64,000 bases of DNA from NCBI GenBank assembly GCA_903936705.1, contig CAIZWN010000079.1, positions 62,001-126,000 on the forward strand. The letters are read 5' to 3'. How positions within the stretch are numbered: the stretch's first letter is position 1; each line of letters starts with the position of its first letter. The notes under the pieces are model-generated. The model did no database searches. It was not told the DNA's origin and saw only the letters and a program-made list of their open reading frames with translations. Position numbers and translations under genes: made by a program. Shown piece after piece: positions 1 through 64,000 of the stretch. The stretch is from an uncultured Myxococcales bacterium (GTDB lineage Bacteria; Myxococcota_A; UBA9042; DTJE01).

Positions 1-154
1 AGTCGCTTCTTTTCTCCAGCAGGGTATCCCGCTGAAGGAAACGTTCGTACGACTCCTTCTGGACCCGGATCAGGTCGGGCACCCCGATCACCTCGGGAAT
101 GCGCGCGAAACTGCACCGGCTCCTCAGTCCTACAGGCTTGCTGGTCATAGCCAT
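1..154 (-). CDS. rpoB: RNA polymerase beta subunit, N-terminal fragment (runs off window)
   Basis: This is the first 51 codons of the beta subunit of RNA polymerase; the rest lies beyond base 1. The reverse-strand translation begins MAMTSKPVGLRSR and continues with the N-terminal signature IPEVIGVPDLIRVQKESYE, which matches the start of bacterial RpoB. The ATG at 154 is preceded by GGAGAAGG, a good ribosome binding site; a second in-frame ATG lies two codons later. It follows rplL, the usual rplKAJL-rpoBC order, after an unusually roomy 353-base gap. Identification rests on a short stretch, but sequence and context agree. Confidence 0.93.
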   Translation of the reverse strand, partial: MAMTSKPVGLRSRCSFARIPEVIGVPDLIRVQKESYERFLQRDTLLEKRSD

Positions 155-339
155 CCTGGCCCTTCTCCGCTGAGAGGGATGGAGCGAACGTTGCACGCGA
201 TGCTTATCACAACACCGCCCTGCATCACCGGGTCGGCACGCCACAAAGCGCGTCGTCCCGCTGCCCTCGCCTGTACGCCGGCAGTGCACCGGTCGTATCG
301 ACGTCCTGCCCGGAATCACTGGCGTGACCCGACGGGCAC

Positions 340-351
340 CCCCCGAAGGGG
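340..351 (-). promoter_or_regulatory. UUCG-tetraloop hairpin upstream of rpoB
   Basis: The minus-strand transcript contains CCCC-UUCG-GGGG, a very stable tetraloop hairpin. No U-run follows, so it is not a standard intrinsic terminator. It could be a processing or pausing element. Confidence 0.35.
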
Positions 352-482
352 AGGCAGGTACGGGGGCTGTTGCCGGATTGCGCCGGAAACCGCCCCCGCG
401 CTCTCGCAACGTAGCGCGGGTCGGGAGCCTGCGCCGCAACCAGGGGCCGGGCGTGCGCTCCCGCAAGTCCGCGGGATCAAAG

Positions 483-500
483 CGGGCCTTTAAAGGCCCG
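483..500 (-). promoter_or_regulatory. Perfect 18-base palindrome just after rplL (attenuator candidate)
   Basis: CGGGCCTTT/AAAGGCCCG is a perfect inverted repeat starting 8 bases after the rplL stop. In RNA it can form a six-pair GC-rich stem. The following bases (CTTTGATC) contain only three Ts, so termination would be weak and partial. This fits an attenuator between rplL and rpoB. Confidence 0.45.
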
Positions 501-507
501 TTGAAAC

Positions 508-900
508 CTACCTGATCTCGATAATCGCGCCAGCAGCCTCAAGGCGCTTCTTGATCTCTTCGGCCTCGGCCTTGGAGACGGCTTCCTTGACTGTCTTCGG
601 AGCGCTCTCAACCAGTTCCTTGGCCTCGCGCAGCCCCAGGCTGGACACGATGCCACGGATCTCCTTGATGACCGCGACGCGCTTGTCCGCCTGAACGTCC
701 TTCAGGACTACGTCGAACTCGGTCTTCTCTTCAACCGGAGCCGCCGCCTCGACCGGAGCCGCTGCCGCCGCCATCATGGCCATCGGCGCCGCTGCCGTAA
801 CGCCCCACAGCGTCTCGAGCTCCTTGGTCAGCTCGGACAGTTCCAGGACCGTCAGCCCGCTGAGATACGCCTTAACCTGATCCCGAGTGATGTCTGCCAT
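508..900 (-). CDS. rplL: 50S ribosomal protein L7/L12
   Basis: L7/L12 forms the flexible stalk of the large subunit and recruits translation GTPases. The 130-residue product has the N-terminal dimerisation helices ([20 protein letters not shown]), an Ala/Pro-rich hinge around residues 40-60, and the conserved C-terminal domain (EKTEFDVVL, KIxVIKEIR-like and [10 protein letters not shown]). I chose the ATG at 900 because AAGGAG lies 8 bases upstream and the protein then starts at the normal family position; an upstream in-frame start at 933 would add an unlikely extension. It lies 63 bases after rplJ and is probably co-transcribed with it. Confidence 0.97.
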
Positions 901-963
901 TTCGAACGCTCCTTCTGTGTTGTCCACGCGCAAGGCCCAATCGAACCCTTGACGGGCCGAACC

Positions 964-1491
964 TCACGCCGCCTGATCCCCCAGTTGCCTTTCGCGCGCC
1001 GCGAGAACGCCCACGAAATCCCGCGCCGGTGCTTGCAGCACGCCGAGGAATTTCTTGGGTACGCCCACGAGGGCACCGAGCAGCATCCCCTTGAGGACGT
1101 CCGCCGACGGGAGACTGGCCAGCACCTTAAGCTGAGCCTCACCCATCGAACTGGTCCCCAGGCTACCACCAACCACCTTTGCCTTCGCCACGCCCTTCAG
1201 CAGCGTGGTCAGGGCCTTCGCGAACGCGGCGGGATCCTGGTCGGTGTAAGCCACCGCCAAGGGTCCCTTCATCATGTCCGCGTAGTAGGCCCACGGCGTC
1301 CCTTCCACGGCACGGGCGAACATGGTGTTCTTGATCACGCGAAACTGCCCGCCTTCCTTGCGAAGGGCGCGCCGCATCGACGTGTTCATCTCCATGTCAA
1401 TCCCGTTCTGGGATAGGAGCACCATGGCCTTGGCGGACTTCAGAACTTCCGCCAAATCCGCGACCGCCGTTTTCTTCTGTTCCAGGTTCAT
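964..1491 (-). CDS. rplJ: 50S ribosomal protein L10
   Basis: L10 anchors L7/L12 dimers to the ribosome base. The 175-residue product begins MNLEQKKTAVADLAEVLKSA and contains the conserved RRALRKEGGQFRVIKNTMFARA segment that binds 23S rRNA, followed by the C-terminal helix that holds L7/L12. GGAGATGAGACG precedes the ATG. It follows rplA after a 206-base leader and precedes rplL, as in most bacteria. Confidence 0.97.
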   Translation of the reverse strand: MNLEQKKTAVADLAEVLKSAKAMVLLSQNGIDMEMNTSMRRALRKEGGQFRVIKNTMFARAVEGTPWAYYADMMKGPLAVAYTDQDPAAFAKALTTLLKGVAKAKVVGGSLGTSSMGEAQLKVLASLPSADVLKGMLLGALVGVPKKFLGVLQAPARDFVGVLAARERQLGDQAA

Positions 1492-1697
1492 CGTCTCATC
1501 TCCAGTCGCGAGACTCCCGGGACAACGGCTGCCCTCGGCCAGGGGTAGGGGGACAACACACGATCGATCGTCATGCCGTACCCACCGCCTCCGCCGGACT
1601 TACCCACCCCAAACCGGGGCGGCGCCAACTTCTCGGGCAGCTATCAATCCGTCCCGCAAGCATGTCCTAACGGACTACCCGCGGGAAAAGAACACCA
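1492..1697 (-). promoter_or_regulatory. rplJ leader region (possible L10 autoregulatory site)
   Basis: This 206-base untranslated stretch lies between rplA and rplJ. In many bacteria the leader here folds into the L10(L12) binding site that autoregulates translation. The transcript contains short GC-rich inverted segments, for example CCCC-GGTTT-GGGG, but I cannot confirm the conserved kink-turn by eye. Function is assigned by position only. Confidence 0.35.
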
Positions 1698-2405
1698 TTA
1701 CTTCGACGCCTTCAGCGCCACTTCAACGTCCGACGGCTCGACCCGAATGCCGGGCCCCATCGTCGTGGACATCGTCACGCTCTTGATGTAGGTGCCCTTC
1801 ACCGTAGAGGGCTTCAGCTTGATCAACGTCTCGCAAACCGCGAGGAAGTTGTCCTTCAACTGCTGCGGAGTGAAGGACCTCCTGCCGATCGTCGTATGGA
1901 TGATGCCGTTCTTATCGACGCGAAACTCGACCTTACCGGCCTTCGACTCGCGAACAGCGCGACCCACGTCCATCGTCACGGTACCGACTTTGGGATTCGG
2001 CATCAAGCCGCGGGTGCCCAGGAGCTTGCCCAGCTTGCCTACGAGGCCCATCATGTCCGGCGTAGCAATTGCCTTGTCGAACTCGAACCAGCCGGTCTTG
2101 ATCTTCTCGGCAAGGTCCTCGGCTCCGACAAAATCGGCCCCTGCGTCGCGGGCTTCCTTTTCCTTGTCACCCTTCGCGAAAACCAGAACGCGCGTGACCT
2201 TGCCCGTTCCGGACGGCATCACGCAAGCTCCGCGTACCATCTGATCGGCATGCTTGGGATTGACCCCCAGCCGGACCGCGATGTCCACGGACTCGTCGAA
2301 CTTGGCAAACCCGGTCTTGCCGACCAGGTTCAGCGCCTCATCAACGGTGATCTTCTTGTCCCTATCGACCAGGGCCAGCACAGCAGCGTACTTTTTGTCC
2401 GGCAT
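1698..2405 (-). CDS. rplA: 50S ribosomal protein L1
   Basis: L1 forms the mobile L1 stalk and moves deacylated tRNA out of the E site. The 235-residue length is typical. Family segments include [45 protein letters not shown] and [21 protein letters not shown], the signature region. GAGGAG precedes the ATG. It lies 41 bases after rplK, in the classical rplKA pair. Confidence 0.98.
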
Positions 2406-2446
2406 CCTATGAGCTCCTCGCCTCCCTCAGGCAGACCGTGCGGCGG

Positions 2447-2872
2447 CTAATCCACCACCTCGATACCCATGGAACGAGCCGTGCCAGCCACGGTCCGCAT
2501 GGCGCCTTCGAGGTCTACGGCGTAGAGGTCCGGCATCTTGATCTGGGCAATCTTCAAGACCTGATCCTTCGTGATCTTCCCGACCATTTCGCGGCCTGGA
2601 TTCGTGGAGCCCTTCGCCAAACCGGCGGCCTTACGGACCTGCTCGGATACTGGCGCAGTCTTTGTAACGAACGTGAACGAACGGTCCGAGAAGACCGTGA
2701 TCACGACAGGCACCGTGGAATCCCCAAGGGACGCCGTACGGGCGTTGAATGCCTTGCAGAATTCCATGATATTGGCACCGGCCTGGCCGAGCGCTGGTCC
2801 AACCGGCGGTTGTGGAGTCGCCTTGCCAGCCTTGATATGCAGCTTGATCATGCCGACGATCTTCTTTCCCAT
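2447..2872 (-). CDS. rplK: 50S ribosomal protein L11
   Basis: L11 binds the GTPase-associated centre of 23S rRNA. The 141-residue product shows the N-terminal proline-rich signature ([27 protein letters not shown]) in shortened form and the C-terminal rRNA-binding domain with [21 protein letters not shown]-like sequence. Length and order (nusG-rplK-rplA) are canonical. It lies 91 bases after nusG on the same strand. Confidence 0.98.
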
Positions 2873-2963
2873 GGCTCGACGTCTCCTACCCTATACGCCC
2901 GGTACGACCCCGTCTCCGCGCTCGGGCGAGCTTCATCAGGGGACCCGAACGGTCCCGACCGTC

Positions 2964-3500
2964 CTATACGCGCTCAACCTGGCTGAAGTCCAACTCAACC
3001 GGAGTGGCCCGGCCGAAGATGGTGACCAGAACGCGGACCTTCCGCTTCTCGGTCTTGACTTCCTCGATAATCCCCGAGAAGTTGAGGAACGGCCCATCCT
3101 TGATCCGGACCGCCATGCCCTCTTCGAACTGCACCTCGACCACCGGACGAACAGGACCCTGATCCATCTGGTGTCGGATTTGCTCGACTTCCTTCTCGGA
3201 CAGGGGCCGCGGCCCCCGATCATTCCCCACAAAGCCCGTAACATTCGGGCGGTGGCGAATGTAATGATGCGTCTCGTCGTTCAGGTCCATCTGGACCAGG
3301 ATATAGCCCGGAAAAAACTTCCGCCGGCCACCGGGTCGCTTCTTCTCGCCCTCGGGAGCAGGAGGCTCCATCGGAACTATGATCTCGCCGATATGCTCGG
3401 CGACAGCAGGCCCCTCGCGCTTCATCTGGTCAAGGATATCTGCCTTGACCTTCTGCTCGAAACCCGAGTAGGTGTGGACCACGTACCACTTCATTGGCAT
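2964..3500 (-). CDS. nusG: Transcription termination/antitermination factor NusG
   Basis: NusG binds RNA polymerase, suppresses pausing and links it to Rho or the ribosome. The product has the NGN domain (MKWYVVHTYSGFEQKVKADI, then PGYILVQMDLNDETHHYIR) and a C-terminal KOW domain (EEGMAVRIKDGPFLNFSGII). Translation from the ATG at 3500 gives 178 residues starting MPMKWYVVHTYSG, matching the family start; an ATG two codons later is equally possible. An upstream in-frame start at 3533 would overlap secE and is less likely. The spacing to secE is 13 bases, so the two are co-transcribed. Confidence 0.97.
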   Translation of the reverse strand: MPMKWYVVHTYSGFEQKVKADILDQMKREGPAVAEHIGEIIVPMEPPAPEGEKKRPGGRRKFFPGYILVQMDLNDETHHYIRHRPNVTGFVGNDRGPRPLSEKEVEQIRHQMDQGPVRPVVEVQFEEGMAVRIKDGPFLNFSGIIEEVKTEKRKVRVLVTIFGRATPVELDFSQVERV

Positions 3501-3513
3501 GACCCAACCTGCC

Positions 3514-3891
3514 TCAAAGGCGGTAGATGACACTGGTCAGGGCCCCGATGACCGCATCGAAAAGGCCCAGTATCAACGAAACAACGACCGTGGTGATCAC
3601 GACCACGATCGTGGAAACACGCGTCTCAGGCCAAGTGGGCCACGTGACGTTCCGCAACTCTCCAGCCACTTCCATCCCGAACTTCTGGACCTGCGGGGAA
3701 AACCACATGAACAGCACGAAACCGATACCTGCCATCAGCCCCAGGAGGTTGCTGACGGCAAACTGCGCGCCCATGAGCGGCTTGTCCAGATTCGGGCTGA
3801 TCCAGCTCATGACGGCGCCCAGGAAAGCCGCGAGCATGATCCAGACCAGCAGGCCGCCCACCACGAACGAGAGGCGAACGTACTTTTCCAA
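3514..3891 (-). CDS. secE: Preprotein translocase subunit SecE
   Basis: SecE is the clamp-like subunit that stabilises SecY in the inner membrane. The 125-residue product is the long, three-helix form found in many proteobacteria: hydrophobic segments near residues 8-30, 45-65 and 90-120. The conserved cytosolic motif ELRNVTWPTWPE lies just before the last helix. It sits between tRNA-Trp and nusG, as in many bacteria. Confidence 0.95.
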   Translation of the reverse strand: MEKYVRLSFVVGGLLVWIMLAAFLGAVMSWISPNLDKPLMGAQFAVSNLLGLMAGIGFVLFMWFSPQVQKFGMEVAGELRNVTWPTWPETRVSTIVVVITTVVVSLILGLFDAVIGALTSVIYRL

Positions 3892-3938
3892 CCCAGTCCC
3901 CCTCGTCTAATCCCCGGCCTCCAATCGGCCGGTTTCAC

Positions 3939-4014
3939 TGGCAGGGCAGGAGGGATTCGAACCCCCAACCCGCGGTTTTGGAGACCGCTGCTCTACCATT
4001 AGAGCTACTGCCCT
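3939..4014 (-). tRNA. tRNA-Trp (anticodon CCA)
   Basis: The reverse strand folds as a full cloverleaf: acceptor AGGGCAG/CTGCCCT, anticodon stem GCGGT/ACCGC with loop CTCCAAA, and T-loop TTCGAAT. Discriminator G and a 3' CCA (3939-3941) are encoded. It lies between rpmG and secE, a common position for this tRNA. Confidence 0.97.
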
Positions 4015-4073
4015 GTCGAGGCCCGCCCGTTTCCGGGTGGCGCCCCGCAATGCCGGCAGCCCACCAACTTGGG

Positions 4074-4256
4074 CTACTTCACTTCCTTGAAGTTGGTGTG
4101 CTTGCGCTCGAACTTGCAGTACTTCTTCAGCTCAAGCCGAGCGGTCGTGGTCTTCTTGTTCTTCTCGGAAGGGTAGCGCGCCACTCCCGGGAGCCCGCTC
4201 TTGCGGCACGACTGGCATTCGAGCTGAATGTTGACCCGATTATCCTTCTTCGCCAT
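4074..4256 (-). CDS. rpmG: 50S ribosomal protein L33
   Basis: This small basic protein (60 residues) of the large subunit shows the L33 pattern: NIQLECQSC near the start, then KNKKTTTARLELKKYC and the end KHTNFKEVK. Zinc-binding L33 proteins have two CxxC pairs. Here the first pair is intact (CQSC) but the second reads C-K-F-E, with Glu in place of the last Cys, so zinc binding may be altered. It follows tuf by 76 bases and precedes tRNA-Trp, the standard order. Confidence 0.95.
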   Translation of the reverse strand: MAKKDNRVNIQLECQSCRKSGLPGVARYPSEKNKKTTTARLELKKYCKFERKHTNFKEVK

Positions 4257-4332
4257 CGTTCGTCTCCCGGTTCCTAACCCCTCGCAGTCGGCGAAGGGGG
4301 CGGGCTATACGCCCTTCAACTTCACAGGAACA

Positions 4333-5526
<1,194 letters not shown>

Positions 5527-5608
5527 GACCCTTCCTCCTTAGGCTTCCGTCCCAACCAACTCGACCGGCCTCTCCGGTCGCCTGACCGGAACCGGGCCTG
5601 TTCTCCGG

Positions 5609-5681
5609 AGCCTTCGATCGGAATCGAACCGACGACCCCGTCCTTACCAAGGACGTGCTCTGCCAACTGAGCTACGAAGGC
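5609..5681 (-). tRNA. tRNA-Thr (anticodon GGT)
   Basis: Acceptor GCCTTCG/CGAAGGC, D-arm with AGTTGGCAGA, anticodon stem CGTCC/GGACG with loop TTGGTAA, and T-loop TTCGATT form a complete cloverleaf of 73 bases. CCA is not encoded. It is the last tRNA before tuf. Confidence 0.96.
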
Positions 5682-5789
5682 CTACCACAATACGCCCAGT
5701 TCGACAGCGCCTGCCGCGACGGTCCCACGCGGGCCCCATTCGCATCAGGCTTCGTAACCGGGCTGGCCATCGCCCGGTCCCACAAACGG

Positions 5790-5862
5790 AGCGGGAAACG
5801 GGATTCGAACCCGCGACGTCGAGCTTGGAAGGCTCGCGCTCTACCAACTGAGCTATTCCCGC
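5790..5862 (-). tRNA. tRNA-Gly (anticodon TCC)
   Basis: Acceptor GCGGGAA/TTCCCGC, anticodon stem CGAGC/GCTCG with loop CTTCCAA, and T-loop TTCGAAT make a 73-base cloverleaf. CCA is not encoded. It is part of the Thr-Tyr-Gly-Thr-tuf cluster. Confidence 0.96.
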
Positions 5863-5949
5863 CCGGGCACGGACCTGTCCTTCATCGAAGGACGCGTACC
5901 GTGTATTCAAAGAACCGTGAACCAGGAACCATCAACCGACCGTGATCGG

Positions 5950-6032
5950 TGGAGGGGGGAGGATTCGAACCTCCGAAGCCTACTGGCGGCAGATTTACAG
6001 TCTGATCCCTTTGACCACTCGGGAACCCCTCC
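5950..6032 (-). tRNA. tRNA-Tyr (anticodon GTA)
   Basis: An 83-base class II tRNA with a long variable arm: acceptor GGAGGGG/CCCCTCC, anticodon stem CAGA/TCTG with loop CTGTAAA, and T-loop TTCGAAT. Discriminator A is present and CCA is not encoded. Confidence 0.96.
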
Positions 6033-6056
6033 GCACCGCAAACAGCGACAACCGGC

Positions 6057-6132
6057 TGGAGCTGGCGACGGGAATCGAACCCACAACCGCCTGATTACAA
6101 ATCAGGTGCTCTGCCGACTGAGCTACGCCAGC
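6057..6132 (-). tRNA. tRNA-Thr (anticodon TGT)
   Basis: Acceptor GCTGGCG/CGCCAGC, anticodon stem CCTGA/TCAGG with loop TTTGTAA, and T-loop TTCGATT form a full cloverleaf. A CCA triplet follows the discriminator at 6057-6059 and may be encoded or chance. This is the first gene after the strong promoter at 6165-6193. Confidence 0.96.
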
Positions 6133-6164
6133 CTGTAAAGAACAAGTCCCACAAAGGGCGACCC

Positions 6165-6193
6165 ATTATGATGGACGACGTTGATCCTGTCAA
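6165..6193 (-). promoter_or_regulatory. Strong sigma-70-type promoter for the tRNA-tuf block
   Basis: On the minus strand a perfect -35 box TTGACA (6188-6193) is separated by 17 bases from -10 CATAAT (6165-6170). Predicted transcription starts near 6158, about 25 bases before tRNA-Thr(TGT). It very likely drives the four tRNAs and tuf, and perhaps the genes beyond. Confidence 0.8.
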
Positions 6194-6318
6194 CCGCTAT
6201 TTTCGTCCCAGCGGCCGAGCCGCGGACAGGGAGGATCGTGCATAACGGCGCCGTTGTCAAGAGCAAACTGGAAACGACGCTTGCCTTTCCGAGGCAGCAC
6301 AAGTACCCTGCCGTCGCA

Positions 6319-7815
6319 ATGAGGAACCGTCTGCTCACATTCCTGGTTCCCGAGGCTGCAAGGTCGAGGACCATTCTGAAGCTGGCCTGGCCGATCATGG
6401 CAGCCATGCTGACCCAGACATTCATCAATCAGTTCGATACTATATTGATCGGTTTTCTGCCGAAGGAATACTCGATAGCAGGCCAGGCAGGTCTTGGGTA
6501 TTCCGTGTTGCTGCACTGGATGATCGGCGGCTTTGTGGGCGCCATTGCGGTTGGCACCCAGGCAATGACGGCCCGTCGAATGGGCGAGGGCGACCGGTAC
6601 GGGGCCGGACAGGTCCTGTTCAATTCGGCGCTGGTCGCACTTGTTGTCGGCACGATCGTCACGGTGCTCGCCGTGATATTCACGCGCCCCCTGTTTCGCC
6701 TGTTTACCCAGAACGAGCAGGTCCTTGCGCAGGGCGTGCCCTATTGCAGAGCCAGGTTCGTGGGCATTCTTGGCATGGTTGGAACCCTGTCGTTCAAGTC
6801 GTTTTTTGATGGACTTGGCAAGACCCACTACCACCTGATTACCGCCATTATAATGAACATCATCAATGGATTACTTGCGTGGGTACTGGTATTCGGGGTC
6901 GGCGGTTTTCCAGCGATGAACGTGTTGGGCGCAGGGGTGGCCGCCACGGTTGCATCCTACGTCGGCATGCTGATCATGGTCGGATGGGCACTGCGGGCCA
7001 AGTACCGGGTGACTCACCACATTTTCCACATCGGCAACACCGATTTTCGCGTGATGGGCCGGATACTGCGCCTGTCGATACCGTCGGGCGTGGCAACCGC
7101 AGTCCTGATGATAGGCATCCTCGTCGCCTACCACTGGGTCGGATTGCTGGACGCGCAGTCCTCCAGCGAGATCGCAAAGAACGGTCTGGCGTCAGCACGG
7201 GTCGAGTGGATGCGCGCGCTGTCTCCCTTCGGCGCCGACGGCACGACCTTCTCCAGCGTTCTGGGCACCCAGGCCCCGATTCACGCGGCCGCGACCAAGG
7301 TCATTTTCGATATCCTGTTCCTCAGCATCATGGCGTGCATGGGACTTGGTATTGCCACCGCAACCCTGGTCAGCCAGAACCTGGGCAAGGGCCATCCCGA
7401 GGAATCCGAGAAGTTCGCCTGGACATCGGTAAGGATCGCAGCATGGTTCACGGGCCTTCTGGGCCTGTTGGTCGTGATCTTCCCGGACCAGGCAATGGGT
7501 GTCTTTACCCACGACCAGGAAGTCGTGGAGATCGGTCGCTCGTCGCTGCGAATCGTTGGAGCCGCGAACTTTGCCATCGGCTTCGGACTGGTGCTGGCAC
7601 AGGCACTGTTTGGTGCCGGCGCCACCCGTTTCGTCATGTGGGTCGAAATCATCCTTCACTTCCTTTGCCTGGTTCCGCTGTCCTGGTTGCTTGCCCTGCC
7701 ACTGGGCCTTGGCCTGAACGGAATTTTCCTGGCCGCTGTCGTCTATATTGTAGGACTTGGCGCGCTGATGACCTGGAAGTTCCGGTCGGGGACCTGGAAG
7801 AAGATCCAGATCTAG
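6319..7815 (+). CDS. MATE family multidrug/sodium antiporter
   Basis: The 498-residue product is a polytopic inner-membrane protein of the MATE family, which exports drugs or metabolites against Na+ or H+. The N-terminal segment ILKLAWPIMAAMLTQTFINQFDTILIG and the second-half repeat DILFLSIMACMGLGIATATLVSQNLGKG are typical of the two MATE bundles, with about twelve hydrophobic helices overall. A hydrophilic stretch of some 40 residues (near LDAQSSSEIAKNG) before the second bundle is longer than usual. No good ribosome site precedes the ATG at 6319; a GTG at 6238 preceded by GGGAGG is an alternative start. A longer reading from 6181 would overlap the tRNA promoter and is rejected. Substrate cannot be told. 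Confidence 0.88.
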   Translation: MRNRLLTFLVPEAARSRTILKLAWPIMAAMLTQTFINQFDTILIGFLPKEYSIAGQAGLGYSVLLHWMIGGFVGAIAVGTQAMTARRMGEGDRYGAGQVLFNSALVALVVGTIVTVLAVIFTRPLFRLFTQNEQVLAQGVPYCRARFVGILGMVGTLSFKSFFDGLGKTHYHLITAIIMNIINGLLAWVLVFGVGGFPAMNVLGAGVAATVASYVGMLIMVGWALRAKYRVTHHIFHIGNTDFRVMGRILRLSIPSGVATAVLMIGILVAYHWVGLLDAQSSSEIAKNGLASARVEWMRALSPFGADGTTFSSVLGTQAPIHAAATKVIFDILFLSIMACMGLGIATATLVSQNLGKGHPEESEKFAWTSVRIAAWFTGLLGLLVVIFPDQAMGVFTHDQEVVEIGRSSLRIVGAANFAIGFGLVLAQALFGAGATRFVMWVEIILHFLCLVPLSWLLALPLGLGLNGIFLAAVVYIVGLGALMTWKFRSGTWKKIQI

Positions 7816-7894
7816 TCGCTTGTACTGGCAGACGAGGCACCCGGAGCATTATGGCTACCCGACGCAAACGTCAACGCGCGCCGAGATGCATTCG

Positions 7895-8845
7895 ATGAAA
7901 CGACGAACATTTCTGGTAGGTGCCTCGGCCGTCGCTGCGGCAGTGGCTGCCCCCTGGGTGGTCGCGTCGATCGACCGTAGAAGGATCGACGATGTTCGGA
8001 TTCTGCCAGTCCAACCCCGGCGCGCCGCCGTTATCTTCTTCAGCCAGACGGGCCATACCAGGCGCGTGGGCCGCTTGATCGCCCGGCATTGGGAACGGCA
8101 GGGCCTGGAAGCTGTCGCATCGGACTATCGGGCCTTCGACCTAGGCACGCTGCGCACGTTCGATCTGTTGGTCCTGGGATCCCCCGTAAACTACTACGAG
8201 GCGCCAGGTCACTTTCGCACCTGGATCAAGTCCCTGCCGCCGCTGGGCGGCATACCCGTCGCAGCCTTTGCCACGTTCGGAGGGAAGGGAGGCAACCAGT
8301 TCAACGCAGCGGCCGGACTGCTGCAACGCATGGTCGATCGCGGCGCGGTCCCGGTCGGCATCGAACTGTTCGGCAACATGTCGTCCTTCGCCCCGACCTG
8401 GAGCCTTGGGAACGAAGAACGGATCCTGGCGTACAGCCACCTTCCGGACGCCAACACGTGGACCGCCGTACGAAAGTTCGCCGACGACCTGCTGGGTCGC
8501 GTCGGTTCCGGCACCGGCATCGCCGTGTCTGGCGGATGGAGCCCGCACGAACTGATCAAGGGCTCGATTTCCATCGAGGGCACGAAGTTCCTTATAGGCG
8601 CTCACGGCGTCGATGCTGCAGCGTGCGTGAGGTGCGGATCATGTTTCGACGTGTGCCCGGTCGGCGCGATCGACCCGGCAACCCTCACCGTGGATACCGC
8701 TGCTTGCGTTGCCTGCCTGGGCTGTGTGAACAACTGCCCTACCGGCGCGATGCGGATGAACTTTCTTGGCAAGCCGGTCTACGGGTTCAAGGAATTCCTG
8801 AAGCGCCATTCGATCGTGATCGCCGAACCGCCGGAACTCGTGTGA
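7895..8845 (+). CDS. Tat-exported flavodoxin/bis-[4Fe-4S] ferredoxin protein (EFR1-like)
   Basis: This 316-residue protein starts MKRRTFLVGASAVAAAV, a twin-arginine-type signal (RRxFL followed by an Ala-rich hydrophobic core), so it is probably exported folded or membrane-anchored. A flavodoxin-like domain follows (VIFFSQTGHTRRVGRLI, the FMN phosphate loop, from about residue 45). The C-terminus carries two [4Fe-4S] motifs, CVRCGSCFDVCPVG (near 243) and CVACLGCVNNCPTG (near 270). The arrangement resembles EFR1 proteins, which are cytoplasmic; a Tat signal on such a protein is unusual. An ATG three codons upstream (7886) is an alternative start. It lies 79 bases after the MATE gene. Electron donor and acceptor are unknown. 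Confidence 0.8.
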   Translation: MKRRTFLVGASAVAAAVAAPWVVASIDRRRIDDVRILPVQPRRAAVIFFSQTGHTRRVGRLIARHWERQGLEAVASDYRAFDLGTLRTFDLLVLGSPVNYYEAPGHFRTWIKSLPPLGGIPVAAFATFGGKGGNQFNAAAGLLQRMVDRGAVPVGIELFGNMSSFAPTWSLGNEERILAYSHLPDANTWTAVRKFADDLLGRVGSGTGIAVSGGWSPHELIKGSISIEGTKFLIGAHGVDAAACVRCGSCFDVCPVGAIDPATLTVDTAACVACLGCVNNCPTGAMRMNFLGKPVYGFKEFLKRHSIVIAEPPELV

Positions 8846-8952
8846 CCAGCATGCATGCTTTCTGGCGCGATCCACCTGGCACTCCAGATCCTGATCGGTC
8901 AAGGCAGATCGGCACAACGTTCAATGATTTTCGATAAGCCTCTGGCAGCGTT

Positions 8953-10692
8953 TCACGAGTGATCGTGGTCGTGAGGTTCCTGCGGCGAACCTGGTGGAGT
9001 GTCAAGCGCCTCCTCCAGCGTGGTCCATGCCAGCAAGGCGCACTTGACCCGCACGGGCAGATCCTTGACACCCCGCAGTGCGGCGAGATCCCCAATGTCC
9101 AGATCCGCCGGCAAAGGCTCGCCGCGGAACATCGCCTTGACGCCCCGCAGCAGGCGGCGCGCCTCGTCCAGCGTACGGCCCTCCAGCCGATCGGCCAGCA
9201 TCGAGCCGGAGGCCACCGATATCGAACAGCCGTGGCCGACCACCTGCAGACCAGCTATACGACCATCCTCGGTCTTCAGCCGCAACGTGACCTCGTCACC
9301 GCACAGAGGATTCTTACCGTGCCATTCCACCACCGGCCCGTCCACTGGTTCGCGCCCAGCCGGATGAAGATAGTGATCCAGCACTACCTCACGAAAGAAC
9401 TCGTCGTCCGGCGCGGCCGACCCGGCTGCAACGCCATCTGGCGTCATGGACGCAACGCTTTTCGATGGGGAATAGGTCCGGGCCACTTCCGACAAGGCCG
9501 AAGCCAACTGTTCGACCTCGGCCTCGGTGTTGTAAAGGTAGAAGGACGCGCGAGTGGTTGCCGGCAATCCCAGGCGTGCCATCAAGGGCTGGCAGCAGTG
9601 GTGCCCTGCCCTGACCGCAATACCCTTGGCATCCAGCGCAGCCGCTATATCGTGCGGGTGCACGTTGTCGATTGTGAACGTCGCTACGCCTCCGGTGGCG
9701 AAGGGACCGGGCGGCGGCCCCAGCAGCGTCAAGCCGGGCACGGCGGAAAGAAGCGCCCGAGCCTGGGCGCCCATGACCAGACCGTGCTGCGCGATGGCCT
9801 CCATCCCGACCCCGCGCAGATAATCCACCGCAGCGCCCAGGGCAATGACGCCGGCAATGTTCGGGGTACCTGCCTCGAAACGCCAGGGCGGGTCCGCATA
9901 GGTCGAGGACATCAACGTGACCTCGCGAATCATCTCGCCACCGCCCAGGAACGGGTCCATTTGATCATAGCGATCTGGCTGCACCACCAGGACGCCCACG
10001 CCTGTCGGCCCCAGCATCTTGTGGCCCGAAAAGGCCAGAAAATCCGCGCCCAATGAGGTGACGTCGATCGGCATGTGCGGCACGGACTGCGCGCCATCGA
10101 CCAGCAGCGCCGCGCCGACCGCGTGGGTCCTGCGCGCAATCTCGGCAATCGGGTTGATGGTGCCCAGCACGTTCGACACGTGAGTCACGGCGACAAGACG
10201 GGTCCGCTGGTTCAACAAAACATCCAGGGCCGCCATGTCCAGCCGGCCGTCCCCGTCGATGGGCACGGCCCGGATGCGCGCCCCGGTACGCCGGGCCAGA
10301 AGATGCCATGGAACAAGGTTCGAGTGATGCTCCATCGCAGTCACCAGGATCTCGTCCCCCTCGTGGATGTTCCGATCGCCCCAGGCCCGCGCAACCAGAT
10401 TGATGGCCTCGGTGGCGTTACGGACGAAGATGACCCCTGCGGGCGAGGGCGCATGGATGAACGCGGCAACCTTGGTCCGGGCGGACTCGTACTCCTGCGT
10501 CGCCTCCTCGGCCAGGCGGTACACGCCCCGATGCACATTCGCATTGGTAGTCTCGTAATAGCGGACCAGGGCATCGATGACGGCCCGTGGCTTCTGACTG
10601 GTCGCGGCGCTGTCCAGGTAGACCAGGGGATGCCCGTTCATCGTGCGGGACAGGATTGGGAAGTCCGCACGAATCCTTTCAACGTCCAGCAA
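8953..10692 (-). CDS. sufS: SufS cysteine desulfurase fused to SufU scaffold/sulfurtransferase
   Basis: The 579-residue protein joins two SUF enzymes. Residues 1-405 are a group II cysteine desulfurase that takes sulfur from cysteine using PLP: HHSNLVPW (122-129), the PLP lysine K225 in SGHKMLGPTG and active-site C366 in RAGHHCC. Residues about 430-579 are SufU-like, with the three metal/sulfur-accepting cysteines in NPLCGDEV, GHGCSIS and VKCALLAW. The start is TTG at 10692, chosen because a perfect AGGAGGT lies 7 bases upstream. It is the last gene of the suf operon, 12 bases after the Rieske gene. Separate sufS and sufU genes are the norm, so the fusion probably ensures direct persulfide hand-over. 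Confidence 0.95.
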   Translation of the reverse strand: MLDVERIRADFPILSRTMNGHPLVYLDSAATSQKPRAVIDALVRYYETTNANVHRGVYRLAEEATQEYESARTKVAAFIHAPSPAGVIFVRNATEAINLVARAWGDRNIHEGDEILVTAMEHHSNLVPWHLLARRTGARIRAVPIDGDGRLDMAALDVLLNQRTRLVAVTHVSNVLGTINPIAEIARRTHAVGAALLVDGAQSVPHMPIDVTSLGADFLAFSGHKMLGPTGVGVLVVQPDRYDQMDPFLGGGEMIREVTLMSSTYADPPWRFEAGTPNIAGVIALGAAVDYLRGVGMEAIAQHGLVMGAQARALLSAVPGLTLLGPPPGPFATGGVATFTIDNVHPHDIAAALDAKGIAVRAGHHCCQPLMARLGLPATTRASFYLYNTEAEVEQLASALSEVARTYSPSKSVASMTPDGVAAGSAAPDDEFFREVVLDHYLHPAGREPVDGPVVEWHGKNPLCGDEVTLRLKTEDGRIAGLQVVGHGCSISVASGSMLADRLEGRTLDEARRLLRGVKAMFRGEPLPADLDIGDLAALRGVKDLPVRVKCALLAWTTLEEALDTPPGSPQEPHDHDHS

Positions 10693-10704
10693 GGCCGGTA
10701 CCTC

Positions 10705-11013
10705 CTAATCGATCTCCACCAGCACTCGACCGCCTTCGACACGCACCGGGTACGTTTCAACCGAGGCACAAACAGGCATACGGACCGGCCGGCCGGTCCC
10801 CAGATCCAGCGCGCCGCCGTGGTGCGGGCATTCCCAGGTCGTCGAACCGGTCAGGGTTCCACCTTCCAGAGGCAGTTCCTCGTGGCTGCACAGCCCCGCC
10901 GTGGCAAACACCTGGTCTTGGCTGCGGACCAGCAGCACGGGTTGGCCCTCGACCACCACGACTACTCCCCCCCGGTCGGGAAGATCCGCAAAGGCAGCCA
11001 CGTCCTGATACAT
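10705..11013 (-). CDS. Rieske-type [2Fe-2S] ferredoxin of the suf operon
   Basis: A 102-residue cytoplasmic Rieske ferredoxin. The cluster ligands are visible as CSHEELPLEGG and, later, CPHHGGALD, giving CxH...CxxH. The ATG at 11013 has AAGGAG four bases upstream and gives the family start (MYQDVAAFADLPDRGG). Such NirD/BphF-like ferredoxins often sit inside sufBCDSU operons and may supply electrons for cluster assembly; that role is inferred. It lies between sufD and sufS. Confidence 0.92.
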   Translation of the reverse strand: MYQDVAAFADLPDRGGVVVVVEGQPVLLVRSQDQVFATAGLCSHEELPLEGGTLTGSTTWECPHHGGALDLGTGRPVRMPVCASVETYPVRVEGGRVLVEID

Positions 11014-11066
11014 CGAACTCCTTAGGCAAGCCCCCGCCATTTTCGGCGGGAGGCGCCTGCGCGATT

Positions 11067-12299
11067 CTACACCCCGACAGGCCCGGCAGCCGCCACAGCC
11101 GGATGGCCCTTGGCAGCCACAAGCTGCGCTCGCAAGGTCTCGCGTGCTCGCTCCGCAAGGCTCTCGGTAGGCAGCCGCGAGGCGACGGCCTCGACGAACC
11201 CCTCGACCAGCGTCGCTTCGGCCTCGTCTTGCGACAGGCCTCGACTTCTAAGGTAGAACACGGACTCCTCGTCAATTGGCGCCACTGCAGCCCCGTGGGT
11301 GCAGCGCACGTCGTGATTCTGGATTTCAAGTTCGGGCAGCACGTCGGCCGCCGCCGTACCGGACAGCAGCAGCGACCTGGCTTCCTCGTACGCGACCGAC
11401 CGCGAGGCACCTTCGCGAATGCGCAACAGGCCTGTGAACGCCGTGCGGCCTCGGCCCAGGGCCACGGATCTGTAAGTCACACGGCTCTCGGTGTCCTGGA
11501 CGGCATGGTCTTCCACCGCCCTGAAGTCCGCCCGCGCACGCCCGCCTGCCATCGCCAGAACCAAACCCTCGGTCCGAGCCCCGCTGCCTGCAAGTACTGG
11601 GGCCGCCTCGGCCTTGATCAGGCCTGCTGGCACAAGGACGTGCGCGTGCGTCAACGTGGCATCCCTGCCAACGCTATAAGCGACCCGCGAAAAAAGCGCG
11701 GCACCCCTGGCGGAGGACTCGAACCGGCCATGGACCAGGGACGCCCCCTGGCACACGACGACCTCGGTAATCGAACTGGCCAAGCCCGCCTCAAGATCGG
11801 TCTCCTCCAGAATGGTAGCCTGCGCGCCTTCCTGAACAATCACCAAAGTGCGCCCGCACGCCACGGCACCCTCGGGCGCTTCAGGCTGAACCCTCAGTGT
11901 GATCGGGCCGGGGACGCGAACGCCAGCCGGGACAAGCACCACAGCTCCACCCCGAAACGAGGCAAGGTTAAGGGCCAGCAGGGCGTCGTCCGGCGCGGCC
12001 AGCCGCCCCAGATATTCGGCCAGCAGGTTTTGCAGCCGAACGAAGGCCTCCGGAAACGTAAGAACCATGACCCCAGCCTCGACGGCACCTGGTGGCAGAT
12101 CGGGCACCACGTCCCACCGGCCAGCCTGCGCGGCCAAAGCCGCAGACACGCCCCCGGACGGCAGCAGCGCCATTGGGTCGGTGAACCGGAATCGGTGCAT
12201 CGCCCGATCCGGCAGCGGCATTTCCAAGGCAGCCTTCAGGGCATCCAATCGCCTCTCGGCCAGGAAGCCAGGCTCATCAACAAATCGAAAAACGTCCAT
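11067..12299 (-). CDS. sufD: Fe-S cluster assembly protein SufD
   Basis: SufD pairs with SufB and the ATPase SufC2 to form the SufBC2D scaffold. The 410-residue product has the beta-helix core and the C-terminal SufBD signature: ALGRGRTAFTGLLRI, LLLSGTAAADVLPELEIQNHDVRCTHGAAVAPIDEE (in part) and [21 protein letters not shown]. The second Met (12299) has GAGG at good spacing. It lies 78 bases after sufB. Confidence 0.95.
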   Translation of the reverse strand: MDVFRFVDEPGFLAERRLDALKAALEMPLPDRAMHRFRFTDPMALLPSGGVSAALAAQAGRWDVVPDLPPGAVEAGVMVLTFPEAFVRLQNLLAEYLGRLAAPDDALLALNLASFRGGAVVLVPAGVRVPGPITLRVQPEAPEGAVACGRTLVIVQEGAQATILEETDLEAGLASSITEVVVCQGASLVHGRFESSARGAALFSRVAYSVGRDATLTHAHVLVPAGLIKAEAAPVLAGSGARTEGLVLAMAGGRARADFRAVEDHAVQDTESRVTYRSVALGRGRTAFTGLLRIREGASRSVAYEEARSLLLSGTAAADVLPELEIQNHDVRCTHGAAVAPIDEESVFYLRSRGLSQDEAEATLVEGFVEAVASRLPTESLAERARETLRAQLVAAKGHPAVAAAGPVGV

Positions 12300-12377
12300 C
12301 ATTACCTCGCGGCAGGACTCGTGGCCCCGCCCGGACTTGCGACGCCGGCGGGAGACTCGTGCCTGCCGGCATTCCAG

Positions 12378-13787
12378 TCAACCGACCGACCCAGACATCT
12401 CCATCTGTATCAACCGGTTCAGTTCGACCGCGTACTCCATCGGAAGCTCTTTCACGAATGGTTCTATGAAACCGTTGACGATCATCAGCATGGCCTCGGC
12501 ATCCGTCAGCCCGCGGCTGCGCAGGTAGAACAACTGGTCGTCACCCACCTTCGACACAGTCGCCTCGTGCCCGATCGAGGCGCCGTCGTTAGCGATTTCC
12601 ATCGTGGGGTAGGTATCGGACCGCGACGTCTCGTCCAGCAGCAGCGCATCGCAACGCACGTTCACCTTCGCACCCCGTGCCTCCGGGAACACCTTGACAA
12701 GCCCCCGATAGGACGCCCGCCCGCCATCTTTGCTGATGGACTTCGACGTGATCGACGACGTCGTGTTCGCAGCGGCATGAATGACCTTGGCCCCGGCGTC
12801 CTGGTGCTGCCCGGCGCCTGCGAAGGCGATTGACAGCACCTCTCCGTGGGCACGCGGGCCGACGAGATGGATGGCAGGGTACTTCATCGTCAGGCGAGAC
12901 CCGAGATTGCCGTCGACCCACTCGACCACGGCATCCTCGTGGGCCACCGCACGCTTGGTCACGAGATTCAGGACGTTTTTCGACCAGTTCTGAATGGTCG
13001 TGTACCGGATCCTGGCACCTTTCAGAGCGATCAATTCCACAACCGCCGAATGCAGGCTGTCGGTCGTGTAGGTCGGGGCCGTACACCCCTCGATGTAATG
13101 AACCGAGGACCCTTCGTCCGCGATAATCAGCGTCCGCTCGAACTGGCCCATGTCCCTGACGTTGATGCGAAAATAGGCCTGCAGCGGGATCTTCACATGA
13201 ACGCCCTTCGGGACGTAGATGAAAGACCCTCCGGACCATACCGCCGAATTCAACGACGCGAACTTGTTGTCGTTCGGAGGAATCACTGTTGCGAAATATT
13301 TCTGCACCAGTTCAGGGTATTCTCGAAGCCCCGAGTCCATGTCCAGGAAGACAACGCCCAGCTTTTCAATCTCGGCCTTGATCGAGTGATAGACGACCTC
13401 GGACTCGTACTGCGCCGAAACGCCAGCCAGGAACTTCCGCTCGGCTTCCGGGATGCCAAGCCGATCGAAGGTCTCCTTGATGCCCTTCGGCACGTCGTCC
13501 CAGGTCTTGCCCTGCCGTTCGGCGGGGCGCACGTAATATATGATCCGCTCGAAATCGATCGCATCCAGGATCTTGCTGTTGCCCCACCTCGGCATCGGCC
13601 GATCGCGGAACATCTGCAGGGACTTCAGGCGGAACTCCAGCATCCACGCGGGTTCGCCCTTGATCTCGCTGATCTGGCGAACGACATCCTCTCGCAGGCC
13701 GCGCGCCGTCTGGAACACCGACCTGTCCTCGTCCGAGAACCCGAATTGGTAATCGCCCACAAGGTCCCGAGGCGCTGTGGCTTCCAT
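12378..13787 (-). CDS. sufB: Fe-S cluster assembly protein SufB
   Basis: SufB is the main scaffold subunit on which new clusters are built. The 469-residue length is standard. Recognisable segments are [44 protein letters not shown], the region [23 protein letters not shown] and the C-terminal [28 protein letters not shown] lies six bases before the ATG. It follows sufC by 55 bases. Confidence 0.97.
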
Positions 13788-13842
13788 GGTTTACTTCCTC
13801 CCGGCAGCGGTACTGAACCGCCGTCACCTTGCCTGGGGCCCG

Positions 13843-14637
13843 TCACGCGGCAGACGGGGCCGGGACACCGCCCGCCTCAATATCCAGCCAGTCGTATCCC
13901 CGGGATTCAAGTTCGCGTGCCAGTTCCGGACCGCCGGTCCGCACGATGCGCCCGTCAAGGAATACGTGGACGACATGCGGAGTCACGTACTGCAGGATCC
14001 GCTGGTAATGCGTTACAAGGATCACCGAAACACCGCGCTCGATCGCACGCACAATACCGCCCGACACGGTCTTCAACGCGTCGATGTCCAGGCCCGAGTC
14101 GGTCTCGTCCAGCAGGGCCAGTGACGGTTCCAGCAGGCTCAACTGCAGGACCTCCAACCGCTTCTTCTCGCCGCCCGAAAACCCGTCGTTCAGGTAGCGC
14201 GACAGGAACGCATCCGGTATGTCCAGTTGCTTGAACGCTGCCTGGATGGTCTTTCTGAATTCCCTTGCCGACACGTCCTTGCCCTTCACTGCTCGGACCG
14301 CAGCCCGCAGGAAGGAAGACACCGTCACACCGGGAACCGCCACCGGGTACTGGAAGGCCAGGAACAGCCCTGCCCGGGCACGCTGGGTGACATCCAGATC
14401 CAGCAGATTCCGCCCACGGTAAAGCACCTCGCCCTTTTGCACCTCGTAGGCAGGATGGCCCATCAAGACATTGGTCAAGGTGCTCTTGCCAGACCCGTTG
14501 CGACCCATGATGGCGTGAACCTCGCCAGGGTTCACTACCAGGTTCACTCCCTTCAGGATCGTCTTGCCAGCCGTGCCCGCCCACAAGTCGCGAATCTCAA
14601 GTATCGGTGCGCCGGCGTCCATTACGTTGTCACTCAT
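13843..14637 (-). CDS. sufC: Fe-S cluster assembly ATPase SufC
   Basis: SufC is a soluble ABC-type ATPase that drives conformational change in SufBD. The 264-residue product shows Walker A GRNGSGKST, the Q-loop LFLAFQYPVAVPGV, the signature FSGGEKKRLEVLQ, Walker B SLALLDETDSGLD and the switch His in VILVTHYQR. I chose the ATG at 14637 because GGAG lies five bases upstream and the earlier in-frame Met would add 13 atypical residues. It follows the Rrf2 regulator. Confidence 0.97.
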   Translation of the reverse strand: MSDNVMDAGAPILEIRDLWAGTAGKTILKGVNLVVNPGEVHAIMGRNGSGKSTLTNVLMGHPAYEVQKGEVLYRGRNLLDLDVTQRARAGLFLAFQYPVAVPGVTVSSFLRAAVRAVKGKDVSAREFRKTIQAAFKQLDIPDAFLSRYLNDGFSGGEKKRLEVLQLSLLEPSLALLDETDSGLDIDALKTVSGGIVRAIERGVSVILVTHYQRILQYVTPHVVHVFLDGRIVRTGGPELARELESRGYDWLDIEAGGVPAPSAA

Positions 14638-14691
14638 CTTTTCTCCGTCCGGACCGGCCCCCAATGGCCCGTCCATCTTCCAAGGCTGGAA

Positions 14692-15177
14692 TCAGCCCCG
14701 GGTACCCGACCCCCAGCGCGCTGGTTCGATAGCCGCGTTCTGCTGCAGCCCCGCCGCTCCGGGCCTTCCATTCATCACAAGATCAGCCAGGGTCACGCCG
14801 TCCAGGACGCCGGTGACAACGTCGCTAATCCGACACCAGACGTTGCGAAGCCCGCAGGTGCCAACCATCTCGCACCCTGCTGCACTCGGCCCGATGCAGG
14901 GACCGGTGCGCACCGGAGTCCCTGCCAGCGCGGATAGTGCCTCGGTCATCGTCACGTCCTTTGGAGAACGCGAAAGGCCAACGCCACCATTCATCCCACG
15001 AACGCTGCGCACCAGACCCGCCCTTCTCAGGATGGAAACAAGCTTCGCGACGTGTTGCGGTGACAGTCCCTCCAGGCGGGCTACCTGCGGAATCGTCATG
15101 AACTCACCCGTCCCCCAGGCAACCGCCAGGCGCATCAGGCATCGAAGACCGTACTCTTCCGTGGCACTGACCTTCAT
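14692..15177 (-). CDS. Rrf2-family Fe-S-sensing transcriptional regulator of suf
   Basis: The 161-residue protein is a winged-helix Rrf2 repressor: MKVSATEEYGLRCLMRLAVAWG at the start, the HTH TIPQVARLEGLSPQHVAKLVSILRRAGLVRSVRG, then three cysteines spaced C-x7-C-x5-C (PCIGPSAAGCEMVGTCGL) that fit an iron-sulfur sensing site, with one more Cys downstream. GGGGGATG precedes the ATG at 15177; a longer reading to 15261 would run through the promoter. As first gene of the suf operon it probably represses it when clusters are sufficient, as IscR or SufR do. Which of those it matches most closely cannot be decided by eye. Confidence 0.93.
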   Translation of the reverse strand: MKVSATEEYGLRCLMRLAVAWGTGEFMTIPQVARLEGLSPQHVAKLVSILRRAGLVRSVRGMNGGVGLSRSPKDVTMTEALSALAGTPVRTGPCIGPSAAGCEMVGTCGLRNVWCRISDVVTGVLDGVTLADLVMNGRPGAAGLQQNAAIEPARWGSGTRG

Positions 15178-15210
15178 TTCATCCCCCGGATGCACGACGT
15201 CCACCTGGAC

Positions 15211-15239
15211 AATCTGGATAATCTTTATCCTTTTGTCAA
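15211..15239 (-). promoter_or_regulatory. Putative suf operon promoter
   Basis: A perfect -35 box TTGACA (15234-15239) lies upstream of the Rrf2 gene. At 17 bases the -10 would be CAGATT (15211-15216), a poor match, as is common for activated or repressed promoters. The spacer is filled by the palindrome described next. Confidence 0.5.
15216..15230 (-). promoter_or_regulatory. Inverted repeat in suf promoter, likely Rrf2 operator
   Basis: GGATAA-AGA-TTATCC is a perfect six-base inverted repeat with a three-base centre. It lies between the -35 box and the start of the Rrf2 gene, where bound repressor would block RNA polymerase. Autoregulation by the adjacent Rrf2 protein is inferred. Confidence 0.5.
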
Positions 15240-15313
15240 GTATCGCATCAACGTTACGCAACGTGATAAACCATCGATGAATATCTTCCAGTTAACGAAC
15301 AGCGAGAAAGTAC

Positions 15314-16345
15314 CTACAGCGGACGCATGATGACTCGCCCCGAAGCCTTCAGCTCCTTGACGTACTCGACATAAAGGCGGGCAAAAGCCGCCTCGGACAT
15401 CTCGAACTTGACGCGGCGCTTGGCCTCATCGGCATCGACCAGTGGCACTCGACGACGCTCGGTCACTCGCAGAACGTGGAACCCGACTGACGATTGAACC
15501 ACCGAGGAAATCTCGTTGTCGCGCAGCGAAAATGCCATGTTCTCCAGCGATGCCTGCAGCTTGCCTCGGGTGAACCAGCCGACGTCGCCACCCCTGGCAG
15601 CAGAACCATCCATCCCGAACTCCTTGGCAAGATCCTCGAACGACTTTGTTCCCGCAGCAGCAGATGCATGCACGACCTTCGCCTTCCTTGCCAGCGCATC
15701 AACCTGATCAACCGTAGCCTGCTCGGGCACCAGCAGTGCGATATGCCACAGATGAACCTCCTCGTCGGTATTGTCTGGATGCCTGCGCACGAATTCCTCG
15801 TCAACCTCTCGGTCAGTGATCCGAACCTTGGACCCGACCTTCGCCCGCAGCACCTGTGATTTCAACAATTCCCGGCGGGCATGCTCGCGATAGCCCTTCG
15901 CATCGCCAAAGCCAAGCATCTTCACGGCCGAGGCGAAGTCATCCTCGCTCCAGCTGTTCTGCTCGCGAATCCCCGCTATATGCTTGTCAACGTCGGCATC
16001 GGATGCCTCGAGTCCCAGCTTTCGCGCCTCGGCAAGCACCAGCCTCTCGGCTACCAGGTCATCCAACGCCGCTTTCAACGAATCGCCTATGCCTGTCGGC
16101 TCGCCTGCCACCGCCTCGGCCACCGGATTCCTCGCCGACTTGGACCTTGAACGCACCTCTGACAAGGTGATCGCCTCGGTGCCAACACTGGCCACGATAC
16201 GATCAACCTCGCCTACCGCCTTTGCGGCACCCTCGACGGGCTTCATTGCGCCCTCAACTGCCTTCGCCGAAACCGGAGCCTGGGCCCTGGCCTCACCAAC
16301 AGAACCAAGGGCCAGCAGGACCAGTGAAATTGCAGCAATCCTCAA
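15314..16345 (-). CDS. SurA/PpiC-like periplasmic peptidyl-prolyl isomerase
   Basis: The 343-residue protein has a cleavable signal peptide (MRIAAISLVLLALGSVGEARAQ). An N-terminal helical chaperone-like region (RIVASVGTEAITLSEVRSR; LDDLVAERLVLAEARKLGL) resembles SurA. A parvulin domain follows at about residues 190-300: VHLWHIALLVPEQ, then FGMDGSAARGGDVGWFTRGKL and SVGFHVLRVTERR. It likely helps fold outer-membrane proteins. Its start overlaps the stop of the upstream foldase gene by four bases (ATGA), so the two are translated together. Confidence 0.87.
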   Translation of the reverse strand: MRIAAISLVLLALGSVGEARAQAPVSAKAVEGAMKPVEGAAKAVGEVDRIVASVGTEAITLSEVRSRSKSARNPVAEAVAGEPTGIGDSLKAALDDLVAERLVLAEARKLGLEASDADVDKHIAGIREQNSWSEDDFASAVKMLGFGDAKGYREHARRELLKSQVLRAKVGSKVRITDREVDEEFVRRHPDNTDEEVHLWHIALLVPEQATVDQVDALARKAKVVHASAAAGTKSFEDLAKEFGMDGSAARGGDVGWFTRGKLQASLENMAFSLRDNEISSVVQSSVGFHVLRVTERRRVPLVDADEAKRRVKFEMSEAAFARLYVEYVKELKASGRVIMRPL

Positions 16346-17370
16346 TGGGCACCTCCAGCGACGGGCATTGCTCCCCCCGCCTTTACGGTCTGATCATCGG
16401 TCGTTTCACCCGCCACCTTGGCCACAACCCGCGCGACAACATCCTCGTTGACCTTGACATCCATGCGCCGGGACAAGTCCGCCAACAACACTGCACGCAA
16501 ACGACCGCGCTCGACGTCCATCAGGATGTCCACGATCCTTGGTCGAGCCTGGGCAAATGTCTCGTCGATCGCTCCGACGGAACCGGTACGCAACAGCACG
16601 TGAAACCCGTCGTCCGCCTCGACTGCCGGGCTGACCTGGAAAAGCTCGGTGAGCTTCAAGCCAGCCTCGACCACGGCATCAGGGACACCTTGCGGCTGGT
16701 TCCCGACCCGGGGAAACAGCCCGATATCGCCGCCGTTTGCCTTGGTGGACACATCATCCGAATATCGTTGGACGTACTGCGTAAACGCCTCGCCGATGTC
16801 ACCCGAAAAATTCTCGAATCTCTTGCGGCAGCGATACGCCAATCGCTCGGCAACCACACGATCCTGCACCCGCAAATGGGACAGGCGGGTCCTGGCCGGA
16901 GCCTTGAACTCATAGGAATGACTGTCGAAGTACTCGCGCACCAACTGGTCCGGAATATCCGTCGTTCTGACCTTCAGATAGACGTTATCCTTGACGAACC
17001 GGTCCACAATATCCTTCTTCAAACGCTCCAGAACCACCGGGTCGCGGCCATAGCCGTCGGACTCGGATGCCAGTCCCAGCACCACGTATTGGACGTAAGC
17101 CTCAAGGAATTCGCTGCGACGATCGGAGGTCTGATAGCGCATCCTGGCGAACACTGGAAGCGACTCCAGCATGTCATCCATTTCGCCGTACGTGATTTCC
17201 CTGTCACCAACCCGGGCAACAACCCAATCCCTGAACTTCTCGGTCCTTTCAACCGTGACAGGCGCCTCTGAAATCCCCCCGGATGGACGATCCGGCTTGC
17301 AGGCGAACGAGGCGCCAAGAACGGCCAGGACGATCATCGACGTCCCCAGGCGATGTGATCGCTCGGACAA
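16342..17370 (-). CDS. Parvulin-type peptidyl-prolyl isomerase lipoprotein
   Basis: The 342-residue product is a second SurA/PrsA-like foldase. The signal ends in a likely lipobox (GASFAC followed by KPD), so it is probably a lipoprotein. Its N-terminal helical part (VARVGDREITYGEMDDML) is followed by a parvulin domain with RLSHLRVQDRV, STKANGGDIGLFPRVGNQP and DDGFHVLLRTG. I chose TTG at 17370 since GGAGGG lies four bases upstream and gives a proper positively charged signal; TTG 17391 and ATG 17337 are alternatives. It overlaps the next foldase gene by four bases. Confidence 0.82.
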   Translation of the reverse strand: MSERSHRLGTSMIVLAVLGASFACKPDRPSGGISEAPVTVERTEKFRDWVVARVGDREITYGEMDDMLESLPVFARMRYQTSDRRSEFLEAYVQYVVLGLASESDGYGRDPVVLERLKKDIVDRFVKDNVYLKVRTTDIPDQLVREYFDSHSYEFKAPARTRLSHLRVQDRVVAERLAYRCRKRFENFSGDIGEAFTQYVQRYSDDVSTKANGGDIGLFPRVGNQPQGVPDAVVEAGLKLTELFQVSPAVEADDGFHVLLRTGSVGAIDETFAQARPRIVDILMDVERGRLRAVLLADLSRRMDVKVNEDVVARVVAKVAGETTDDQTVKAGGAMPVAGGAH

Positions 17371-17468
17371 CGTGCCCTCCGGGGGATTCAATCAAGAAAT
17401 TTCCAGGCAAGCCACCAGGCGGCAAACAACGAACCGCCTACCCTGTCAGAGCCCAGGCCACAAGGGCA

Positions 17469-17497
17469 CTTCTACCCGATCATGCGTCCAGGATCAA
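17469..17497 (-). promoter_or_regulatory. Possible promoter of the foldase pair
   Basis: TTGATC (17492-17497), 17 bases, TAGAAG (17469-17474) on the minus strand. Each box matches four of six consensus bases. It lies about 100 bases before the first foldase gene, within a gap without other genes. Confidence 0.35.
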
Positions 17498-17548
17498 CGA
17501 CTGGCGGGATGCCGGCCGGCCAGGAACCATGCAATTTCCGGGACATCC

Positions 17549-19441
17549 TCAGGACGAGAACCCCTGGTAGTCCTCGGGAGAAGCGTCGGCCAGGCACGCC
17601 TCGATGATTCGGCGCCCCAGGGGCTCGAGGTCCGGATCCAGGTATTTCACCAACTGTTCGTGGAAGAAGCCCCGCAGAATGGCGGCGCCGGCGTCATATC
17701 CGGCAATACCCACCTCCGGCTGCGTCTCGACCTGCGTGAACCAGTGACCAATGACCTGGCCCTCGACGTGGATCGTCTTGGGTGTGTGTCCCAGCAGCGG
17801 GCAGCGCGCCGGACCAAGCATGTCCGGCCTGAACGGCGCGAACCCCCGACGCGCAAGATACTCGCGCATGATCCACTGCGCAGCGAAACCAACCTTCCAC
17901 GCGCCTACATGCTGGTTGGGGCAAAGAACAAACAGCGTGTCAGTGGTGCTGAAGATCTGCCGCAGAACGAGGTTGGCCTGATCCACGCGACGCCCAGTGG
18001 CGAAAGGCCAATATGAACCGACTCCTTCGCTGCTCATACCACCGGTGTCCAAGATCGATGGGTTGTCATGCCCGCGAGGTGCAACCAGGCGCCACAGCCA
18101 CGCAAGCGCAGGAGACAGCACGTGGAACAATCCCACGATCCCGTATGAAGGCGCTTCCGCAGTACAGGGCGGCGAACGGACGCCGAACGAACGCACATCG
18201 ACCGTCACCGGCTTGTTGATGACGTTCGGGACAGCCTCGCGCGGAATGACCACGCGTGGGTTCGGACACGCCTTGCCGGGGGCATCCAGGGTGTGTTCCC
18301 AAATCAGCGCAGTGGAGTTCGGGACGGCGTCGATATTCAGGAACAACAGCGGGCACGGGGGGCGCACGGTAAGGGCCTCAAGCTGGGCGTCAATACCGTA
18401 GCCCGTGATGTGGTTCACGCGAATGAACCATGCGGCCTCGGCGTCCGATACCCTCAGCTTGCGCACACCAGCACGCTGGAACGACGGGTGGCACAAGGCC
18501 ATGTCGTCGGTGACTGGCAGCAGGTCGCACCCGCGAGGCAGGGTCATGTACCTCGATTCCCCGGTCACGACGTTTCGACCCAGCCGCACGCGGCCGTCCG
18601 CCTCACGGTGGATATGTTCCAGCATTTCGCTCTTGCCGCCGCCGGACGCGCCTTCGTGCATTATCGTGCAGATGTTGTCGTACGGCGTGACGACCTGAAC
18701 CGTGGAACAGTGGGCTGTGACCCAACCCTCACGCTCGCCCAGGGCCAGCAAAATGCCGTAAACGCCCTTCTTGGCGGAAGGACCGGGGTACAGGTTGTAC
18801 GAAAACAGTTCATGCAAACCACGGGTGCGGTTGTGAACGACCACCTGCCGCCCTGCGAAATGCGTATGCCTGAACGGCGGAGCCACGTAGACGACGGCCT
18901 GGACCGCGAAGGACCAGTCCACCTCGGCCAGCGGAACGACCCCTTGCAGCAGTCCAAGCCCCAGGGCAAAGAACCCGGCATTCGCTGGCAGGATTGCCAT
19001 CGAAGGCATTGCCGGACCGGCAGCCCCGGCCTTGAAGAACAGGCACAACAGGTCCTGTGTCTTCAGCCAGGCGAAGGTGTCCTGGCGGACTTCCTCGAAA
19101 GGCTTGCCGAACTGCTCGGAAAAACGCGGCTGGTCAGTCCGCTGCTCGTCAGCGATGAACACGCAATCCGGGTCGCGGCGCCGCATGTACGGTTCCCGGT
19201 AGTTGGCCGAGATCCCGTTGCGGACTCGACACACATCGGCCTCGGCCACCAGGCCTTTTCCGGGCACATCGTATTCGACGGCAAATGTGTCACACGGTCC
19301 GGCATCGGGAGGCATGGATAACGCGGCCAACTCCTCGGCCGATCCGACAAAGCGAACGCTCTTTGCATGCCGCAAAACATCCTCGACTGCCGGCGGCATC
19401 GAGGCGGAAGGCCAGAAGGTTCCTATTGCTTTCTTGGTCAT
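17549..19441 (-). CDS. PEPCK-like nucleotide-binding protein (DUF4914-like)
   Basis: The 630-residue protein has no signal peptide. Near residues 262-273 it carries HEGASGGGKSEM, a P-loop of the PEP carboxykinase type (GxSGxGKS) with K270 and S271. Further on it has GTxxVGSYWPFATGRR-like sequence (GGMSSEGVGSYWPFATG) and VLCPNQHVGAWKVGF, again reminiscent of PEPCK folds. Overall I think it belongs to the uncharacterised DUF4914 family, from memory. The reaction is unknown and it should not be called PEPCK outright. It appears monocistronic, with its own -10 box at 19500 and a terminator-like hairpin in the leader. Confidence 0.7.
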   Translation of the reverse strand: MTKKAIGTFWPSASMPPAVEDVLRHAKSVRFVGSAEELAALSMPPDAGPCDTFAVEYDVPGKGLVAEADVCRVRNGISANYREPYMRRRDPDCVFIADEQRTDQPRFSEQFGKPFEEVRQDTFAWLKTQDLLCLFFKAGAAGPAMPSMAILPANAGFFALGLGLLQGVVPLAEVDWSFAVQAVVYVAPPFRHTHFAGRQVVVHNRTRGLHELFSYNLYPGPSAKKGVYGILLALGEREGWVTAHCSTVQVVTPYDNICTIMHEGASGGGKSEMLEHIHREADGRVRLGRNVVTGESRYMTLPRGCDLLPVTDDMALCHPSFQRAGVRKLRVSDAEAAWFIRVNHITGYGIDAQLEALTVRPPCPLLFLNIDAVPNSTALIWEHTLDAPGKACPNPRVVIPREAVPNVINKPVTVDVRSFGVRSPPCTAEAPSYGIVGLFHVLSPALAWLWRLVAPRGHDNPSILDTGGMSSEGVGSYWPFATGRRVDQANLVLRQIFSTTDTLFVLCPNQHVGAWKVGFAAQWIMREYLARRGFAPFRPDMLGPARCPLLGHTPKTIHVEGQVIGHWFTQVETQPEVGIAGYDAGAAILRGFFHEQLVKYLDPDLEPLGRRIIEACLADASPEDYQGFSS

Positions 19442-19466
19442 CGTTAAGGTTCTTCCCCGGTTGACG

Positions 19467-19485
19467 AAAAAAGGGACTCTGTCCC
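19467..19485 (-). terminator. Terminator-like hairpin (possible attenuator) before the PEPCK-like gene
   Basis: On the minus strand GGGAC-AGA-GTCCC is followed directly by TTTTTT, an intrinsic terminator layout with a short five-pair stem. It lies after the FGE lipoprotein gene and before the PEPCK-like start, so it may end the former or attenuate the latter. Eight-base arms CCCCGGTT (19455-19462) and AACCGGGG (19490-19497) flank it. Confidence 0.5.
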
Positions 19486-19499
19486 ACGGAACCGGGGGG

Positions 19500-19527
19500 A
19501 TTATACCCTAATGCCCGCTTGTACCAA
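19500..19527 (-). promoter_or_regulatory. Putative promoter of the PEPCK-like gene
   Basis: A perfect -10 box TATAAT (19500-19505) lies on the minus strand, with TTGGTA (19522-19527) 16 bases upstream as a four-of-six -35. Transcription would start near 19493, about 50 bases before the coding start and just before the terminator-like hairpin. Confidence 0.5.
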
Positions 19528-19542
19528 TTGCAGAATACTGGT

Positions 19543-20616
19543 CTAAAAAGATCGACAGCAGCGCGTGCCCAGGTAGTACCCGTCGAGCTGGAGTCCGAAC
19601 TTCTTCCGCGCCGAGGCGCGCATCCATTCGGCCTTGTCGCTGAAAGCTGCCCCGCGAGCCACCCGATACTCGGCCTCAGGAACCAGCCAGGCAGATCCGT
19701 CCACAGGCGCGCCGGTGTAGTCTTCGTGATAGAAGTCCTGCACCCATTCCCAGACGTTTCCGGCCATGTCGGCGGCACCCGATTGGCTGTTGCCGGCCGG
19801 TTTCGAACCGACAGGAAAGACGTTTGCGGTGCCGCATCCGACCCCGGAACCATCATTCGGGTCCATGACGGCAAGATCACAGGTTGGAGTCTCCTCGCCC
19901 CACGGATAGGTGCGCCCGTCGGAACCGACGGCGGCAAGCTCCCACTCGGCCTCGGTGCAAAGTCGCTTGCCTGCCCACCGGCAGAATGACGACGCCTGTT
20001 CCCAGGAGATGCAGTTGATCGGGTGCTGATCCATTCCTGCCAGGCCGTAGGTACACAGGGACGAACTTGCATTCGGCAACGAGCACGCGCCGTCAACGTG
20101 GCACCGCGCCCACAAGCCGGCCGTGACCTCGTTCTGGTCGATCTCGAAGGCAGGCACGGACACTGCGTGAGACGGCTTTTCATCGGTCCCGCAGGCCGCA
20201 GCCGCAGCCCCGGCCCCGCACCCCATCGCGAACGAAGCCGCCGCAACCGGCACCATCGCTCCGCAGTCGGCAGTGCATTGCACTACCTCGGGGGGCACGT
20301 CCAGCGGCAGGTCCGCGGCTGTATCTGATGGCGCGTCCACCAATGGCGGGACGTCAGCGGCGTCAATGGGAAGGTCAACGAACATGTCCGTCGAGGAATC
20401 ACCGGGCACTTCCGTCAGAAAATCAACAGGGGTATCGATCATGAAGTCGCCTGGAGCATCCGCAGGCAAGGTTTCCATGACGTCGTAAACGGAATCGGCT
20501 GGCAGGTCGACCGCATCGATCCCCTGGTCGCCCGACCCTTCTGCCGAGCCGCATGAGAACGACATCGCCGCGGCCAGAACCAGCAAGAATTGGAGCCTAT
20601 GAATACCGGTCGGCAT
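19543..20616 (-). CDS. FGE-sulfatase (SUMF1-like) domain lipoprotein
   Basis: The 357-residue product starts with a lipoprotein signal (MPTGIHRLQFLLVLAAAMSFSC). A long acidic Asp/Pro/Val spacer (about residues 25-125) precedes a formylglycine-generating-enzyme-like domain: VAAASFAMGCG, EIDQNEVTAGLW, HPINCISWEQASSFCRWAGKRLCTEAEWE, ADMAGNVWEWVQDFYH and the C-terminal YYLGTRCCRSF. The region that holds the two catalytic cysteines in true FGE reads EWMRASARKK here, without Cys, so formylglycine formation is unlikely. The ATG at 20616 has AAGGTGG upstream. It lies 103 bases after the truncated transporter gene. Function unknown, probably surface-exposed. Confidence 0.85.
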   Translation of the reverse strand: MPTGIHRLQFLLVLAAAMSFSCGSAEGSGDQGIDAVDLPADSVYDVMETLPADAPGDFMIDTPVDFLTEVPGDSSTDMFVDLPIDAADVPPLVDAPSDTAADLPLDVPPEVVQCTADCGAMVPVAAASFAMGCGAGAAAAACGTDEKPSHAVSVPAFEIDQNEVTAGLWARCHVDGACSLPNASSSLCTYGLAGMDQHPINCISWEQASSFCRWAGKRLCTEAEWELAAVGSDGRTYPWGEETPTCDLAVMDPNDGSGVGCGTANVFPVGSKPAGNSQSGAADMAGNVWEWVQDFYHEDYTGAPVDGSAWLVPEAEYRVARGAAFSDKAEWMRASARKKFGLQLDGYYLGTRCCRSF

Positions 20617-20719
20617 GACTGCCACCTTTTTCGGATATCCCATGTCCGAAAGTGTGCATTCCACGGCATTGGAAGGCAACCAAGTACGGCGCAAGTGGCG
20701 GACAGGGAACGGGGACACC

Positions 20720-21355
20720 CTACTTGTCCAGCGGGTAACTCCGAAATCCCAGGTACCCGATGAACATCAACACCGCAGCGGCGATTGGTGTCGCGAGGAC
20801 ACCCCACGGGATCCCACGACCCATCCTGAAATGCCACTTATCCGAAAAATAGCCGACCATCGGCTCGGCAATCGCTTCCAGCAGGCGGGGGACCAGGCCG
20901 CCCACCGACATCGCGGCGGCACTGACCAGCAGGATCTCGTGGCCCGATGCATCCTTTCGGCCAATGTAGAAGTAGATCAGCCACGAGGAGATCAGAGCCG
21001 GCGACAGCGACACTGCGACCTGCCCAAAGGCATAGGTGAACTTGGCCCAAAACGACAGGACCGGCGTTTCGTCGAGTTCGAAGATGTTTCGCACGCGCTC
21101 GCCAAGAGTCCCGTCAACGGTGGAATCCCCGCACTTCGGACAGACATGACGGCCGGCTTTGGCGCCCATGTCGACACCGCAACGACGGCAGCAAAATGCA
21201 ATCCGCGGGATCGCGAACGCCGCCAGAGGGCCTGCAACGACCGCAAGGGCCAGGAACGGCAGGCTGACGCGGCCCTTCTTCCCGTTTGTAGCCAGCAGTA
21301 CGATGACAGCCGACAGCAGCCAGAGGACCGCCAGAATCCACAACACGATGTCCAT
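20720..21355 (-). CDS. Zinc-ribbon membrane protein ending in a truncated GPH/MFS transporter start
   Basis: The 211-residue protein begins with two hydrophobic helices (DIVLWILAVLWLLSAVIVLL and a second near 25-45). A four-cysteine zinc ribbon (CCRRCG ... CPKCG) follows at about residues 55-80. Next comes what looks like the first two or three helices of a glycoside-pentoside-hexuronide symporter: TYAFGQVAVSLSPALISSW and the signature EPMVGYFSDKWHFRMGRGIPW. The protein then stops at GYLGFRSYPLDK. Full transporters need about twelve helices, and none are found downstream, where the FGE gene starts 103 bases on. It is either a gene remnant or a small regulatory membrane protein. Start choice (21355 or 21379) is uncertain. 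Confidence 0.65.
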   Translation of the reverse strand: MDIVLWILAVLWLLSAVIVLLATNGKKGRVSLPFLALAVVAGPLAAFAIPRIAFCCRRCGVDMGAKAGRHVCPKCGDSTVDGTLGERVRNIFELDETPVLSFWAKFTYAFGQVAVSLSPALISSWLIYFYIGRKDASGHEILLVSAAAMSVGGLVPRLLEAIAEPMVGYFSDKWHFRMGRGIPWGVLATPIAAAVLMFIGYLGFRSYPLDK

Positions 21356-21560
21356 CAACGCTTCTCTCGCAAGCATCAACCGCGGAATCGGGCCAGCCCA
21401 AATACCCAGGAAGGTTCGCCTCCCGTGTCGCCGGGCGACAGTGAGGCGCCTACGGAATAATCACCCAGAGACAAGGTGAGTCGAGAGAATTCGGTGATGC
21501 CGCTTGAAAGCCTGCGCGAACGGCAAGGATTGGCCAGGGCTGGTCCGGGGCCCAGATCAA

Positions 21561-21590
21561 TTGACCGGCGCCGCCAGGATCGACTATAAA
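21561..21590 (+). promoter_or_regulatory. Promoter of the CotH/lamin-tail lipoprotein gene
   Basis: TTGACC (21561-21566), 18 bases, TATAAA (21585-21590): five of six matches in each box. Transcription would start near 21597, giving a leader of about 65 bases before the ATG at 21664. Confidence 0.65.
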
Positions 21591-21663
21591 CTGTAGGTAA
21601 ATCTTGATTTTTTTGGTGTTGAGAATAGACAGCCGAAAAGCTCAGGCCTCATTTAGGATTACG

Positions 21664-24600
21664 ATGAATTCAATGGCCAGATTTCTCCCGCTTGTCATTG
21701 TCCTTGGCGTCCTTGCATCCTGCGGGCCGGAATCAAGCCCGGTGGTTTCGGAGATAGGCGACGATCTTGCCTTGGACAAACTAGCCGACCCGGCTGACGT
21801 GATGCCTGATACCGTAGATGTCGCCGATCTTTTTGCCGAGTCCATGCCGGACCTCTACGCGCCGGAAACACCCGAGGCCGTGGAAGTCGTTGATGTCACG
21901 GATGTTCATTCGGACGAGGGGCCGACGAACGATGGGCCCGACGAAACGACGCCTCCAGACTGCGTACAGACACCATCAGTCTGCGACGACGACAATGCGT
22001 GCACGGTGGACTCGTGCAATCCGATCCTAGGGTGCGTCAACTCTCCACTGACTGGGACCGGATGCGATGACGCCGATGCATGCACCCTTGGAGACATTTG
22101 CCAGGCCGGTAAATGCGTTGCCGCGGAAACGATTTCCTGCATCGACACCGACCCTTGCACCGACGACCTGTGCGATCCGACGACCGGCTGCTACCACACG
22201 AAGAACCACGAGATCTGCGACGACGGAAACGCCTGCACCAAGGATGACATATGCACCGCAGGCACGTGCTCGGGAACGCCCGTGACGGAACTGTGCAACT
22301 GCAACGACATCCTGGACTGCGTGACGTTGGAGGACGGCAACGCCTGCAACGGCACGCTGGTTTGCCTGAATCATCAGTGTATTGTCGATCCTGCCACGAT
22401 CGTCATCTGTGATACGTCGAAGGACCCGACATGCAAGAGGACCTTCTGCAACGCCGGCACCGGTTTGTGCGGCCAGCATGACGCACCGGACAACAGCGGT
22501 TGCGACGATGCGGATGCCTGCACGACCGGCGACCGTTGCCTGGGCGGCTCGTGCACCGGAGGCCCGCCACCGAACTGCAACGACGGCAACGACTGCACCA
22601 CCGACAGCTGCGCCATCGCGACCGGGTGCTCCAGTCTCGACAACAATGACGTCTGCCTGGCGGCCGAGTGCGTGAGCAACGTCTACTATGCAGCAGCCAC
22701 CTGCGCGACAGGAACGTGCCCCGTACAGGAGGTCACCGACTGCGCCAGCAACAAGGCATGCGTTACGGACTCCTGCGATGCTGCGACCGGTTGCTCTCAC
22801 GTCGTGAAGCCCAACTACTGCCTGATTGACGGCGCATGCGTCCTGGAGGGGGCCACCTTCCCGACCGATCCCTGCCGGGTCTGCACGGCTTTGATTTCCT
22901 TCAGCGACTGGACTGTCGCCGGGGACGGGTCCTCGTGTGGCGCCGGACGCGCGTGCCTTGACGGCAGATGCCTGGGCCCGCTGATCACCGAGTTCATGGC
23001 CGTCAATCGCGACACCACCAAGGACGAAGATGGTGACACCAGCGACTGGATCGAGATCTACAACCCCGCAGGCGTGCCGCTGTCGTTGCTGGGCTACCAC
23101 CTGACGGACGACAAGGCCAGGCCGGGCAAGTGGATTTTCCCGGACGTATCGATCCCTCCCAACGCCTACCTCGTAGTATTCGCCTCCGGCAAGAACCGCA
23201 TGGACCCGGCTGGCGTATTGCACACGAACTTCAAGCTGGGATCCGAGGGCGAGTATCTGGCGTTGTCCAGTCCCAACTATCTGGTGGTCCAGGAGTTCCC
23301 GATCTTCCCTGCGCAAGCCCCTGACGTTTCGTACGGCATCGCTGTTTCGGTCGCCAGAGCCCCGTTCGTGACAACGGGTAACTCGGCACGCTATTTCGTG
23401 GCCCTTGGTGCCAACCCGCCCTTTGACTGGGCCGGTTCGGCTTTCGATGACACCGGGACCGGCTGGGAAACCGGCTTGACCGGGATAGGCTTCGACTTTC
23501 CATCCCAATACCAGCCGCCCGCATCCGGCGACGCACTTGGTACGCCGATTGCTGATTCGGTGGCAGACTGGTCCACGACCGGCATCCAGGGCGCAAACGG
23601 CTGGACCTACGGGTATTACGACCGGACCAACGACCCGGACCACGTGTACTCGGCCGACGCCTTCATCCCGTTCCCTCACGACGGCAGCGGCTTCGGCCCT
23701 ACCGACTTCTGGACAGGATCGTCCTATGAATGGTTCCAGGGCGATCCTCCGTGGACAGCCATAGGCAGCGAGTCCGTCCACCCGAACGGCGAGAACAACA
23801 TCAGCGAGCACTGGGTGATCCGGCGATACACAACCGAGATCGCAGGTCCGCTGGTCGTGGAATGGCATATCGGGCGCAACAACCTGAACGGCGATGGCGT
23901 CACGGGTTACGTCTTCCACCAGGGAACGCTTGTGGACTCGATTGCAATTGCCGGAAGCGACTCGGTGGGCGCCACGCGCCTGCTGGTATTGCCCGAAGTC
24001 ATGATTGGCGACACGATTGATTTCGCCCTGGGTCCCACGGGTCCCGGCGGCCAGCCCGAGGATTGGTCAGACGGGTCGGTTTTGACCTCTGCCGTCTGGC
24101 CCATGCCCAACCTTGAAAGCCAGATCGCAACGAGCGTCGATGCAACCATGTTCGGGGTGACGCCCGGCATGTACGTCAGGATCGCCTTTGACAACGAGTC
24201 GCCGGTGCCTCTGAACCGGCTGTGGCTGCGCATGAAGTACAACGACGGCTTCCTGGCATATCTGAACGGGTCTGCCATCGCGTCCGCCAATGCACCGGAG
24301 ATACCCACGTGGAATGCAACGGCCACGGCGAACCGCTCGGTCGCCGCGGCACAGGAATTCGAAATCTTCGACGCCCGCAGCAACATCAACCTCCTGGCGG
24401 CTGGCCGGAACACGCTGGCCATCCACGGTTTCAACGTAGCCGCGGACAGCCCCACGTTCCTGGTGCTGCCGGAACTGGAGGGGCGCCTGGTCACCTATGA
24501 TGCAGCGTCGGTCCGCTATTACAGCAAGCCCACGCCAGGTGCGGACAACGATGATGCCACTGGTACGCTCGGCCCCATAATGGAGCACCTGACCCCGGCC

Positions 24601-26361
24601 GGCAGCGCGGCGTCGGGCCAGGAGATAGTAGTTTCGACAAGAGCCTTCCCGACCAGCGCCGAGGTTGCCGGCGCCGTCCTGATCTACCGGGTGATGTTCG
24701 GCCCAGAAGTGTCAGTTCCCATGACAGACGCCGGCAACGGCATTTTCAGCGCAGCGATTCCTGCCGATGTCGCCGCACCCGGCCAGATGGTTCGCTGGTA
24801 CATCCTGGGCAGCGACGTGAACGGCCAGACAGGCCGGACACCGATCTTCCCCGACCCGCTGGATTCGGAACAGTACTTCGGCACCATCATCGATGACCCA
24901 ACGATAGTCAGCAACCTGCCCGTAATTCATTGGTTCATCGAGAACCCGGCAGCCGCCAACACGCGGACAGGTACGCGCAGCTCGCTCTTCTTCGCTGGCG
25001 AGTTCTACGACAACGTGAAATTCAACCTGCATGGCCAGAGCACCTCGGGCTCGTCATTCCCGAAGAAAAGCTACAACGTTGACTTCAACTCCGACCACCG
25101 GTTCCGCCTTTCTACGGACTTTAGACGCATGAAGGACATCAAGCTGCTGACCAACTATGCCGACAAGTCCAAGCTGCGAAACACCCTGGGGTACGAGACC
25201 TTCAGGAACGCGGGATCTGCCTATCACCTTGCGTTCCCGATACGAGTCCAGCGCAATGGCACGTTCTTCTCGGTCCAGGACTTTGTGGAGGACGCGGACG
25301 ACCGCTGGCTGGAACGACTGGGACTGGATCCCGAAAACGCGTTGTACAAGCAGTACGACGGTCTGTACAACGCGGCCCTTGGCGAGAAGAAGACCCGCGA
25401 GTACGAGGACAATTCGGACCTCGCGTCATTCATCGCCAATCTTGACCTGACCGGGGATGCCCTGCGCAATTTCATCTACGACAACGTGAACTTGGCGGCC
25501 ATGGCGAACTTCTATGCTGGACTGACAATCACGTCGGACAAGGATTGCTGCCACAAGAATTTCTATGCATACCGCGACACCAACGGGACCGGCGAGTGGT
25601 GGTACCTGCCCTGGGATCTGGACCTGACGTTCGGCCGCAACTGGATCCAGTCGGTCAACTACTTCGACGATAACCTATACCCGCAGAACCGGCTGTTCGG
25701 CGGGGGCGGCAACAAGCTGACCTCGATCCTGTATGCGATGCCCGAGTTCAGTCAGATGTACGTGCGGCGACTGCGCACGTTGATGGACCAACTGCAGCAG
25801 CCTCCCGAAACGCCCCAGGCTGACCTGAAATTCGAGAAGCGCATCGACGAACTGGTGACGTTGATCGGCGCCGACGGCGCGGCCGACTATGCGGCCTGGC
25901 CCAAGTGGGGCCTGGACCAGACAATGGAGCAGGCCGCCGGATTGATGAAGACGAACTACATGGCGCCTCGAAGGGTTTTCCTCTTCGAGACGAAGACTGC
26001 AGACGGAACCATCCCTTCGGCACAGGAACATCCCATCATCCTCTTCGGCGAATTTGATCTCTCGCCCGAACGCCCCGACGAGGCCTATTTCACTCTTGAT
26101 AACCAGAACGCCTTTGCCGTGGACCTTTCGGGCTGGCAGGTATCGGGCGACATTTCCATCACGCTGAAGCCGGGTACGGTTATTCCAGCCTTGGGCACGC
26201 TGGTTGTGTCCCCCGACGTCGTCACCTTCCGCAAACGGGCTCTTCCTCCGACTGGCGGGCAAGGGCTGTTCGTGCAGGGCAACTACGTAGGCGTGATCAG
26301 CCAGTTCGAATCCCTTACCCTGCTGGACGATGCCGGGAACACTGTATCGTGGGCATTGTAA
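21664..26361 (+). CDS. Large lipoprotein: Cys-rich repeats, lamin-tail domain, CotH kinase-like domain
   Basis: The 1565-residue protein starts MNSMARFLPLVIVLGVLASC, a clear lipobox (LASC), followed by an acidic Asp/Pro spacer. Residues about 80-430 hold cysteine-rich repeats of the type CDDxNACTxDxC...GC. A lamin-tail domain (ITEFMAVNRD, SDWIEIYNP, LGYHLTDD, IPPNAYLVVFAS) begins near 440. A middle region of beta-rich type follows. A CotH-like atypical kinase domain spans about 1115-1420, with FPKKSYNVDFN, MKDIKLLTNYADKSKLRN, VQDFVEDADDRW and the metal-binding-type WDLDLTFGRN near 1315. A second lamin-tail-like fold (VDLSGWQVSGD, VIPALGTLVVSPD) ends the protein. The start has AGGA upstream. 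The gene ends base to base with mfd on the other strand. Kinase activity is not shown; spore-coat-type CotH proteins elsewhere phosphorylate proteins. Confidence 0.85.
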   Translation: MNSMARFLPLVIVLGVLASCGPESSPVVSEIGDDLALDKLADPADVMPDTVDVADLFAESMPDLYAPETPEAVEVVDVTDVHSDEGPTNDGPDETTPPDCVQTPSVCDDDNACTVDSCNPILGCVNSPLTGTGCDDADACTLGDICQAGKCVAAETISCIDTDPCTDDLCDPTTGCYHTKNHEICDDGNACTKDDICTAGTCSGTPVTELCNCNDILDCVTLEDGNACNGTLVCLNHQCIVDPATIVICDTSKDPTCKRTFCNAGTGLCGQHDAPDNSGCDDADACTTGDRCLGGSCTGGPPPNCNDGNDCTTDSCAIATGCSSLDNNDVCLAAECVSNVYYAAATCATGTCPVQEVTDCASNKACVTDSCDAATGCSHVVKPNYCLIDGACVLEGATFPTDPCRVCTALISFSDWTVAGDGSSCGAGRACLDGRCLGPLITEFMAVNRDTTKDEDGDTSDWIEIYNPAGVPLSLLGYHLTDDKARPGKWIFPDVSIPPNAYLVVFASGKNRMDPAGVLHTNFKLGSEGEYLALSSPNYLVVQEFPIFPAQAPDVSYGIAVSVARAPFVTTGNSARYFVALGANPPFDWAGSAFDDTGTGWETGLTGIGFDFPSQYQPPASGDALGTPIADSVADWSTTGIQGANGWTYGYYDRTNDPDHVYSADAFIPFPHDGSGFGPTDFWTGSSYEWFQGDPPWTAIGSESVHPNGENNISEHWVIRRYTTEIAGPLVVEWHIGRNNLNGDGVTGYVFHQGTLVDSIAIAGSDSVGATRLLVLPEVMIGDTIDFALGPTGPGGQPEDWSDGSVLTSAVWPMPNLESQIATSVDATMFGVTPGMYVRIAFDNESPVPLNRLWLRMKYNDGFLAYLNGSAIASANAPEIPTWNATATANRSVAAAQEFEIFDARSNINLLAAGRNTLAIHGFNVAADSPTFLVLPELEGRLVTYDAASVRYYSKPTPGADNDDATGTLGPIMEHLTPAGSAASGQEIVVSTRAFPTSAEVAGAVLIYRVMFGPEVSVPMTDAGNGIFSAAIPADVAAPGQMVRWYILGSDVNGQTGRTPIFPDPLDSEQYFGTIIDDPTIVSNLPVIHWFIENPAAANTRTGTRSSLFFAGEFYDNVKFNLHGQSTSGSSFPKKSYNVDFNSDHRFRLSTDFRRMKDIKLLTNYADKSKLRNTLGYETFRNAGSAYHLAFPIRVQRNGTFFSVQDFVEDADDRWLERLGLDPENALYKQYDGLYNAALGEKKTREYEDNSDLASFIANLDLTGDALRNFIYDNVNLAAMANFYAGLTITSDKDCCHKNFYAYRDTNGTGEWWYLPWDLDLTFGRNWIQSVNYFDDNLYPQNRLFGGGGNKLTSILYAMPEFSQMYVRRLRTLMDQLQQPPETPQADLKFEKRIDELVTLIGADGAADYAAWPKWGLDQTMEQAAGLMKTNYMAPRRVFLFETKTADGTIPSAQEHPIILFGEFDLSPERPDEAYFTLDNQNAFAVDLSGWQVSGDISITLKPGTVIPALGTLVVSPDVVTFRKRALPPTGGQGLFVQGNYVGVISQFESLTLLDDAGNTVSWAL

Positions 26362-29300
26362 CTAGCCTTGTTTTCCCGAACTCAACAGTTCCTCGACCAT
26401 TGCCAGGGCCGCGTCCCCATCCACGCCGCGCGGTACGGCCAGGCGCAGCCGATCATGATCGGCCGACTGGACCCGCATGTTCAGCCTTTCGGCGACTACC
26501 CTCAGGTCGGTGATGGACGACTCGTGACCCGACGCCGCGACAAACTGGACGACGCCGGCCTTCAGGCCAACCAGCGCCAGTCCCAGGTCGCGCGCACGCA
26601 CCTTTACCCGCATCAGGGTCAGCAGACGCTCGACTCCTTCCGGAGGGCGTCCGAACCGATCCGCCATCTCGCCTGCCAGCCGCTCGACCTCCAGCAGGTC
26701 GCGCGAGGAGGCAAGGCGCTTGTACATCCGCAGGCGCAAACGTTCGTCCGGCAGCCATTCGGCGGGAATCCGGGCCTGCACATCGACCTTCAGTTCGGGA
26801 TCGATGCGTTCTTCCACCACCTCCCCCGACAATTCCCGCAGGGCGTCCTGCAGCATCTCCATGTACAGGTCCAGCCCGACTGCAGCCAGGTGGCCGCTCT
26901 GGTCAGCGCCCAGCACGTCGCCGGCGCCGCGGATTTCCAGGTCCATCGAGGCAAGAGTGAACCCGCTGGAAAGTTCGCTGAAACGCTCGATGGCCTCGAT
27001 TCGACGACGTGCGTCGTCGGTCAAGGTCGATGGGTCGCGCACCAGCAGATAGCAATAAGCCTGTTCGGCGGCACGCCCGACCCGGCCGCGCAACTGGTAC
27101 AACTGCGCCAGACCCAGCGTGTCGGCGGCGTCGACGATCATCGTGTTGGCAGTACCAATGTCCAAACCCGACTCGATCAGCGTCGTGCACACCAGGACGT
27201 CCTTCTCGCCACGAATGAACGCCGACATCACCGATTCAAGGTCGTCTGCAGACATCTGGCCGTGAGCAACCGTGACGCGGGCCTCAGGCACCAGCGACTG
27301 GACATGCTGGGCCGTGTCGAATATGTCCTCGACACGGTTGTGAACGTAGAACACCTGCCCGTTGCGGTTCAGTTCCTTCAGGACGGCGGAACGCACCAGG
27401 TCATGCCCGGCGCGCGCGACGAACGTCTTGACTGCCAGCCGGTCGCGCGGCGGCGTGGCGATGACCGACAGATCGCGGATTCCTGCCAGAGCCATGTGCA
27501 GCGTGCGCGGGATCGGGGTCGCCGTAAGCGTCAGGGTGTGCACGTTGGCGGCCATCTCGCGCAGACGCTCCTTGTGGGCGACACCGAAGCGGTGTTCCTC
27601 GTCGACCACCAGCAGCCCCAGATCGCGAAAAACCACGTCCTTCGACAACAGTCGATGCGTCCCAATGACGACATCGACCCCGCCCTGGACAGCCCCAGAA
27701 GAACGCGCTTGGACTGCTGGGGCGTCTTGAAACGGGACAGCGACTCGACAACTACCGGGGTGTTCCGAAAGCGTGCGGCGAAGGACAGGCGATGCTGCTC
27801 GGCCAGAATCGTCGTAGGCACCAGAACCGCAACCTGGCGTCCGTCCAGCACCGCCTTGAATGCCGCGCGAATCGCCACCTCGGTCTTGCCAAAGCCGACG
27901 TCGCCGCACACCAAACGGTCCATCGGGCGATCGCGGCAGACGTCCTCAAGGACATCCTCGATTGCACGCTCCTGGTCGGCCGTAGTTTCGTAGGGGAAGG
28001 TGGCCTCGAACTCCCGGAACTCGTTGTCCGGGGGCGACAAGGGTTCCGTGGTTGCCGCCAAACGACGCGCGTACAGCACCTTCAGCTTCCCGGCTATGTC
28101 GCGGGCGGCGCCTCGGGCGGCCTTCTTGCGCCGTGCGAATGCGGGACTCCCAAGGCGGTCCAGCGTCCGCGGCGCTGCTCCCTCGGCGGCCGACACATAC
28201 TTTTCCAGAAGGTTCGCCCGCTCGACGGGCACGTACAGACGATCGCCTGCCGCGTAGGTCAGCACGAGGCACTCGGCGGTGCGACCGTCCAGCGTCATTT
28301 CCTTCATGCCGTCGAATACGCCGATGCCGTGCTCGCGGTGGATGACCAGGTCGCCGGGCGACAGATCCCGCAGGTCGGTCAGGGCCTTGGCACCCCGACG
28401 TTCGCCGCGCCGCCCGGCCACTGTGTCCTTGACCCCGAAAACCGACTCGGACGGAACGACCAGCAACCCCAGCGTTTCGATGCCGAATGTGGCCCGCACG
28501 CGCCCGACACCGACTCGGACCGGCGCCGACGTGCGCAGCAGCAAGGTTTCGGCCAAGCCGTCCCGACCCGCCACCGCCGGGTCCAATCCCTCGGCCGAAA
28601 GAATGGATCGAACGCGATCGGCCTCGGCGTCGGATGGCGCCAGGACCAGCATCCGCTGGCCGGATTCGGACAGGCGTCGTGCGATGCCAACCAGGCCCGA
28701 TACACGCTGGGAGACCGGCACCTCGCCGTGGGTTGCCAGCATCAACTCGGCCGAGGACGCCTCGGGGTGAGCAGGCCCGAACACCCCGGTGGCGCCAGTC
28801 TCGAACCACAGGGTACGGGGTCGGCGCGACAGGCGGGACAAAAGTTCCTCGCCAGGGGCCGCAAGTTCCTCGGGAGATGAGACCAGACGCGGGCCGGCAG
28901 CCAGGGCGTCCCGCTCGGACCTTATGGAATCCAGTGCTGCATCTGCCGCGGCAAAACAGCCGGCAGGGTCCAGGATCGCGACAACCGCCGTCTCGCCCAG
29001 GTAGTCCAGTGGCAGGTCCAGCGGGCCATGAATCAGCGGCAGCATGGCGGCAAATGCCGGAGGCGTCCGCCCCTGCGCAAACAACGCCTCGACCTCGGCC
29101 ACACGAGGGGCCGGCACGCCAGCGGCGGCCGCGGCGTCCCGCAGGCGGATCACGGCATCCCGCAGGCGCGCAGGATCACCAGGAACCTCCCAGGCCGGCA
29201 CCACCCAGGTCCGCGACAAAGGCCTCTGCGCACGCTGGGTCGCGGCGTCGAAGACCTTCATCGTCGCAATCGTGTCCCCGTCCAGTTCGACGCGGATCGG

Positions 29301-29921
29301 GTCTTCCGCGTACGGCGAAAAGATGTCCAGCACACCGCCGCGCACGGCAAACTCGCCGACCTCGGCCACCGTCGAGGCGCGGTGGTATCCTGCTGCGACC
29401 AGCATTTCCACCAGGGCGGAAAGATCGATTTCGCGACCCACCTCCAGCCTGAAAACCCCCTCGCTGTAGGCGTCGAACGGCACGGTCCTGCGCGCAGCCA
29501 GCGCCGCGTCCAGGGCCACCGCGTAAGGCAGTTCCGACAGGCAGAAGGCGCCAAGCGCACCGGATCGGGCGGCGGCACTGAACGGCCCCTCGACAACATC
29601 CTGGTAAGGCGAATCGGCACCCCTGGGCCATCGGGGAAACGCGTACGGAGTCGGACCGGCCCCCAGCAGCCAGCGGGTTATCGAGGCCACCCTTTCGGCC
29701 AGGACCTGGGTGGGCGCAAGCACGACAAGAGGGGCTTCCAGCGCGGCGGCAACGGTGGCGGCAGCAACTGCGGCCTGCTCGGCCGTGGCGGCAAAGGCGC
29801 GAACCGGGCCCGTTTCGGCATCGGACACCAGACGAGCCACGTCCTGCGGCAGGACGCCCGCCGGGAAACGTCCACGGGCTGTGTTCACATGGGTATTGTC
29901 AGGCGGCATCAGGCGGTCCAT
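26362..29921 (-). pseudogene. mfd: Transcription-repair coupling factor Mfd, interrupted by one frameshift
   Basis: Mfd removes RNA polymerase stalled at DNA damage and recruits UvrA. Both parts are clearly Mfd. The first frame (29921 to about 27690) has the UvrB-like N-terminus, the polymerase-interacting domain (SPGDLVIHREHGIGVFDGM, RLYVPVERANLLEKYV) and Walker A GDVGFGKTE. The second frame (about 27690 to 26362) continues with VDVVIGTHRLLSKDV, Walker B DEEHRFG, TATPIPRTLHMAL, the RGRVGR motif VI and the C-terminal D7 domain. The switch falls near 27683-27700; adding one base restores a single frame of about 1186 residues, normal for Mfd. The cause may be sequencing or assembly error, or a real recent mutation. 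Downstream of M16 with almost no gap. Confidence 0.9.
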
Positions 29922-29925
29922 ACCC

Positions 29926-31311
29926 TCACGGCAACGCATCGGCCGTATAGGGTACCACCTCGACGGATATCACGCCCGGGATAGTCCGGACTTCGGCCTC
30001 CAGGTCCTTCGCGGTGCCAACGATGACGATCACGGCCTGCTTCGGCCTGTACTGGCGACGAAGTGATGCAGCGACCGCCGAGACGTCCTGGGCCTTCACA
30101 TTTTCGACGTAGTGTTCCAGGAACCCGGCAGGCCGCTCGTACTGCAGGTCGGCCAGGGCCTCGTCGGCGCGCTTCCTTGCGGTCTCTATCCTGAAGGGGA
30201 ACTGGTTGGCCAGATGGTCCCTGGCAAACGCCACCTCGTCCTCGGGGAGGCCGGCGGCCGCCGCATCGGCAAAAAGATCCAGGGCCAGCCGGATGGCCGG
30301 CACGGTGTCCTTCGAGTTGGGGAAGAACTGGACCGTCAGGGTGCCGAAGTCCTTGCCCGCCGAAATGCTTGACGATACGCCGTAGGACCAGCCTCGAACT
30401 TCGCGAATCTGGTGCATCAGGCGCGATGAAAAAGTACCGCCCATCGCGGTGTTCCCGACCAGCAACGGAAACAGATCCGGGTCGCTCCAGGCGATGGATG
30501 GATGGCCCCACGCAACCTGTGTCTGCGTACGGTCCGGCTTGTCGACTATCAGCGCCCTTATCCCATTTGCCGCCGCTGGCGGGGGCGGCAGCCGCGAATC
30601 GTCACGCGGGCCATCCGGAATCCCCACGGTCAGCGTCCGCGCCAGACCTGTTGCCTGTTCCAGCGAAATATCGCCCGCCACGACCACCACCACGTTCCCC
30701 TTGCGAACATGCTGGCGATAGAACGTCTCGCAGTCCTTCCGACGCAGCCTGGCCACCGACGAGGCATAACCGATCGTCGGCCGTCCCAGCGGGTGCCCCC
30801 GGTACAGAAAGCGCGCAAAGAAGTGGCGCGCCAGTTCGGCGTCGTCGTCGCGCAGGTTCCGGATGTCCTCCAGCACCAGCGACCGCTCCTGGGCGAAGGC
30901 CCCGGCCGGGAAGGTCGGATTGGCCAGGACATCGGCCGCGATGGCAGCCCAGCGGTCCAGATAGCGAGGCATCACGTCGCCGGCCAGGACAATCGCATCC
31001 TTCTGGGCCTCGGCGTCCATCGTGGCGCCCAGGTCGTTGACCGCGCCCATGATCTTCCGGTAGGACCTGGAGGCAGTCCCGCGCAGCAGCATCGCCGCAG
31101 TCAGGCTTGCAAGGCCCTCGCTGCCTTCGGGGTCCCTCAGAGATCCGCTTTCGACCACCACCTCGATCTGGACCAGACCCAGCCCGGCCTGCTGGACATG
31201 CACCAGCCTGATGCCATCGACCTGAATGACAGCCGCCATTGATTCTCCCGAAGGGACCACGGCCGCGAGCGCCAGCCCGAGAACCGCAACCCGGACTGCC
31301 GAACCAGTCAC
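29926..31311 (-). CDS. M16-family peptidase-like protein, non-catalytic partner
   Basis: The 461-residue protein has an N-terminal signal (MTGSAVRVAVLGLALAAVVPSGESMAA) and the two-domain M16 fold: VVESGSLRDPEGSEGLASLTAAMLLRGT, VLEDIRNLRDDDAELARHFF, YRGHPLGRPTIG and FSSRLMHQIREVRGWSYGVSS in part. The zinc motif HxxEH is absent; the equivalent place reads GLASLTAAM, so it is the inactive half of a PqqL/PMPCB-like pair. Its start overlaps the stop of the catalytic M16 gene by four bases (ATGA), supporting a heterodimer in the periplasm. Confidence 0.9.
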   Translation of the reverse strand: MTGSAVRVAVLGLALAAVVPSGESMAAVIQVDGIRLVHVQQAGLGLVQIEVVVESGSLRDPEGSEGLASLTAAMLLRGTASRSYRKIMGAVNDLGATMDAEAQKDAIVLAGDVMPRYLDRWAAIAADVLANPTFPAGAFAQERSLVLEDIRNLRDDDAELARHFFARFLYRGHPLGRPTIGYASSVARLRRKDCETFYRQHVRKGNVVVVVAGDISLEQATGLARTLTVGIPDGPRDDSRLPPPPAAANGIRALIVDKPDRTQTQVAWGHPSIAWSDPDLFPLLVGNTAMGGTFSSRLMHQIREVRGWSYGVSSSISAGKDFGTLTVQFFPNSKDTVPAIRLALDLFADAAAAGLPEDEVAFARDHLANQFPFRIETARKRADEALADLQYERPAGFLEHYVENVKAQDVSAVAASLRRQYRPKQAVIVIVGTAKDLEAEVRTIPGVISVEVVPYTADALP

Positions 31312-32771
31312 TCCACCGGCCTCCCATAGACCAGGACGGCCCTTTTTCTTGACAGATAGCGGAAGGCGACGCGTTTTACATCGGCCGCCCGAACGCCGCG
31401 AACCCCATCCACGAACCCGAACATACGACGATAATCGCCTGCCGTCCTTTCATACGTCCCAAGCTGGGTCGCACGCGCGCCGGCAGTCACCAGAGATCGC
31501 AGAAAGGCCGCCTCCAGGTGGTTTCGGGCGCGGTCCAGTTCCACTTTCGTGGGCCCCTGCGCGGCCAGACGCTCGATTTCCCGAAACACGACCTCGGCAG
31601 CTTCCGAGGCCGACTGGCCCTCGTTCATGGACACGTCCACCACGAAAACGCCGTCCAGAGCCATGGGCTCGGAGGCCCCGTCAACGTCGGACGCCACAGC
31701 CAGCCGTTCCACCAGCCGCTCGTGAATCCTGGACGATTCGGTCGCGAACAGCACCTCGTTGATGACATCCAGCGCGAAGATGTCGTTCGACACGGCAGGC
31801 ACCGTCCGCCATCCCATGCGCACCCTCTGGGCAGCGATTGACAGCTTCAGCGTCTGCATGCGGGGGCCGTCCAGGGAATCCGGCTCGGCCGCCGGCACCC
31901 CCAGCGGCACATCGACCCGCGCCATTCCGCCGTAATAGCGCGCGACCAGGCGCAGCACGTCCCGATGTCCCACGTCTCCGACCACGACCAGGGTAACGTT
32001 CGAAGGCGAATACCAGGTCCTGTAGAACGCCAGGCAGTCTTCCAGGGTCAGCCCGTCAAGGTCGGCCGTGTATCCCAAAGTGGGCCTTCCGTAGGGATGG
32101 ACCGGGAACAGCGCCTCGAACAGCGCCTCCTCGATCCGGCCGTCCGGGTCGTTGTCCACGCGGTACAGCCGCTCGTTCTTCACGACCTCGCGTTCGCTGT
32201 CCAGTTGTTCCTGGGTCAAAACAAGGTTCACCAGCCTGTCGGACTCCAGGCGCATGGCCAGTTCCAGTTCCGACGCCGGAAGGTTCTCGAAATAGAAGGT
32301 CCAGTCCAGCCAGGTGGCGGCGTTCGTCTGCGCCCCGGCCCTCTCCAGCAGACGGTCGAAGACCGAATGTGGGTGTTCGTGCGTACCCTTGAACATCAGG
32401 TGTTCGAACAGATGGGCGATCCCCGTGTGCCCCTTGTGTTCCTGCCGCGACCCTACACCAAGCCACGTCTGCATCGAGACAATCGGCGCGGAAGGGTCGT
32501 TCATGACCAGCAGGGTCAGCCCGTTTCCCAGGACATAGCGCGCGGCGGTCACGTCCCCGCCCCACCTGGCTACGGAATCCATGCGAATCCCGCCCTGGGC
32601 CGGAAACTCGGCAGACACCTCGCTTGCCAGGACCTGAAAATCGGCAGCGGCCGAATCGTCGGCCACAAGGGCTATCGCTGCGAATGGCATGGCCAGAAGG
32701 CACCTCCCCAGCATCGTTCGCACAAGACCTCGGCGTAACGACCGACCGCGGCAGGCCAGGACAGCCTTCAC
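31308..32771 (-). CDS. M16-family zinc metallopeptidase, catalytic subunit
   Basis: The 487-residue protein carries the inverted zinc motif HLFEH (H120, E123, H124) followed by MFKGTHEHPHSVFDRLLERAGA and, further on, EREVVKNER supplying the third ligand. The second half has the substrate-domain repeat (ILIHERL-like SRIHERLVERLAVASDV). The start is GTG at 32771: GGAGGGAGG lies just upstream and the GTGA overlaps the stop of the ArsA-like gene, so a longer reading beginning at 32963 is rejected. A signal peptide (CLLAMPFAAIALVADDSAAA) places it in the periplasm. Probable partner: the adjoining non-catalytic M16. Confidence 0.93.
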   Translation of the reverse strand: MKAVLACRGRSLRRGLVRTMLGRCLLAMPFAAIALVADDSAAADFQVLASEVSAEFPAQGGIRMDSVARWGGDVTAARYVLGNGLTLLVMNDPSAPIVSMQTWLGVGSRQEHKGHTGIAHLFEHLMFKGTHEHPHSVFDRLLERAGAQTNAATWLDWTFYFENLPASELELAMRLESDRLVNLVLTQEQLDSEREVVKNERLYRVDNDPDGRIEEALFEALFPVHPYGRPTLGYTADLDGLTLEDCLAFYRTWYSPSNVTLVVVGDVGHRDVLRLVARYYGGMARVDVPLGVPAAEPDSLDGPRMQTLKLSIAAQRVRMGWRTVPAVSNDIFALDVINEVLFATESSRIHERLVERLAVASDVDGASEPMALDGVFVVDVSMNEGQSASEAAEVVFREIERLAAQGPTKVELDRARNHLEAAFLRSLVTAGARATQLGTYERTAGDYRRMFGFVDGVRGVRAADVKRVAFRYLSRKRAVLVYGRPVE

Positions 32772-33733
32772 CGAGCCTCCCTCCACAGGTGGGCGTCCAG
32801 GTGACTGGCCAGGACTTCCACCCGCTCGCGAATCGACCGCCCGCCGGCTGCATCCGGCAATTCGATCAGCGGCAGAGGCACTCGATTGCGCAGCCGCTGG
32901 ATGTGCGCGCGCTGCACCTCGGCCCTGTCGGCCATGAACAATGCCCCCGACACATCCGCGCACGCGGCTTGCGACCCTTGAATCCGGCGAAGGGCCGTCG
33001 CCAGTTGCTCGCGCTGGGCCGGACGCAGGATGCGCTCGCGAACCTGATTCACAAGAATTTGCCCCATCGGAAAACCCTGCCTGGTCGAGAATTCCTCGAA
33101 CAGTTCCTCGCTCTCGGCAACCGGCATTTCCTCCGGAGTCGTGACAATGTGAAACCGCGTGAAAGTCCTGTCAAGCAGCATCGATCGCAATTTTTTCGCA
33201 TCGTCCGCCATCGGGCCCGAAGGAACGGACGACTCGACGACGGAAGGCGCCGTCAGCAGCGAAATGCCGTGACCGGTCGCCGGGGCATCCAGGATCACAA
33301 TGTCGGGCACCCCGATCCCGGGCAGCCCGTCCGTCACCGAATGCAGGATCTTGCCGATGACGAGGATCTCGCTGATCCCCGGGATCGCCGGCATCAGGCG
33401 TCGCATGAAAGGATTCTCGAAGACCAGGCGATACAGCGCGCGCACCTTCAGCTTCATCAGGCCGTACTCGCGCAGGGCGTCCTCCCAGCCGACGCGGTGC
33501 GTCCACAGGTTTGGCACGCACGCCGCCGGACGGTACCCAAGGCCAGCAACGCCGAAGATTCCCGGTATGACCGGATTCGCCGACACCTCGACGATCAGGC
33601 AGCGATGACCGCGACGCGAGGCCACCAGGCCCATTGCCGCCGCCATGGTGCTGCGCCCGACCCCACCCTTGCCCACCAGCACGGCCAGCCTGGGCAGTGA
33701 GACGGTCGTCAAGGCTGACAGGTGGGATGGCAT
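32768..33733 (-). CDS. ArsA/Get3-like ATPase with variant P-loop
   Basis: The 321-residue protein is of the ArsA/GET3 group of dimeric P-loop ATPases. The P-loop reads GKGGVGRST: the signature Lys at position two is kept, but the usual Walker lysine is Arg. Other ArsA-like parts are CLIVEVSANP, DIVILDAPATGHGISLLTAP (switch II) and FHIVTTPEEMPVAES. No arsenic-binding cysteine triad is evident, so arsenite transport is unlikely. It may be a regulatory or assembly ATPase. GAGG precedes the ATG. It lies 20 bases after the HD-GYP gene and overlaps the M16 gene by four bases. Confidence 0.85.
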   Translation of the reverse strand: MPSHLSALTTVSLPRLAVLVGKGGVGRSTMAAAMGLVASRRGHRCLIVEVSANPVIPGIFGVAGLGYRPAACVPNLWTHRVGWEDALREYGLMKLKVRALYRLVFENPFMRRLMPAIPGISEILVIGKILHSVTDGLPGIGVPDIVILDAPATGHGISLLTAPSVVESSVPSGPMADDAKKLRSMLLDRTFTRFHIVTTPEEMPVAESEELFEEFSTRQGFPMGQILVNQVRERILRPAQREQLATALRRIQGSQAACADVSGALFMADRAEVQRAHIQRLRNRVPLPLIELPDAAGGRSIRERVEVLASHLDAHLWREAR

Positions 33734-33753
33734 CGCGAACCTCGTGATTGCGT

Positions 33754-34827
33754 TCAGCCAGGGTCGGCAAACCTTGCCCTGACATCATGGATGGTACCGA
33801 TTGCGCCGAACAGCACATCAACTACCGCGGGGTCGAAATGGCCCACGGACTCCTCGCGGATGATGCGTTCGGCCTTGTCGGTCGAGAACGCCTTCTTATA
33901 GCAACGCCGGGTTGTCAAAGCGTCGTACGAATCTGCCAGCGCGACGATTCTGGCCTCGACGGGGATCGTGTCGCCCTTCAGTCCCTGGGGATATCCCCCG
34001 CCATCGAAACGTTCGTGATGAGAAAGTGCGATGTTGCCCGCCATGCTGTCGGCGCAGGCCAGACCCAGCAGCTCGAACCCGTACACCGTGTGCTGCTTCA
34101 TCTGCCTGTACTCGTCCTGCGTAAGACGTCCTTCCTTCTTCAGGATCGCATCGGGAATTCCGACTTTTCCCACGTCGTGCAACGATGCGTATCGACGGAT
34201 CCTGTCGGCCTGTTCGCCCGGAAGGCCCATTCGACATGCCAGCACGTGGGCGTATGCGCAAACACGCCGGATATGGTGTCCGGTATCGCCATCGCGCAGG
34301 GCGTTGGCTTTTTCCAGCACCGCGACGATGCCGATCGTCAGGTTTTCAAGCTCGGCCGTACGCTCGCTGACCAATTCCTCCAGCAGGACCTTCTGGTCGG
34401 TCAGCAACAGGTTGCGAGCCTCCAGTTCGTCGGCAAGCGTCTTTATGCGCATCATCGAGCGCACGCGAGCCTTCAATTCCATCGGGTGAAACGGCTTGGT
34501 GACAAAGTCGTCGGCACCGGCCTCAAGCCCCTTGACCTTGTCCCGAATGTCGTCCAGACCAGTGACCAGCACCACGGGAACTGTGCGCGTCAGCGCGTGC
34601 GCCTTCAGCGCCAGACAAAGCTTGAACCCGTCCAGGCCGGGCATCATGACGTCGCTGACCACCAGATCCGGGATCACTCCCGTTTCGACGCACGCCAGGG
34701 CGTCAGCCCCGTCGGCAAAGGTCCGGATCAAATACCCCTCGCTGGACAACGACTTGCGAAACAAGACGAGGTTGGATTCCTGGTCGTCCACCAGAAACAC
34801 AAGCCTCTCCCGCGTACTCTTGCCCAT
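33754..34827 (-). CDS. HD-GYP response regulator (c-di-GMP phosphodiesterase, RpfG-like)
   Basis: The 357-residue protein joins a receiver domain (phospho-acceptor D59 in VVSDVMMPG, K111 in VTKPF), a short coiled linker (residues 125-160) and an HD-GYP domain: LHDVGK with HD at 217-218 and HHERFDGGGYPQGLKG with GYP at 278-280. Such proteins degrade cyclic di-GMP in response to phosphorylation. No histidine kinase gene is nearby. I chose the ATG at 34827 because GGGAGG lies upstream; a GTG at 34848 is the alternative. It is the likely first gene of the run arsA-like, M16, M16, mfd. Confidence 0.92.
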   Translation of the reverse strand: MGKSTRERLVFLVDDQESNLVLFRKSLSSEGYLIRTFADGADALACVETGVIPDLVVSDVMMPGLDGFKLCLALKAHALTRTVPVVLVTGLDDIRDKVKGLEAGADDFVTKPFHPMELKARVRSMMRIKTLADELEARNLLLTDQKVLLEELVSERTAELENLTIGIVAVLEKANALRDGDTGHHIRRVCAYAHVLACRMGLPGEQADRIRRYASLHDVGKVGIPDAILKKEGRLTQDEYRQMKQHTVYGFELLGLACADSMAGNIALSHHERFDGGGYPQGLKGDTIPVEARIVALADSYDALTTRRCYKKAFSTDKAERIIREESVGHFDPAVVDVLFGAIGTIHDVRARFADPG

Positions 34828-34948
34828 ATCTTCGGGCCTCCCTGACACCCCGGTGCGTCATTCTACTCGCGGACGCAGGCAGGGGCCAACGAGACGACCG
34901 GGTGGAAGGAAATGGGCCGAGCCGGTGACGGCGCGGATGGGAAAAGCC

Positions 34949-37900
34949 TCATGGCATGGGCTTCAGACAGCGGGCCCCGAGGAGCGCGAAGCGGCTGCCC
35001 GGCGAGACGCGGTCGCGATCCGACGACCGCATGCGCGACGCGTCGCCGTCGAAACCGCCGCCACGGAGAACGCGGTAGACGCCGGTGGGCGAAACCCACG
35101 CGCTGCCATCCATGGGCGCTCCGGTGTAATTTGGGTGGTACCAATCCTCGACCCACTCATACACGTTTCCTGCCATATCCAACGCCCCGCTCCAGGACAC
35201 GCCAGCCGTCTTTGACCCTTCAGCAAGAGTCCCTCCTGAACTGCACCCATACCCTGCCGTCGTTCCGGCCTCGTTGAAGACCGCAGTAGTATTCGCGCAC
35301 GTCGGCGCAGGAGTATCTCCCCATGGGTACTTCCGGTGCGTCGGACCAGTCGCCGCGTATTCCCACTCAGCCTCGGACGGCCGACGGCCACCCAGCCACG
35401 TGCATACCGCTCCCGCCTGGGCCCATGTCAGCCCATTCTGAGGATGAGTCGAACGGCCATTAGCCGAGGTGTTCGTCCCCTGCGTCATAGGGAAGCCATC
35501 CGCACTTGGTGGCGTACAAGTCCCGGGCAACGCCGCCTGGCAAGCTTCGTACTGAAGGACGGTCACCTCGTACTTCCCCATCAGGTAACCGGACGCGAAC
35601 GTCACCGAATGATTTGGGTCCTCTTCGGTGCTACGTGGAGATTCGGTCGATGGCGATCCCATCGTGAACGAACCCGCCGGAACGTGGACCCACACATCCC
35701 ACTGCTTCCAGCCAGTGGTATCAACGTTCGCGTATTCGCAATGTTCCTGGGAATTGCACGTGGCAATGTAGCCAGACACGGTCGGGCAGGCGATGCCGCC
35801 GCATGTTGACCTCGAAGTACGCAGCCCCAGGTGGTACATGCGGGCGCCCGAGATGAAGCGGAGGCCACGGTCGGCAGCCCGGATGCGCCCGGCGCTTCCG
35901 GACCAGCCCCCGCCACGAAGCACCGGGCCCGAGCCCGACGTGGCGCCCGTTGGATCCGTCACCGTCCCTGGATACGTCCCGTACAAATCCCCAGTCCACT
36001 CCCAAACGTTCCCTAGCATGTCGTACAGACCCCACGCGTTCGGCGTCTTGCCCTTAACTGCCTGAGTCTTACTGGCAGAGTTCCCATAGAACCAGGCAAT
36101 CGTGTCAAGGACCGTGTTTGGCTGTTCGTATCCAATCAACGTACTTGTCCCGTTGTATGTCCCGGTCGTCGTCCCTGCCCTCGCTGCATACTCCCACTCC
36201 GATTCCGTTGGCAGGCGGTAGCCCGTGCAGGTGAGTCCCGCAAACGTTACCCCGGTACAGGTGTATCCCGACACCCCGGGAGTTCCCGTGCACCCTGTTA
36301 ACGTGTAGCACTGCGTCAACCCCTGGTTTGACGACAGTTGGTTGCAGTACGCTATTGAGTCCCACCAGGACACCTTTTCAACCGGGCAGTCGCTCCCGCA
36401 TGTCGAGAAGGACGACGGGTTGTTACCCATCAATGCCTGCCATTCACCCTGCGTTACCTCTGTCGCCTTCAGGCAGAATGACTTGGAGATCGTTACCTGA
36501 TGCTCGGTCTCATCGGCGTAACGCCCTGGTTCCGTTGTCGGAGACCCCATCGTAAACATCCCGGACGGAACTAAAACGTATCCATCGGGGCATCCGCCAA
36601 TTCCATTGCACGCACCTGCCGTGCACCCGTACTGGCACGTCTGCGCCAAGGCCCCCATGTTCCCGCAACTGTTGTACCAATAAACGCTCCCGCCTGAACA
36701 TGCCTTGTGGTCGTTCGCGTTGCAGCACGTACCAGAAACGCACCCGCCGCCGGTGCCACAGGATGTGCCATCGGTCGCGTTGCTCCATGCGGTCGAACCA
36801 TTGGTCGTCGTGCATACCTTGCACGCGTCCGTCCCGTTCGCGGCGCCCTCTGCATAACATGTCCCGGCAATCAGGCAATTCCCTGACTGCAACGCACTGC
36901 TGCATCCCGTCGCCGCCGCGCAGGCGTCGGTGGTGCAGGCTCTTCCGTCATTGCACGACGATACCGCGCCGCCCAACGTGCACTGTCCGCCAGCGCAGGT
37001 CAGAGGCGCCTTCCAATCCAAGCCGTTGCAGGAAGCGGCCATACACTGACCGCCGTCCGCGATGCTGCTCCACGCGTCCGTGCCGCTTGCGGTAACGCAG
37101 TTCTGGCATGTGTTGACCGGGTTGGGCTGGGCCTCGCCATAACATGTCCCGCCGATCAGGCAATAGCTGTCCTGCAATGCGTTCGCGCAACCCCCCGCGC
37201 TGCACGAGTCGGTCGTGCAAGCCTTGCTGTCGTCGCACGACGAAACCGCACCGCCCACGGTGCATTGCCCAGATGAGCATGTGCGTGGTGCCGTCCAGTT
37301 CAATGCCGTGCAGGACGCAGCCTGGCATTGCGTCCCGTCTGTCACGCTGCCCCACGTGGTCGTGCCCTGTGCCGTCTTGCACGCCTGGCATGCATTTCCG
37401 ACGTTGATCGTGCCTTCGGCATAGCACGTCCCTCCGATCAGGCAGTTTCCCGACTGTATCGTCGCGCTGCATCCAGTCACCGCCGCGCACGCATCGGTCG
37501 TGCACGTCTTGCCGTCGTCGCACGACTGTACCGCACCGCCTGCCGTGCACTGACCAGAGAAGCACGTCTTCGCGGCAATCCACGTCATGCCCGCGCATGT
37601 GCTTGACTGGCATTGCGCCCCGTCGTCGCGATTGCTGTAAGCCGTGACGCTCTTCGAAGGAATACACGCCTGGCAGGCGTTGCCGAGGTTCGCGGTGCCC
37701 TCGGCAATGCAGGCACCTCCGATCACACAAAATCCGACGATCACGCCGTTACTGCAGCTTCCGGTAGCGGGATTGCACATGTCGGTCGTGCACGCTAGGC
37801 CGTCGTTACATCTTAACGGATAGGAACATCCACCTGTAAGGGGATTGCACGTGTCGGTTGTACAGAGGTCGCCGTCACCGCACTTCACGGAATGGACGCA

Positions 37901-40900
37901 CCCACCTGAGTAATGGTTACACGAATCGGTTGTACAGGGGTCGCCGTCGTCACAGCCGTTTACGCTATGTAGGCAATCGCCGGACACGATGTCACACCAA
38001 TCATTCGTACATTGGTTCCCGTCGTCGCAGGACTGGGGCTCGTTTCGACAACCGGATCCTGAACTGCATGCATCCGAGGTACACGCTTTCCCGTCATCGC
38101 ACGACTGCGTCCCGCCGCCTACCGAGCATGCCCCTGTCAGGCACGACTTCGCTGACGTGAACTGCAGCAGGTTGCACGTACCGGCGCCACATGCGGTCCC
38201 GTCCGTCGCGTTGCTCCACTCGGAAGTGCTGGGCGTCGATGCGCACACCTTGCACGCGTTGACCGGGTTCAACTGGCCCTCGGCCCAGCACGTCCCGGCG
38301 ATCAGGCACTGCCCGGCCTGCAGCACGTTACCGCACCCCTTTACCGCGTCGCACGTGTCGTTGGTGCACGCCTTCCCGTCGTCGCAGCCAGTGGTCGCTC
38401 CACCCGTCGTACACAGCCCCGACTGGCACATCTTGGCGGCAGACCACGTCAGCCCTGCACATGCACTGGCCAGACACTGGATCCCGTTCGCCAGGGGACT
38501 CCAGGACGACGTACTCGTGGCCACGGTGCACGCCTCGCAGGCGTTGCCTGGGTTCAAAGCGCCCCCGGCACGGCAGATCCCTCCGATCAGGCAGTTCCCC
38601 GCCTGAAGGGTGTTGCTGCAACCGGTCGCCGCGCCACACGCATCCGTCGTGCACGTCTTCGCGTCGTCGCACGATGACGTCCCGCCGCCACCCGTGCACT
38701 GCCCGGCCGCGCACGTCCTGGGCGTCGTCCACGTCAGTCCCGTGCAAGACCCCGCCAGACACTGTGTCCCGTCGGTCACGCTGCTCCACGCCGACGCGCT
38801 GCGCGTCGCATCGCATACCTGGCACGCGTTGGATGGATTCGGCTGCCCGTTTGCCCAACACGTCCCGTCGATCAGGCAGTTCCCCGCCGCCAGCGTATTG
38901 CTGCAGCCTCCCGAGGCGCTGCACGCGTCCGCCGTACATCCCTTCCCGTCGTCGCACGATGCAATCCCGCCGCCCACCGTGCATTGCGCGGCCGAACACG
39001 ACCGCGGCGCCGTCCACGTCAGCCCCGCACACGATCCTGCCGCGCACTGCGTACCGTTCGACAGGCCCGTCCACGACGTTGTCGCGCTGGACGGAGTGCA
39101 CACGTTGCACGCGTTCGACGGGTTCAACTGCCCCGACGCATAGCATGTCCCCGACACCAGGCAGAAGCCCGCCGAAAGCGTGCTGGTGCACCCCGTCGTC
39201 GCATCGCACACGTCCGCCGTGCACTCCTTTCCATCGTCGCAGTTGCTGGTGACCAGACTGCCGCACTGCCCTGTTTGGCAGGTCCTGGCATGCGACCACA
39301 CCAGCCCGTCGCAGGACGACGCAACGCACGTCACGCCGTCGGTCAGATTGCTCCAGCCCAGGGTCGCCCGCGCGATGTCGCATTTCTGGCAGCCGTTCGT
39401 CGGGTGCATCTGGCCGTTCGTCCGGCACGTCCCGTCGATCAGGCAGTTGCCAGCCACCAGCGCGTTCCCGCAACCCGTCGCAGCCGTGCAGGTGTCAGCC
39501 GTGCAGGTCTTGCCGTCGTCGCAGTTCGATAGCGCGCCGCCCCCGGTGCACTGCCCCGTAACGCATGTCCTTGCCGCGTTCCACGAAAGCCCGGTGCAGG
39601 TACTTGCCAGACACACCGTCCCGTCACCGGCGTTCGACCACGACGTCGTGCTGGTACCAGGCGTGCAGACCAGGCATGGGTTGGTCGGGTTCGCCTGCGC
39701 CTCGGCAAAGCACTGCCCGTCGATGAGGCATGTCGCGGCCTTCAACGCCGTGCTGCACCCCGCCGCCACGTCGCACACGTCCGTCGTGCACGTCTTGCCG
39801 TCGTCGCACGACTGCAGCGCGCCGCCTCCCGAACACTGCCCCGACGCGCACGTCCGGGGCCTGGTCCACGAAAGTCCCACACAGGCCCCGGCAAGGCACT
39901 GAGTACCATCGTCCCGCCACGACCATGCCGTTGCGCTGGATCCCGTCTGGCACAACTGGCACGCGTTGCCGGGATTCGCCTGCGCCTGGGCATAGCACGT
40001 TCCCGAAATCAGGCACTGCCCCGCCTGCAGCACGTTGCTGCATCCGGTTGCCGATGCGCATGCATCCGTGGTGCACGCCTTGCCGTCATCGCACGACTGC
40101 GTAGCACCGCCAGCAGTGCACTGCCCGGTCACGCACGTCTTCTGGGTCGTGAATGTCAGGCCAGTGCATGACGACGACGCACACTGCGTCGCGTCCGCCA
40201 CGTTCGTCCACGCCAAGGTTCCCTGCGCCGATGTGCATGCCTGGCACACGTTCGCAGGGTTTGCCTGCCCGTCCGCAAAACACGTTGCCCCGATCAGACA
40301 ACGCTGCGCCTGCAGCGTGTTCCCACACCCCGCGACCGGATCGCACGAATCGGTCGTGCAGGTCCTGCCGTCGTCGCACGACCGCACGGCACCACCAGCG
40401 GTGCACTGCCCCGAAACGCAGGTTCTGGACGCCGTCCACGACAAACCGGTACACGTCCCCGCAGCGCACTGCGCCCCGTCTTCGCGAGTCGTCCACGCCG
40501 TCGTGCTGCTGGCAGTCACGCACGCCTGGCATCCGTTGCCCGGGTTCGCCTGCCCTTCCCCGTAACACACCCCGCCGATCAGGCACTGCCCCTGCTTCAG
40601 GACGTTGCCGCACCCCGTGCCAACTGCGCAGGTGTCCGTCGTACAAGTCTTGCCGTCATCGCACGACTGCAAGGTACCGCCGACACTGCACGACCCGTAA
40701 AGGCAGGTCATGCTGGATGTGAAGTCCAGTGCCGAACACGACGACGCAACGCACTGCGTCCCGTCCGCGATGCTGGTCCAAGAGGACGTCGCCTTTGCGA
40801 CGTCGCACAACTGGCACGCGCTGGCAGGATTCGTCTGGCCCACGCCAACGCACACCCCGTCGATAAGGCAGTTCCCCGCCACAAGCGAGTTGCCGCACCC

Positions 40901-43900
40901 GGTCGCAGCACTGCACGCATCCGTCGTGCACGCCTTCCCGTCGTCACAGTTCCGGCTGCCGCCCCCTCCGGTGCACTCACCCCCCACGCACGACTGCGCA
41001 GACGTGAAGACCTTGCCAGCGCAGTTCCCGGATCCGCACACCGTCCCGTCCAGCACATCCGTCCAGGCCAGTGCGTCCACAACCGGAGCGCACACATGGC
41101 ACGCGTTCCCGATGCTGGCCTCGCCGGCAACCAAGCATGTCCCGCCGATCAGACAGTTTCCCGCCTGCACCAGATTGCTGCACCCCGTGGCCGGGACGCA
41201 CGCGTCGGTCGTGCACGCCTTCGAGTCCTCGCATGAAACCGGCGTCCCCGCAGCCCCGCACCAGCCGGACTCGCACGTCCGCCGCGGCGTCCACTGCAGT
41301 CCCGCGCACCCACTGGCCACGCACTCGGTCCCGTCAACCGCGTCCTTCCAGGCGCCCGGGCTGCCCACGGCGTCGCAAGTCTGGCAGGGATTTTCAGGGT
41401 TCTTGGCATGGTCCGCGTAACACGCCCCGTCGATCCGGCAGGACCCGGCCTGAAGGACGTTGCTGCACCCCGTGGCGTTACTGCACGCGTCAGCCGTGCA
41501 CGACAACCCGTCGTCACACCCCTGCAGTTCGCCTCCACCGGCGCACTGCCCGACGTCGCACGTCCGCGGCCTGGTCCACTCCATGCCCAGGCACGAAGGC
41601 GCCCCGCAAGGCGTGCCGGGAACCGCGTCCGTCCAGCCCGTCGCCGACACCGTCGCCGCACACGATCGGCACACGCTGGACGGGTCAGCCTGGCCATCCG
41701 TCGCACAGTCTCCACCAATCGCGCAGTACCCGGTCTCGACTTCGTGGCCGCACCCCGTTGTCGCGGAACACTCGTCCTGCGTGCAGGAAACCCCGTCATC
41801 GCACCACTCGGTCTGCCCACCACCGGAGCATGTCCCGGATTCGCACGTTTTTGCAGCCGTCCACGTGGTCACCGCACACGACCCCGACACGCACACAGTC
41901 TTGTTGGCCACCGCCGTCCAGGCCGTCGCATCGAAGGTCGATGCACACGCCTCGCATGGATTCGCGGGATTCAACCCGTTGTCATCCCAGCATGCCCCGG
42001 CGATCAGGCACATTCCGGCCGCAACCTGGTGCCCGCACCCGGTTTCCTCGTCGCACGAGTCGGCCGTGCACTCGATACCGTCATCGCATGGCTGTACCTG
42101 GCCGTCGCCCGTACAGGCGCCCGACACGCACGACCGGGGCGTCGTCCACACCAGCTCGGCGCACGACCCGGACAGGCACCACGCGCCGTCCTCGGCGTCA
42201 CTCCACGCCGACGAACTTTCCGATGCGCGACACACCTGACAAGGGTCTGCTGGATCCGCCTGACCCGCATCGAAACACGCTCCGGCGATCAGGCAGGCCC
42301 CCTGCTGCAGCACGCTGCCACACCCAGTCGTGGCATCGCACGTGTCCGTGGTGCACGACTTCCCGTCGTCGCACCCCTGCACCTGCCCGCCATCCCGGCA
42401 CTGCCCCCCGGCACACGTCTTTTTCGCCCGCCACGTCAGCCCCTCGCAGGCGCTGGCCAGGCACTCCGCCCCGTCCTTGGCGGTGCTCCACGTCGTAACG
42501 CCATTGCCGGGGGTGCACACCTCGCATCCGTTCGCAGGGTTGGCCTGGTCGGTCGCAAAACACTGGCCGGCGATCAGGCAGAAGCCAGGCTTCAGAACGC
42601 TGCTGCACCCCGTGAATGCATTACACGCGTCGGTCGTGCACGAAAGCCCGTCGTCGCAGTTCCCAGCCGCCCCAGCCGGGCACACTCCCGACAGGCATTC
42701 CCTGCCTTCCGTCCAGGAAAGCCCGGCACACGACGGCATCTTGCAAACGGTCCCGTCATCCAGTTCGGACCACTCCTGCGTGCCGCGCATGATGTCGCAC
42801 ACCTTGCACGCGTTCAGCGGATTCGGCTGGCCGTCGTACCGACACACCCCGCCTATCAGGCAATAGCCGTCCTGCAGCGCACTGGAACAGCCCCCGTCCG
42901 GATTGCATCCGTCGATCGTGCATGCCCGCGCATCGTCGCAGTTCTGGGTGGCTCCGCCCCCGGTGCACGTGCCCTGCAGGCAGGTCTCGGGCTGGGTCCA
43001 CCAGGATCCGACGCACGACCCGCTGGCGCACCGCACGCCGTCCCCAAGCACCGTCCAGGCCACGTCGCTGGCCAGCGGGTTGCACGCCTCGCACGCGTTC
43101 AAGGGATTCGTGTTCCAGTCCGACCGGCACACCCCAAGGATCAGGCACTTGCCTGGCAACACCGGGTTCATGCACCCGACTGACGGCTCGCACTCGTCGG
43201 CCGTGCAGGAAATCCCGTCGTCGCAGTCCTGCATCCCGCCGCCCGCCGTGCACTGCCCCGAAACGCAGGTCTTGCCCTGCTTCCACACTCCTTCCGTGCA
43301 CGTAGAAGGGTCGCACACGACCCCGTCAGTGGCAGCGCTCCACACGGTAGGACCAGCAACGTGCGAACACACCTGGCACGCATTGCCCGGGTCCGGCTGG
43401 CCTTCGCCACGGCACTCGCCCCCGACAAGACACCACCCCTCCAGCACCTCGTGCTGGCACCCCTTGGCCGCACTGCAAGTGTCGGACGTGCACTCCAGCC
43501 TGTCGTCGCACGACCGGCTGGTGCTGGCACCAGTGCACTCACCCGAATCGCAACTCTTCGCTGTCGTGTAAACCTCGCCCTGACACGACCCTGGTCCGCA
43601 GGGGTCTCCGTCTTCGCGGACGGTCCACAACTCCTTGTTCAGTTCTGTCCGGCACCACTCGCACAGTCTCGACGGGTTTTCATCGCCCTCGCCACGACAC
43701 GTTCCGTCGATCAGGCAGAAGGCGGGCTGCAGCGGATTCGTACAGCCACCAATGCCGTCGCACACGTCATCGGTGCACGCCTGCCCGTCCGAACACGAGA
43801 AGGACGTTCCCTTGCAACCGGCGTCACCGGTTCCACCCGCCGCGCACGAGTCGTTCTTTGTGCAGGCGTCCTGGTCGTCGCACAGCTTGCCCACGACGTA

Positions 43901-44392
43901 CGTCCAGACAACAGTGGCCTTTGTCGGATCGCAGGTCAGGCACTTGCCCTGGTTCGCCCCCGACGCCACGCACGACCCGTTGATCAGGCACCAATCGGCC
44001 TGCAGAACATGCGTGCACCCGGTCAACCCGCAAACATCGGTAGTGCACGGAATCTGGTCATCGCATTCCGAAACATCCCAGCACGTCCGTGGAACGTCCC
44101 CCTTGTCCACGTCGAACGCCGACACGTCGGAAAAGCAGGTCAAACAGATCTCGCTGTCCATGCGTGCGTCGGCACAGGCCCCGCAAACGTCCTCGTCGTC
44201 GTTCGCGTCGAACCGATCGAGGTCATCCACATCGAACGGATCCGGGATATCGAGGTCTGCCGCGTCTGCCCCGTCCACCGCGACCTCGTCCCCGGTATCG
44301 CGCGCAACATCAGGAGCTGCAGGCATTGTGGGTATGGTCCAGCACCCGGCAATCGCCGTCGCCAGAACCATCACCAGTAAAACGGTTCGCAT
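34949..44392 (-). CDS. Giant lipoprotein: ~25 tandem 12-Cys repeats plus two FGE-like domains
   Basis: The 3147-residue protein begins MRTVLLVMVLATAIAGC, a textbook lipobox (IAGC), then an acidic Asp-rich spacer to about residue 105. Residues about 110-2550 are tandem units of about 95 residues, each with twelve cysteines, pattern CDDGKxCTTDxC..TGC..xLxxGxCLIxGxC, then NPxNxCxxC, W, DGTxC, C.GLxW, TC..GQC. The first units are more diverged than the middle ones. A short-unit cassette interrupts the array near 37780-38060. Two FGE-sulfatase-like domains follow, about 2600-2865 (VPSGMFTMGSP, RLPTESEWEYAAR, YDMLGNVWEWTGD) and 2900-3147 (VPAGSFTMGSP, RRPSEAEWEYAA, LDMAGNVYEWVEDWYH). Neither has the catalytic Cys pair. 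ATG 44413 is an alternative start. It directly follows the PEGA gene. Function unknown; most likely an extracellular disulfide-rich rod bearing binding domains. Confidence 0.88.
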   Translation of the reverse strand: MRTVLLVMVLATAIAGCWTIPTMPAAPDVARDTGDEVAVDGADAADLDIPDPFDVDDLDRFDANDDEDVCGACADARMDSEICLTCFSDVSAFDVDKGDVPRTCWDVSECDDQIPCTTDVCGLTGCTHVLQADWCLINGSCVASGANQGKCLTCDPTKATVVWTYVVGKLCDDQDACTKNDSCAAGGTGDAGCKGTSFSCSDGQACTDDVCDGIGGCTNPLQPAFCLIDGTCRGEGDENPSRLCEWCRTELNKELWTVREDGDPCGPGSCQGEVYTTAKSCDSGECTGASTSRSCDDRLECTSDTCSAAKGCQHEVLEGWCLVGGECRGEGQPDPGNACQVCSHVAGPTVWSAATDGVVCDPSTCTEGVWKQGKTCVSGQCTAGGGMQDCDDGISCTADECEPSVGCMNPVLPGKCLILGVCRSDWNTNPLNACEACNPLASDVAWTVLGDGVRCASGSCVGSWWTQPETCLQGTCTGGGATQNCDDARACTIDGCNPDGGCSSALQDGYCLIGGVCRYDGQPNPLNACKVCDIMRGTQEWSELDDGTVCKMPSCAGLSWTEGRECLSGVCPAGAAGNCDDGLSCTTDACNAFTGCSSVLKPGFCLIAGQCFATDQANPANGCEVCTPGNGVTTWSTAKDGAECLASACEGLTWRAKKTCAGGQCRDGGQVQGCDDGKSCTTDTCDATTGCGSVLQQGACLIAGACFDAGQADPADPCQVCRASESSSAWSDAEDGAWCLSGSCAELVWTTPRSCVSGACTGDGQVQPCDDGIECTADSCDEETGCGHQVAAGMCLIAGACWDDNGLNPANPCEACASTFDATAWTAVANKTVCVSGSCAVTTWTAAKTCESGTCSGGGQTEWCDDGVSCTQDECSATTGCGHEVETGYCAIGGDCATDGQADPSSVCRSCAATVSATGWTDAVPGTPCGAPSCLGMEWTRPRTCDVGQCAGGGELQGCDDGLSCTADACSNATGCSNVLQAGSCRIDGACYADHAKNPENPCQTCDAVGSPGAWKDAVDGTECVASGCAGLQWTPRRTCESGWCGAAGTPVSCEDSKACTTDACVPATGCSNLVQAGNCLIGGTCLVAGEASIGNACHVCAPVVDALAWTDVLDGTVCGSGNCAGKVFTSAQSCVGGECTGGGGSRNCDDGKACTTDACSAATGCGNSLVAGNCLIDGVCVGVGQTNPASACQLCDVAKATSSWTSIADGTQCVASSCSALDFTSSMTCLYGSCSVGGTLQSCDDGKTCTTDTCAVGTGCGNVLKQGQCLIGGVCYGEGQANPGNGCQACVTASSTTAWTTREDGAQCAAGTCTGLSWTASRTCVSGQCTAGGAVRSCDDGRTCTTDSCDPVAGCGNTLQAQRCLIGATCFADGQANPANVCQACTSAQGTLAWTNVADATQCASSSCTGLTFTTQKTCVTGQCTAGGATQSCDDGKACTTDACASATGCSNVLQAGQCLISGTCYAQAQANPGNACQLCQTGSSATAWSWRDDGTQCLAGACVGLSWTRPRTCASGQCSGGGALQSCDDGKTCTTDVCDVAAGCSTALKAATCLIDGQCFAEAQANPTNPCLVCTPGTSTTSWSNAGDGTVCLASTCTGLSWNAARTCVTGQCTGGGALSNCDDGKTCTADTCTAATGCGNALVAGNCLIDGTCRTNGQMHPTNGCQKCDIARATLGWSNLTDGVTCVASSCDGLVWSHARTCQTGQCGSLVTSNCDDGKECTADVCDATTGCTSTLSAGFCLVSGTCYASGQLNPSNACNVCTPSSATTSWTGLSNGTQCAAGSCAGLTWTAPRSCSAAQCTVGGGIASCDDGKGCTADACSASGGCSNTLAAGNCLIDGTCWANGQPNPSNACQVCDATRSASAWSSVTDGTQCLAGSCTGLTWTTPRTCAAGQCTGGGGTSSCDDAKTCTTDACGAATGCSNTLQAGNCLIGGICRAGGALNPGNACEACTVATSTSSWSPLANGIQCLASACAGLTWSAAKMCQSGLCTTGGATTGCDDGKACTNDTCDAVKGCGNVLQAGQCLIAGTCWAEGQLNPVNACKVCASTPSTSEWSNATDGTACGAGTCNLLQFTSAKSCLTGACSVGGGTQSCDDGKACTSDACSSGSGCRNEPQSCDDGNQCTNDWCDIVSGDCLHSVNGCDDGDPCTTDSCNHYSGGCVHSVKCGDGDLCTTDTCNPLTGGCSYPLRCNDGLACTTDMCNPATGSCSNGVIVGFCVIGGACIAEGTANLGNACQACIPSKSVTAYSNRDDGAQCQSSTCAGMTWIAAKTCFSGQCTAGGAVQSCDDGKTCTTDACAAVTGCSATIQSGNCLIGGTCYAEGTINVGNACQACKTAQGTTTWGSVTDGTQCQAASCTALNWTAPRTCSSGQCTVGGAVSSCDDSKACTTDSCSAGGCANALQDSYCLIGGTCYGEAQPNPVNTCQNCVTASGTDAWSSIADGGQCMAASCNGLDWKAPLTCAGGQCTLGGAVSSCNDGRACTTDACAAATGCSSALQSGNCLIAGTCYAEGAANGTDACKVCTTTNGSTAWSNATDGTSCGTGGGCVSGTCCNANDHKACSGGSVYWYNSCGNMGALAQTCQYGCTAGACNGIGGCPDGYVLVPSGMFTMGSPTTEPGRYADETEHQVTISKSFCLKATEVTQGEWQALMGNNPSSFSTCGSDCPVEKVSWWDSIAYCNQLSSNQGLTQCYTLTGCTGTPGVSGYTCTGVTFAGLTCTGYRLPTESEWEYAARAGTTTGTYNGTSTLIGYEQPNTVLDTIAWFYGNSASKTQAVKGKTPNAWGLYDMLGNVWEWTGDLYGTYPGTVTDPTGATSGSGPVLRGGGWSGSAGRIRAADRGLRFISGARMYHLGLRTSRSTCGGIACPTVSGYIATCNSQEHCEYANVDTTGWKQWDVWVHVPAGSFTMGSPSTESPRSTEEDPNHSVTFASGYLMGKYEVTVLQYEACQAALPGTCTPPSADGFPMTQGTNTSANGRSTHPQNGLTWAQAGAVCTWLGGRRPSEAEWEYAATGPTHRKYPWGDTPAPTCANTTAVFNEAGTTAGYGCSSGGTLAEGSKTAGVSWSGALDMAGNVYEWVEDWYHPNYTGAPMDGSAWVSPTGVYRVLRGGGFDGDASRMRSSDRDRVSPGSRFALLGARCLKPMP
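36735..44065 (-). repeat. Tandem 285-base coding repeat array (~25 units)
   Basis: Within the giant lipoprotein gene, units of about 285 bases (95 codons) follow head to tail. Aligning the protein at each CDDG gives about 25 long units plus one composite of short units. Units in the middle and toward the 3' half are closest to one another, suggesting recent duplication or gene conversion. Copy number may vary between strains and assemblies. Confidence 0.85.
37780..38060 (-). repeat. Short-unit cassette inside the repeat array
   Basis: Here the 95-residue unit is replaced by four or five short units of about 25 residues (CDDGNQCTNDWCD, CDDGDPCTTDSCN, CGDGDLCTTDTCN, CNDGLACTTDMCN). The DNA looks less GC-rich than the flanking units. 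The short type resembles the repeats in the CotH/lamin-tail lipoprotein at 21664-26361. Confidence 0.6.
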
Positions 44393-44417
44393 TCTCAATC
44401 CGCTCGTGCCCATGCTT

Positions 44418-45704
44418 CTACCACCGCACCAGCGCCGACAACCCGGCCCCGCCGGGACCACCCGGTGCCACCGTGACCTTGGACTCGGGAAGGAAGTACA
44501 GCACCAGCCCCGACGCAAGAGCGGCGCCCCCCAGGGTCAGGCACGTCAACGCCGCAATGCGCTTGGTCGTGGCGCTGTCCCACCAGGGTTGTACGTTCTT
44601 GCGGTATTCATCCTGGACGCTGGCAGAGTTCGGGTCCAGTCTGTCATAGGCGCTGGACATCTGTTTGAAGTCCCGGTAGGCCAGCCCGTACGACACTGAA
44701 CCCGCCGCCACAAGTGCAATCCCGACGCCCATGGCACTCCACGCTCCGATCCGCCTTGGGGACATGCCTCGCTTGGCGGCCACCGTCTGAACGGGTGGCG
44801 GCACTTCGATGGCGACCGGTATCAGATCGGCACGCACCAACAGCGTCTGCCCCACGGCCAGCGTGACTTCCTGGTCCAGCGGCTTGTGCCCCGCGGCCTC
44901 GGCGCGAACCAGATGCGACCCGGCCTTGGTGCGAACCTCCTGCGGAGCAATACCCGCAAAAAGGCCGTCCACAAACACCGAAGCATCCTTCGTCCGGCTT
45001 TCAACCCGCAGCACTGTCTGCGTCGGCACCAACACCAGGGCAACCGACACCGGAGCCCCCTGCGCGACCACGACCGAGGACTGCGCAGGCTGGTACCCGG
45101 CGGCCTCGGCCAGAACTATGTGGCTGCCCGGAGTGACCCAGGCAGCATGCAGCAGCAACGTATCCGGAGCCTTCCGATCAAGGTATATCCGGGCGTCCGC
45201 AGGCGTCGAAGTGACCTCCAGTTTGCCCAGCGTCCTGCCCAGGACCGCGTCCAGTTTCTGCAGCAGATCGCGGGCCTCACCGCGTTCCTTGTCGTTACGA
45301 GCCACGGTCAGGTACCGGACCGCCCACGGGTACGCACGGGCAGGGTCCTGGACCGCATCCGTCAGGACCGTGGCGATGTTGTACAGGTAGGACGGATTCG
45401 GGTTCAGGGCATACGCACGCTGGAACCCGTCGACGGTCTCGACGTACCTGCCAGCCTGCGCGTCCTTCACCGCCTGCGCCGCCAGGGCCTTGCCCTCGGC
45501 CACCGCACCAACCGAGTCCTGGGCACTTGCAAACAAGGGCGCAAGAATGAACGTCAACGCGGCAAGCGCGGCAAGGCACCCCCGCAACAGCACCTTCGGC
45601 GCCGCGTCCCAGTGGCCATCCAGCTGCGCCGTGGAAGCATCGCAACAACAGCGCGTGACGTCGCCGTCGAACTTGCAACCACGGGTTGCGCTGATTCGAA
45701 CCAT
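44418..45704 (-). CDS. TPR/PEGA-domain membrane protein
   Basis: The 428-residue protein has a hydrophobic export segment (LAALAALTFILAPLFASAQ) after an unusually long, Cys-containing N-region. A TPR-like segment follows (AQAGRYVETVDGFQRAYALNPNPSYLYNIATVL). Two PEGA domains come next, near residues 160-225 (GKLEVTSTPADARIYLD) and 230-295 (LRVESRTKDASVFVDG, AGSHLVRAEAAGHKPL). Two transmembrane helices (IGAWSAMGVGIALVAAGSVSYG and IAALTCLTLGGAALASGLVLYF) end the protein. PEGA domains are cell-surface beta modules common in myxobacteria. GGAGG lies 11 bases before the ATG. The stop is 25 bases before the giant lipoprotein start, so the pair is probably one operon. Confidence 0.82.
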   Translation of the reverse strand: MVRISATRGCKFDGDVTRCCCDASTAQLDGHWDAAPKVLLRGCLAALAALTFILAPLFASAQDSVGAVAEGKALAAQAVKDAQAGRYVETVDGFQRAYALNPNPSYLYNIATVLTDAVQDPARAYPWAVRYLTVARNDKERGEARDLLQKLDAVLGRTLGKLEVTSTPADARIYLDRKAPDTLLLHAAWVTPGSHIVLAEAAGYQPAQSSVVVAQGAPVSVALVLVPTQTVLRVESRTKDASVFVDGLFAGIAPQEVRTKAGSHLVRAEAAGHKPLDQEVTLAVGQTLLVRADLIPVAIEVPPPVQTVAAKRGMSPRRIGAWSAMGVGIALVAAGSVSYGLAYRDFKQMSSAYDRLDPNSASVQDEYRKNVQPWWDSATTKRIAALTCLTLGGAALASGLVLYFLPESKVTVAPGGPGGAGLSALVRW

Positions 45705-45843
45705 TGGAATCCAGCCTCCGCCGGCAGTCTAGTCGAATTGGTCGTCTTGGGGTATCCCATCTTCGAAGTGCTACGACTGTCCTGATCTGTACGTAAGCGC
45801 TTGTAATGGTTGTCCGACTGGCCAGAAAGCGGAACGCGCCTGT

Positions 45844-47403
45844 CTACTTGATGTCTCCCAATGCGGCGACGACCTGGTCGTACACCTTCGGCACGCTCGC
45901 CACCTCCAGCCGCTCGTCGGGCGAATGGACGCTCTGGGTCGTCGGGCCGACCGAAATCATGTCAATCCCGGGATATTTCACCCCCGCCACGCTGCACTCG
46001 AGGCCGGCATGGATGGCAGCCACCGACGCGGCCACTCCGTACAAATCCAGGTAGGCCTGCTTCATTATCGCCAGCAGCGCTGAATCGGTGTTGGGCGGCC
46101 AGCTTGAATATGCGCCCTCTATCGTTACGGTGGCGCCAGCCTCCTCGAATACCGTGGCAAATCTCTCGGCTTCGGCGTCACGCTGAAGATCGACGGCGCT
46201 GCGCACGTACACCGTTGCAACGAACTGCCCGGCGCCGATTGAAAGCACTCCGATGTTGCCGGATGTCTCGACCAGGCCTGGCACGTCGGCGCTCATCGCA
46301 AATACGCCCTGCGGAGCGTCGTAGACGGCGCCGATCAGATCCGCCTGCGCCGAATCCTCCATCACCTTGGCCGGCAGATCGATCGCGGTCGCCTTCACGG
46401 CAACGCCAGGATCGCTGTCCGCCAGTTCGCCGGCCACCGTCGCGCCAAAATCATCCAGGTACACGCCGAACGCGGCTGCCTGTTCGGTTGGCAGGGCAAC
46501 CACCACGCTGGTGGCACGCGGGATCGCATTGCTGAGGTTGCCGCCCACCAGGCTGGCAAGACGCAAGCCCAGCGAGGCTGGCGCTTCCACCAGCAACCGC
46601 GCCATCAACTGATGTGCGCTGCCACGCCCCTTGTTGATGTCGGCACCGGAATGGCCGCCGACCAAGCCGTCTATCGTAACCTGCAGCCCGGTCATGCCAC
46701 CTGGTGTCGCGACCTCGACGTACGTCGCCTGAACGTTTACGTACACTCCGCCAGCACTGCTGATCAGAATCTGTCCCTCCAATTCGTTGTCCAGGTTGAT
46801 CAATTTCCTGCCCACCAGCACGTCCGGTGACAAGGCGTTGATGCCTGTGAATCCGTCCTCTTCGTTGACCGTGAACAGCGCTTCCAGGGGACCGTGCGCA
46901 ACATCGTCCGCCTGCAGCAGCGCCATGATCATTGCAACACCGATACCGTCGTCGGCACCCAGCGTGGTGCCGTCGGCATACACCCAACCATCCAGCACGT
47001 ACGCCTCGATGGGGTCTGTCTCGAAATTGTGCGTGGACGCGGCAGTCTTTTGCGGAACCATGTCCATATGAGCCTGCAGAACGACACCAGGACGCCCCGC
47101 CATCCCTGACGTCGCCGGCTTACGGATGATCACGTTGCCGACATCGTCGACAATGGTCTCCAATTCCAGGGCCCGCCCGAAGTCGGCAATAAAGGCCGAC
47201 ACCCTCGATTCATGGTGCGAAGGCCGTGGAATCTGCGTGAGATCCTGGAAGTTTTCCCAGATGCTGGGGTATGGCAACGCCGCTGCGATATCTGCCAGCG
47301 GAACACGCTGATTTGACGACGCCTCATCGGACTCGCATCCGAGCGACCCGAACGCGATGAACATGCCAACTGAGATAGTCAGGATCGTTTTGTGGAAAAG
47401 CAC
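45844..47403 (-). CDS. pepD: PepD-type aminoacyl-histidine dipeptidase, predicted lipoprotein
   Basis: The 519-residue protein is an M20/M28-type zinc dipeptidase (Xaa-His, carnosinase-like). Zinc and catalytic residues are visible in VLQAHMDMVPQK, TLGADDGIG and VNEEDGFTGI, with GGHSGADINKGRGSA and AIHAGLECS later on. Unlike cytoplasmic PepD it starts with a lipoprotein signal (TILTISVGMFIAFGSLGC), so it acts outside the inner membrane. The start is GTG at 47403: AGGAGG lies five bases upstream, while an in-frame ATG at 47472 has no such site. A fitting promoter lies at 47484-47512. Confidence 0.88.
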   Translation of the reverse strand: MLFHKTILTISVGMFIAFGSLGCESDEASSNQRVPLADIAAALPYPSIWENFQDLTQIPRPSHHESRVSAFIADFGRALELETIVDDVGNVIIRKPATSGMAGRPGVVLQAHMDMVPQKTAASTHNFETDPIEAYVLDGWVYADGTTLGADDGIGVAMIMALLQADDVAHGPLEALFTVNEEDGFTGINALSPDVLVGRKLINLDNELEGQILISSAGGVYVNVQATYVEVATPGGMTGLQVTIDGLVGGHSGADINKGRGSAHQLMARLLVEAPASLGLRLASLVGGNLSNAIPRATSVVVALPTEQAAAFGVYLDDFGATVAGELADSDPGVAVKATAIDLPAKVMEDSAQADLIGAVYDAPQGVFAMSADVPGLVETSGNIGVLSIGAGQFVATVYVRSAVDLQRDAEAERFATVFEEAGATVTIEGAYSSWPPNTDSALLAIMKQAYLDLYGVAASVAAIHAGLECSVAGVKYPGIDMISVGPTTQSVHSPDERLEVASVPKVYDQVVAALGDIK

Positions 47404-47483
47404 ATCCGCCTCCTTCCGTTGTAGTTTGACAGCGCCGCCTTGAAACCTATCGGACGCGAACCTACAGGCCATCCTAGGGGCGG

Positions 47484-47512
47484 ATGCTAGGTCCTGGTGT
47501 ACACGTGGTCAA
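47484..47512 (-). promoter_or_regulatory. Putative promoter of the pepD-like gene
   Basis: TTGACC (47507-47512), 17 bases, TAGCAT (47484-47489) on the minus strand. It lies about 80 bases before the GTG start. Confidence 0.5.
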
Positions 47513-47887
47513 CAACGTTGGTTGCAATAATTCTTCACGTCATCGGCAGCACAAGTAGTCAGATACAAAGCGTCCAGAATGACCTCTGGCCCATCGGAAC
47601 CTCGGATGTCGGCACTACCATTACGGTCTTTCATCGGCTGGGTAGACCGCCGCGCCATTGCGCATCGGCGGCCATACCCTTTGACCAAGCCACTTACTCG
47701 GGTATGCAAGGATTTGTCCCGACATAGCCCAGGAGATTGAGCTGTTCAGGTTGGTCGGGCGTTATCAGGATGGGCCGCTTCGACATTGCGCGCGTCAACT
47801 GACAGGCCGCTTACAGCCACAAGCGACCGATTCCTCTGTGACGGCGCCGGATCCTGCCACCATTCGACCTGTTCATGCTTGCTTGCC
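47513..47887. other. Intergenic region without recognised gene
   Basis: About 375 bases between the divergent promoters of the pepD-like gene and the small lipoprotein gene. Only short open frames occur, none with a ribosome site or a family I recognise. It could hold a decayed gene. Confidence 0.4.
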
Positions 47888-47888
47888 G

Positions 47889-47916
47889 TGGACACCAGGG
47901 TTTGATGAACTATAAT
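47889..47916 (+). promoter_or_regulatory. Promoter of the small lipoprotein gene
   Basis: TGGACA (47889-47894), 16 bases, TATAAT (47911-47916). The -10 is perfect and the -35 matches five of six. The coding start follows about 80 bases downstream. Confidence 0.65.
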
Positions 47917-48003
47917 GCCGCCAGGTTGCCATCGGGGCTCCCGTCAAGGTGAACGGAAGACGCCTCTGGAGTCGGCCTGGGCGTGAAAACTAAAGGGGAC
48001 GTT

Positions 48004-48639
48004 ATGAAAAACAAGGTTTTGGGTCTTGGCGCGATTCTGCTGGTCTTCGCATTCGGGGCCTGCTCGACCACCACGCTGACCCAGGTGTGGAAGGATCCGG
48101 AACTTAAGGCTGGAGCCCTGAAGAAGATCGTCGTGGTGGCGATTGCCAACACACCGACCAGGCGCCAGTTTTTCGAGGACGAACTTGCCAAGCACCTTGC
48201 ATCGCATGGCATGAGCGTCATCAAGAGCTACAACGTGATGACCCTCGAGGAAATGAAGGACAAGAAGGGCGCCGCGGAAGTGTTCCGTGGCATGGGAATG
48301 GACGCCGTTCTTGCAGCGCGTCTGGTTGACAGGAAGACGATCGAAAAGAGCTCGACAACCCGCCACGTCATTTCCATTGGACACTTCTATGGCGGGTGGG
48401 AAGGCTATTACGAGACCGAGTATGCGTACATGCTTTCGCCCAGCCAGAACGACGTCGAAGAAGTGGCCAAGCTGGAAACCAACGTATGGGACCTGGCTAC
48501 CAAGAAGCTGGCATGGTCGGCGCTGTCCGACACCTGGCTGGACAGGGCAGCAAAGGATGTTCTGCTTTCCGACTTCCTGGGCACATTGGTCAGTCGCATG
48601 AAGGCTGACGGCATGTTCCCCGTCAAGGCCGAGAAGTAA
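48004..48639 (+). CDS. Small lipoprotein of unknown function
   Basis: The 211-residue product starts MKNKVLGLGAILLVFAFGAC, a lipoprotein signal with Cys at residue 20, followed by STTTLTQVWKDPELKAGALKKIVVVAIANTPTRR in part. The body is an alpha/beta fold with KKIVVVAIA and MDAVLAARLVDRK that recalls small DUF4136-like lipoproteins, but I cannot place it firmly. AAAGGGGA precedes the ATG at 48004. It has its own promoter and lies 85 bases before the efflux operon, so it may be read through into it. Confidence 0.75.
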   Translation: MKNKVLGLGAILLVFAFGACSTTTLTQVWKDPELKAGALKKIVVVAIANTPTRRQFFEDELAKHLASHGMSVIKSYNVMTLEEMKDKKGAAEVFRGMGMDAVLAARLVDRKTIEKSSTTRHVISIGHFYGGWEGYYETEYAYMLSPSQNDVEEVAKLETNVWDLATKKLAWSALSDTWLDRAAKDVLLSDFLGTLVSRMKADGMFPVKAEK

Positions 48640-48724
48640 CCGTTCGTCATTTCGGACGTTGACCCCATTTTCACAGGTACGGGATCAGGTGCTTCTGGAA
48701 TACGTTTCCACCAAGAGGAAATCC

Positions 48725-49984
48725 ATGCTCGACAGCTTTTGTTCAGGGCTTCGCGCCACCTTGATGATCGGCCTGTTGCTGGCCATTGCTGCCTGCGCCA
48801 AGCCGAAAGTACCGGTAGCAATGCCGCCTCCCGAGGTCCCGGTGGTGACCTTGGCAGGCAAGGACACGCCGCTGGAATTCGAACTGGTGGCGCAGTTGCG
48901 CGGCTTCGAGGACGTCGAAATTCGCGCACGCGTCGAGGGCTACCTGAAATCAATCGATTATCAGGAAGGATCGACGGTTCAGAAGGGAGCATTCCTTTTC
49001 AGCATCGACGACCGGCAGAACCGCGCCGCTGTTGCGCAAGCCGAGGCCTCGCTGGCCAACGTCGAAGCCCAGTACCAGAAGGCCGATCTGGACGTAAAGC
49101 GATTCACCCCCCTGGCGGCCGAGCGCGCCGTCAGCCAGGCCGAACTGGACAACGCGCTGTCGGCCCGAAAATCGGGCGCTGCGCAGGTCAACGCTGCCAA
49201 GGCAAATCTGGACGTGGCGCGACTGAACCTTTCATACACGGGGCTGTACTCGCCCATCACGGGATTGGCCGGCAGGGCCGAACACAAGGTGGGCGACCTG
49301 GTCGGGAAGGGCGAACCGACGCTGTTGACCACCGTGTCATCAATCGATCCGATCCGCGTCAGCGTGGCCATTCCCGAAGCCGACTACCTGCGTTTTGCGA
49401 AGGCGATCGCACCTGACCCGGCCGGCCCAGCGCCAACCCCGCCCACGCTGATCCTTTCTGACGGCACCCGACATCCCCACCCAGGCAAGGTGATATTTAT
49501 CGATCGCGCCGTCGATCCCAAGACCGGCACGTTGCGCATCGATCTGGCTTTCCCCAATCCCGAAAAGACCCTCCGCCCCGGCTTGTACGGCAAGGTCAAG
49601 GCACTGTCAGACGTGGTCAGGAAAGCGCTGCTGGTGCCGCAGCGGGCCGTTCTGGAACTGCAAGGCACATACACGGTAGTCGTGGTCGGCGAAGGGGACA
49701 AGGTCCAGACGCGGAAGGTGAAGCCCGGCGAGAAGGTCGGCAGCCAGTGGATCATCGAGGAAGGCCTGAAGGACGGGGACAGGGTCGTGGTCGAAGGATC
49801 CCAGCGACTGCGCGATGGCATGGTGGTAGTGCCGAAGCCCGTCGGGGCGCCGGCAGCAGGCGCTGCGCAAACGGGTGCGCCGCCAACAGGTGCGCCGACA
49901 GCAGGAGCGCCCACAGCAGCGCCAACGGCGCCCGCGACGCCCGCCGCAGCACCATCGAGTCCCGCTCCGGCCGGAGGCAGGTAA
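48725..49984 (+). CDS. RND efflux periplasmic adaptor (AcrA/MexA family) lipoprotein
   Basis: The 419-residue adaptor links the RND pump to the outer-membrane channel. The signal ends in a lipobox (LLLAIAAC). Family parts: barrel-sandwich half FEDVEIRARVEGYLKSIDYQEG, the alpha hairpin (AVAQAEASLANVEAQYQKADLDVKR), the second lipoyl half YSPITGLAGRAEHKVGDLVG and the beta-barrel DPKTGTLRIDLAFPNPEKTLRPG. The C-terminal 40 residues are Ala/Pro/Thr-rich low complexity. AGAGGAA precedes the ATG at 48725. It is followed three bases later by the pump gene. Confidence 0.95.
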   Translation: MLDSFCSGLRATLMIGLLLAIAACAKPKVPVAMPPPEVPVVTLAGKDTPLEFELVAQLRGFEDVEIRARVEGYLKSIDYQEGSTVQKGAFLFSIDDRQNRAAVAQAEASLANVEAQYQKADLDVKRFTPLAAERAVSQAELDNALSARKSGAAQVNAAKANLDVARLNLSYTGLYSPITGLAGRAEHKVGDLVGKGEPTLLTTVSSIDPIRVSVAIPEADYLRFAKAIAPDPAGPAPTPPTLILSDGTRHPHPGKVIFIDRAVDPKTGTLRIDLAFPNPEKTLRPGLYGKVKALSDVVRKALLVPQRAVLELQGTYTVVVVGEGDKVQTRKVKPGEKVGSQWIIEEGLKDGDRVVVEGSQRLRDGMVVVPKPVGAPAAGAAQTGAPPTGAPTAGAPTAAPTAPATPAAAPSSPAPAGGR

Positions 49985-49987
49985 GTC

Positions 49988-52900
49988 ATGGGCGCCTTCT
50001 TCATCCGCCGGCCGATCGTCGCGATGGTCATCTCGATCGTCACCCTGATCGTGGGCGTGGTATCGCTGACGCGGCTTCCAATTGCGCAGTACCCGGACAT
50101 AACTCCCCCGGTCATCCAGGTCGCCACAACCTACACGGGCGCCAGCGCGGTCGACGTCGAAGCGTCGGTGGCGGCGCCCATCGAGCAGCAGGTCAACGGT
50201 GTCGACGGCATGATCTACATGAAGTCGACGAACGCGAACGACGGCACCTACAGCCTGTCGGTGTCATTCGATGTCGGGTCGAACCTGGACATGTCCAACG
50301 TGCTGGTGCAGAACCGGGTTTCCCAGGCCACCGCGGCGCTGCCACAGTCGGTCAAGAACTACGGCGTCACGGTAAAGAAGTCCCTGAACTTCCCGCTGAT
50401 GCTGGTGTCGCTGACCTCGCCGTCCGGCGCCTTCGACAACGATTTCCTGTCGAACTACGCGGCCATCAACATCAACGACCAATTGAAGCGCATCGCCGGC
50501 GTGGGCGACGTGTCCAACCTCGGCGGATCGGACTACGCGATGCGCATCTGGGTGCGCCCCGACCGCCTGAAGACCCTGGGCCTGACCGTCACCGATCTTA
50601 CGAACGCAGTGCAGCAGCAGAACGTGCTGGTGCCTGTCGGCCAGATCGGAGGTGCGCCCGCCGCCAAGGGAACCGAGTTCACGTACGCAGTCCGAACCCG
50701 CGGCAGGCTGCTGGACGCCACCGAGTTCGGCGACATCATCGTGCGTTCAAATGCCGACGGTTCGCAGACCCGTATGAAAGACGTGGCCCGCATCGAGATG
50801 GGCGCGCTGCTGTACAAGTCGCAGGGGCGCCTGAACGGCAAGCCCGCTGCCATCATCGCGGTCTACCAGTCCCCGGGATCCAATGCACTGGCCGTCGCTG
50901 ACGAGGTCAAGAAGACAGTCGCGGAACTGGCCAAGGCGTTCCCGCCCGGCGTCACGCAGGAAAACACCCTTGACACCACCCTCGCAATCACCGCAGGCAT
51001 CGAGGAGATTGTCCAGACACTGTTCGAGGCTCTGCTGCTGGTCATCCTGGTAGTGTTCATCTTCCTGCAGAACTGGCGTGCGACTCTGATTCCGCTGCTG
51101 ACGGTGCCGGTGTCGCTGATCGGCACCTTCATCATCTTCCCGCTTCTGGGCTTTTCGGTGAACACACTGTCACTGCTGGGATTGGTGCTGGCGATCGGCA
51201 TCGTCGTCGATGACGCGATCGTGGTGGTCGAGGCAGTCATGCACCACATCGAACATGGCATGTCGCCCAAGGAGGCTACCGCCCAAGCCATGAAGGAGGT
51301 CTCGGGTCCGGTCATCGCCATCGCGCTGGTGCTGACCGCCGTCTTCGTGCCGGTAGCCTTCATTGCCGGTATTTCCGGGCAACTCTACCAGCAGTTCGCC
51401 ATCACCATCGCGGTGTCGGTCCTGTTCTCGGCCATGAACGCGTTGACGCTTTCGCCGGCGCTGGCCTCGCTGATCCTGAAGCCCAAGGGCACGAAACAAT
51501 CGTTCCTTCAACCTTTCTACAACGGCTTCAACAAGGTATTCGACCGCATCACGGGCGGCTACCTGACCATCACCGGGCATCTGGTACGCAAGTTGTTCCG
51601 CAGCGTGATCCTTGTCGCGATCGCGGCGGTTGCTGCAATTGTGCTGGGCGGACGCATCCCCTCGGGATTCGTTCCGGACGAGGACAACGGGTACTTCATG
51701 GCGGCCGTGCAACTGCCCGACGCGTCCTCGCTGGAACGCACGGACGCCGCGACACGCAAGGCCGAAGCCATTCTGATGAACGAGCCCACGGTGGCATACA
51801 CCACGGCAGTGACCGGCTTCAGCATGCTTTCGGGCGCCTTCGCATCCAACACTGCCTTTATCTTCGTGTCGCTGAAGCCCTGGGATGAACGGAAGGGAGC
51901 CGGCGAGGGAGTGCCCGACGTGATGCGGCGCGTGAACGGTAAATTCTACATGGGCATCCCTGAGGCCGCCGCGTTCGCCTTCGGCCCCCCGCCCATTCCC
52001 GGCCTGGGAACCGGTTCAGGATTCTCGTTCATGCTGGAGGATCGCAGCGGAGGCGAGCCCGAGTACCTGGCTGCGAACCTGGACAAGTTCATGATTGAAT
52101 TGAAAAAGCGCCCTGAGATCGGCATGTCCAACAGCATCTACCGCGCTGCGGTGCCGCAGATCTTCGCGGACGTGGACGGCGAAAAGGTGCTGAAGGTCGG
52201 GGTCCCCCTCACCGACGTCCTTACCACGATGGGATCGTTCCTTGGCGGCAACTACATCAACGACTTCAACCGTTTCGGACGCGTCTACAAGGTGTTCTTG
52301 CAGGCCGAACCCGAGTACAGGAAGTCGATCAAGGATCTTGGCCTGTTCCACGTGCGCGGACCTAACGGCGACATGATCCCGCTGGATACGCTGGTATCGA
52401 CCAGACCCACCGCGGGCCCGGAGTACACCAACCGCTACAACCTATACAGGACGGCCGAGGTCACTGGCGTTCCAGCCCCGGGGTTCAGTTCAGCCGAGGC
52501 GATGAAGGCCATCGAAGAAGTGGCGGCCTCGGTCCTGCCCAAGGACATGGGCTACCAGTGGTCGAACGTGTCGTACCAGGAAAAGAAGGCCGAAGGCACG
52601 GCGACGATGGTGTTCGTTTTCGCCCTGATCATGGTCTTCCTGATCCTTGCGGCCCAGTACGAAAGCTGGACGCTTCCGGGCAGCGTACTTTTGGGGACCC
52701 CGTTCGCGGTTCTTGGCGCCTTCCTTGGCTTGTGGCTGGCCAGATTCACCAGTGACAGCTACGTCAACAACATCTTCGCGCAAATCGGACTGATCATGCT
52801 GGTGGGCCTGGCGGCCAAGAACGCCATCCTGATCGTCGAATTTGCCAAGATGAACGTCGAGAAGGGCATGGCGCCGGTCGAGGCCGCCATGGACGCCGCC

Positions 52901-53176
52901 AAGTTGCGCCTGCGTCCCATCCTGATGACCGCCTTCGCCTTCATCCTGGGCGTCATCCCGCTGGTTCGGGCACAGGGAGCAGGCGCCGAAAGCCGCAAGG
53001 TGATGGGCATAACGGTGTTCTCGGGCATGCTTGTAGCCACGCTGCTGGCGGTCTTCCTTGTGCCGGCTCTGTTCGTCCTGATCGAATCCCTGAATCGCAA
53101 GCGCGACACGCCTGCGAAGTCCGGCAAAGGCGAGGCGCCCGTGACACATCCCACTCAACAGCAAGGGACACCGTGA
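49988..53176 (+). CDS. RND multidrug efflux pump, HAE-1 family (AcrB-like)
   Basis: The 1062-residue inner-membrane proton-driven pump starts MGAFFIRRPIVAMVISIVTLIVG, typical for AcrB. The proton-relay residues are present: the Asp pair in GIVVDDAIVVVE on helix 4 and the Lys in VGLAAKNAILIVEFA on helix 10. Periplasmic segments such as QYPDITPPVIQV, FDVGSNLDMSNVLVQNR and PSGFVPDEDNGYFMAAVQLPD match HAE-1 pumps for drugs and amphiphiles. It overlaps the channel gene by four bases (GTGA). Actual substrates cannot be told. Confidence 0.97.
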   Translation: MGAFFIRRPIVAMVISIVTLIVGVVSLTRLPIAQYPDITPPVIQVATTYTGASAVDVEASVAAPIEQQVNGVDGMIYMKSTNANDGTYSLSVSFDVGSNLDMSNVLVQNRVSQATAALPQSVKNYGVTVKKSLNFPLMLVSLTSPSGAFDNDFLSNYAAININDQLKRIAGVGDVSNLGGSDYAMRIWVRPDRLKTLGLTVTDLTNAVQQQNVLVPVGQIGGAPAAKGTEFTYAVRTRGRLLDATEFGDIIVRSNADGSQTRMKDVARIEMGALLYKSQGRLNGKPAAIIAVYQSPGSNALAVADEVKKTVAELAKAFPPGVTQENTLDTTLAITAGIEEIVQTLFEALLLVILVVFIFLQNWRATLIPLLTVPVSLIGTFIIFPLLGFSVNTLSLLGLVLAIGIVVDDAIVVVEAVMHHIEHGMSPKEATAQAMKEVSGPVIAIALVLTAVFVPVAFIAGISGQLYQQFAITIAVSVLFSAMNALTLSPALASLILKPKGTKQSFLQPFYNGFNKVFDRITGGYLTITGHLVRKLFRSVILVAIAAVAAIVLGGRIPSGFVPDEDNGYFMAAVQLPDASSLERTDAATRKAEAILMNEPTVAYTTAVTGFSMLSGAFASNTAFIFVSLKPWDERKGAGEGVPDVMRRVNGKFYMGIPEAAAFAFGPPPIPGLGTGSGFSFMLEDRSGGEPEYLAANLDKFMIELKKRPEIGMSNSIYRAAVPQIFADVDGEKVLKVGVPLTDVLTTMGSFLGGNYINDFNRFGRVYKVFLQAEPEYRKSIKDLGLFHVRGPNGDMIPLDTLVSTRPTAGPEYTNRYNLYRTAEVTGVPAPGFSSAEAMKAIEEVAASVLPKDMGYQWSNVSYQEKKAEGTATMVFVFALIMVFLILAAQYESWTLPGSVLLGTPFAVLGAFLGLWLARFTSDSYVNNIFAQIGLIMLVGLAAKNAILIVEFAKMNVEKGMAPVEAAMDAAKLRLRPILMTAFAFILGVIPLVRAQGAGAESRKVMGITVFSGMLVATLLAVFLVPALFVLIESLNRKRDTPAKSGKGEAPVTHPTQQQGTP

Positions 53177-54588
53177 CCAGAACTTTCAAAGCAGTGCTGA
53201 TTGCCGCCATCTGGGTATTCCCGGCATGCGCCGTCGGTCCGAAATATCAGCGACCCGACACCGCGACGCCAAAGGAATTCCGCTTTGTTGTTGGCCCCCA
53301 GGAGGCGGCTTCGATTGCCGACCTGCCATGGTGGGAAATGTACAAGGACCCGATCCTGCTGGGACTGTTGCGGGAAGCGCTGGAAAACAACCAGGACCTT
53401 AGAAGCGCCGCAGCCCGGGTGGCCGAGGCCAGTTCGCTGGTCGGTGTGGCACGCGCAGATTTCTTCCCGACCGTCGGTCTGCAGGCCGAAGGGACATACG
53501 GCCAGCAGCAGGCCAAAAACTATCGTCCAGGCGTGGGCCCGTCCGGAAGCTTGAACGTCAGCCTGGGGATTTCGTGGGAACTGGACATCTGGGGACGTGT
53601 CCGCAACTCGAACGACGCAGCCAAGGCACAACTGCTGGCAACCGAGGAAGGGCGCCGCGCCGTCATTCTGACCCTGGTTTCAAACGTGGCCCAGACATAC
53701 TCGGAACTGATGGAACTGGATGTCGAACTGGAGATCGCACGGCGCACCACCGTCACGCGACAAGGAACCCTGGATCTGTTCACCAAGCGATCCCTTGGCG
53801 GCGTCGGCAATGACCTCGAAGTGACACAGGGCCGCGCCGAACTGGCCGTGACTTCCGCTGCAATCCCGGCCACCGAGCGAATGATTGCACTGAAGGAAAG
53901 CAAGATGTCGGTGCTGCTGGGACGATCTCCCGGCCCGATTGCACGAGCACTGTCCACTTCCGACGACGTACCCCTGGTGCTGCCGATGGGCGTGCCGGCC
54001 TCCCTGCTGGAGCGGCGCCCCGACGTGCGCGCAGCCGAGGACCAGGTGATGGCGTCAACCAGTTCCGTAGGTGTGGCGATCGCCAACCGGCTGCCGAAAC
54101 TTTCCCTGGAAGGCATCATCGGGCTGGCCGGGCCGACATTCCCAGCCACATTCAGCGGCAACGGCCTGAACTGGGGCGTGGGCGGCGGTTTGATGGCACC
54201 GATCTTCCAGGGCGGCCGGCTGTCGATGCAGGAACAGGCAGCCAAGGACCGCCTTGCCGGGGCCGTGGCCCAGTACCGTCAGACAGTCCTGACCGCGTGG
54301 CACGAGGTTTCGGACGCGGCCATCAGCGTCCGCAAGCTTCACGAGATAGCCGCCCAGCAGTCGATCCAGGTCACGTCCGCACTGACGGCCGAGCGCCTGG
54401 CACGCCTGCGATACGAGGGCGGGGTATCCGCGTACCTGGACGTTCTGGACGCGCAGCGTTCATCGTTCAACGCCGAATTGTCCCTGGCGCAAACCATGTC
54501 TGACGAGCGCGTAGCAATGATCCAGTTGTACCAGGCTCTGGGCGGCGGCTGGCAGGATCTGGTTCCAGTCCCGCAGAAGAAAAAATAG
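53173..54588 (+). CDS. Outer-membrane efflux channel, OprM/NodT family
   Basis: The 471-residue channel starts at a GTG whose bases overlap the stop of the pump gene. A lipoprotein-type signal (AVLIAAIWVFPAC) is followed by AVGPKYQRPDTATPKEF, the typical OprM start. Two outer-membrane-factor repeats follow (SAAARVAEASSLVGVARADFFPTVGL; AEDQVMASTSSVGVAIANRLPKLSL), with long coiled helices and FQGGRLSMQEQAA. It completes the tripartite pump with the two genes upstream. Confidence 0.96.
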   Translation: MTRTFKAVLIAAIWVFPACAVGPKYQRPDTATPKEFRFVVGPQEAASIADLPWWEMYKDPILLGLLREALENNQDLRSAAARVAEASSLVGVARADFFPTVGLQAEGTYGQQQAKNYRPGVGPSGSLNVSLGISWELDIWGRVRNSNDAAKAQLLATEEGRRAVILTLVSNVAQTYSELMELDVELEIARRTTVTRQGTLDLFTKRSLGGVGNDLEVTQGRAELAVTSAAIPATERMIALKESKMSVLLGRSPGPIARALSTSDDVPLVLPMGVPASLLERRPDVRAAEDQVMASTSSVGVAIANRLPKLSLEGIIGLAGPTFPATFSGNGLNWGVGGGLMAPIFQGGRLSMQEQAAKDRLAGAVAQYRQTVLTAWHEVSDAAISVRKLHEIAAQQSIQVTSALTAERLARLRYEGGVSAYLDVLDAQRSSFNAELSLAQTMSDERVAMIQLYQALGGGWQDLVPVPQKKK

Positions 54589-54761
54589 AGCACATCAGAG
54601 TCCGGCACCCGTCGGCACCTATGCAGACTGACCACCATCCGTAGAGCCAATGTCCGGGCGACACCAGAACTTGGGGCTGGCCACAATTCCCCCCGCCGTC
54701 CGAAGCGGGATAGGGCGGGCTTGATCCGCGAACTGATCGCGTCGGGGCCACGAGGGGGCTG

Positions 54762-55808
54762 TCAACCGCGGTGACGATCGTGAACGGCTGGCACGCTCTC
54801 GGTTCGCGGCCTGAACGAATCGGCATCGGCAAACGGCTCGCGCCCTCGGTCAAAGTCCGGTCGGTAGAAGTCCTGGGCCTCGATTTCCTGGACCAGGGCG
54901 TTGTCAAACCCCATGCGCTCGGCCAGTTCGACTACCCGCTGGTACTCGCCAACGGACGTGGGGCGCGAGAGAAGGATCTCGCCGGCCGCCCGGGCCGTCG
55001 GGAAGTACTGAGCCATCAAGGCGATTCGCAGACCGGTACCCAGTTCATCCCTCAGGAAGGACAGCGATTCGCGGATACCGGCCAGGTCGTTCGGCAACAC
55101 CAGCAGGCGCACGATCATGCCTCGCCTGATCGTGCCGTCGGGACCAAATTGGTTGTCGGTGCCGACCTGGCGCGCCATTTCCACCAGGGCCGCCCGCGCC
55201 GCGGCGACGTACCCGTCGACCCCGCTGAGGTCCCTGGCCGTTTCCTCGTCGGAATACCTCAGGTCAGGCAGATAGACGTCAACCACCCCGTCCAGCAGCT
55301 TCAAGGTTTCGACCGAATCGTACCCGCTGGAATTGAAGACCAGCGGCAGCGACAAACCCTTGGCAGCGGCAAGGTCCAGGCCCGCCAGTGCCCATGGCAC
55401 CACATGCGAAGGTGTGACCCAGTTTATGTTGTGCGCACCGCGACCCGCCAACTCGATGAAGGTTTCCGCGATGTCGGATGCCGATGCCGGGGTCTGCAAG
55501 CGCATTGCGGCCCCTTGGCTGATCGACTCGTTCTGGCAGTAGACGCAACGCAGGTTGCAGCCACCGAAGAAGACCGTGCCAGATCCGTGGGTCCCGGATA
55601 TCTCGGGTTCCTCGCCAAAATGCACGGTCGCCGCCGCGATGATGGCACCGCATGGAAGGCCGCACGTCCCGGTTCGACCTTCGTGTCGATCCACGTTGCA
55701 CGCTCGAGGGCACAGGCGGCACGGCGAGGCCAGCGCCTGCAGCACCTTGACCCTTTCAGCCAGTTCGCCCGACTGGGCCAGGGTCCGATAGGGCGGCAAC
55801 CAGTTCAT
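54762..55808 (-). CDS. Radical SAM protein, PflX/COG1313-like
   Basis: The 348-residue protein has the radical SAM cluster motif in FGGCNLRCVYCQN (C84, C88, C91) and SAM-binding-type segments. An extra N-terminal cysteine cluster (CRLCPRACNVDR ... GTC, residues 30-49) may bind another cluster. This matches the PflX group, related to pyruvate formate-lyase activating enzyme, whose target is unknown; no glycyl-radical enzyme gene is nearby. AAGGAAG precedes the ATG, which overlaps the rdgB stop by four bases. Confidence 0.88.
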   Translation of the reverse strand: MNWLPPYRTLAQSGELAERVKVLQALASPCRLCPRACNVDRHEGRTGTCGLPCGAIIAAATVHFGEEPEISGTHGSGTVFFGGCNLRCVYCQNESISQGAAMRLQTPASASDIAETFIELAGRGAHNINWVTPSHVVPWALAGLDLAAAKGLSLPLVFNSSGYDSVETLKLLDGVVDVYLPDLRYSDEETARDLSGVDGYVAAARAALVEMARQVGTDNQFGPDGTIRRGMIVRLLVLPNDLAGIRESLSFLRDELGTGLRIALMAQYFPTARAAGEILLSRPTSVGEYQRVVELAERMGFDNALVQEIEAQDFYRPDFDRGREPFADADSFRPRTESVPAVHDRHRG

Positions 55809-56542
55809 GAAGGCTTCCTTGCGACCAGGCCCGCCGAAACTGCCGAGTCCTCGATGCCGAAAATCGTGGAAAGCGCCTTTCGCAGCACGCGGAACGCTTG
55901 TCCCCGATGCGAGAAGCCGTTCTTCTGATCCGGCGTCAGCTGGGCGAAGGTACGACCGACGTCATCCCTGAAGAATACCGGGTCATAACCGAAACCGTCG
56001 TGCCCCCTGGGCTGGTCGATTATGCGTCCGGAAACTTCACCCTCGGCAGCCAGCAGCAACGTCCCGGGTGGCGCAAGAGGATGCCCTTCAATCAGGCGCA
56101 CCCCCCCGGCATTCAGCAAAACCCCGTCCGGCAGGTCGACTGAACGAAGGAGGCAGGCAACGTGGCAGACGAAACGCGCGCTACGGTCCTCGACGCCATG
56201 CAACGCACGCAGCAACTTCCCGATATTTGCGCCGTCGTCGTGACCGTCGCCGCCGGCGTATCTGGCCGAATGCACCCCTGGCGCACCGCCAAGGGCGACG
56301 ACCTCCAGACCGGAGTCGTCCGCGAACGTCGGCAAGCCAGTCGCGGCAAAGACCCCGGCTGCCTTCAAAACCGCATTGTCCAGAAATGTTTCACCCGTCT
56401 CGTCGGCCAGGCAATGGACTCCGACTTCGGCGGGACCCAGAACCTTGATCGGAAGGCCGTCAAGAATTCCCGCAACCTCACGAACCTTACCCGCGTTGAA
56501 GGTTGCAAAAACAAGGCGCCGCATCTCGATTTCCGGGTTCAT
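55805..56542 (-). CDS. rdgB: RdgB/HAM1-family non-canonical purine NTP pyrophosphatase
   Basis: It hydrolyses dITP, ITP and XTP to keep them out of nucleic acids. The product has the family marks: FATFNAGKVREVAGIL at the start, FADDSGLEVVALGGAPGVHSARYAG, the signature GHDGFGYDPVF and the C-terminal NGFSHRGQAFR. From 56542 (ATG overlapping the protease stop by four bases, with AAGGG upstream) it is 245 residues; the family-typical start MRRLVFATFN lies at 56524. It is translationally coupled with the genes on both sides. Confidence 0.95.
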   Translation of the reverse strand: MNPEIEMRRLVFATFNAGKVREVAGILDGLPIKVLGPAEVGVHCLADETGETFLDNAVLKAAGVFAATGLPTFADDSGLEVVALGGAPGVHSARYAGGDGHDDGANIGKLLRALHGVEDRSARFVCHVACLLRSVDLPDGVLLNAGGVRLIEGHPLAPPGTLLLAAEGEVSGRIIDQPRGHDGFGYDPVFFRDDVGRTFAQLTPDQKNGFSHRGQAFRVLRKALSTIFGIEDSAVSAGLVARKPS

Positions 56543-59394
56543 GGCGCGGCCCTTATCGGCAACCTCAGCCAGGTACTGCCGTCACGTCGGTCGATGAAAT
56601 CCACGGAACCACTCCACAAGGTGCCCGATGCTGGCGCCTTGGGAGTCGAAACCGCCTGCATTCGAACCTTCGTCTGAACGGTCGGCCACAGACGCACCCT
56701 CTGGGATCCCTCGACCGATCCAACCAGTGCCACGCGTTCGCGAGTCACAAAGCGCTCCGTAAGTTTCACCTCGCCGGACGGCCCGCCACGCACGGCCCTG
56801 CCGGCGCGGATTTCCAGGTTCCAATCGTTGCTGCCAGCCGCCGGCGGAACCTTCAGCACAACGGTCAACTTGCGGTTACTGAAGCCGGTCTGCACCGCAG
56901 CACGCCCCTCCTTGTCCAGAATGTTGACCGCGACATCCGTAAAGCGATTCCAGTCCTGAGGGGACATCTCCAAATCGAACTCAACGGCTTCGATCTCGGT
57001 TGAAGTCGTGAATCCATGCTTGATGAAGTCGCCTTCCAGTTGCCTGCTGAAAGTCCTCTCGTACCCGCGAATCTCGCCGTTGACCTCGCCGTCAAACGGC
57101 ACCGACAGACGGTTTGCGACCATTATATCGGCAGCAGGTGCCTTGCCTGGATCGGCCCGCAGAACGCCGACCGGTGCGGCCTCCAGACCACCGAAACGAA
57201 CCTGGACATCCACCGTGGACTGGACTGCCGGAACAAGAGCACCAACAAGATCCAGCTCGAAAGTACCACCCTCGCCCAGGTCCGAATTTGACAGGGTCCA
57301 CAAAACCTCGCGACCATCCTGGGACGAGACCATGCCGTCGCGCGGCAGTCGGTGCCCGCCACCATCGTAGATTGCCGCCAGAATCGATGCCGGCTTCCCC
57401 CGCGAAGGGCGCACCGTCACGGCCCACGTTGTAGTGCCCGGTGGAGGCACCAAAAAGATGCGCTCGACGCCGCCAGGCTTGACCACGACCCCACGCCGCT
57501 GGACACTGGGCGGACCATCACCGGCCTCGGGACGATCCGGGACAACCACGGCCACCGGGAACCTGAAGGACAGCCCCCCCGAGGCCCGGCCCGTGACCAC
57601 CCCCACGTGCAGTCCTGGTGCAGCAACCGCAGATCGGTCGACCCAGACGCGGAAGGTCGAAGATTCGGACCCTCGAAGCGCCAGGTTGTTCGAGGAGAGT
57701 CGAATGAAGCTGGAATCCGCGGACAGGGCGAACCTGGTCCACGACTGCGAACGAACCGACCCCGGGGCGCCTGAGAGGTACCGGGCCTTCACCTGCACAT
57801 CCACAGGGTCGGCTGTGCCGGGCGCCCAGCCGCCAGCGCGCCAGAATGCCGCCCCAGCCTTTCGCCCGGCCAGAGTCGGAACATCCGTGACCGGATCGAC
57901 GGACGCGATCCACCTGGCATCGACGTCCTTCGAACGCGCCAACAAGGATGAATAAGTCCTTCCGACATCCATCATGCCGGCACCCAGATCCAGGGGACCG
58001 AAACCTGGCACCGCACGTGCGCCGTCCTCAAGCGCCTGTCGAACCATACCCGAATGCCACGATGCGTCCTTTTGGCTGGCCTTGAAGGCAGACAGGACCA
58101 GCGCCGTCGCGCCGGCGACCTGAGGTGCCGCCATGGACGTCCCCCTCATGACGTCGCGCCGCTCCCACGGGGGAACAGACGAGGCCGCAATTCCGGGGGC
58201 CGCGACGTCCGGCTTGGCCACCTCGCCGCCACGGGAACTGAACGGGAAGACCTGGACGATTCCCGGGGCTCCTACCAGCCCCTGCGACAGGCCGGGCGTC
58301 AGTACCGCCGCAACCGCCACCACGCCACGCGAGGCGCCAGGAGTTCCGACGGTGGAAAGCCCTGGCCCCTGGTTGCCAGCCGATGTCACGACCACAACGC
58401 CAGGGTTATCCTCCTGAAACCGCTCAAGGAATCGGTCTATGTCGGAATCTCCTTCGATCTCGGACCCGACCCCATACGAGATGTTGGCCACGACTGGCAC
58501 GCCCTTCTCGCGCCCCCAGGTTGCGGCAAACTCCAGGGCCTTCTTCATGCTCTCGGTCACGGTCGCGCCGCCGGCCAGGACGTTGTTACCGATCTTCAGC
58601 GACAGCACCTGTGCCCCGGGCGCGATCCCGTCGAAGCCGTCCTTCCCGTTCAGCCCGAAGCCCGCGGCGATACCTGCCACATGGGTTCCATGGCTGCCTG
58701 CCACCACGTGCAACTCCAGCCGCCGCGGCACATCGTCGCCCATCCGGACCGAGACCGGGACCTTTGCAGCATCGCGGGATGGGTCACCTCCGCCACCAAG
58801 TCGCACGTGTTCTTGCGCCTTCTCGAACGATCGCAGAACCGGCTCGCCTGCAAGGTCGTGGTCGCCATCGCGATCGATGACTGCCCTGAACTCGCCATCG
58901 GAACCCTTGAAGACGAACACGGCGATGCGATCATCGTTACGCCCGTTTCCTGTCAGGTCGGCAACCGGCGAATTCCGGAACCGCGATTCGTCAAGGAAGC
59001 CCAAGGTGGATTCGGCACCCTCGACATATCCAGGAACCTTGTCCACGCCGTGAACGTACGATCCGCCTGCCCGCCAAACCGTCCGCCCAGCCTCGTCCAC
59101 TTCCCGGGACAGCGGCCCCAACTCCACGACCGATTCGCCTGTAAAATCCCGCGCATCTACCACCTTGACCAGGCCGGTAGTCGTGCGCAGAAGCCCCGGG
59201 GCGCCAGGGTCCACCCCGGTGTCCAGCACCGCAATCACCACACCACGGCCATCCCAGGTCGGGTTTGCGGCACGAAAAGCCGCAGCGCCGATAGCCCTGG
59301 TATCCAGGTGGTCATCAAAGGCTTCCGCAAACACCCCGTTTTCGACGGAAAATGCCGCGCAAGCCACCACCACCGCCGTCAACCACCGCTTCAT
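56539..59394 (-). CDS. Tripeptidyl-peptidase II-like subtilisin-family (S8) serine protease
   Basis: The 951-residue protein has a signal peptide (MKRWLTAVVVACAAFSVENGVFA), so it is exported. The catalytic triad is complete: D58 in VLDTGVDPG, H235 in GSHGTHVAG and S420 in RGTSMAAP, with oxyanion N341 in SAGNQGPG. About 177 residues separate Asp and His, against about 30 in subtilisin; such an insertion is the mark of tripeptidyl-peptidase II relatives. The C-terminal half is beta-rich. It is first in a coupled set with rdgB and the radical SAM gene. Substrates unknown, presumably extracellular or periplasmic proteins. Confidence 0.9.
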   Translation of the reverse strand: MKRWLTAVVVACAAFSVENGVFAEAFDDHLDTRAIGAAAFRAANPTWDGRGVVIAVLDTGVDPGAPGLLRTTTGLVKVVDARDFTGESVVELGPLSREVDEAGRTVWRAGGSYVHGVDKVPGYVEGAESTLGFLDESRFRNSPVADLTGNGRNDDRIAVFVFKGSDGEFRAVIDRDGDHDLAGEPVLRSFEKAQEHVRLGGGGDPSRDAAKVPVSVRMGDDVPRRLELHVVAGSHGTHVAGIAAGFGLNGKDGFDGIAPGAQVLSLKIGNNVLAGGATVTESMKKALEFAATWGREKGVPVVANISYGVGSEIEGDSDIDRFLERFQEDNPGVVVVTSAGNQGPGLSTVGTPGASRGVVAVAAVLTPGLSQGLVGAPGIVQVFPFSSRGGEVAKPDVAAPGIAASSVPPWERRDVMRGTSMAAPQVAGATALVLSAFKASQKDASWHSGMVRQALEDGARAVPGFGPLDLGAGMMDVGRTYSSLLARSKDVDARWIASVDPVTDVPTLAGRKAGAAFWRAGGWAPGTADPVDVQVKARYLSGAPGSVRSQSWTRFALSADSSFIRLSSNNLALRGSESSTFRVWVDRSAVAAPGLHVGVVTGRASGGLSFRFPVAVVVPDRPEAGDGPPSVQRRGVVVKPGGVERIFLVPPPGTTTWAVTVRPSRGKPASILAAIYDGGGHRLPRDGMVSSQDGREVLWTLSNSDLGEGGTFELDLVGALVPAVQSTVDVQVRFGGLEAAPVGVLRADPGKAPAADIMVANRLSVPFDGEVNGEIRGYERTFSRQLEGDFIKHGFTTSTEIEAVEFDLEMSPQDWNRFTDVAVNILDKEGRAAVQTGFSNRKLTVVLKVPPAAGSNDWNLEIRAGRAVRGGPSGEVKLTERFVTRERVALVGSVEGSQRVRLWPTVQTKVRMQAVSTPKAPASGTLWSGSVDFIDRRDGSTWLRLPIRAAP

Positions 59395-59421
59395 TCATGC
59401 CTCCGGCCTGGAAACTGGCCG

Positions 59422-59427
59422 ATTGTA
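59422..59427 (-). promoter_or_regulatory. Possible -10 box of the protease operon
   Basis: TACAAT on the minus strand, 28 bases before the protease ATG, a five-of-six match. No good -35 is seen at the right spacing. Imperfect ten-base direct repeats (CCTCGATACG, CCTCGATGCG) lie just upstream. Confidence 0.35.
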
Positions 59428-59487
59428 CCACCTCGATACGCCTCGATGCGCCTTGTTCAGAAGCGACCGACGTGGCATCCTCCCGAC

Positions 59488-60522
59488 ATGAACACAGTCA
59501 TGCTGATCCTGCTGTCGGGATTCATAGGGACCGTTGCGGCACTGGCCCCAATCGCCTGCACGCTGGAGGGGCAAGCCAGTCGAGCATTCAGGGAGGCCTG
59601 CAACCAAGGGGACGTGGCCGGAAAACCGGCCATTACCAGCCGACCAAGTTGCGGCCCACGCGCCGATTCGGAATCCCATCTTGCCGCGGCGAGAACCCTG
59701 ATGGTCCAGTTCCAGCGACTGAACCCGATGGTCGTCCAGCAGACGAACCCGGACGTACTGATTACCGACTACTCCTGGGACGGAGGCGGCGGGCGGGAAC
59801 TGTCTCGGCAGGACGTCAACAAACTTCGCTGGAGACTGCCCCAGCGCCCTCGCATCGTGCTGGCATACGTCAGCGTTGGCGAGGCGGAAGACTACCGCTA
59901 CTACTGGACACAAGCGGCAGGCGGTGGGTCGGCGTCGTTCCTGGACCGTCCGAACCCGAAATGGCCCGGCAACGTTCGCGTACGATTCTGGGATCCAGCC
60001 TGGCATCGCGTTCTTTACAGCGGCCGAGATTCCTGGATCGACCGGATCGTGGACGCAGGGTTCGACGGGGTGTTCCTTGATACCGTGGATGCTGCCGAGT
60101 CCTGGGCCGAGGACGGGCGCCGCGATGCACCAGACCAGATGAACCGTTTGATCGCGTCCCTGGCGGCACACGCCCGCAAGAAGGTCCCGGGTTTTCTGGT
60201 AATCGCCTCGAACCCGTTCGTCCTTCTTGAGCGCACGCCCGTCGCCGACGCCTTGTCTGGCATAGTCGCAGAAGACCACCTTCTGAAGGGCGACACGCTG
60301 CGGCCCCCAGAAGCGATAGAGGCCATCCTGACGCCACTTCGACGTGCCGCACGGGAAGGCCTGACAATTCTCGCGGTGGAATACCCCGGTTCCCGACCAG
60401 GCCGCGAACGCTTTGCATCCCTTTGTTCCCAAGAGGGTTTCCTTTGCTATTCCGGTGTCCGGGCGCTGGACCGTCCCGGGACGATGGTACCGTTGCAGAC
60501 GCAATCGGAGGTATGGCCATGA
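59488..60522 (+). CDS. GH114-like (endo-alpha-1,4-polygalactosaminidase, TM1410-type) glycosidase
   Basis: The 344-residue protein has an N-terminal export segment (MLILLSGFIGTVAALA). It folds as a TIM barrel of the GH114/TM1410 type: PDVLITDYSWDGGG, IVLAYVSVGEAEDYRYYW, VRFWDPAWHRVL, DAGFDGVFLDTVDAAESW and LTILAVEYPG. Such enzymes cleave galactosamine-containing exopolysaccharide. A much longer in-frame reading back to 58054 lies antisense to the protease gene and lacks family similarity, so the ATG at 59488 is used. It overlaps the PilZ gene by four bases. Confidence 0.82.
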   Translation: MNTVMLILLSGFIGTVAALAPIACTLEGQASRAFREACNQGDVAGKPAITSRPSCGPRADSESHLAAARTLMVQFQRLNPMVVQQTNPDVLITDYSWDGGGGRELSRQDVNKLRWRLPQRPRIVLAYVSVGEAEDYRYYWTQAAGGGSASFLDRPNPKWPGNVRVRFWDPAWHRVLYSGRDSWIDRIVDAGFDGVFLDTVDAAESWAEDGRRDAPDQMNRLIASLAAHARKKVPGFLVIASNPFVLLERTPVADALSGIVAEDHLLKGDTLRPPEAIEAILTPLRRAAREGLTILAVEYPGSRPGRERFASLCSQEGFLCYSGVRALDRPGTMVPLQTQSEVWP

Positions 60523-60905
60523 CCGAGCGACGGAGTTCCCAGCGACGACCATTCACAGGCGAGGTCGAGATTCTTGAACAGGTCCGGGGACACTCGGGAA
60601 CAGCAATCGCCAGGGACATCAGCGCAACTGGAATGTTCCTGATGACGATGGCGCCCTACCGCCTTGGCGAATCGGTCAGCGTGCGCTTCCTGTTGCCTTC
60701 GTCTTCCTGTCATATCGAGGTCGCCGGGTGCGTGATCCGCTTACAGCCGCCAGAAGAGGGGCTGAATCCGTCAATGGTAGGGGTCGTCCTGAGGTTCGAC
60801 GATGCCGACAATTGGGCGTTGTCCGAGGTAGGCCGCTACGTCGGGAAAGCCCCGCGCGTTGCCGCCGTGGTCATGACATCGGACGAGCCTTCCCTGCCGC
60901 GGTAG
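60519..60905 (+). CDS. PilZ-domain c-di-GMP-binding protein
   Basis: The 128-residue single-domain protein starts MTERRSSQRRPFTGEVEI. The Arg-rich motif RRSSQR and the DISATGMF (DxSxxG) motif form the cyclic di-GMP binding site of PilZ. GGAGGT lies seven bases upstream of the ATG at 60519, whose ATGA overlaps the stop of the glycosidase gene; starts further upstream are rejected. Coupling suggests that c-di-GMP signalling and exopolysaccharide cleavage are linked. Its 3' end overlaps the convergent MFS gene by 35 bases. Confidence 0.9.
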   Translation: MTERRSSQRRPFTGEVEILEQVRGHSGTAIARDISATGMFLMTMAPYRLGESVSVRFLLPSSSCHIEVAGCVIRLQPPEEGLNPSMVGVVLRFDDADNWALSEVGRYVGKAPRVAAVVMTSDEPSLPR

Positions 60906-62067
60906 AGCCCGTTGATCGTCCCACCACCAGGGACATCGCCAACAGGAACGCCGGACCGCCGGCAAGGGCCCAGGTCAACCCGAATCCGCCGTCTGCCTGC
61001 CCGTCCTGAAGCCGCTCGGCCACAGCCCCGACAACCCAGGGGCTGATCGCGCCAACCATCCCGGCTGCCGCAGACAGCCACCCGATCACCGAAGTCTCAA
61101 GCCCCGGGAATGGACGCGCAGCAAATCCCTGCAATGCCGGGGCACAGATGCTCATGGCCAGGCCGAAGACGGCAACCCCGATGAACGCCACGGCAATCTG
61201 CCCCGACAATAGGACGACTACCCAGGCCGCCGCGGCAATCAACGACAGCCGCGCAACAAATCGGCGCGCGTCGTCCAGATCCACGCGCCCCGCCATCAGC
61301 AATCGCCCCGCTGTCATCGACGCCCAGAACACCGCAACCGAGGCCGCAGCTACTGGCACCGAGGCGCCGAAGCGATCCCTGAACCATGTCGGCAGCCAGA
61401 TTGAAGGACCCGTTTCGGCCGCAATGTACAACGCCATGGCCAGGGCACCGCGACGGAACTTTCCATTTTTCCACAGCGCCACGCCGGCCGACTGATGGAC
61501 TGTCGCGCCTGTCGACTGCTGACTTGCAACCTCGCGCCCAGCGCCCGACAACACCAGCCAGACCAGCACCAGGGCATTCAGTCCTGCCACCATGGCAAAC
61601 AGCAGACGCCACGTCCCTCCGGCCTCAAGCACGAATCCTGCTGCCAGGGGAACTATGACCGACCCGAGGGCGTAGGAACCATGAGCCAGGCTCAACAGAT
61701 GCCCCCGCCTGGCCCCACCGGCCCTGGCCAGAATTGCCGTTGCCGTGACGTCGGCGACCCCGGCGGCGCCGTAAACCAGCGCCACCATCCGTGCGATCTC
61801 CAGGGATTGGACGGAAGCGAACGCCACTACCGCCACAACCTGCACAACCGCGCCCGACAGCAACAGCACGCGGGGACGAACCCGATGCCCAAGGGCCCCG
61901 ACCGACATCACCGCAACCGCAAAACCGGCACAAACGGCTGCTACGACCGAACCAACTCCCTCATATGACGTTCCAAGAGACAAGGCGATCAGCGGCAGAC
62001 ACGGGGCAAGCAGCGAAGCCGAGGCTGCCCGCGATGGAAACACGGCCAGGAGCGGAGCGAAGGACAT
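60871..62067 (-). CDS. Major facilitator superfamily transporter
   Basis: The product (about 398 residues) has about twelve hydrophobic helices in two halves, a basic loop GHRVRPRVLLLSG after helix 2 and a hydrophilic central loop (GAGREVASQQSTGATVHQS). The start PLLAVFPSRAASASLLAPCLPLIA and the GLAMSICAPALQGFA segment resemble sugar/drug MFS permeases. A TTG at 62082 with a weak ribosome site is an alternative start. It follows the unknown membrane-anchored gene within 25 bases. Substrate unknown. Confidence 0.82.
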   Translation of the reverse strand: MSFAPLLAVFPSRAASASLLAPCLPLIALSLGTSYEGVGSVVAAVCAGFAVAVMSVGALGHRVRPRVLLLSGAVVQVVAVVAFASVQSLEIARMVALVYGAAGVADVTATAILARAGGARRGHLLSLAHGSYALGSVIVPLAAGFVLEAGGTWRLLFAMVAGLNALVLVWLVLSGAGREVASQQSTGATVHQSAGVALWKNGKFRRGALAMALYIAAETGPSIWLPTWFRDRFGASVPVAAASVAVFWASMTAGRLLMAGRVDLDDARRFVARLSLIAAAAWVVVLLSGQIAVAFIGVAVFGLAMSICAPALQGFAARPFPGLETSVIGWLSAAAGMVGAISPWVVGAVAERLQDGQADGGFGLTWALAGGPAFLLAMSLVVGRSTGSTAAGKARPMS

Positions 62068-62091
62068 GATGCGGAGTTTCAACAGCGGTAC

Positions 62092-63249
62092 CTAGAACAG
62101 CGTGATGTATGACCCGCGGGAAGAGTACTTCTGCAGCTTCTCCTTCAGCGAATCAAAATCGATCTGGTCGGAAACCATCTTCATCTGACCCAGGCGGGCG
62201 CGAACCCGATCGAAAATGGCGGCACGGTAGACAAGCGATTTCTCCTTGGCGATGGGAGAAATGTCAATCTCGGCCAGCGACGACGCCGCCACGACCATCC
62301 CCTTCTCGGCGCCAACCGGCAGTACGGCGTACTCGACCCCGCCGGTCCCCTGGCGCGGATTTTCCTTGTCGACGGCCTGGATCCAAACGGCCTTTCGCGC
62401 GGCATCCCCGACGGCGGCCGGGATCATGATGACATGGTTTGCGCCGACACCCTTTTCCTCGGTCTCGCCAACACGCTCGAGCGTGTCTGCTTCCAGCGCG
62501 AGGAGTACCGACTCGTCGTACAGGTTCTTCACGTTCTCGACAAAGCCGACGACCTGGGAGGCCAGTTCGCCGTTGAACACTACACCGGGGTAGACCTGAT
62601 CCAGGACGAAGAAGGGTTTGCGATCACGATATTCCTGGGCCCGCTTCAGGAAGGCCGACATCTCCTTTTCGGCATCCAGCCTGACCCGCACGTCCTTGGA
62701 TTCGCCCGCCCTTCCAAGGGTATCGATGACGCGGGCCAACTCGCCGACATGAGCCTGAACCGCATTCATTATGGTGGTTGGGGCCTTGCCGGTCTGGGCC
62801 AAGGGCGTCTCGGTGAAGTACTCGATCAGGTGCTTCGCCTCGCGAGTCTTGGAATTTTCCAGCGCCCGTCCCTTCAGCACACCGCCGAAGAAGATCCCCA
62901 GGATCGTCATCAGGGCAACGATCGCCGCAATCGCAACCACGTGCTTGCGCTCGATGGCCTTGGCCTGAACCGGTTCGCCCATATCGACCGCAGGCATGCG
63001 GACCGACGACGCCGCTGCCGGAGCGCGAGCCTCGGGGGCAACACGCTCGCTGAGCCCAAGGCCAAAGTCCGACGCCGATGGCGCCTTCGGACGGGCCGCA
63101 TCGGCCGCAATGGCTTCCTCGGCCTTCTTGGTCTTCAGGCCCAGCTTGGCTTTCAGGTTCTCCACCGAGCGGGACGCATCATCGGTCTTGCCTGGCTCTG
63201 CTGCCGGAACATTGGCGTCTTCGGGGTTGATGGACTGGTCGTCACTCAT
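62092..63249 (-). CDS. Membrane-anchored protein of unknown function
   Basis: The 385-residue protein begins with an acidic, probably disordered region (MSDDQSINPEDANVPAAEPGK) and a Lys-rich helical stretch (VENLKAKLGLKTKKAEE). A single transmembrane helix lies near residues 108-128 (HVVAIAAIVALMTILGIFFGG). The remainder should be periplasmic, alpha-helical first (residues about 130-215), then mixed. No family is recognised. AAAGGAGGAAAAACCC precedes the ATG at 63249, a strong site that rejects a longer reading to 63297. It is probably co-transcribed with the MFS gene. Confidence 0.75.
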   Translation of the reverse strand: MSDDQSINPEDANVPAAEPGKTDDASRSVENLKAKLGLKTKKAEEAIAADAARPKAPSASDFGLGLSERVAPEARAPAAASSVRMPAVDMGEPVQAKAIERKHVVAIAAIVALMTILGIFFGGVLKGRALENSKTREAKHLIEYFTETPLAQTGKAPTTIMNAVQAHVGELARVIDTLGRAGESKDVRVRLDAEKEMSAFLKRAQEYRDRKPFFVLDQVYPGVVFNGELASQVVGFVENVKNLYDESVLLALEADTLERVGETEEKGVGANHVIMIPAAVGDAARKAVWIQAVDKENPRQGTGGVEYAVLPVGAEKGMVVAASSLAEIDISPIAKEKSLVYRAAIFDRVRARLGQMKMVSDQIDFDSLKEKLQKYSSRGSYITLF

Positions 63250-63291
63250 GGGTTTTTCCTCCTTTGACGGACAGCCCAATACGGCGCCACG

Positions 63292-63340
63292 GAGCACCGG
63301 GACTGCCGGGTGCTCGGTTATACCACATGGGACCGGTCCC
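63292..63340 (-). promoter_or_regulatory. Palindromic promoter-like region before the unknown membrane protein
   Basis: TATAAC (63317-63322, minus strand) resembles a -10 box. A perfect 12-base palindrome GGGACCGGTCCC (63329-63340) lies just upstream, and a seven-pair hairpin (GAGCACC/GGTGCTC, 63292-63315) just downstream. No good -35 and no T-run are seen. It could be an operator plus promoter. Confidence 0.3.
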
Positions 63341-63366
63341 CGAAAACCGTTTCGGCCTGAACGAGG

Positions 63367-64000
63367 CTAGAACCCCAGTTCAACCTGGGTGCGGATCTGG
63401 TAGATCCCGCCAAGCTTGTTTCCACTGGCGTCCGCGAACGCTTCCCCTGGCTGGCACCAGCCGAACTGCACGGCCAGCTTCGCGAAGAACGGCCCCCAGA
63501 ATTTCGGACTGCGGTACGAAATTCCGCCGTCGATTTCCCAGCCCAGGTCCTTCGATGGCCTGCCGTTCCTGTAGGACTTGGGATAACCGCCGTTGTAGAT
63601 CGAGGCGCCGTAGGGATCAACGACTGGCGCAAGCCCCTGCGCCCACAGGAATGCAAGGCGCAGGTCCAGTCCCTTCATTGGCGACCATCGCAAGCGAGGA
63701 TAGACGTACAGCGCGTTTGTAATCGCTCCGTTCGTCAGAGCCTGGTCGTATCCCTTGGGGTATTCCGAGTACAGGCCCCTGTTCGCGGCACGCGACACGG
63801 CCCAGGCACTCATGCGGCCCAGCACCTGGCGAAACAGGATCATCCCTGCCTGGAAATCCGGATCGAAGACCATCGCTCGAGCTTTGCCATCGCGGGAATC
63901 ACGATCGCCGTTCGCAAGCCCAATCTCGAAAGACGGGAATAGATTGACCTTGGGCAACTCCAGTTCCGCACGCAGCACCATGCCCATCTGCAGCAGGTCC
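63367..64000 (-). CDS. Outer-membrane beta-barrel protein, C-terminal part (runs off window)
   Basis: The frame stays open to base 64000, so the N-terminus is missing. The visible 211 residues alternate hydrophobic and polar residues in the manner of beta-strands (LRAELELPKVNLFPSFEIGLA, YVYPRLRWSPMKGLDLRLAFLWAQGL in part, FFAKLAVQFGW). The protein ends in QVELGF, with the C-terminal Phe that typifies outer-membrane barrels recognised by BamA. Turns are rich in Asp, Gly and Asn. Specific function is unknown. Confidence 0.7.
   Translation of the reverse strand, partial: DLLQMGMVLRAELELPKVNLFPSFEIGLANGDRDSRDGKARAMVFDPDFQAGMILFRQVLGRMSAWAVSRAANRGLYSEYPKGYDQALTNGAITNALYVYPRLRWSPMKGLDLRLAFLWAQGLAPVVDPYGASIYNGGYPKSYRNGRPSKDLGWEIDGGISYRSPKFWGPFFAKLAVQFGWCQPGEAFADASGNKLGGIYQIRTQVELGF

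Follow-up and report, generated by a model that had tools for sequence, protein, structure and literature searches.

CotH, a kinase of the Bacillus spore coat, phosphorylates CotB and CotG. Its solved structure (5jd9, 5jda) is a 359-residue chain without a lamin-tail domain (LTD) or stalk. According to the passages of each source that concern CotH, dockerin-borne CotH is present in cellulosomes, as in the Clostridium thermocellum protein Cthe_0239 with the order LTD-LTD-Fn3-CotH (PMC6083626), Streptococcus intermedius shows less Pel and less aggregation once its secreted CotH protein SIR_1594 is deleted (PMC12345266), and some CotH proteins act as GRP78 receptors in Rhizopus infection (PMC9973265).

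The window, as the whole stretch of DNA analysed here is called, comprises 64,000 nucleotides from an uncultured Myxococcales bacterium, and its positions 21664-26361 (+ strand) encode a 1565-residue CotH lipoprotein that shares features with each of these systems. The fold and the D-x4-N and PWDxD motifs are those of Bacillus CotH, which has Tyr142 where the window protein has Lys1229. Like the secreted Cthe_0239, the protein, itself predicted to be exported, combines LTD, beta-sandwich and CotH domains, whereas Cthe_0239 is anchored by a dockerin, with no Cys-rich array or lipobox listed in the relevant passages of PMC6083626. The CotH domain, the signal peptide and, by prediction, the extracellular location of Mucorales CotH proteins are likewise shared, but those proteins are not lipoproteins, a GPI anchor is predicted in only some of them, and LTDs and Cys-rich arrays go unmentioned in the sections of PMC9973265 that describe them. 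SIR_1594 adjoins a polyphosphate polymerase and a four-TM protein (as set out in part of PMC12345266), just as the window protein's relative in genome G008 has VTC and DUF4956 neighbours; SIR_1594 is tied to Pel, whereas the arrangement here lies away from PelG and in some cases includes HlyD-/OEP-type exporter genes. CotH itself, LTD joined to CotH (Cthe_0239) and secreted CotH are already in print; new here are the lipoprotein with a Cys-rich stalk, the repeated origin of that stalk, the altered pocket and the association with VTC away from Pel loci. In the open-licence literature, no paper was found on a stalked CotH lipoprotein, its origins, its pocket change or its VTC tie, nor on an exported CotH that uses polyphosphate.

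Architecture of the lipoprotein

The surrounding open reading frame (21604-26361) begins with TTG, and the lipoprotein start, MNSMARFLPLVIVLGVLASC followed by G, is given by the inner ATG at 21664. The signal peptide looks like a Sec signal, the lipobox LASC was recognized both by eye and by a simple lipobox pattern, and the G008 relative opens alike (MARFLP..LLSC). A location of the CotH domain outside the membrane is predicted from the lipobox. The order of parts is lipobox, acidic linker, Cys-rich array, LTD, beta-domains, CotH and second LTD, as follows:

21664..21723, + strand: signal peptide and lipobox LAS/C20, Gly at +2, no twin arginine (read in the sequence)
21724..21957, + strand: acidic linker of 78 residues, of which 22 are Asp/Glu and 1 is Lys/Arg (residue count)
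21961..22971, + strand: Cys-rich array of CDDxNACTxDxC-type units (Pfam Dicty_CTDC and Cys count)
22972..23343, + strand: first lamin-tail domain, with approximate outer limits (aa 453-530 in Pfam)
23344..24561, + strand: beta-rich region, tentatively delimited and tentatively read as two jelly-roll-like parts (pLDDT of the model 65)
24562..24855, + strand: Ig-like beta-sandwich (Z 11.4 and rmsd 2.8 over 94 residues against the Ig-like part of PPAD)
24910..26022, + strand: CotH kinase domain (Pfam, alignment, modelled fold)
25345..25350, + strand: Y1228-K1229, with K1229 aligned to the adenine-stacking Tyr142 of B. cereus CotH (sequence alignment)
25543..25545, + strand: catalytic Asp D1294 (alignment to CotH)
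25558..25560, + strand: Asn N1299 of the D-x4-N motif (alignment to CotH)
25612..25623, + strand: W1317-D1318-L-D1320 metal/adenine motif (alignment to CotH)
26029..26358, + strand: second, C-terminal lamin-tail domain (modelled fold match; sub-threshold LTD profile score)

An NCBIfam search of the protein returned no match, and the assignments were made with Pfam and modelled folds. Seven units of the Cys-rich array fit a simple pattern and four stretches pass Dicty_CTDC (PF00526; 1.3e-13, 50.9 bits against a gathering score of 27); 50 Cys fall within 354 residues (aa 99-452), beyond chance, versus 3 in the other 1211 residues. The LTD profile (PF00932) matches over its gathering score in two stretches (3.7e-15); taken singly, LTD1 scores 40.5 bits and LTD2 25.6 bits, above and below the cut-off of 34.3, respectively, and the modelled LTD2 matches the Ig fold of lamin A/C with Z 10.1 (rmsd 3.0, 94 residues). 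Between LTD1 and CotH, the middle region was modelled poorly (pLDDT 65.2); its fold search gave a clear match only for the last 98 residues, to the Ig-like part of PPAD, while the jelly-roll region matched CBM61/CBM4 at Z 8.5, near the background of that search. The CotH profile (PF08757) matches aa 1122-1430 with 8.4e-24 and 85.1 bits against a gathering score of 23.8. An AlphaFold2 model of the C-terminal 526 residues, built from 16 aligned rows (pLDDT 85.5, pTM 0.86), placed this domain on B. cereus CotH 5jd9 with Z 34.4 and rmsd 2.6 Å over 336 residues, the next-best kinases reaching Z of about 11.5. The earlier note had described Cys-rich repeats, lamin-tail folds and a CotH kinase-like domain lying between the two lamin-tail folds, all in a single lipoprotein, and each of these parts is borne out by the Pfam matches, the lipobox and the modelled folds.

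Two ORFs on the opposite strand precede the gene: an FGE-sulfatase protein (19543-20718, -) whose hydrophobic start is followed by a Cys and whose acidic linker resembles the one in the CotH protein, and a 219-residue ORF (20720-21379, -) that matches only the first 87 MFS_2 positions and looks truncated.

Relatives and origins of the stalk

CotH was found in 41 of the 52 genomes of the relatives search, with 185 matches. Relatives of the last 565 residues of the window protein were recovered at E < 1e-20 in five of these 52 genomes, its own included, at identities of 74% (G008), 62% (G007), 52% (G015) and 44% (G024), paralogs standing at 40-42%. An ortholog was absent from both same-genus genomes in the search with these 565 residues, so the window gene is an accessory one. 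CotH is the best-kept part of the protein between the window and G008 (79.9% identity versus 48.7-72.2% elsewhere). A search of a genome collection returned seven named loci, one titled Anaeromyxobacter and six from Verrucomicrobia at 40-49%. The G015 ortholog (L051:5677-10281, -) is split by one in-frame TGA, for which sequencing error, decay or recoding are possible explanations.

In a tree of 119 domains, the window protein falls within a 13-row clade of LTD-CotH proteins that includes six Verrucomicrobiota rows; with regard to horizontal transfer, these six form a grouping of their own at a support of only 89. Of the members of this clade, the window protein and its G008 relative show the Cys-rich array; the G015 and G024 relatives have an acidic stretch without the array, a G007 paralog bears PASTA and PA14 domains, and L043, a row from Verrucomicrobia, bears five LTD stretches and a LamG domain. 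Ten more Cys-rich CotH proteins (family f6) lie elsewhere in the tree, and Dicty_CTDC was matched in all six of those scanned. When the 12 Cys-rich CotH rows, a group named after the first tree had been inspected, were constrained to one clade, the single origin was rejected (p-AU 0.000645). The Cys-rich stalk and CotH were accordingly combined on two or more occasions.

In the window's genome such arrays are common, with at least 147 repeat matches (150 of 404 candidates scored), and its repeat was found in none of 14 control genomes. A 3189-residue ORF in the window (34949-44518, -) has two FGE-sulfatase and nine Dicty_CTDC stretches, and so pairs a further enzyme-like domain with a Cys-rich array of this type. 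Two CotH proteins of more than 2000 residues near the window's relatives (L042:11433-17591 and L054:2-6946) carry Cys-rich units after CotH and have Glu/Asp at the catalytic Asp/Asn positions.

Active site and nucleotide pocket

The likely metal motif WDLDLTF named by the earlier note is present at aa 1317-1323, aligned with PWDYDATWGR of B. cereus CotH. Residues D1294, N1299 and D1318 are the equivalents of PKA D166, N171 and D184, and W1317 is the kept equivalent of Trp245 of B. cereus CotH. In B. subtilis CotH, D228Q and D251A are described as inactive in the pertinent part of PMC7821199, and a passage of PMC12189002 gives Tyr142 as the adenine-stacking residue of the B. cereus enzyme. The aromatic pair Tyr142/Trp245 is incomplete in the window protein, which keeps the Trp but has K1229 at the Tyr142 position, and for this reason it is classed from the alignment as a CotH-family protein and not as a Bacillus-type ATP kinase. 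The earlier note had taken loss of the ATP-binding residues as the point that would count against a kinase; D1294, N1299, D1318 and W1317 are kept, whereas the Tyr142 equivalent is Lys1229, which makes the outcome of this check a mixed one.

The same positions were compared across 125 distinct CotH domains, most of them from genomes of the window's class, with six from Verrucomicrobia loci and two from CotH genes neighbouring those loci. The catalytic Asp is kept in 112/123 and the Asn in 113/123 domains (both in 107/122), and these two columns rank second and third in conservation within the domain, which is what selection on an active site would be expected to produce. At the metal position, 78/123 domains have Asp and 39/123 have Gly, with no Gly in the window clade, and the equivalent of Trp245 is kept in 95/123. 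All five residues (D, N, W, D and D) are present in 14 of 14 window-clade rows, one row being a fragment. The Tyr142 column is occupied by Lys (49), Glu (48) or Arg (10) in 107 of 124 domains, the preceding residue being Tyr or Phe in 116 of 124, whereas a CotH of Alicyclobacillus dauci without an evident signal peptide has Tyr at this position and His before it. The CotH domains of the set appear to share a changed nucleotide pocket, a comparison made in sequence register only and with two proteins of the spore-coat type. Export signals were recognized in many of the 125 CotH ORFs, 69 by a crude lipobox pattern, which also matches within the Cys-rich regions of L112 and L119 and overlooks some rows that are lipoprotein-like by eye, and 12 more as Sec-like.

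The reading preferred here, at a probability of about 0.55, is that the protein is exported as a lipoprotein, probably to the outer membrane, and that its CotH domain works as a phosphotransferase with targets in the envelope or matrix. A stalk would be built from the acidic linker and the disulfide-rich array, the kinase would be brought to its target in the envelope or matrix by the LTD, jelly-roll and Ig-like domains, and CotH would then move phosphate to Ser/Thr of surface proteins or to a glycan. Since the Sec-like signal implies that the domain should fold after export, the donor must be outside the cytoplasm, and may be ATP that cells release or a compound connected with the VTC-DUF4956 module. 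ATP is released by bacteria during growth and is present in cultures, as the relevant part of PMC3882102 reports. The worry of the earlier note over extracellular ATP supply is a fair one. Its proposal that the protein phosphorylates surface proteins is favoured by the CotH fold and by the kept D, N and metal Asp and weakened by Lys1229 at the Tyr142 position, with ATP as one possible donor. With K/E/R at this column in 107/124 domains, ATP binding need not match the Bacillus mode, and the changed position argues against assuming it.

A possible, though not favoured, alternative is that the CotH fold serves for adhesion or as a scaffold, a role proposed for the CotH invasins of fungi, and that no phosphate transfer is involved. 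The many adhesion-type beta domains, the LTDs and the stalk would suit such a role, as would the charged Tyr142 equivalent, the lack of assured ATP outside the cell and the GRP78-receptor CotH proteins of Rhizopus infection (in the portion of PMC9973265 on these proteins). Conservation of the catalytic Asp and Asn to this degree, and of D, N, W and D in 14/14 clade rows, over divergent and in many cases exported proteins, argues against pure binding, the second function that the earlier note had allowed for.

Genomic tie to VTC and DUF4956

In G008, a same-strand series runs through VTC, DUF4956, HlyD-type, OEP, PPDK_N lipoprotein and small lipoprotein genes to the window's relative and a second CotH gene. 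The only VTC of the window's genome is on contig C5 with DUF4956, HlyD-type and OEP genes, two other CotH genes and an LTD lipoprotein gene; the window CotH gene itself has no VTC nearby in its own genome, and its neighbours were not conserved in a comparison with 16 loci of relatives. CotH is present in 34 of 35 genomes with VTC versus 7 of 17 without it (Fisher p 1.1e-5; 52 genomes), a statistic that, like the other VTC-CotH counts, treats related genomes as independent. DUF4956 lies within 6 kb at 36 of 39 VTC places, and CotH within 15 kb at 14 of 39 versus 0.93 expected, or at 9 of 39 without five weak neighbours (E 5e-8 to 1.2e-4; G043, G036, G051, G017 and G025), a clustering count made with incomplete CotH lists for G027 and G035. 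Four hydrophobic segments were counted in each of two DUF4956 proteins and none in two VTC proteins.

Parts of this association have precedents in the relevant passages of earlier reports. The Streptococcus Pel locus holds the trio of secreted CotH, polyphosphate polymerase and four-TM protein, which its authors did not find outside the Pel locus in the part of PMC12345266 concerned; CotH, the polymerase and DUF4956 stand beside Pel genes in Gram-positives (PMC7112168); and a CotH gene of Clostridium perfringens is near VTC-domain genes (PMC2879425). PelG is on the same contig at one of the 39 VTC places (G019:C11) and, by contig numbers, is missing from the contig at the other 38, so that, as far as can be judged from the contigs, the VTC-DUF4956-CotH places are apart from PelG. 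At G019:C11, VTC and DUF4956 adjoin PelG in a genome without CotH.

PPDK_N genes, which are common, stand beside two relatives of the window gene, in G008 (L049:6728-9646, +) and G024 (L052:11887-15099, -); both products have lipoprotein-type starts, which is odd for this cytosolic-type domain (dikinase AMP/ATP-binding). The HlyD-type protein between the DUF4956 and OEP genes at L056:3950-6229 (+) has a weak C-terminal match to a phytase-like propeller (7.9e-6, under the cut-off).

Fam20B phosphorylates xylose, and CotH might similarly phosphorylate a matrix polysaccharide held by the jelly-roll domains. The CBM61/CBM4 match, relatives with PA14 or LamG domains, the Pel neighbours in Gram-positives (PMC7112168, in part) and dockerin-borne CotH in cellulosomes (PMC6083626, in part) speak for a glycan kinase, but the CBM-type match is near the search background on a weak model (pLDDT 65), PelG is missing from the contig at 38 of 39 VTC places, and this reading is held to be unlikely. 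That the protein is an ordinary shuffled ectodomain for which selection has kept no role in the window lineage, encoded by an accessory gene heading for loss, is hardly credible: both same-genus genomes lack the gene and the G015 ortholog is interrupted, but in the window the reading frame runs uninterrupted through 1565 codons and its CotH is 79.9% identical to that of G008.

The preferred reading of a working phosphotransferase leaves a choice of donor. In the yeast VTC complex, polyphosphate is made on the cytosolic side and moved across the membrane, as stated in the pertinent section of PMC10657179. As a long shot, the exported CotH lipoproteins of the class may draw on polyphosphate, or on some donor other than cytosolic ATP: VTC would make polyphosphate in the cytosol, DUF4956, with its four membrane segments, would pass it out, in some cases with HlyD-/OEP-type exporters, and surface CotH, with its adenine-stacking Tyr replaced by Lys, Glu or Arg, would transfer phosphate to envelope or matrix targets. 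Such a donor would be in keeping with both the genomic tie and the altered pocket, but the window gene itself is outside such a cluster.

To our knowledge, no extracellular protein-phosphorylation system is established in bacteria, and a polyphosphate donor, if true, would solve the supply problem of such phosphorylation. The window's class as a whole has CotH kinases, many of them lipoproteins, with kept catalytic residues, a nucleotide pocket that is seemingly altered and a genomic link to a polyphosphate polymerase, which makes the question of the phosphate donor outside the cell directly testable in one purified protein.

Follow-up and report, generated by a model that had tools for sequence, protein, structure and literature searches.

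What does a bacterium do with a protein of 3147 residues, 346 of them cysteines, that ends in two domains resembling formylglycine-generating enzyme (FGE)? The question is raised by an open reading frame in the stretch of DNA analyzed here (the window, 64,000 nucleotides from an uncultured Myxococcales bacterium), whose source genome is a MAG of 84 contigs and 4.85 Mb. A first-pass annotation described a long lipoprotein of about 25 twelve-cysteine repeats, proposed to form a disulfide rod displaying two binding or enzymatic heads, in an architecture that it did not recognize. The architecture is borne out in the main, but that annotation lacked the feature that bears most on function, namely that both heads carry variable repeats (VRs) of diversity-generating retroelements (DGRs). 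We consider it very probable that the protein is a Cys-array lipoprotein with two DGR-diversified binding heads, reached by homing in trans.

Organization of the locus

The gene is translated from the minus strand, from an ATG at 44392 to a TGA at 34949, and a TTG at 44518 provides an alternative, longer start. Its parts and its upstream neighbor are as follows, with core counts giving the positions changed relative to the template repeat.

44418..45704, minus: PEGA-domain protein gene, directly upstream of the lipoprotein gene with a 25-bp gap
34949..44392, minus: ORF of the giant lipoprotein, one open frame with an IAGC lipobox and two FGE domains
44342..44392, minus: signal peptide with lipobox IAGC (Cys17), from the sequence
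44078..44341, minus: Asp-rich spacer, aa 18-105, from the sequence (22 Asp in 88 residues)
43796..44077, minus: divergent N-terminal Cys unit, aa 106-199
38102..43795, minus: 20 tandem 12-Cys units of 94-95 aa each, aa 200-2097
37811..38101, minus: four short 4-Cys CTDC repeats splitting the array, aa 2098-2194
36956..37810, minus: three more 12-Cys units, aa 2195-2479
36596..36955, minus: truncated final unit (aa 2480-2550) and short Cys-rich cap, together aa 2480-2599; the cap also precedes the FGE domain in the C5 and C28 paralogs
35798..36595, minus: head 1 (FGE1), FGE/C-type-lectin-fold domain, type a (Pfam; PDB match 2y3c, TvpA)
35806..35935, minus: VR1, related to the C5 template repeat; core, 23/27 A and 16/81 other bases changed
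34952..35692, minus: head 2 (FGE2), FGE/C-type-lectin-fold domain, type b (Pfam; PDB matches PvdO, FGE and TvpA)
34954..35083, minus: VR2, remote target of the C2 template repeat; core, 22/27 A and 2/85 other bases changed

The N-terminus (LLVMVLATAIAGC) has the signal peptide and lipobox of a bacterial lipoprotein, and the protein is predicted to be lipidated and exposed at the surface. Pfam identifies two FGE-sulfatase domains at the C-terminus (E=9.9e-90). The long lipoprotein of the first-pass annotation is thus present as described, with its lipobox, its Asp-rich spacer and its two C-terminal FGE-fold domains, and chance is excluded as the source of this architecture.

The PEGA gene is a probable operon partner. 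A PEGA-domain gene lies upstream of Cys-unit/FGE lipoprotein genes at four loci (the window and contigs C28, C5 and C2; L062, L063 and L087 are among them), which suggests that its product is a conserved envelope partner of these lipoproteins. Elsewhere in the window, positions 21604-26361 (plus strand) encode a 1585-aa surface-type protein with CotH kinase, lamin-tail and CTDC repeat segments.

The cysteine array

Complete 12-Cys units number 23 rather than about 25, with 20 in tandem and three following the interruption by the four CTDC repeats, which have four cysteines and 24-25 aa each. The complete units are 94-96 aa long and all 12 cysteines are invariant across the 23, giving about 276 conserved cysteines. 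Identity between units averages 47% at the amino acid level and about 60% in DNA, and no exact DNA repeat is longer than 32 bp; the array is therefore old, and an assembly stutter is ruled out.

The first quarter or so of each unit, including its first four cysteines, corresponds to the Dicty_CTDC repeat (PF00526), which matches 24 stretches of the protein (E=6e-56; 186 bits against a cut-off of 27). The remaining eight cysteines matched no Pfam, NCBIfam or PDB entry, and a profile search of PDB with the 12-Cys unit gave no match, such that only the N-terminal part of the unit is a known Pfam repeat. AlphaFold2 modeled three units confidently as an all-beta structure (mean pLDDT 92, pTM 0.48). 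In Foldseek and VIA searches with this model, the top-ranking matches were the Entamoeba Gal/GalNAc lectin, Pfs25 and TNFR-like proteins; with E >= 1.8e-3 and Z <= 2.5 they do not allow a fold to be assigned, and the missing match is no proof of a new one. Weak as they are, these matches recall other disulfide-stapled extracellular or Cys-rich stalk proteins. Both the model and the matches are compatible with the rod first proposed, and the Cys units would form an extended, disulfide-stapled stalk.

Four DGR cassettes in the source genome

In a DGR, a reverse transcriptase (RT) together with Avd copies the RNA of a template repeat (TR) inaccurately at its adenines, and the resulting cDNA takes the place of a VR beside a 3′ homing site (PMC3240598, PMC8144416). 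A search of the source genome for reverse transcriptases found five. Four are small and have the DGR-type motifs IG[NA]LTSQ and YMDD; the fifth, on C46, was considered as a further DGR but has the QGGVISP motif of group II intron RTs. Each of the four adjoins an FGE gene, an HRDC-domain protein gene and avd, and has a TR directly 3′ of the RT, so the same MAG contains four complete cassettes comprising FGE target, HRDC protein, Avd, RT and TR. The two Avd proteins tested, those on C5 and C2, score 87 and 93 bits, above the curated cut-off of 80 bits for the NCBIfam family 'diversity-generating retroelement protein Avd', and DGR-type RT and Avd thus occur together in this genome.

The TR beside the RT is near-identical to the VR of the adjacent target, giving cis TR/VR pairs on C5, C2, C68 and C12; within the cores the two copies differ at 0/81 (C5) and 0/85 (C2) non-adenine positions. 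The C5 template reads NRVNRGGSWNNDARNARAANRNNNDPGNRNNNLGLR and the C2 template reads NRVIRGGSFNNDASNLRSSNRNNDTPDNRNANNGARCL. Both consist mostly of AAC/AAT codons, each of which can come to encode as many as 15 different residues without ever turning into a stop, corresponding to about 2-6e15 combinations per template. Action in trans across contigs depends on the MAG binning of C2 and C5 with C79, which is supported by tetranucleotide composition (correlation 0.97-0.99 for the C2, C5, C68 and C28 stretches).

Variable repeats in the two heads

Closely related FGE paralogs in the genome are about 80-90% identical to one another, but only about 32-56% over some 25 residues that follow an RGG motif near the C-terminal end, which is the usual location of a DGR VR in C-type-lectin-fold proteins. 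Judged by sequence against 2y3c, the VRs of both heads of the giant lipoprotein lie inside the C-type-lectin-fold domain, and the identity of the two heads to those of the cassettes drops from 87-89% outside the VR to 36-40% within it.

VR2 differs from the C2 template over 134 bp at 25 of 34 adenines and at five of 100 other bases (p=5.5e-15), and within a 112-bp core at 22 of 27 adenines and at two of 85 other bases (2.4%; p=1.7e-16). Adenines account for 25 of its 30 mismatches (83%), and for 22 of 24 in the core, above the threshold of at least 75% used for DGR VRs (Roux 2021, PMC8144416). Outside VR2 adenines are not more variable than other bases (12% versus 15%), and no significant adenine bias is seen in FGE paralogs far from any template (e.g. 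L092 and L093). In the remainder of head 2, 14.7% of the DNA positions differ from the C2 target (p=3e-4 for the core being lower). Because the core is closer to the template at non-adenine sites than the flanks are to the C2 target, it appears to have been re-copied after the two genes diverged, and adenine-directed retrohoming in trans from the C2 cassette is the best explanation.

VR1 presents a different picture. Its best template partner is the C5 TR, and head 1 shares 89% identity with the C5 head beyond the VR and 36% within it. Adenines are enriched among its mismatches (p=1.9e-10) but account for only 27 of 49 (55%), below the 75% threshold; the 16 changes at 81 non-adenine core positions exceed the difference of the head 1 flanks (11.9%); and there is a 3-nt insertion together with an altered 3′ end, which is where other VRs have the sequence marking their homing site. 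On these grounds VR1 may be a diverged or decayed VR, or may have been written from another template that has been lost or lies outside the assembly; no separate, unlinked template for VR1 was found in the genome assembly. Head 1 looks to have descended from a C5-type template by a copying older than that of head 2.

A further difference concerns the sequence 3′ of the VRs. On C2 and C68 the VR is followed by a hairpin-forming element of about 80 bp that occurs practically nowhere else in the genome (L087 ~6025-6096 and L084 ~3057-3128, almost only 3′ of the two type-b VRs). It is a candidate homing hairpin, longer than those known for phage DGRs. No inverted repeat of at least 7 nt was found 3′ of VR2 in positions 34840-35000 of the window, and the flank there looks like a deletion of the element. 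A hairpin or cruciform just 3′ of the VR is required for efficient homing in phage BPP-1 and has been proposed as general, but hairpin-independent homing occurs in BPP-1 at low efficiency (PMC3240598). We therefore take the hairpin to affect the efficiency of homing without being strictly required, and retain VR2 as a DGR VR, though by this analogy it may now be a poor target.

Binding heads or enzymes

TvpA, a Treponema DGR variable protein, ranks first among the PDB matches of head 1 (2y3c, E=2.4e-37), and head 2 matches PvdO best, together with FGE and TvpA (2y3c, E=1.1e-13); the AlphaFold2 model of head 2 is of low confidence (pLDDT 58). In formylglycine-generating enzyme the copper-binding cysteine pair lies in the segment after RGGS[FY]. 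The corresponding segments of the two heads, RGGGWSGSAGRIRAADR and RGGGFDGDASRMRSSDR, contain no cysteine, and the VR of each head sits where FGE enzymes have their catalytic cysteines. The earlier choice between binding and enzymatic heads can thus be narrowed: since the VRs replace the catalytic segment and neither head has the cysteines, a binding function is much more likely as judged from sequence.

Other targets and related proteins

The genome contains 32 FGE matches. At least four strictly A-biased remote VRs lie beyond the cis targets (VR2, C68:254, C58 and C22), and several others have diverged. The four heads of a 1972-aa protein on C28 alternate as a-b-a-b and match, in turn, the C5, C2, C5 and C2 templates. 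Remote targets are thus at least as numerous as cassettes, and a giant multi-head lipoprotein is among them. Within the window, a 391-aa FGE protein (19543-20718, minus strand) has a tail differing from the C12 template at 13/25 adenines and 33/100 other bases, and is probably not a current DGR target.

The view that the architecture is an unfamiliar one holds for the giant form but not for its components. Smaller proteins with a lipobox, an Asp-rich linker, Cys units and an FGE head are encoded on C5, C28 and C49 and in the relatives G002 and G009; the N-terminal part of the unit is a Pfam repeat; and giant Cys-rich lipoproteins that lack FGE domains are present in relatives. Scanning found related Cys units in 52 of 53 genomes, and close copies of the full 12-Cys unit, among the genomes scanned, only in the source genome, its sister G002 (same genus) and G009.

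The same arrangement of genes is found in DGR cassettes elsewhere in the class. The family member G003 combines a single cassette and template with ten or more additional VR places; in five of these, 68-91% of the mismatches fall at adenines and no more than six changes are non-adenine. This genome has 58 FGE domains in 3.1 Mb (L192-L205) and a truncated second copy of the template at L198. FGE genes with TR-like tails are also present on three IMG/VR contigs (L169, L170 and L173), of which L169 and L170 encode a DGR-like RT and L173 has two extra tail copies downstream of the FGE domain.

A model for the lipoprotein and its alternatives

We propose that a surface-type lipoprotein presents two tandem FGE/C-type-lectin-fold binding heads on a long, disulfide-rich array of 12-Cys units, with a DGR variable repeat at the tip of each head. 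Avd and RT from a cassette elsewhere in the genome would copy the template RNA, placing random bases opposite adenines, and the cDNA would replace the variable repeat in trans; the C2 template would serve head 2, whereas head 1 would derive from a C5-type template. The heads may bind a shifting set of ligands, for instance phage, prey or neighbor surfaces, and the cell may keep altering what the protein binds, if the heads still diversify. A more elaborate version, in which two templates acting in trans diversify the two heads independently on a rod of about 2400 residues, would make the protein a combinatorial, bispecific binder that rewrites itself, a design shared with the four-headed C28 protein; we put this a little short of an even chance. 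From the pairing of the heads with different templates it follows that adenine sites should be polymorphic at two places in a single protein, each independently of the other.

The strongest competitor, well short of even odds in our estimate but substantial, is that both heads were once DGR VRs that homing no longer reaches, leaving a fixed adhesin today. The missing hairpin behind VR2, with a 3′ flank resembling a deletion junction, and the drift of VR1 at non-adenine sites are both expected if this is so; against it, the two changes at 85 non-adenine sites in VR2, compared with 14.7% divergence in the rest of the domain, point to late copying, and BPP-1 homing without a hairpin, though inefficient, does occur (PMC3240598). 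That the variable tails arose without retrohoming, by ordinary diversifying selection or by recombination among FGE paralogs, seems to us extremely improbable: 32 FGE matches make recombination feasible, but the changes follow the adenines of a separate, non-target template beside an RT, and beyond the VR adenine sites show no greater variability.

Two further alternatives concern function rather than variation. Were the heads FGE-, PvdO- or EgtB-like enzymes with the array merely a tether, the Pfam FGE-sulfatase assignment and the position of PvdO as the best PDB match of head 2 would be accounted for. We regard this as very unlikely given that the FGE-cysteine segment is a hypervariable repeat that lacks those cysteines in both heads, that the paralogs diverge sharply in just that segment, and that head 1 is nearest to a DGR variable protein. 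A compact shell with metal or redox activity in place of a rod, with the heads secondary, would suit the conserved cysteines of the 23 units and the lack of a confident fold match, but it is unlikely: the repeated all-beta model is confident but low in pTM, which is what an extended chain should give, and the context of a secreted lipoprotein would favor disulfides. We thus favor an array that carries DGR-diversified binding heads.

Comparison with known systems

No papers naming DGRs together with Myxococcota or Myxococcales were found in the literature searched. Metagenome surveys of DGRs miss targets that are far from the RT (PMC8144416), and with remote targets at least matching cassettes in number here, such surveys undercount the reach of DGRs in this lineage. 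Remote DGR targets have been described in cyanobacteria (PMC7517822), and Treponema denticola has one DGR with up to seven remote FGE-fold target genes per genome, many encoding lipoproteins (PMC4891356). The T. denticola targets are likewise FGE-sulfatase/C-type-lectin-fold proteins, among them TvpA, the best PDB match of head 1 (2y3c; PMC3167528), but those strains have one template per genome (PMC4891356), and the solved TvpA chain, of 294 aa, has a single head and lacks a Cys-repeat rod.

Thiohalocapsa PB-PSB1 is similar in having several DGR classes per genome, remote targets acted on in trans and some multi-VR targets, whereas its targets are tied to STAND/NACHT or other conflict systems rather than to giant Cys-repeat lipoproteins; the portions of that report available to us do not describe a single protein with two VRs keyed to the templates of two cassettes (PMC10907252).

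Among Cys-rich proteins, the Dictyostelium CTDC repeat (PF00526) resembles the unit in its first four cysteines and differs in leaving the other eight unmatched. The giant lipoprotein-type proteins of G011 (C23) and G005 (C98) (L184 and L185; 3453-3559 aa, about 450 cysteines) have loosely similar CTDC-type units but differ in sharing another C-terminal domain and in having no FGE heads.

The Legionella DGR study reportedly concerned a single head, with the target within the cassette. LdtA of that system is, like the protein here, a DGR-diversified surface lipoprotein (PMC3657778, as cited in PMC8144416). DGR-diversified lipoproteins, remote targets, and trans and multi-VR targets are thus already known, and what is new here is that a predicted, disulfide-rich rod of giant size carries two heads, each keyed to a different template, in Myxococcales-type bacteria.
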